From positions 1 through 18,380 of the forward strand of contig PBKF01000031.1 in NCBI GenBank assembly GCA_002722105.1: 18,380 bases of DNA. Reading direction: 5' to 3'. Below, piece by piece: positions 1 to 18,380 of this stretch (position 1 is its first letter; every line of letters starts with the position of its first letter). The translations under genes and the position numbers were made by a program. The stretch is from Fidelibacterota bacterium (lineage in GTDB: Bacteria > Marinisomatota > Marinisomatia > Marinisomatales > UBA1611). The notes below the pieces were generated by a model. It was not told where the DNA came from, ran no database searches, and worked only from the letters and a program-made list of their open reading frames with translations.

Positions 1-34
1 TGAAACCTACCTAACAATCAAAATTGGAGTAATA

Positions 35-151
35 ATGCATTATAGAATTACAAAATTATACCATAGTGAAGAAAAAATGGTAAATGCTAATCCAATTCAG
101 CAAAAAGTATTAGCAGGTGCAGCAGGCTTTTTATCTGCCCCTCCGAAGTAG
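35..151 (+). CDS. possible small protein, 38 aa, unknown function
   Basis: A short reading frame starts at an ATG with a good Shine-Dalgarno sequence (GGAG at 26-29, five bases before the start) and ends at TAG 149-151. The product is 38 residues: a polar, basic N-terminal half (MHYRITKLYHSEEK) and a small-residue-rich C-terminal half containing VLAGAAGFLSAPP. I do not recognise the family and see no catalytic motif or convincing membrane segment. The ribosome-binding site is among the best in the window, which is the main argument that it is translated. A stem-loop follows 25 bases after the stop. It could be the last gene of an operon entering from the left, or a chance ORF. Confidence 0.4.
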   Translation: MHYRITKLYHSEEKMVNANPIQQKVLAGAAGFLSAPPK

Positions 152-176
152 AAAATGGTGATATTTTATGTCAATG

Positions 177-203
177 GTCTATATAAGTTTTTATAATATA
201 GAC
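177..203. repeat. stem-loop-forming inverted repeat downstream of the small ORF
   Basis: GTCTATAT at 177-184 is the exact reverse complement of ATATAGAC at 196-203, with an 11-base A+T-rich loop. An alternative pairing exists between TATAAGT (182-188) and ACTTATA (202-208). It lies between the small ORF ending at 151 and the hydrolase gene starting at 299. There is no U-tract on the plus-strand 3' side, so it is not a textbook intrinsic terminator. In DNA this A+T-rich it may be fortuitous. Confidence 0.3.
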
Positions 204-298
204 TTATAAAAAATACTGTCATTCTGTGATTTTTTGTTTTTATGTATATGGATTGAAGAAATTTTACATATAATAAGGTAAAGCTAAATCATTTATTT

Positions 299-1099
299 AT
301 GCGAAATATTGAAAACAACAATATTTGTTTGATGTTTATACATGGATTTTGCTCTGGACCTGATGATTGGAATAAACAAATTGATTATTTTCAAGATAAT
401 ATACATGTTATTGCACCAATACTTAGAGGCCATGATGGTAAAAATATATCTGATCTACCAATGAGCATCGAGCAGCTCACCAATGACTGTGAAAAAATCA
501 TAAAACAACAAGAGAGTCAATTTTTTATTTTTGTTGGACACAGTATGGGAACAAGAGTAGCTATCAATTTATGTCAACGGTTAAAGGATCAAACTTTGGG
601 ACTGGTATTAATAGATGGAAGTAAAATATCAGATATTGACACCTATGGCAAAACTATATCTAATTTTGAAAATACTATATACTACGGTAGCTATAAAAGA
701 GAATTAAGGAAAATGTTTAATGAAATGTTTTTTGACAAACAATATGATAAGCATAAAAAAAGAATAATTAAAAGGGCAATAAATATTCCTTCATCTTTTT
801 CTCTTCCATTAAGGAGGAATCTAATTTGGTTTGATAGCCATTGCTTAGATAAACTATTATCTGGGATTCATATACCTATATTAGTAATGCAAAGTACTAA
901 ATTAGATAAAAAAGGAAAAAGGAGACCCATAAAGAAAGATAAGAATATCTTTTATATTGAATATATACAATCCTTATGTGATAATGTTGAAACAAAAGTT
1001 TTTAATAATACTGGCCATTATATTCCTCTTGAAAAACCTGATTTAGTAAATAGTGCTATCTTTCAATGGATAAATAAAATTAAATCTTCACCTAAGTGA
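299..1099 (+). CDS. alpha/beta hydrolase fold protein
   Basis: A 266-residue single-domain alpha/beta hydrolase without signal peptide, so probably cytoplasmic. Visible hallmarks are the oxyanion-hole HG in FIHGF (residues 13-17), the nucleophile elbow GHSMG at 80-84 with Ser82 as predicted nucleophile, and the C-terminal catalytic His240 in NTGHYIPLEKP. The acid is less clear; Asp203, after the strand ILVMQST, is a candidate. Length and layout fit the esterase / MhpC-like / acyl-carrier-thioesterase-like hydrolases, but the substrate cannot be read from sequence. The ATG at 299 has only a distant AAGG (275-278), so a slightly different start is possible. It is followed after 131 bases by a permease gene on the same strand, and co-transcription is uncertain. 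Confidence 0.85.
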   Translation: MRNIENNNICLMFIHGFCSGPDDWNKQIDYFQDNIHVIAPILRGHDGKNISDLPMSIEQLTNDCEKIIKQQESQFFIFVGHSMGTRVAINLCQRLKDQTLGLVLIDGSKISDIDTYGKTISNFENTIYYGSYKRELRKMFNEMFFDKQYDKHKKRIIKRAINIPSSFSLPLRRNLIWFDSHCLDKLLSGIHIPILVMQSTKLDKKGKRRPIKKDKNIFYIEYIQSLCDNVETKVFNNTGHYIPLEKPDLVNSAIFQWINKIKSSPK

Positions 1100-1230
1100 T
1101 AATACTGGATTATTGCTAAAAGATTTAATACAGATCTGCATAAAAACTGTATAAATACTTTTCTACATAATCGTATGCATCTTATATTACAGAAATTCTT
1201 TACCAAGAAATCTAATTTTGGATTGATAAA

Positions 1231-1992
1231 TTGATAGAATTTTATTCATCGTTCAATTTGAATTTTATACAGTTTGTTCAAGTTATTTTATGTGCGATAG
1301 CTATTGGAATGGCAAAAACTGGATTGGGTGGTCTTGGATTATTGGTTGTTCCAATAATGGCTGGTGTATTTGGCGTGAAATCATCTACAGGTATTTTATT
1401 AATTCTATTAATACTTGGAGATTTTTTAGGAGTAGGATTCTATCATCGTTACGCAAACATAAATATTTTGTTAAAACTTATTCCCAGTACCACATTGGGA
1501 ATTCTAGCAGGTGTGGCCATTGGTCAATGGATAAATGATGAACAATTTGGTATTCTTTTTTTAGGAATTATTTTTATTGCTATCAGTATGACATACCTTC
1601 AAACTGAAAAAAATAATGATCACAAAAATACAAATATAATTTTTACAACATTAATTGGCATTTTTGGGGGTTTATCAACAATGATAGGCAATGCAGCAGG
1701 TCCGATTTTAACTATATACCTTTTGTATATGGGTTGTGATAAAAACAAATTTATCGGTACCGCTGCATGGTTTTTTCTAATAGTAAATCTGATAAAATTG
1801 CCCTTTCATTATTTTGTATGGAAAACTATAAATAAATCAATTCTTTTATTTGATATTTCTTTATTTCCTTTCATACTTATTGGAGGATTGCTGGGTGTTA
1901 GTTTAGTAAAAATGATACCAGAAAAACCCTATAGGGTATTTCTTTTTGTATCAGTTATAATCTCCACACTACCATTTATGGATCTGTTTTAA
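1231..1992 (+). CDS. TauE/SafE family sulfite exporter-like permease
   Basis: A 253-residue very hydrophobic protein with about eight membrane segments. It has two related halves, typical of the TauE/SafE (DUF81) anion-permease family: the first repeat carries MAKTGLGGLGLLVVP near residues 28-42, and the second carries GNAAGPILT near 153-161. Family members move sulfite, sulfoacetate or other organic anions across the inner membrane; the actual substrate here is unknown. The start is taken as TTG at 1231, because the first in-frame ATG (1309) would remove most of the first membrane helix and an in-frame stop lies just upstream (1213-1215). No clear Shine-Dalgarno sequence is present. A 19-codon frame (1175-1234) ends in a TGA overlapping the TTG start, so translational coupling is possible but unproven. 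Confidence 0.85.
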   Translation: MIEFYSSFNLNFIQFVQVILCAIAIGMAKTGLGGLGLLVVPIMAGVFGVKSSTGILLILLILGDFLGVGFYHRYANINILLKLIPSTTLGILAGVAIGQWINDEQFGILFLGIIFIAISMTYLQTEKNNDHKNTNIIFTTLIGIFGGLSTMIGNAAGPILTIYLLYMGCDKNKFIGTAAWFFLIVNLIKLPFHYFVWKTINKSILLFDISLFPFILIGGLLGVSLVKMIPEKPYRVFLFVSVIISTLPFMDLF

Positions 1993-2041
1993 CTCGTTTT
2001 TGATAGTTAGTAGATTTTTAGTATGGTTTGTATATTTAGAT

Positions 2042-2407
2042 ATGAAAAGTTTGATGAAAGAAAAAATATATGAAATAAGAGACTATACAATTGAAGAAAA
2101 ATGGTTTGATGAATATGTCTATTGGGCAAAAAATTATTTTATTCCTTTTGCAAAAAAAAGAATTGATATAATTGACTTTTGTGTAGACGAAGGAATTGAT
2201 GCTGAAGTTAGTGGTACAAATCCAGTTGTATCAGAAAATGGTCAACCAAATATTACTTGGATTGCAAAATATAATGATAAAAAAGAGAGAGATACTTTTT
2301 TCCAAAGTTTAGAAACGGATGATGAATGGGAAAAAGTATGGTCAATGCACCCAAATCCAGATGCATATATTCATTCAAATGCTAGATTTTTAAAATCAAT
2401 AATATAG
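2042..2407 (+). CDS. NIPSNAP-like dimeric alpha/beta-barrel protein
   Basis: A small soluble protein of about 121 residues from the ATG at 2042. It resembles NIPSNAP / ferredoxin-like alpha-beta-barrel proteins: an opening beta strand KIYEIRDYTI, an amphipathic helix rich in aromatics (WFDEYVYWAK), a central strand ITWIAKYND, and the family-like ERDTFFQSLETDDEWEKV segment near the C-terminus. Such proteins are usually dimers of unknown or ligand-binding function. The frame opens at a TTG at 2000, but that would add an uncharacteristic 14-residue hydrophobic leader, so an ATG start (2042 or 2054) is preferred. No Shine-Dalgarno sequence is visible. The gene follows the permease by about 50 bases and precedes the Rieske-like gene by 87, so these three may be co-transcribed. 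Confidence 0.65.
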   Translation: MKSLMKEKIYEIRDYTIEEKWFDEYVYWAKNYFIPFAKKRIDIIDFCVDEGIDAEVSGTNPVVSENGQPNITWIAKYNDKKERDTFFQSLETDDEWEKVWSMHPNPDAYIHSNARFLKSII

Positions 2408-2494
2408 TCATATGGATATTTTCACAACAGTGACACATTTAACATGGTTTCAGAAGTTTGATAACATAATATTCAGATAAAAAGAAATATAACA

Positions 2495-2860
2495 ATGGGA
2501 GATTGGCTAAAAACAGTCCATATAAATGAATTTGTCAGTAAGCCTCAAGTAGTAGCAAAACTAAATAGTAATGAAGTTTTAATGGTTAAGAGTTATGAAG
2601 AATATTTTGCATTGGCTTCTAAGTGTCCTCAACTTGGAATGGGACTAAAAGGTGGAAAAGTAGATCATGCTGGCAAAGCCATAACATGTCCGTGGCATGA
2701 TAGCCAATTTTATATGAAGACTGGAAAAGTAAGGTCGTGGGTTACATTAAGCGGCATTAAAAAATATCTTTTATTTTTTATACCTAAGAAGACCCCTATA
2801 AATGCATCCGTATATAATGTAAAGATAGAAGATGATTATTTTTGGGTTAAGCCCGATTAA
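2495..2860 (+). CDS. Rieske-type ferredoxin-like protein with a degenerate cluster site
   Basis: A 121-residue soluble protein with the fold signature of small Rieske [2Fe-2S] ferredoxins. The second cluster motif is intact: CPWHD with Cys65 and His68. The first motif, normally Cys-Pro-His, reads CPQLGMGL with Cys44-Pro45-Gln46, so one of the two histidine ligands is replaced by glutamine. The surroundings (GMGLKGGKV, then the spacing to CPWH, then DSQFYMKTGKV) otherwise follow the family closely. A C-terminal strand region (NASVYNVKIEDDYFWV) closes the domain. Family members pass electrons to oxygenases or reductases. With three standard ligands this protein may hold an altered cluster, or none. 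The ATG at 2495 lacks a Shine-Dalgarno sequence. No partner oxygenase or reductase gene is in the window. Confidence 0.8.
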   Translation: MGDWLKTVHINEFVSKPQVVAKLNSNEVLMVKSYEEYFALASKCPQLGMGLKGGKVDHAGKAITCPWHDSQFYMKTGKVRSWVTLSGIKKYLLFFIPKKTPINASVYNVKIEDDYFWVKPD

Positions 2861-3024
2861 TATATTAGATAGAAAATTATATATTCATCAAGCAAGAGAA
2901 AATTGAACGGGGGTGTTTTGGTTTTATCTTGGTTACTAGATTCAACATAAATTAAAAGAATTATTTATCTTAGATGATTATTTTTCTAAAGTTAATAGTA
3001 CTATATTGGGCTCCAGCTAGGTAT

Positions 3025-3591
3025 ATGCTCTATTGTGTATTTACGGTGATTATTTTACATTCATGTGAAGATAAAACAGATGATGATCATATTGTAGATT
3101 ATGGTCTAGTAATAAATGAAATAAATTATAATTCATCAGATAATTTCAACCCTAATGATTGGGTCGAGATTTATAATAATAGCAGTAATACTATAGATTT
3201 AGGTTTATGGATAATAAAGGATGAAAATGATGAACATGTTTTTACGATTAAATCAAATACAATGATAAAATCTGATCAATATATTATTTTTTGTAGGGAT
3301 ACTTTAAAATTTACTGAATTTTTTCCCGATGTGGGTTCTTACTATGGTGATTTGGGTTTTGGTTTAAGTGGAAATAGTGATATAGTTAGGTTATTTGATT
3401 CGAATGGATCATTAGTAGATATAGTTGAATATGATGATAATCCTCCATGGCCAGTAGCAGCTGATGGTAATGGGCCGACTCTTGAATTGAGACATCCAAC
3501 TTTGGATAATTTAAATTCGAAAAGCTGGTCACCTTCTGAAGGTTATGGCACACCTGGCGCTTTGAATAGTACTTATGATGGTGATTTATAA
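3025..3591 (+). CDS. lamin-tail-domain (LTD) lipoprotein
   Basis: From the ATG at 3025 the product is 188 residues and begins with a lipoprotein signal (MLYCVFTVIILHSC), with the lipobox cysteine at residue 14, followed by an acidic linker. The frame opens earlier at 2974, but the extra 17 residues would push the lipobox away from the N-terminus, so 3025 is preferred. The rest is one lamin-tail domain: the opening strand LVINEINYN, the NDWVEIYNNSSNTIDLGLW core, then GNSDIVRLFDSNGSLVD and the typical end motif GYGTPGALN. Bacterial LTD proteins are exported and thought to mediate surface attachment or accompany CotH-type and nuclease proteins. The probable location is the outer membrane or periplasm. 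It precedes DUF4956 and DUF2490 genes on the same strand. Confidence 0.8.
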   Translation: MLYCVFTVIILHSCEDKTDDDHIVDYGLVINEINYNSSDNFNPNDWVEIYNNSSNTIDLGLWIIKDENDEHVFTIKSNTMIKSDQYIIFCRDTLKFTEFFPDVGSYYGDLGFGLSGNSDIVRLFDSNGSLVDIVEYDDNPPWPVAADGNGPTLELRHPTLDNLNSKSWSPSEGYGTPGALNSTYDGDL

Positions 3592-3696
3592 ATCAAATCT
3601 GGTGTATGGATACATTTAGTCATTAGTTTTGTTTTAGGATTATTATATTTACAATTAGTTTAATCTTACTTTAATATATTGAATAAAAGGTAAAAA

Positions 3697-4269
3697 ATGG
3701 AACTAACACCCGAGCTTATCAATCTGGCAGCGAGATTTGTATTTAACATCTCTGTTGCTTACGTTATAATAATGTTAATCTACCATCGAGATCATCAAAA
3801 TAATGCTTTTGTCTTCACATATTTTATGTTTAATGCCCTTATATTCTTTTTTGCTTTCATATTAGGGAATATGGATATCAATATTGGTTTTGCGTTTGGA
3901 TTGTTTGCTGTATTTGCTATTCTTCGTTACAGAACAGATCCAATTCCAATTAAAGAAATGACATATTTATTCATTGTAATTACTATTGGTGTAATCAACG
4001 GTATATCTTTAAATGAAGTATCCCATCTTGAATTAATATTCACAAATACTATGTTGGTATTAATGACATATATACTTGAAAATTATTGGCAGAATAATTT
4101 ACTTGCCCGTCGTACCATAGAATACGACGTTCTTGAAAATATAAAACCAGAAAACCATAAAAATTTACTTCTAGATCTTGAAGAGAAGACTGGCCTTTCA
4201 ATCCAATATTTTAAAATTCGAAGAGTCTATTTAGATAGAGTAAATATTTCGATCTATTTCAAAAATTAA
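3697..4269 (+). CDS. DUF4956 family membrane protein
   Basis: A 190-residue inner-membrane protein with about four hydrophobic segments in the first 125 residues and a soluble C-terminal domain of roughly 60 residues. The conserved DUF4956 signature RYRTDPIPIKEMTYL is present near residues 77-91, just after a membrane segment (GFAFGLFAVFAIL). The family has no settled function. In many bacteria its genes sit next to VTC-type polyphosphate polymerase and CotH genes, but neither is visible here. The start has a usable Shine-Dalgarno sequence (AAAAGG at 3685-3690, six bases before ATG). The gap to the downstream DUF2490 gene is 49 bases, so the two are probably one transcript. Confidence 0.85.
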   Translation: MELTPELINLAARFVFNISVAYVIIMLIYHRDHQNNAFVFTYFMFNALIFFFAFILGNMDINIGFAFGLFAVFAILRYRTDPIPIKEMTYLFIVITIGVINGISLNEVSHLELIFTNTMLVLMTYILENYWQNNLLARRTIEYDVLENIKPENHKNLLLDLEEKTGLSIQYFKIRRVYLDRVNISIYFKN

Positions 4270-4318
4270 TAGACGATAGAAAATTATATTTTTAAATTAG
4301 TTTTATTATTCTGATTAT

Positions 4319-4969
4319 TTGAGTTTACTTATTAAAAAATTTACTGTAGGAAACCATTATTGGATATTTATTTTATTTTTAAGATTTACATATGGAGCAG
4401 ATGACACAGAATTATGGAGTAGTATAGGATTTGAAACAGAATTACCATATAATCTTAAAGTTGAATTGGAACAAGAATTAAGATTAAAAGATCAACTATC
4501 ATCATTTAAACAGACATTTACACAAGTATCAATATCGTATAATATTCTAGATGGAATAAAAATAATTTTTCCAATTCGTTATGCTATATATCAAAATAAA
4601 ATCAAACAGAGATTGAGTTTTGGTGGGATATATAAGTATAACTTCAAAACTGTAAGCTATAGATACAGAATAAAATTTCAAAAGATATATGAAAACAGCG
4701 AATTTTCTAACAATTTGATCAGGAATAAAGTTTCTATTGAATACAAAATAAATAAAAAAATTAAACCATATATTTCCGGTGAAATTTTTCATCTTGATAA
4801 TTTAAATCAATATCAATATGATGAATATAGAGTGTCTTTTGGTATAAATCTGAATCTTCCTAAAAAGAAGGAAATAAAGATTTTCTATATATATAAACTG
4901 GAAGACATAAGTAAATCAAATCTAGAACAAACTAATGCGTTTGGTGCAGCATGTAATTTTAACTTGTAA
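4319..4969 (+). CDS. DUF2490 family outer-membrane beta-barrel protein
   Basis: A 216-residue protein with an N-terminal signal-like segment (HYWIFILFLRFTYGA, residues 13-27) followed by alternating polar/hydrophobic strands, as in an outer-membrane beta barrel. The segment DTELWSSIGFETELPYNLK and the following EQELRLKDQ match the conserved N-terminal part of DUF2490 proteins. The C-terminus (AFGAACNFNL) ends with a beta-strand-like pattern, though in leucine rather than phenylalanine. The function is unknown; family genes often lie beside DUF4956 and polyphosphate genes. The start is read as TTG at 4319 because no ATG precedes the signal segment; there is no Shine-Dalgarno sequence. It follows DUF4956 by 49 bases. 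Confidence 0.75.
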   Translation: MSLLIKKFTVGNHYWIFILFLRFTYGADDTELWSSIGFETELPYNLKVELEQELRLKDQLSSFKQTFTQVSISYNILDGIKIIFPIRYAIYQNKIKQRLSFGGIYKYNFKTVSYRYRIKFQKIYENSEFSNNLIRNKVSIEYKINKKIKPYISGEIFHLDNLNQYQYDEYRVSFGINLNLPKKKEIKIFYIYKLEDISKSNLEQTNAFGAACNFNL

Positions 4970-5057
4970 TAATAAATATGGTAATATTATGCTAAAAATC
5001 CCACTCCCAAGTGTTTTTCTGTCATTAGGATGTATTAGACTTGTATTTGAAAATCTT

Positions 5058-5063
5058 TATAAT
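5058..5063 (+). promoter_or_regulatory. candidate -10 element before the BASS carrier gene
   Basis: A perfect TATAAT lies 40 bases before the ATG at 5104, giving a plausible short leader that contains the GAAGG ribosome-binding site at 5087-5091. No convincing -35 hexamer sits 16-18 bases upstream, and such hexamers are common in A+T-rich DNA. Confidence 0.25.
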
Positions 5064-5103
5064 GTAACATTTATTGTAAATTAATTGAAGGAAAGAGAGA
5101 CCT

Positions 5104-5964
5104 ATGATTATTGATATATTTTTACCACTCTCTCTGATATTTATTATGTTTACTCTTGGGTTGGGCTTAACCTTAAATGATTTTATAAACTTACTCTATA
5201 AGCCGAAGGCATTTCTAATTGGTATAATTAACCAAATGATTATTTTACCTATGGTGGCCTTTATCATTATTTTATTTATGGGTATCACAAAAGAAATTGC
5301 CGTTGGAATGATGATACTGGCATCATGCCCTGGAGGAGTTACTTCAAATATAATCACAAAACTAGCAAAAGGAGATACAGCTTTATCAATATCCTATACG
5401 GCAGTGATAAGTGTTCTAACAATAATTACATTGCCTATCATAACTGGATTTTCCATGAAATATTTTATGGGTACACAAGCACCTCCATTAAATCTGTTTT
5501 CATTAGGTTTCACTATGTTTCTAGTGACTGCAATACCTGTAGGGATTGGATTATGGGTTCGATACAAAAATAAAAACTTTGCTGATTCATTTGAAGTAGT
5601 TGCAACAAAGATTTCTACATCTTTATTTATCGTTATTATTTTAGGTGCATTAGCAAGCGAATGGAATACTTTTGTTAATAACCTTAACAAATTAGGTCCT
5701 GCAATTATTCTTTTAATTACTATAATGATTATCATAGGATTTAAAAGTTCAAATTGGTTTAAAATGGATAATCGGAAATCAGTAACTGTAGCTATTGAAT
5801 CTGGTATACAAAATGGAACAGTAGGTATAACAATTGGAAATATAATAATTAATCCAGAAACCGGATTATCAATTCTAAGTATACCGTCTGGTGTTTACGG
5901 TATATTAATGTATTTAATCTGCCTGCCTTTTGTTTTCTTATATGTTAAAAGATACCATAATTAG
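5104..5964 (+). CDS. bile acid:sodium symporter (BASS) family carrier
   Basis: A 286-residue integral membrane protein with about nine hydrophobic segments. Two family signatures are visible: SCPGGVTSNIITKLAKGD (residues 74-91), the first crossover region, and ESGIQNGTVGI (232-242), whose Glu232 and Gln236 correspond to sodium-binding residues of bacterial ASBT homologues. It is expected to import an organic anion with sodium; the substrate may be a bile-acid-like, sulfonate, keto-acid or other compound. A strong ribosome-binding site (GAAGG at 5087-5091) precedes the ATG. The gene is isolated in its orientation. It ends only 29 bases from the converging MFS gene, with no obvious hairpin terminator between them. 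Confidence 0.88.
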   Translation: MIIDIFLPLSLIFIMFTLGLGLTLNDFINLLYKPKAFLIGIINQMIILPMVAFIIILFMGITKEIAVGMMILASCPGGVTSNIITKLAKGDTALSISYTAVISVLTIITLPIITGFSMKYFMGTQAPPLNLFSLGFTMFLVTAIPVGIGLWVRYKNKNFADSFEVVATKISTSLFIVIILGALASEWNTFVNNLNKLGPAIILLITIMIIIGFKSSNWFKMDNRKSVTVAIESGIQNGTVGITIGNIIINPETGLSILSIPSGVYGILMYLICLPFVFLYVKRYHN

Positions 5965-5993
5965 AAAAACATTTATAATCTATTTAGAATATT

Positions 5994-7256
5994 TTAAATC
6001 AAACACTTTTTAGTTGAAAAATATTTACCCCAGATAATAAATCTAATTATTGAGACGACTACCAAAACTATATGTATAGATGAATTTATAGTAAATAAGT
6101 TTAGAACATTTGATTGGTCAATTTCAGTAATTGCCCCGCCAATCAATCCAGCGGCAAAAATTGCTATACCTTTATACAATACTCTTTTTGATGAGATTGC
6201 AATCATGCTTTTTCCTTTCATATGTTCAAATAGTCTATTTTCTACGGCAAGTTCTCTACCACTGAATAAAAGCAATGCTAATGATTGGGTCAAAATGCAT
6301 GCAGGTAAAATTAGTTTTGTTGGCATATAATATAATCCTATCCAAAAAAATGGTAATACAGATATAAACAGGCTTGTCCATCTAATCGCAAAATATGTAC
6401 CAAGTTCATCTATCTTTACTCCCCAATATCTTAGGCTAAATGAACTTATTAAAAGACCAACATTGATCAATATTGCTATTTCCATATAGTTAAAGTTTAG
6501 ATCTCTAAGCCAGTACACCATCATGAGTGGACCTGACATGGAAAAAGAAAACGATGAAAATGAATCAAATAAAATAAAATTTCTAAGGTTGCGAAATTTA
6601 CTTTCCTTGATATCAAATTTTTCTTTTCCTTCATCAATGCTTTCGTGGGATGGTTCATATTTTTTTGCAAGCATAAATGCTGAAATCAAATTTGCGATAA
6701 TACCAATACTAAAAATAATTCCGAAACCAATTACAAGGTTTGTTTCATATTCATGTAATATTGTTCCGGCTAAAAGTGATGATAGAAGCATAAAAATTCT
6801 TATTATTTGCGACTTATTTCCAAAGAATTTTCCTCTAATTCTACTTGGCACTAGATATCCTAGCCATGATGTGAGTGGTGGTGCAATCCCAAATGCACAC
6901 ACATAATAAACACAAACAAAGAATAATATTAGATAGTAATTACTAGAAGAAATACCGGTATAATAAATGAAAGGTAAGGTTGAACATTGTATTCCCTTAA
7001 GAATAACAATTAATAATTTTCTTGATTTTATAAAATCGTAGAATTTTTTAATTGATACCTGAAGTACAGAGCCAACAAAAACAGGAAATGTTATTAATAA
7101 AGATATTTCATAACTACTGAATTTTAAATATTCATAAAATACGCTGAAATAACTCTCTAAAGCTCCATACATCACTGCCCACCAAGACCCTTCTATTGTT
7201 GATAGCTTGAGTGATGATTTTATTTTTGCAGTATTTCTTTGTCGATGTTTAACCAT
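5994..7256 (-). CDS. major facilitator superfamily (MFS) transporter
   Basis: About 420 residues with two six-helix halves separated by a charged central loop (near residues 200-220, rich in Lys and Glu), the usual MFS layout. The first half contains APPLTSWLGYLVPSRIRGKF (residues 125-144 from the ATG), where the basic loop SRIRGKFFG resembles the MFS motif between helices 4 and 5. No domain points to a particular substrate. I place the start at the ATG at 7256; the frame also allows TTG at 7274, adding only six residues. Neither start has a Shine-Dalgarno sequence. It converges with the BASS carrier gene and lies 281 bases downstream, in its reading direction, of the RND permease gene, so it may have its own promoter in that spacer. 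Confidence 0.82.
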   Translation of the reverse strand: MVKHRQRNTAKIKSSLKLSTIEGSWWAVMYGALESYFSVFYEYLKFSSYEISLLITFPVFVGSVLQVSIKKFYDFIKSRKLLIVILKGIQCSTLPFIYYTGISSSNYYLILFFVCVYYVCAFGIAPPLTSWLGYLVPSRIRGKFFGNKSQIIRIFMLLSSLLAGTILHEYETNLVIGFGIIFSIGIIANLISAFMLAKKYEPSHESIDEGKEKFDIKESKFRNLRNFILFDSFSSFSFSMSGPLMMVYWLRDLNFNYMEIAILINVGLLISSFSLRYWGVKIDELGTYFAIRWTSLFISVLPFFWIGLYYMPTKLILPACILTQSLALLLFSGRELAVENRLFEHMKGKSMIAISSKRVLYKGIAIFAAGLIGGAITEIDQSNVLNLFTINSSIHIVLVVVSIIRFIIWGKYFSTKKCLI

Positions 7257-7385
7257 GGGCAGAGCATTATTCAAATTTACTGAAAATTATTATATTCATA
7301 TAAAAATGAAACAAAATTAGTTAGATCCTTATTTATGAGAGCTTGAAAATTTTCAGTTTTAGGTTTTAATCATTAATTTTACTAA

Positions 7386-7502
7386 ATGAAAATTTTACTT
7401 CTTGCATTAATTGCTTATTTAACGAAAAAGGGAATAATTGTTATACCTTTTAATTTGAAATGGTTTTCAAAAGAAAGTAAAAAGGAGGGAGAAAAGGTAT
7501 AA
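7386..7502 (+). CDS. possible small membrane protein, 38 aa
   Basis: An ATG at 7386 opens a 38-codon frame ending at TAA 7500-7502. The product begins with a hydrophobic stretch (MKILLLALIAYL), continues through IIVIPFNLKWF, and ends in a highly charged Lys/Glu tail (SKESKKEGEKV), a plausible shape for a small membrane or secreted peptide. No Shine-Dalgarno sequence precedes it. Its 3' half runs through both arms of the 15-bp inverted repeat at 7437-7506, so the charged tail may simply be an accident of that sequence. It lies antisense to the spacer between two minus-strand genes. Confidence 0.25.
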   Translation: MKILLLALIAYLTKKGIIVIPFNLKWFSKESKKEGEKV

Positions 7503-7506
7503 CAAT
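7437..7506. repeat. 15-bp perfect inverted repeat enclosing a smaller hairpin
   Basis: ATTGTTATACCTTTT at 7437-7451 is exactly reverse-complementary to AAAAGGTATAACAAT at 7492-7506, with 40 bases between. Inside, TTGAAA (7455-7460) pairs with TTTCAA (7465-7470) around TGGT. On the minus strand the element begins about 30 bases after the stop of the RND permease gene, where a terminator or 3'-end stabiliser would be expected. There is no clean U-run after the arm. It could also be a protein-binding site for the downstream MFS gene, or a small repeat element. Confidence 0.5.
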
Positions 7507-7536
7507 AGTGGCAGAATATTTACTGGTTCTTTTTTA

Positions 7537-10500
7537 TTATTTTGTGTTGTCTCTTTTAAATCTTAATATCTTCTTATTAAAAAATAAATTTATATCCTCG
7601 ATGATCATATAACTGGTTGGTACTAGAATTAGAGTAATTAAAGTTGCAAATAGGACACCGAATGCCAATGATATTGCCATTGGAACTAGAAATTTGGCCT
7701 GTACACTCTTTTCTATTAAAAGAGGTAGTAAGCCAACAAATGTTGTTATGGAAGTAAGTAAAATAGGCCGAAATCTTCTCGACCCGGCAACCAAGGCAGC
7801 ATCAATAGCACTTTTCCCATCTTCTCGCCTATATCGATTAATAAAATCCACCATCACTAAGCTATCATTCACTACAACTCCAGATAAAGCTACAACTCCT
7901 ATAACTGATAAAACCGCTAAATTCATACCCATAATTAGATGGCCAATTACTGCACCTGTAAATCCGAATGGAATTGCAGACATGATGATCATAGGCTGTA
8001 AATAGGAACTAAATGCTACTGCTAGTAAAATGTAAACAACAAATAAAGCCAAAACAAAATTTTTCGCAATGGATCCTAATGTATCTCGCTGTTCTCTTTG
8101 TTCTCCTTCAAAACTATAATTAACACTTTGATAATCCTTTAAAAGTGGGATGATGTGCTCTCTTTCAAATTTGGATAAAATTTCATTTGCATTGGCTTCA
8201 GTTAAGTCTACATCTGCCGTAATATTTATAGATCTTTTTCTGTCTGTTCTATTAATAGTTGAAAAGCCGCTAGATATCTGACCTTCTGCTATTTGACCAA
8301 GTGGAACTTCTATATTCTCACCTACTCTGATATTCATTTGTTCAAGGTTATTTATACTTATTCTTTCTGTTTTTGGATACCGTAAAAATACTTTTACTTC
8401 ATCTCTTCCACGTTGGATTCGCTGTACTTCTTCACCATAAAATGCCTGGCGTACTTGCCTTGCGAGAGAAGCCATCGTAATGCCATAGTTTTGTGCTTCG
8501 GTTCTGAGTTTCAATTTGATTTCATCTTTTCCAGCACTGAATGAATCTTCTATATCAAAAATACCGGAGTATGTTTGTAGCTTATTTTTCAGAATTTCAG
8601 TTACATCTTTGAGATCATCTCTGTTTATACTAGATAATTGGACCTCAATTGGAGCTCCGGTTGTAAATAAATCCGAATCAAATGTAACCTGCTTTATTCC
8701 AGGGATTGGCCCGGTAAGTTCTCGCCATAATTTTGAGATCTTACTTGTACTTAAAGGTCTGTCTTCACCAGGCGCTAATTCAATTACGCATTCAGCTAAA
8801 TGTGACCCAAAAAAAGTAGCATCCAAATTACCTGGACCTCTAGATGATTGTGTTTTAATTGGTTGATCTCCTGCAGTGGAAACCATATGGATAAATATTT
8901 CCTTTTCAGGGTAAAGAACTTTCAGTGTATCTTTTAATTTATATGCAGAGTTTTCAATTTGGTCCAAGCCAAGCCTTGTTACAGATACAGGTGTCCCTTC
9001 AGGATATTCAATACCTGCAATGACAATATCAGCTTCTAATGGAGGGAAAAAATTAAATCTTAAAATTCCACTTGCTACAATTCCAATTGAAAGAATAAAA
9101 GTAGATATAGAGATAGCTACTGTGTTTGCACGATGTGTAAGAGACCATTTTAAAATAGGTGTATAAACATTTCTGATGAATAATTGCAAGTAACTATGAA
9201 TTGTACTCTGCAGACGATCCCAACGTTCCATAAAGGGATTTTTCATCTCGGATTTATTTTCACTCATATGTGCTAAATGGGCAGGTAGGATAGTTAAAGA
9301 TTCTATAAGTGAAAACATTAAAACTAAAATGGTTACAATCGGGATAATTTCCCAGATATTTCCTGTAGCACCTTCAACCAGAATCATTGGCGAGAAAGTC
9401 ACCATTGTAGTAAGAACAGCAAAAATTACGGGTTTGGCTACTTGATATGCACCTTCAAGAGCTGCATCGGGTCCATTTAATCCTCTTTTCCTAAAAATAT
9501 GAATATTCTCTCCTACAACAATCGCATCATCAACGACTATACCGAGAACTAAAATGAAAGTGAATAGTGAGATCATATTTATGGATATATCAAAAACAGG
9601 TAAAAGCCAGAATCCACCCATAAAGGATATTGGAATTCCCAACGATACCCATCCGGCTAATTTAGGTTTTAGAAAAAGAGCAAGAATAATGACCACAAGC
9701 ATCAATCCTAAGTATGCATTTTCAGTCAATAATTCTATCCTGCCTCTTAGAATAACCGATTCATCTTTCATTGCAGTAAGTGAAACACCCGGAGGCATAA
9801 GTGGTTTTTTATTTTTTAGATAATCATGTACTGAATCAGCAATTTCAAGTGCATTCTGCTCACCAGTTCTATAAATACGAATTAATCTGGCTGGTTCACT
9901 GTTGAACCTTACATCGTACTCAACATCTTCGAAGCCATCCTTAATTTGAGCAATATCATGCAATAGGAGTGTGCTGCCATCTGGTAAGGATAATACCGGT
10001 ATTGCGCCAAAATCGTCACCGGAATATGCCTGCCCCTTTGATCTAATTAAGATTTCACCATTTTTTGATTCAATAGCTCCCCCTGGGACATCCATAGATG
10101 AGGACTTAATTCTATTTGCAATATAATTGAAGGTTAAAGCATATTTTTTAAGTGTATTCCCAGAAATTTCTATGGATATTTCACGAGGCTTTTTACTGAG
10201 TTTAGTCTGGGTAATACTAGGCAAGTCATTTACCTCATCACGTATTTTTTCAGCGATGTTTCGTAGGCTTATTTCATCAACATTTCCATGAACAGCAATA
10301 GTGATAACTTCTGGCTGGCCTTCAAAACTCCGAACCGTTGGTTTTTCTGAGCCTTCCGGAAATGATGTAATAGCATCAACTTGAGACTTGACTTCATCCT
10401 TGACTTCATCTAAATCATAACTATTCTCAACTTCAATATTTATGGATCCATAACCTTCATTGGATGAACTTGTAATTCTTTTTATACCATTTATTCCTTG

Positions 10501-10716
10501 AACCTGTTCTTCTACTTTTACACAAATTGATTCTTCAATATCTTCGGGAGATGCACCAGGATAGACCACGGATACATTTATGATGGGTATTGTTATATCA
10601 GGAAAAACTTCCATTCGAAGTCGTGAAAGCGTAAAAAACCCTGCAATAATGATAAATACCATTAAAAGGTTTGCTGCTACAGTATTGGCAATGAACCAGC
10701 GAATTATATTTTTCAT
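7537..10716 (-). CDS. RND efflux transporter permease (HAE1/AcrB-like)
   Basis: A 1059-residue inner-membrane pump subunit of full family length. The N-terminus has the first membrane helix (residues 10-32), then the porter-domain start SRLRMEVFPDITIPIINVSV and YPGASPEDIEESI. Helix 4 carries the proton-relay pair in LGIVVDDAIVVGENIH, Asp396 and Asp397 by count. The second half repeats the layout: large periplasmic domain, then helices ending in SFRRFRP-like RRFRPILLTSITTFVG. In helix 10, SGVVVNDSLVMVDF has Asn at the position of the AcrB relay lysine (Lys940), a departure seen in some RND subgroups. It exports amphiphilic compounds across the envelope with the adaptor gene 4 bases upstream and the outer-membrane factor before that. 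The substrate is unknown. Confidence 0.95.
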   Translation of the reverse strand: MKNIIRWFIANTVAANLLMVFIIIAGFFTLSRLRMEVFPDITIPIINVSVVYPGASPEDIEESICVKVEEQVQGINGIKRITSSSNEGYGSINIEVENSYDLDEVKDEVKSQVDAITSFPEGSEKPTVRSFEGQPEVITIAVHGNVDEISLRNIAEKIRDEVNDLPSITQTKLSKKPREISIEISGNTLKKYALTFNYIANRIKSSSMDVPGGAIESKNGEILIRSKGQAYSGDDFGAIPVLSLPDGSTLLLHDIAQIKDGFEDVEYDVRFNSEPARLIRIYRTGEQNALEIADSVHDYLKNKKPLMPPGVSLTAMKDESVILRGRIELLTENAYLGLMLVVIILALFLKPKLAGWVSLGIPISFMGGFWLLPVFDISINMISLFTFILVLGIVVDDAIVVGENIHIFRKRGLNGPDAALEGAYQVAKPVIFAVLTTMVTFSPMILVEGATGNIWEIIPIVTILVLMFSLIESLTILPAHLAHMSENKSEMKNPFMERWDRLQSTIHSYLQLFIRNVYTPILKWSLTHRANTVAISISTFILSIGIVASGILRFNFFPPLEADIVIAGIEYPEGTPVSVTRLGLDQIENSAYKLKDTLKVLYPEKEIFIHMVSTAGDQPIKTQSSRGPGNLDATFFGSHLAECVIELAPGEDRPLSTSKISKLWRELTGPIPGIKQVTFDSDLFTTGAPIEVQLSSINRDDLKDVTEILKNKLQTYSGIFDIEDSFSAGKDEIKLKLRTEAQNYGITMASLARQVRQAFYGEEVQRIQRGRDEVKVFLRYPKTERISINNLEQMNIRVGENIEVPLGQIAEGQISSGFSTINRTDRKRSINITADVDLTEANANEILSKFEREHIIPLLKDYQSVNYSFEGEQREQRDTLGSIAKNFVLALFVVYILLAVAFSSYLQPMIIMSAIPFGFTGAVIGHLIMGMNLAVLSVIGVVALSGVVVNDSLVMVDFINRYRREDGKSAIDAALVAGSRRFRPILLTSITTFVGLLPLLIEKSVQAKFLVPMAISLAFGVLFATLITLILVPTSYMIIEDINLFFNKKILRFKRDNTK

Positions 10717-10720
10717 TATT

Positions 10721-11851
10721 TTACTCTATTCTGACAGGCATTCCATCAACATAGGAAGATAATCTTGTAATAAGTACTTTATCATCTTTTTCTAATCCTT
10801 TTGCGACAAAAGCATAATCATTTTCCAATCGAACCACTTCTACAGATTTTTTTCGCAATTTGAGATCCTGAACCACCCAGATCATATCATCTTTTACTGT
10901 ATTTCTGGGTACAATTGTAATGTTGGAAAAAGAAAGGCCTTCAATTTCAGCATTTACAAACATTCCAATTTTCACACCCTTATTATTTTCATTATTTGTT
11001 ATCGATGCTATAACAGATATCATTCTGGTTTTTGGATCAATTTCTGATTCAGATCGAACAATAGAGCCTTTTGCTAGAAAATCTTCACCACCGTAATTTG
11101 AAATAAGACGAACAAGGGGACGTTCATTCAATTTTATTGTTGTACCATCAATAGGAATACCTAAAAATGGAATATCCTTATCGGCAATAGGTAATCTTAC
11201 TTGAAAACTTGCTGTATTGTAAATGTTCATGATACGTGTACCAGGAATAAGACTAGTGCCTAGTGATACCATCTTTTTTCGAACTCTTCCATTAAATGGA
11301 GCTATGATCAATGTCCTTTCCAAATTACGTTTTGACTGTTCATAGGCTGCTTCTGCAGCAGCTAAAGTCGCTCTGGCTTGAGCCAGTTGTGGTTCACGTA
11401 GAGTAAGGCTCGATGCATCACCTTTGCCTACACGTTTCCATTCAATTTCAGCCAATTTAGACTCTGCTTCTTCTCTTTGTAGAGCAAGTCGAGCTTGGAA
11501 AAGATTGGATTCCGTTGAAATAAGGGCTAATTCGTAGTCCCTTTTCTCAATTATTAAAAGAGTATCACCTTGAATAAAGCCAGCACCATCATGAAAATTT
11601 TCAGAAACCCATGTGACTTTTCCGCTGACTTCCGATGTTACAGAAATTTCATGTTCCGGTATTATAGTACCTTGGGAACGTATTTTTGATCGAACTTCCG
11701 ATGGGTAGGCCATGATTATTTCTACCAATTGGGGGATGACCTTAGGTCTCTGGAATTTGACTTCAGGTTTTAACTTAATCATCATTACGAAGATTAATAT
11801 ACTTCCTACTAAGATAATTACGGGACTGTATTTTTTTATGTGAGCTTTCAT
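10721..11851 (-). CDS. RND periplasmic adaptor (membrane-fusion protein, HlyD/AcrA family)
   Basis: A 376-residue adaptor. An N-terminal membrane anchor (residues 9-26) is followed by the two halves of a lipoyl domain: HEISVTSEVSGKVTWV through GDTLLIIEKRD (about 64-104) and LIIAPFNGRVRKKMVSLG (about 181-198). These flank an alpha-helical hairpin (about 106-180) rich in Glu, Ala and Arg. Beta-barrel and membrane-proximal domains follow. There is no lipobox cysteine, so it is anchored by its transmembrane segment. It connects the RND permease to the TolC-type channel in the periplasm. The stop lies four bases from the permease start and the gene begins 15 bases after the outer-membrane factor, so all three are one transcript. 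Confidence 0.93.
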   Translation of the reverse strand: MKAHIKKYSPVIILVGSILIFVMMIKLKPEVKFQRPKVIPQLVEIIMAYPSEVRSKIRSQGTIIPEHEISVTSEVSGKVTWVSENFHDGAGFIQGDTLLIIEKRDYELALISTESNLFQARLALQREEAESKLAEIEWKRVGKGDASSLTLREPQLAQARATLAAAEAAYEQSKRNLERTLIIAPFNGRVRKKMVSLGTSLIPGTRIMNIYNTASFQVRLPIADKDIPFLGIPIDGTTIKLNERPLVRLISNYGGEDFLAKGSIVRSESEIDPKTRMISVIASITNNENNKGVKIGMFVNAEIEGLSFSNITIVPRNTVKDDMIWVVQDLKLRKKSVEVVRLENDYAFVAKGLEKDDKVLITRLSSYVDGMPVRIE

Positions 11852-11866
11852 TTTCTATTATTTTTG

Positions 11867-13285
11867 TTAATGAGATGAACCGCCAAGGGCTAAAATCAAA
11901 TTTAATCTTGTATCAATTTTTGCTTTATTTGCAGATATTAACTGAGAGCGTGCCTGAAACCATCTTTGTTGGCTGTCTAAAACAGCAATTAAACCAATCA
12001 GGCCAGAATCATATCGTTCTATTGATAGTTTATAAGCTGCTTCTGCCTGTTTTGCAGCTTCAGAATAAGAATCCACTAAAATAGTATTTGAATTTTCTGA
12101 AAATAGTGATTGCTCAACTTCCGAAAATGCTGTTATTATTTTTTTTACTAAATCCTGTTCGGCAATTTTCACTGCTTCAGTTTGCATGTTTTTATTGGCA
12201 ACTAAGCTTCTACCGCGAAATAAAGGGAGTGTAACAATTATTCCTTGTGACCATACCTGATAGTCCTGATTTAAGATATCATTTAGTTCATTTGACGATG
12301 TACCAGCTGAACTAGTTAATGAGACACCAGGAAAAAATGAACTGATTGATTCTGCTCTTCTATATGATACAGCTTCTAGGTTAGATAATGCGGATTGAAT
12401 ATCCGGTCTACGATCTAATATATCTGCCGGAATCAGAGGCTCTACTTTCGGTAAATTTGTTGGTAATACAGGCCTAATCAAATAACTGCCGTTAGGATAT
12501 CTGCCAAGCATGACTTCTAGTCGTCTTATATTTCCTGTGTAAACTTGGCGTCTAGTCTCTAAAATAGCCTGTGATGATGAAACGGATGATTGAGTAAGTC
12601 TGAAATCCAGAGAAGAGCGTAGCCCTTTTTCATATCTCGCTGAAACTATTTGTGCCAATTGATTAATACTTTCCAAAGTTTCGTTTGCCAATTCAAATTG
12701 CTGGTATGCTTCAACAGTAGTATAGTAGACTTTTGCCAATTGAACCATCAATGAAAAGCTCAGGTAAGACATTTCATAGTTCAATGATTCAAAATCCTTT
12801 TTTGCCGCATTGGTTTGATTAAATACCCTACGCCATAAGTCTAATTCCCACTGCATAGAAAGATTTAAACCAAAATTGTTAGATGTGAAACTAGTTGGTT
12901 GGTTATTATTTCCTTCGTTTTCTCCTCCACCAAAAAAATCATCAGAGAGTCCAAAGGCCGCAAGATTTTGTTGCCTACTATTCCCATTGAAACCAAGGCT
13001 GGAAGATGGAAATCTTGGCGCATTATTGATGATATTTATCTGTTTAGCCATTTCCAGTCTTGATGCTATCGTTTTTAAATCTGGACTATTAGCATTGAAT
13101 TCATTAAAAACTTTATTTAAGGTAGTATCTTCGAAAGTTTCCCACCATTCACCGGTCAAACCAGAAGTAGGTGGAAAATTGTACTGCCATTCTACCGGAA
13201 TTATATCAATAATATCCAAACTTTGAACAGAAAATTTTTCCGCACAAGAGGTAAAAATAAGTGAAAGATAGATTATATTTTTCAT
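11867..13285 (-). CDS. outer-membrane efflux lipoprotein (TolC/NodT family)
   Basis: A 472-residue outer-membrane factor. The N-terminus is a lipoprotein signal (MKNIIYLSLIFTSC) with Cys14 as predicted lipidation site. The body shows the two OEP repeats: long helices with MQWELDLWRRVFNQTNAAKK (residues 144-163), a hallmark of NodT-type factors, and a second part with the LDRRPDIQSA motif. A Gly/Asn-rich stretch (about 115-130) lies in the first extramembrane strand region. It forms the trimeric exit duct of the pump encoded by the next two genes. It is the first efflux structural gene after marR, with 34 bases between them occupied by a palindromic operator-like site nine bases before this ATG. 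Confidence 0.93.
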   Translation of the reverse strand: MKNIIYLSLIFTSCAEKFSVQSLDIIDIIPVEWQYNFPPTSGLTGEWWETFEDTTLNKVFNEFNANSPDLKTIASRLEMAKQINIINNAPRFPSSSLGFNGNSRQQNLAAFGLSDDFFGGGENEGNNNQPTSFTSNNFGLNLSMQWELDLWRRVFNQTNAAKKDFESLNYEMSYLSFSLMVQLAKVYYTTVEAYQQFELANETLESINQLAQIVSARYEKGLRSSLDFRLTQSSVSSSQAILETRRQVYTGNIRRLEVMLGRYPNGSYLIRPVLPTNLPKVEPLIPADILDRRPDIQSALSNLEAVSYRRAESISSFFPGVSLTSSAGTSSNELNDILNQDYQVWSQGIIVTLPLFRGRSLVANKNMQTEAVKIAEQDLVKKIITAFSEVEQSLFSENSNTILVDSYSEAAKQAEAAYKLSIERYDSGLIGLIAVLDSQQRWFQARSQLISANKAKIDTRLNLILALGGSSH

Positions 13286-13293
13286 ATAAGGTA

Positions 13294-13309
13294 AGTTGAT
13301 GGTTCAACT
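13294..13309. promoter_or_regulatory. candidate MarR operator between marR and the outer-membrane factor gene
   Basis: AGTTG-ATGGTT-CAACT is a 5-bp inverted repeat with a six-base spacer, nearly identical to the site upstream of marR (same arms; spacers ATGGTT and TAGGTT share GGTT). It fills most of the 34-base gap between the marR stop and the outer-membrane factor start. A MarR dimer here could block an internal promoter or impede elongation into the pump genes. Confidence 0.6.
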
Positions 13310-13319
13310 AATATTTATT

Positions 13320-13769
13320 TTAATTTATTTTAAGGTTATTATATATTTTTGTTAAAATATTTTTCAGAGTTTCAATTTCTTGATCATTAATTCCGGTTCG
13401 TAGTTCATTTCTAGTTTGTTCCATAACAGGCAGTGCATCGAGAAATAATTTTTTTCCTTTGTTGCTTAAAACTATTCGCTTAATTCTGTGATCTAACTGG
13501 TCTGAAACTCTGACTACTAAATTCTTTTTCTCCAAGGTGTCAATTATCTTAGTAACACTAGTCTTATCTTTGCCGCAGTAATCTGCTATATTTTTTTGAG
13601 ATATACCTTCATTTTTCCAAACTGGGCCTAAAACTATCCATTGATCTAGAGATATATCTAATTTATAATTATGTGAATTCTGTACGAATCTCTTTGTGGA
13701 TAATTTCTGTATCTGACCAATCAGCATGAATAGGTCTAAATCACTTTCTAATTTTTCATTATTAGGCAT
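13320..13769 (-). CDS. MarR family transcriptional regulator
   Basis: A 149-residue winged-helix regulator of usual MarR length. The DNA-binding core spans about residues 42-105: LDQWIVLGPVWKNEGISQKNIA, the recognition-helix segment KDKTSVTKIIDTLEKKNLV, and the wing with the conserved DHRIKRIVLS pattern (Asp93, Arg95). Helices at both ends form the dimer interface. A single cysteine (Cys65) sits just before the recognition helix, which could allow redox control but proves nothing. It is the first gene of the efflux locus. Palindromic sites lie 20 bases before its start and immediately after its stop, so autorepression with relief by a pump substrate is the likely logic. Confidence 0.93.
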   Translation of the reverse strand: MPNNEKLESDLDLFMLIGQIQKLSTKRFVQNSHNYKLDISLDQWIVLGPVWKNEGISQKNIADYCGKDKTSVTKIIDTLEKKNLVVRVSDQLDHRIKRIVLSNKGKKLFLDALPVMEQTRNELRTGINDQEIETLKNILTKIYNNLKIN

Positions 13770-13788
13770 CTTTAAAATTACAAGTTAA

Positions 13789-13808
13789 ATAGTTGTAGGT
13801 TCAACTAT
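13789..13808. promoter_or_regulatory. candidate MarR operator upstream of marR
   Basis: ATAGTTG-TAGGTT-CAACTAT is a perfect 7-bp inverted repeat with a six-base spacer, the size and symmetry expected of a MarR dimer site. It lies 20 bases before the marR start, in the space between marR and the divergent hydrolase gene at 13992. On the minus strand its outer edge contains TATAGT, a possible -10 hexamer, so binding could exclude RNA polymerase. A second copy occurs at 13294-13309. Confidence 0.65.
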
Positions 13809-13871
13809 AATGGAATAAAATAGAAAAATTCTTTATATATGTTTAATTGTATTTGATGATCTAAAGCACGC

Positions 13872-13902
13872 TTATTTTATTCTATGAAAAAGTATAAAAT
13901 AA
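13872..13902. repeat. short A+T inverted repeat in the marR/hydrolase divergent spacer
   Basis: TTATTTTAT (13872-13880) and ATAAAATAA (13894-13902) are exact reverse complements with a 13-base loop. Arms made only of A and T are expected by chance in this genome, so this is recorded as visible structure. It is the only further structure I see in the 222-base spacer 13770-13991 besides the operator. Confidence 0.2.
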
Positions 13903-13991
13903 CATAATTAATATTTTTTGTAAGTCTAAAACATTTACCGGGCGTTATCATATCTAAGAACCTATTTAAATTTAATTTTCGAACTATTTAA

Positions 13992-15101
13992 ATGAAGAAG
14001 ATAATGAAGGTGGTAATTTTAATTATATTGATTTTTTCTGCTATTTTTCCTGCTATGCTATATTTAAATCCGAATTTTGGAAGCAATCCATCAAATTACC
14101 AGAAAGCCGGTTTTGCAAATTTTAAAAATTACGATAATGGCAAATTTCAAAACCTTGAAAAATTTGAAATGATGACTGGAGAAATATCCATATTTGAATT
14201 TTTCAAGAAAGACACAAGCAGAAAACCAAAAAAAGAGCTTAAACAAGAGCCTATTCAAATCCAGGAATTCTGTAAAACAGGCTCAAAAAGATTAAAGTTT
14301 TCCTGGCTCGGTCACTCGGCATTTATATTAAATATTAATAATAAAATAATTCTACTGGATCCTATGTTTGGTAAATATGCATCACCAATACCAATACCAT
14401 CTTTAAAACGATACAGCTCTGGAATACCTTTTTCGATTGATGAATTAACTTCAATCGATGCAGTAATATTTTCGCATGATCATTATGATCATCTGGATTA
14501 TTCGACAATCAAGCAAATAAAGAATAAAGTAAAAAAATTTTATGTTCCCCATGGTTTAGGAAATCATTTAAAAAGGTGGGGAGTAAATGACCATAAAATT
14601 CACGAGTTAAATTGGAATCAAGCCATAAAACATGATGATATTGAATTTGTATGCCTACCTGCATTACATTTTTCTGGAAGAGGGCCATTTAATCGTAATA
14701 GCACTCTTTGGGCATCATGGGCAATAAAAAGTCCTTACGGTAATGTTTATTTTGGTGGTGATAGCGGTTATGGAAAGCATTTTGTTGATATTGGTCAACA
14801 ACATGGACCGTTTAATTTTTCTTTCTTAGATTGTGGACAATACAATGGGTCCTGGAAGTATTCGCATATGGTACCAGAGGAATCAGTACAAGCATCTATT
14901 GATTTGAACAGTAATTACTTTATTCCTATTCACTGGGCTGGATTTACCTTGGCACTCCATTCCTGGACGGAACCCGTTGAAAGGTCACTAAAACATGCTG
15001 AAAAATTAAATCAGAAGATTCTGACACCTAAATTAGGACAAATAGTTACATTACATAATGAAATGAATGATTATAATTCTAATTGGTGGCGAGGGATATA
15101 A
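13992..15101 (+). CDS. metallo-beta-lactamase fold hydrolase, NAPE-PLD/UlaG-like
   Basis: A 369-residue protein with an N-terminal hydrophobic segment (residues 5-24: signal peptide or anchor), a polar linker to about residue 98, then one MBL domain. The domain opens with FSWLGHSAFIL and LLDPMFGKYASP, the pattern of the N-acyl-phosphatidylethanolamine phospholipase D group. The metal-binding motif is SHDHYDHLD, His162-x-His164-x-Asp166-His167. Other predicted ligands are His226 (PALHFSGRG), Asp257 (FGGDSGYG) and His314 (PIHWAG). All are present, so a catalytic dinuclear zinc enzyme is likely, perhaps a phosphodiesterase acting on lipids in the envelope. The ATG at 13992 has no Shine-Dalgarno sequence. 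It diverges from marR and could share its control region. Confidence 0.88.
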   Translation: MKKIMKVVILIILIFSAIFPAMLYLNPNFGSNPSNYQKAGFANFKNYDNGKFQNLEKFEMMTGEISIFEFFKKDTSRKPKKELKQEPIQIQEFCKTGSKRLKFSWLGHSAFILNINNKIILLDPMFGKYASPIPIPSLKRYSSGIPFSIDELTSIDAVIFSHDHYDHLDYSTIKQIKNKVKKFYVPHGLGNHLKRWGVNDHKIHELNWNQAIKHDDIEFVCLPALHFSGRGPFNRNSTLWASWAIKSPYGNVYFGGDSGYGKHFVDIGQQHGPFNFSFLDCGQYNGSWKYSHMVPEESVQASIDLNSNYFIPIHWAGFTLALHSWTEPVERSLKHAEKLNQKILTPKLGQIVTLHNEMNDYNSNWWRGI

Positions 15102-15197
15102 GCTTATTTTATCAAAATTCTATCATAACATAGATATCATCTGGCTTTGACAGAATCGTGGGATATTTTGTTTGCAGGATGATGTGTAGATTTACGT

Positions 15198-16316
15198 ATG
15201 CTTAGACCTATTTTATTATTCCTTTTATTCAGCCTAATACATTCTCAAAGTGTAGATTGGGATGCGGATACAGTACGGACATCTTATTTGTCTTATAAAG
15301 TTGAATTATACTCAGATGGTTATGAAATTCCATGGGGAATGTCATTTTTACCGGACGGTGATTTATTGGTAAGTGATATTTCAGGTAAAATTTATCGAGT
15401 GGAACTTAACGGCAGAAAAAAAGAAAATATTTCTGGTATCCCCGAAGTTTTCTATAAAGGCCAGGGTGGCCTACTTGATGTGGAAGTACATCCAGAATTT
15501 GAAGAAAATAATTTAATCTATTTTTCATTTAGTGACTTGGATGGTAAAACTTCTTTTACTTCAATTGCTAGAGCTGAACTAAAGGGAAATTCTTTAGTTG
15601 GGTTAAATATAATTTATAAAGCTCCGAAAGAGCATTTTTCCAGACGGCGTCTTCATTTTGGCAGTAGGCTACTATTCGATAATGAATTCTTATATTTTAC
15701 GGTGGGAGATCGAGGTGAGATGGATGATGCTCAAGATCTATTTAAACCTAATGGTAAAATTCATCGTATTTATCACGATGGGAATATCCCTGCAGATAAT
15801 CCATTCGTCAACAGAGATGGTTCTAAAAGCTCCATTTGGTGTTACGGTAACAGAAATCCACAAGGATTAGCAAAAGACATTAATGGAAATATTTGGGAAT
15901 TAGAGCATGGACCTAGAGGGGGCGACGAATTAAATCTGATCCAAAAAGGAAATAATTACGGCTGGCCTGTCATAACCTACGGTATAAACTATAATGGTAC
16001 CAAAATAACTGATAAAACACATATGGATGGGATGGAACAGCCAGTTTGGCATTGGACCCCAAGTATTGCAGTATGTGGAATGAAATTTTATTATGGACAA
16101 TCATTCAATCCATGGTCAGGTGATATTTTAGTAACATCCTTAAAATTTGAATATCTTGAAAGAGTTATAATTAATAATAATAAAAGAATAGGAAGTGAAA
16201 TTATTTATGAAGCAGGAAGCAGAGTCAGAGATGTGGAAGTTGGTCCAGATGGTAATATTTTTGTCGCATTAGAAGGACCGGGAAGAATTGTCAAATTGAC
16301 CAGAATATATGAATAA
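15198..16316 (+). CDS. exported PQQ-dependent sugar dehydrogenase (glucose/sorbosone dehydrogenase family)
   Basis: A 372-residue exported protein with a signal peptide (MLRPILLFLLFSLIHSQS) and a six-bladed beta-propeller of the GSDH family, as in YliI/Asd-type aldose dehydrogenases. Successive motifs are IPWGMSFLPDG (44-54), GQGGLLDVEVHPEF (88-101), RLHFGSRLLF with the likely catalytic His153, GDRG (170-173), YGNRNPQGL (216-224), EHGPRGGDELN (236-246) and NNYGWP (252-257). The C-terminal blade ends with RVRDVEVGPDGNIFVA. It should oxidise an aldose or sugar aldehyde in the periplasm using PQQ. No PQQ-synthesis gene is in the window, so the cofactor would come from elsewhere. It lies 96 bases after the MBL hydrolase gene on the same strand. 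Confidence 0.92.
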   Translation: MLRPILLFLLFSLIHSQSVDWDADTVRTSYLSYKVELYSDGYEIPWGMSFLPDGDLLVSDISGKIYRVELNGRKKENISGIPEVFYKGQGGLLDVEVHPEFEENNLIYFSFSDLDGKTSFTSIARAELKGNSLVGLNIIYKAPKEHFSRRRLHFGSRLLFDNEFLYFTVGDRGEMDDAQDLFKPNGKIHRIYHDGNIPADNPFVNRDGSKSSIWCYGNRNPQGLAKDINGNIWELEHGPRGGDELNLIQKGNNYGWPVITYGINYNGTKITDKTHMDGMEQPVWHWTPSIAVCGMKFYYGQSFNPWSGDILVTSLKFEYLERVIINNNKRIGSEIIYEAGSRVRDVEVGPDGNIFVALEGPGRIVKLTRIYE

Positions 16317-16351
16317 TATATTTAATCCACTTTCAAATATAAAATTTTGAT

Positions 16352-16624
16352 TTAATCTCCTGCAAAAGGTGTACCAAAGAATCCTACGGCCAGTTCTCCC
16401 CAGATAAGAAGAAAAAGTAAAATGATACTAAATGTATATATAAACTTTAAATATTTTTCATTCCCGGTTTTATTAATTCTAGCAACTATAAATCCAACCG
16501 TTCCAAGCATAAATCCCATCAAAATGAAATTAAAGGTTTACCAATAAACCTCATTTGTGAAGTACATTGATATTAATGGGAATAAAAGGTCTAGTACCAT
16601 AAACAGTAATATCCGGATAATCAT
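16352..16624 (-). pseudogene. small membrane protein gene interrupted by one in-frame TAA
   Basis: Reading the minus strand from ATG 16624-16622 gives 28 codons (MIIRILLFMVLDLLFPLISM, then YFTNEVYW), then TAA at 16540-16538. The same frame continues without shift for 61 more codons (TFNFILMGFMLGTVGF, IVARINK, YLKFIYTFSIILLFLLIWGE, LAVGFFGTPFAGD) to a TAA at 16354-16352. Together they resemble a family of small Bacteroidota-type membrane proteins with three hydrophobic segments, which have an aromatic-rich TNEVNW-x-x-F-x-F junction and an AVGI-FGTPFAG-like end. The stop falls exactly at that junction. One base change (TAA from a sense codon) or an assembly error would explain it. Alternatively two short proteins are made, the second from ATG 16522-16520. 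The family match is from memory. Confidence 0.6.
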
Positions 16625-16775
16625 AATAAAAAGAGGTTATGCTTTTATTATCTAAGAAATACATTTTTATGTTATCAAAGTAGAACTTTCAAAATTTTTA
16701 CATAATAGTCTAATCAAATTTGAGTATGGCGCAGGTATTGAACCGTTATATCTCTTTGAAAAAGGTTGAGAAAAT

Positions 16776-18380
16776 ATGAGATTTATATTAATATTAGTTT
16801 ATTTGTTGATTTATAGTTCATTAAAAGCAGAATGTTCAGATTTGGATTCTCTTGAATGTGCTGATTGGCCTCAATACTGTGAATGGAATGTAGCTTCTGG
16901 TCAGTGTCAAGAAATAGGTGGAGGTGGTGACAATGATGGATTTGGACCATTTGAATATGAAAGTATCACTGAGTCTGATGGATTAACGGATGGTCTCGAT
17001 TATCTTAATGGAATATTATTTTATCCTATAAATGCTATTTTACCATATAGGTCTATTATCTTTACACCTGGGTACGGGGGTGGTAGTGAAGATATTCTAA
17101 TGTGGTCAGAGTTTTTTGCTTCACATGGATTTATTGGTATGTCTATCGGCCCTAATGACCCTATTAATGAATGGCATACAGGTAGGGCCTATGGACTCTT
17201 AGATGCAATACAGACAATTAAGGAAGAAAATGTAAGAAGTGAGTCACCTATTTTTGGTCAAATTGATACAACTAATTTCATTCTTGCAGGTCACTCCATG
17301 GGTGGTGGAGCATCTCAAATAGCACTAACAATTGAAAGTATGCATCACGAGCATATTTCGGGTGCAATTGCCTTAAATCCGACTATATTAATAGAAGATT
17401 GTGATTTGTGCCCTGATGGTGATTACTGTATCTGCCTTGTCCCGGAAATGTTAGAGCATGATATTCCGACTTTGGTGATTCCTGGGCAATATGAAATAGA
17501 TGAATTGCCCGATTATGATGGTTTACTAGGACAAGATATCTATTATAATACTACAGATTCAACTATAAAAATGCTATATGAAGTCGAAAATGGTGGTCAT
17601 AGCTCAGCCGAGTTTCCACAGGGTAATGTTCAAAAACTTGCATTATTATGGGCAAAATATTTTTTGTCTGGAGATTCATCACTTTGTGATTCATTATTGT
17701 TACCGCCAGATGATGCGTCTTTATTTTTAACTACACTTGATTGCAATACATCTGAAATAAACACTTTTCAACCTCAAACAAAAGAACAGTTGCAAATGGC
17801 ATTAGATCTATGGATTAATGATAATAATTCTGCGTTGGAAACATATGGGGAAATAAATGAATGGGATATATCCGTCATAACTGATCTATCTAATCTATTT
17901 CAATCAAGAGAATATTTTAATGATGATATAAGTAATTGGGATGTCTCAAATGTTACTGATATGAGCCGAATGTTTTATGGGGCTACCGAATTTAATCAGA
18001 ATATTGATGCGTGGGATGTATCTAACGTTATAAATATGGATGGCATGTTTAAACTCGCTATATCTTTTAATCAAACCTTGTCAAGTTGGGATGTATCAAA
18101 TGTATTTCATTTTAGTGGCATATTTTGTGCTGCTGAAAATTTCAATCAAGATATTTCTTCTTGGGATGTCTCAAATGTACTATCAATGGACATGATGTTT
18201 TATGATGCGGCCAGTTTTAATCAAAATATCGCAGCATGGAATATATCAAATGTTATTGATATGTATGACATGTTCAGCGGTGAGATATTCTTATCTGATG
18301 AAAATAAATGCTTTATTCATACATCCTTTAGTTCAAATGAAAACTGGCCATATGATTGGTCATCTAGCTGCGATGTTGTG
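16776..18380 (+). CDS. secreted cutinase/PET-hydrolase-like alpha/beta hydrolase fused to BspA-type repeats (3' end outside window)
   Basis: An open frame of 535 codons runs to the last base. Residues 1-18 are a signal peptide (MRFILILVYLLIYSSLKA). Residues 20-44 form a small Cys module (Cys20, 28, 35, 44), followed by a Gly/Asp linker. Residues 60-305 are an alpha/beta hydrolase matching the cutinase-like polyesterase/dienelactone-hydrolase group: FTPGYGGG (96-103, Tyr100 at the oxyanion-hole position), FASHGFIG (114-121), GHSMGGGAS (172-180, nucleophile Ser174), PTLVIPG (231-237), and His275 in ENGGHSS. The acid is uncertain (Asp242 or Glu240). A 20-residue insertion with Cys209, 212, 218 and 220 is unusual. 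From about 334 come six DUF285/BspA repeats. AAAGG at 16761-16765 precedes the ATG. Polymer or ester hydrolysis outside the cell is inferred. Confidence 0.85.
   Translation, partial: MRFILILVYLLIYSSLKAECSDLDSLECADWPQYCEWNVASGQCQEIGGGGDNDGFGPFEYESITESDGLTDGLDYLNGILFYPINAILPYRSIIFTPGYGGGSEDILMWSEFFASHGFIGMSIGPNDPINEWHTGRAYGLLDAIQTIKEENVRSESPIFGQIDTTNFILAGHSMGGGASQIALTIESMHHEHISGAIALNPTILIEDCDLCPDGDYCICLVPEMLEHDIPTLVIPGQYEIDELPDYDGLLGQDIYYNTTDSTIKMLYEVENGGHSSAEFPQGNVQKLALLWAKYFLSGDSSLCDSLLLPPDDASLFLTTLDCNTSEINTFQPQTKEQLQMALDLWINDNNSALETYGEINEWDISVITDLSNLFQSREYFNDDISNWDVSNVTDMSRMFYGATEFNQNIDAWDVSNVINMDGMFKLAISFNQTLSSWDVSNVFHFSGIFCAAENFNQDISSWDVSNVLSMDMMFYDAASFNQNIAAWNISNVIDMYDMFSGEIFLSDENKCFIHTSFSSNENWPYDWSSSCDVV
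17856..18290 (+). repeat. six 25-residue BspA/DUF285 repeats within the secreted hydrolase gene
   Basis: Six units of exactly 25 codons begin at residues 361, 386, 411, 436, 461 and 486 of the protein. The core is W-[DN]-[VI]-S-N-V-x(3)-M-x(2)-M-F, with an F-N-[QD]-x-I segment before the next unit. Unit 1 is the most divergent (EWDISVITDLSNLF). The array is followed by KCFIHTSFSSNENWPYDW, a typical cap after such repeats, so the array is probably complete and any sorting domain lies beyond the window. Confidence 0.85.

Follow-up and report, generated by a model that had tools for sequence, protein, structure and literature searches.

The window analysed here, a stretch of 18,380 nucleotides from a Fidelibacterota bacterium (contig PBKF01000031.1), ends inside an open reading frame that starts with ATG at position 16776 and runs through 535 codons without a stop until the window end at 18380. 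The initial annotation had asked for the 3' end of this gene, and we located it in P0001, a protein of 635 aa whose residues 1-535 are identical to the window ORF, so that the gene continues past the window. P0001 represents five member sequences on seven contigs, the longest of 37,145 bases. Its order is signal peptide, four-Cys stretch with Gly linker, hydrolase, DUF285 array and T9SS type A sorting domain. The genes of the window and the parts of the fusion protein are as follows:

299-1099: small alpha/beta hydrolase (PF00561)
7537-13769, other strand: efflux set including an outer-membrane factor (PF02321) and a MarR regulator
13992-15101: MBL-fold protein (PF12706)
15198-16316: GSDH-family dehydrogenase (PF07995)
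16776..18380, plus strand: the gene within the window, 535 codons out of 635; the C-terminal 100 residues lie beyond the window edge
16776..16829, plus strand: predicted signal peptide (residues 1-18, assigned by eye; helix 2-15 in the predicted model)
16830..16937, plus strand: four-Cys stretch (C20, C28, C35, C44) and Gly-rich linker, residues 19-54
16938..17753, plus strand: PETase-fold hydrolase domain, residues 55-326
17295..17297, plus strand: Ser174, putative nucleophile by conservation
17382..17465, plus strand: lid, residues 203-230, a grown clamp loop with C209, C212, C218 and C220
17493..17495, plus strand: Glu240, which profile alignments with 7pzj, 7cwq and 7vpa place opposite the PETase catalytic Asp
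17598..17600, plus strand: His275, putative catalytic base by conservation
17685..17744, plus strand: C304 and C323, at the positions of the C262-C285 disulfide in PET30 (profile alignment)
17766..18380, plus strand: DUF285 cassette from residue 331 on, opening with the FQPQTK cap and holding six 25-aa repeats and a partial C-cap
outside the window: T9SS sorting domain, P0001 552-632 (TIGR04183)

The efflux set presumably encodes a pump, an identity that we take from its sequence. The neighbouring GSDH-family gene shares 73% identity with a gene of the Marinimicrobia genome G004 and, across 145 residues, 86% with a fragment from G119, and the named relatives of the hydrolase are Marinimicrobia as well; the assignment to a SAR406-type host, already proposed in the initial annotation, is well supported by these sequence matches. 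A search of genome contigs with an alignment returned 29 hydrolase loci, 21 of them from Marinimicrobia/Neomarinimicrobiota, five labelled 'bacterium TMED...' or 'uncultured bacterium' and three distant; a single-sequence search of the same kind of contigs gave no relatives, and two scans gave no viral ones. Among window ORFs of at least 90 aa, the hydrolase alone matched ORFs of the 29 loci (blastp 1e-8), and no shared gene neighbourhood emerged within the stored flanks. Rfam had no match within the window, and a promoter scan of 16200-17000 gave 10 matches where shuffled sequence averaged 4.4.

From its motifs alone, the gene had been read as a secreted PET-hydrolase/cutinase-like enzyme fused to a repeat array. 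The motifs named are all present (TPGY 97-100, ASHGF 115-119, GHSMGGG 172-178 with Ser174, LNPT 200-203, GGHSS 273-277 with His275), and the PETase/cutinase fold was borne out by a structural match across the whole hydrolase domain and by PF12740 (PETase), which scored 67.7 bits (cut-off 28) with only residues 57-184 aligning. Export was likewise judged right. In a single-sequence phmmer comparison PET30 (7pzj) reached 141.2 bits against the window protein, and the BHET hydrolase equivalog NF051441 gave 33.6 bits, far under its cut-off of 520. Conservation was followed in 120 listed relatives of 253 matches, which are 52-68% identical to the window domain, and in a second sample of 30 proteins from genome loci. 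Ser174 and His275 are each found throughout both samples (120/120 and 30/30), as is the pair of C304 and C323 (120/120 and 30/30). Each of the four N-terminal cysteines is kept in 118-120 of the 120 listed relatives; a resemblance of this stretch to a PSI domain is conceivable, and Pfam returned nothing for the N-terminal 39 residues up to E 10. After the nucleophile, the fourth Gly is replaced by Ala (GHSMGGGA): GGGA occurs in all 120 listed relatives, compared with GGGG in 119 of 120 PET30-like proteins listed. Compared with the motifs of PMC12224614, the protein carries PGY at 98-100 and M175, in keeping with [PG]-G-[YF] and the Met after Ser, as well as the His, and P0001 has no match to D.D.[RY]..F.C (DxDxR(Y)xxFxC in that paper). 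Motifs M2 to M5 are there said to rest on GGGG, the clamp and the catalytic Asp, and the window protein stands outside this functional-PETase motif set because it has Glu240, GGGA and a Cys-rich lid in the place of the clamp loop.

In profile alignments, Glu240 falls on the Asp of PET30 (GQSD), 7cwq (ESD) and 7vpa (END). This position is Glu in 119 of the 120 listed relatives and Ala in P0095, which retains Ser, His and the lid cysteines and may use another acid or be an inactive copy; the 30 genome proteins have 26 Glu, three Asp and one unread residue (L037 shows X at position 240). Asp is uniform in PET30 and the 119 relatives listed closest to it, read from a pattern in 119 of these sequences and by eye in P0279. 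The distance from the acid to a conserved aromatic is 13 residues in 12/12 Asp rows of the alignment and 16, 17 or 21 in 40/40 Glu rows; the acid loop is thus at least three residues longer in every Glu row than in the Asp rows, and since these lengths separate the two types, the Asp-to-Glu exchange is accompanied by a rebuilt loop. Block 241-250 has a pLDDT of 66 in the predicted model. Judged by the alignments, Glu240 most likely replaces the PETase Asp as acid of the triad.

The absence of the clamp aromatic, noted earlier, held up: the column contains Thr203, and the listed relatives have Thr in 116 and Phe in four of 120 cases, where PET30 has Tyr178 and IsPETase Trp185 (PMC8767016). Type III PETases without a pi-stacking clamp exist (PMC12442448), and clamp absence alone therefore decides nothing. 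Loop 203-230 is 28-33 residues long in the 40 Glu rows, compared with 11-16 in 10 of 12 Asp rows, and the four lid cysteines (C209, C212, C218, C220) all occur in 120/120 listed relatives. Glu rows L053-L056 have two lid cysteines, not four, and L057 and L058, in which Asp is kept together with a 29-residue lid and two of the cysteines, form an apparent intermediate between the Asp type and the Glu type. Lid block 211-220 has a pLDDT of 52 in the predicted model. The earlier reading was thus partly supported: the exported PETase-fold/DUF285 fusion was right, but Glu240, GGGA and the Cys-rich lid had been overlooked.

A tree of 53 rows was computed by quick search with SH-aLRT, excluding the lid and acid columns; it comprised 23 of the 120 listed proteins, 21 of the 30 genome proteins, five Asp-type proteins, three distant loci and PET30, while nine genome proteins (duplicate, X-rich or cut) and Asp-type duplicates were left off. 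The 52 scored rows need one Asp/Glu change (P0095, with Ala, was not scored), and the Glu clade including P0095 received a support of 92, not starred. PET30 and L027 have long branches, with a tool warning that L027 joins other long ones. On sequence evidence, there is a Marinimicrobia (SAR406) clade with Glu at the PETase Asp position, mostly Thr at the clamp and a Cys-rich lid. Of 245 Marinimicrobia genomes, 34 gave hydrolase matches; in two of the 34 the E value was no better than about 1e-3, and some have Asp-type genes only. In PMC8767016, 47 of 98 FCB homologues of PET27/PET30 are Marinimicrobia. In G162 (L061, 1002-1970 and 4232-5404) and G161 (L065, 1102-2070 and 5018-6190), Asp-type (PET30-like) and Glu-type genes lie no more than about 3 kb apart, and a division of labour between such adjacent genes is possible. 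A further Glu-type paralogue group (L022-L024, L026, L053-L056) has GYSTSGGG at the nucleophile and two lid cysteines only, with an acid loop of 21 residues in the four rows measured.

The six DUF285 repeats placed behind the hydrolase by the initial annotation were recovered by PF03382 (E 1.5e-60, 202.6 bits, cut-off 25) and as six W[DN][VI]S repeats at residues 363, 388, 413, 438, 463 and 488; the period of 25 aa agrees with direct repeats in the DNA at a spacing of 75 nt, and TIGR02167 matched at 63.6 bits (cut-off 30). The cassette was modelled as an LRR-like solenoid (pLDDT 95.8), and a sequence comparison of this part with the PDB gave a best E of 0.11. As to the palindromic DNA of PARCEL repeats, one imperfect inverted pair of 20 nt (80%) lies at 18202-18221 / 18337-18356. 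Behind the array, TIGR04183 (T9SS type A) scored 34.5 bits (cut-off 23) at P0001 552-632; in Pfam, PF18962 (24.9) and PF13585 (25.2) stayed under their cut-off of 27, and PF13860 just under too. SprA was not found in two of eight genomes, among them G003, the genome of a close relative. The predicted sorting domain and the solenoid model make surface binding plausible. The features observed in this gene are far beyond chance.

P0001 is alone in carrying DUF285 among the 120 listed hydrolase relatives: the other 119 listed (of 253) held no further PF12740-DUF285 fusion, and PF12740 was absent from the other 119 of the 120 DUF285 proteins listed from 6617 matches. In the four rows closest to it on the tree, dockerin-like tails stand where the window protein has DUF285. 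Such tails are found on most members of the hydrolase family, and cohesin PF00963 has matches, mostly weak, in 151 of 245 Marinimicrobia genomes, 136 of them over the cut-off. A 474-aa relative (L038, 1048-2472) has a different C-terminal part (NLVGLPL...) without the dockerin-like pattern or a T9SS motif, apparently another tail swap.

But, what does a SAR406 bacterium do with such a protein? We consider it somewhat probable that it is an exported serine ester hydrolase with Glu240 as acid, whose substrate is not a flat aromatic polyester and which is bound or displayed by its DUF285 array. Ester cleavage would follow the usual two steps with Ser174 as nucleophile, His275 as base and Glu240 as acid, candidate substrates being natural esters of aliphatic or lipid type, or short polyesters. 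Loss of the clamp together with a Cys-rich lid over the cleft points to a substrate other than a flat aromatic polyester. The solenoid would act as a portable binding or display module in place of the dockerin-like tail of close relatives, and the C-terminal T9SS domain would direct export and perhaps surface attachment. Points that weigh against this reading are the nearly equal conservation of acidic residue 243, Ala in P0095, the low pLDDT of blocks 211-220 and 241-250, the Pfam sorting models that stay under their cut-offs, the two genomes with no SprA match and the short stretch aligned by PF12740. Because the catalytic Asp has become Glu, the aromatic grip is lost and an LRR-like tail is present, the enzyme probably cuts an ester other than PET, and PET activity appears unlikely. 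More tentatively, and with a little less than an even chance in our view, a SAR406 lineage of the PETase fold may have exchanged Asp for Glu along with a longer acid loop, replaced the clamp by a lid pinned by its cysteines (through disulfides or a metal), moved from open-cleft attack on polyesters to another common marine ester, and swapped its tails between dockerin-like, T9SS and DUF285 modules.

A true polyesterase acting on PCL, PBS-type polymers or perhaps PET, with a DUF285 array that holds polymer or cell surfaces, seems unlikely to us. Its nearest solved relative, PET30, does hydrolyse PCL, BHET, Impranil and PET (PMC8767016), PGY and the Met after Ser174 are retained, and type III PETases also dispense with the clamp (PMC12442448). 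However, Asp, aromatic clamp and GGGG are all altered, measurable PET activity is confined to M5-motif variants in PMC12224614, and two close full-triad homologues of PET27/PET30 were active on PCL and BHET but inactive on PET (PMC8767016). Quite improbable is a triad in which the acid is another residue, D/E243 or one at the end of strand 6, with a different role for Glu240. Residue 243 is acidic in 119 of the 120 listed relatives (Glu 98, Asp 21) and thereby almost as conserved as 240, P0095 lacks Glu240 and still has Ser, His and lid, and alpha/beta hydrolases can have their acid at the end of strand 6 (PMC7034887); yet Glu240 stands in the Asp column of every profile alignment printed, directly after strand 7, and residue 201, where strand 6 ends, is an Asn throughout the listed relatives (120/120) and not an acid.

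The changed acid and lost clamp might also mark a remnant hydrolase fold in a non-catalytic or weakly active binding protein whose work is done by the DUF285 array, but the 120 diverse listed proteins show no variation at Ser, His or the glycines flanking Ser174, and the hydrolase domain is kept without DUF285, since P0001 is the sole carrier among them; we regard this as very improbable. The initial annotation had itself raised the worry of an assembly chimera, to which the gene's truncation at the window end and the dockerin-like tails of its nearest relatives could be added. It is hardly credible given that P0001 represents several member sequences and contigs, the frame runs on unbroken, the two sides have GC contents of 36.5% and 32.4% (31.7% in the window) and the junction lies at the natural cassette start.

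PETase-like genes in ocean surveys are easily taken as plastic-degrading potential, and the Glu-type genes are PETases by Pfam score, yet lack the Asp, clamp and GGGG that mark functional PETases. The clade appears to offer a natural Asp-to-Glu exchange in the triad, with L057 and L058 (lid plus Asp) as apparent intermediate. In open-licence literature, PMC8767016 was the paper among those listed that bears on PETases in Marinimicrobia; we recognised no account of Glu-type PETase-family clades or enzymes (titles, abstract starts), found none of a DUF285/BspA-repeat fusion to an esterase or polyester enzyme, and met neither SAR406 nor Neomarinimicrobiota among the matches listed for PET hydrolases. 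The Ser-His-Glu passage seen in PMC9878459 concerns phthalate-ester hydrolases.

Of the systems compared, PET30 of Kaistella jeonii (PDB 7pzj) and PET27 of Aequorivita share with the window protein the fold, Ser and His, the disulfide at the domain end (C262-C285 in PET30) and a C-terminal T9SS domain for secretion (PMC8767016). They differ in having Asp as acid instead of Glu, Phe-Met-Tyr or Phe-Met-Trp at the substrate site instead of Tyr-Met-Thr, and neither the Cys-rich lid nor a DUF285 array ahead of the T9SS domain. IsPETase (5xjh) and the type I/II cutinase-like PET hydrolases have a clamp Trp and a catalytic Asp, both missing here; the second active-site disulfide of type II/IsPETase is absent too, with G237 and S277 at the positions of PET30 G195 and V232. 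The Asp-type hydrolases of Marinimicrobia (L059, L060, L062, L063, L064, L066) belong to the same phylum and fold family and have dockerin-like tails; unlike the window protein, these paralogues have Asp, a short clamp loop and, in most cases, Trp or Tyr as the clamp residue, without the four-Cys N-terminal stretch. The DUF285 / PARCEL / 'BspA family LRR' proteins (PF03382, TIGR02167; PMC2996958) show the same 25-aa / 75-nt repeats and modular occurrence, whereas in the window protein the array is joined to a serine hydrolase.
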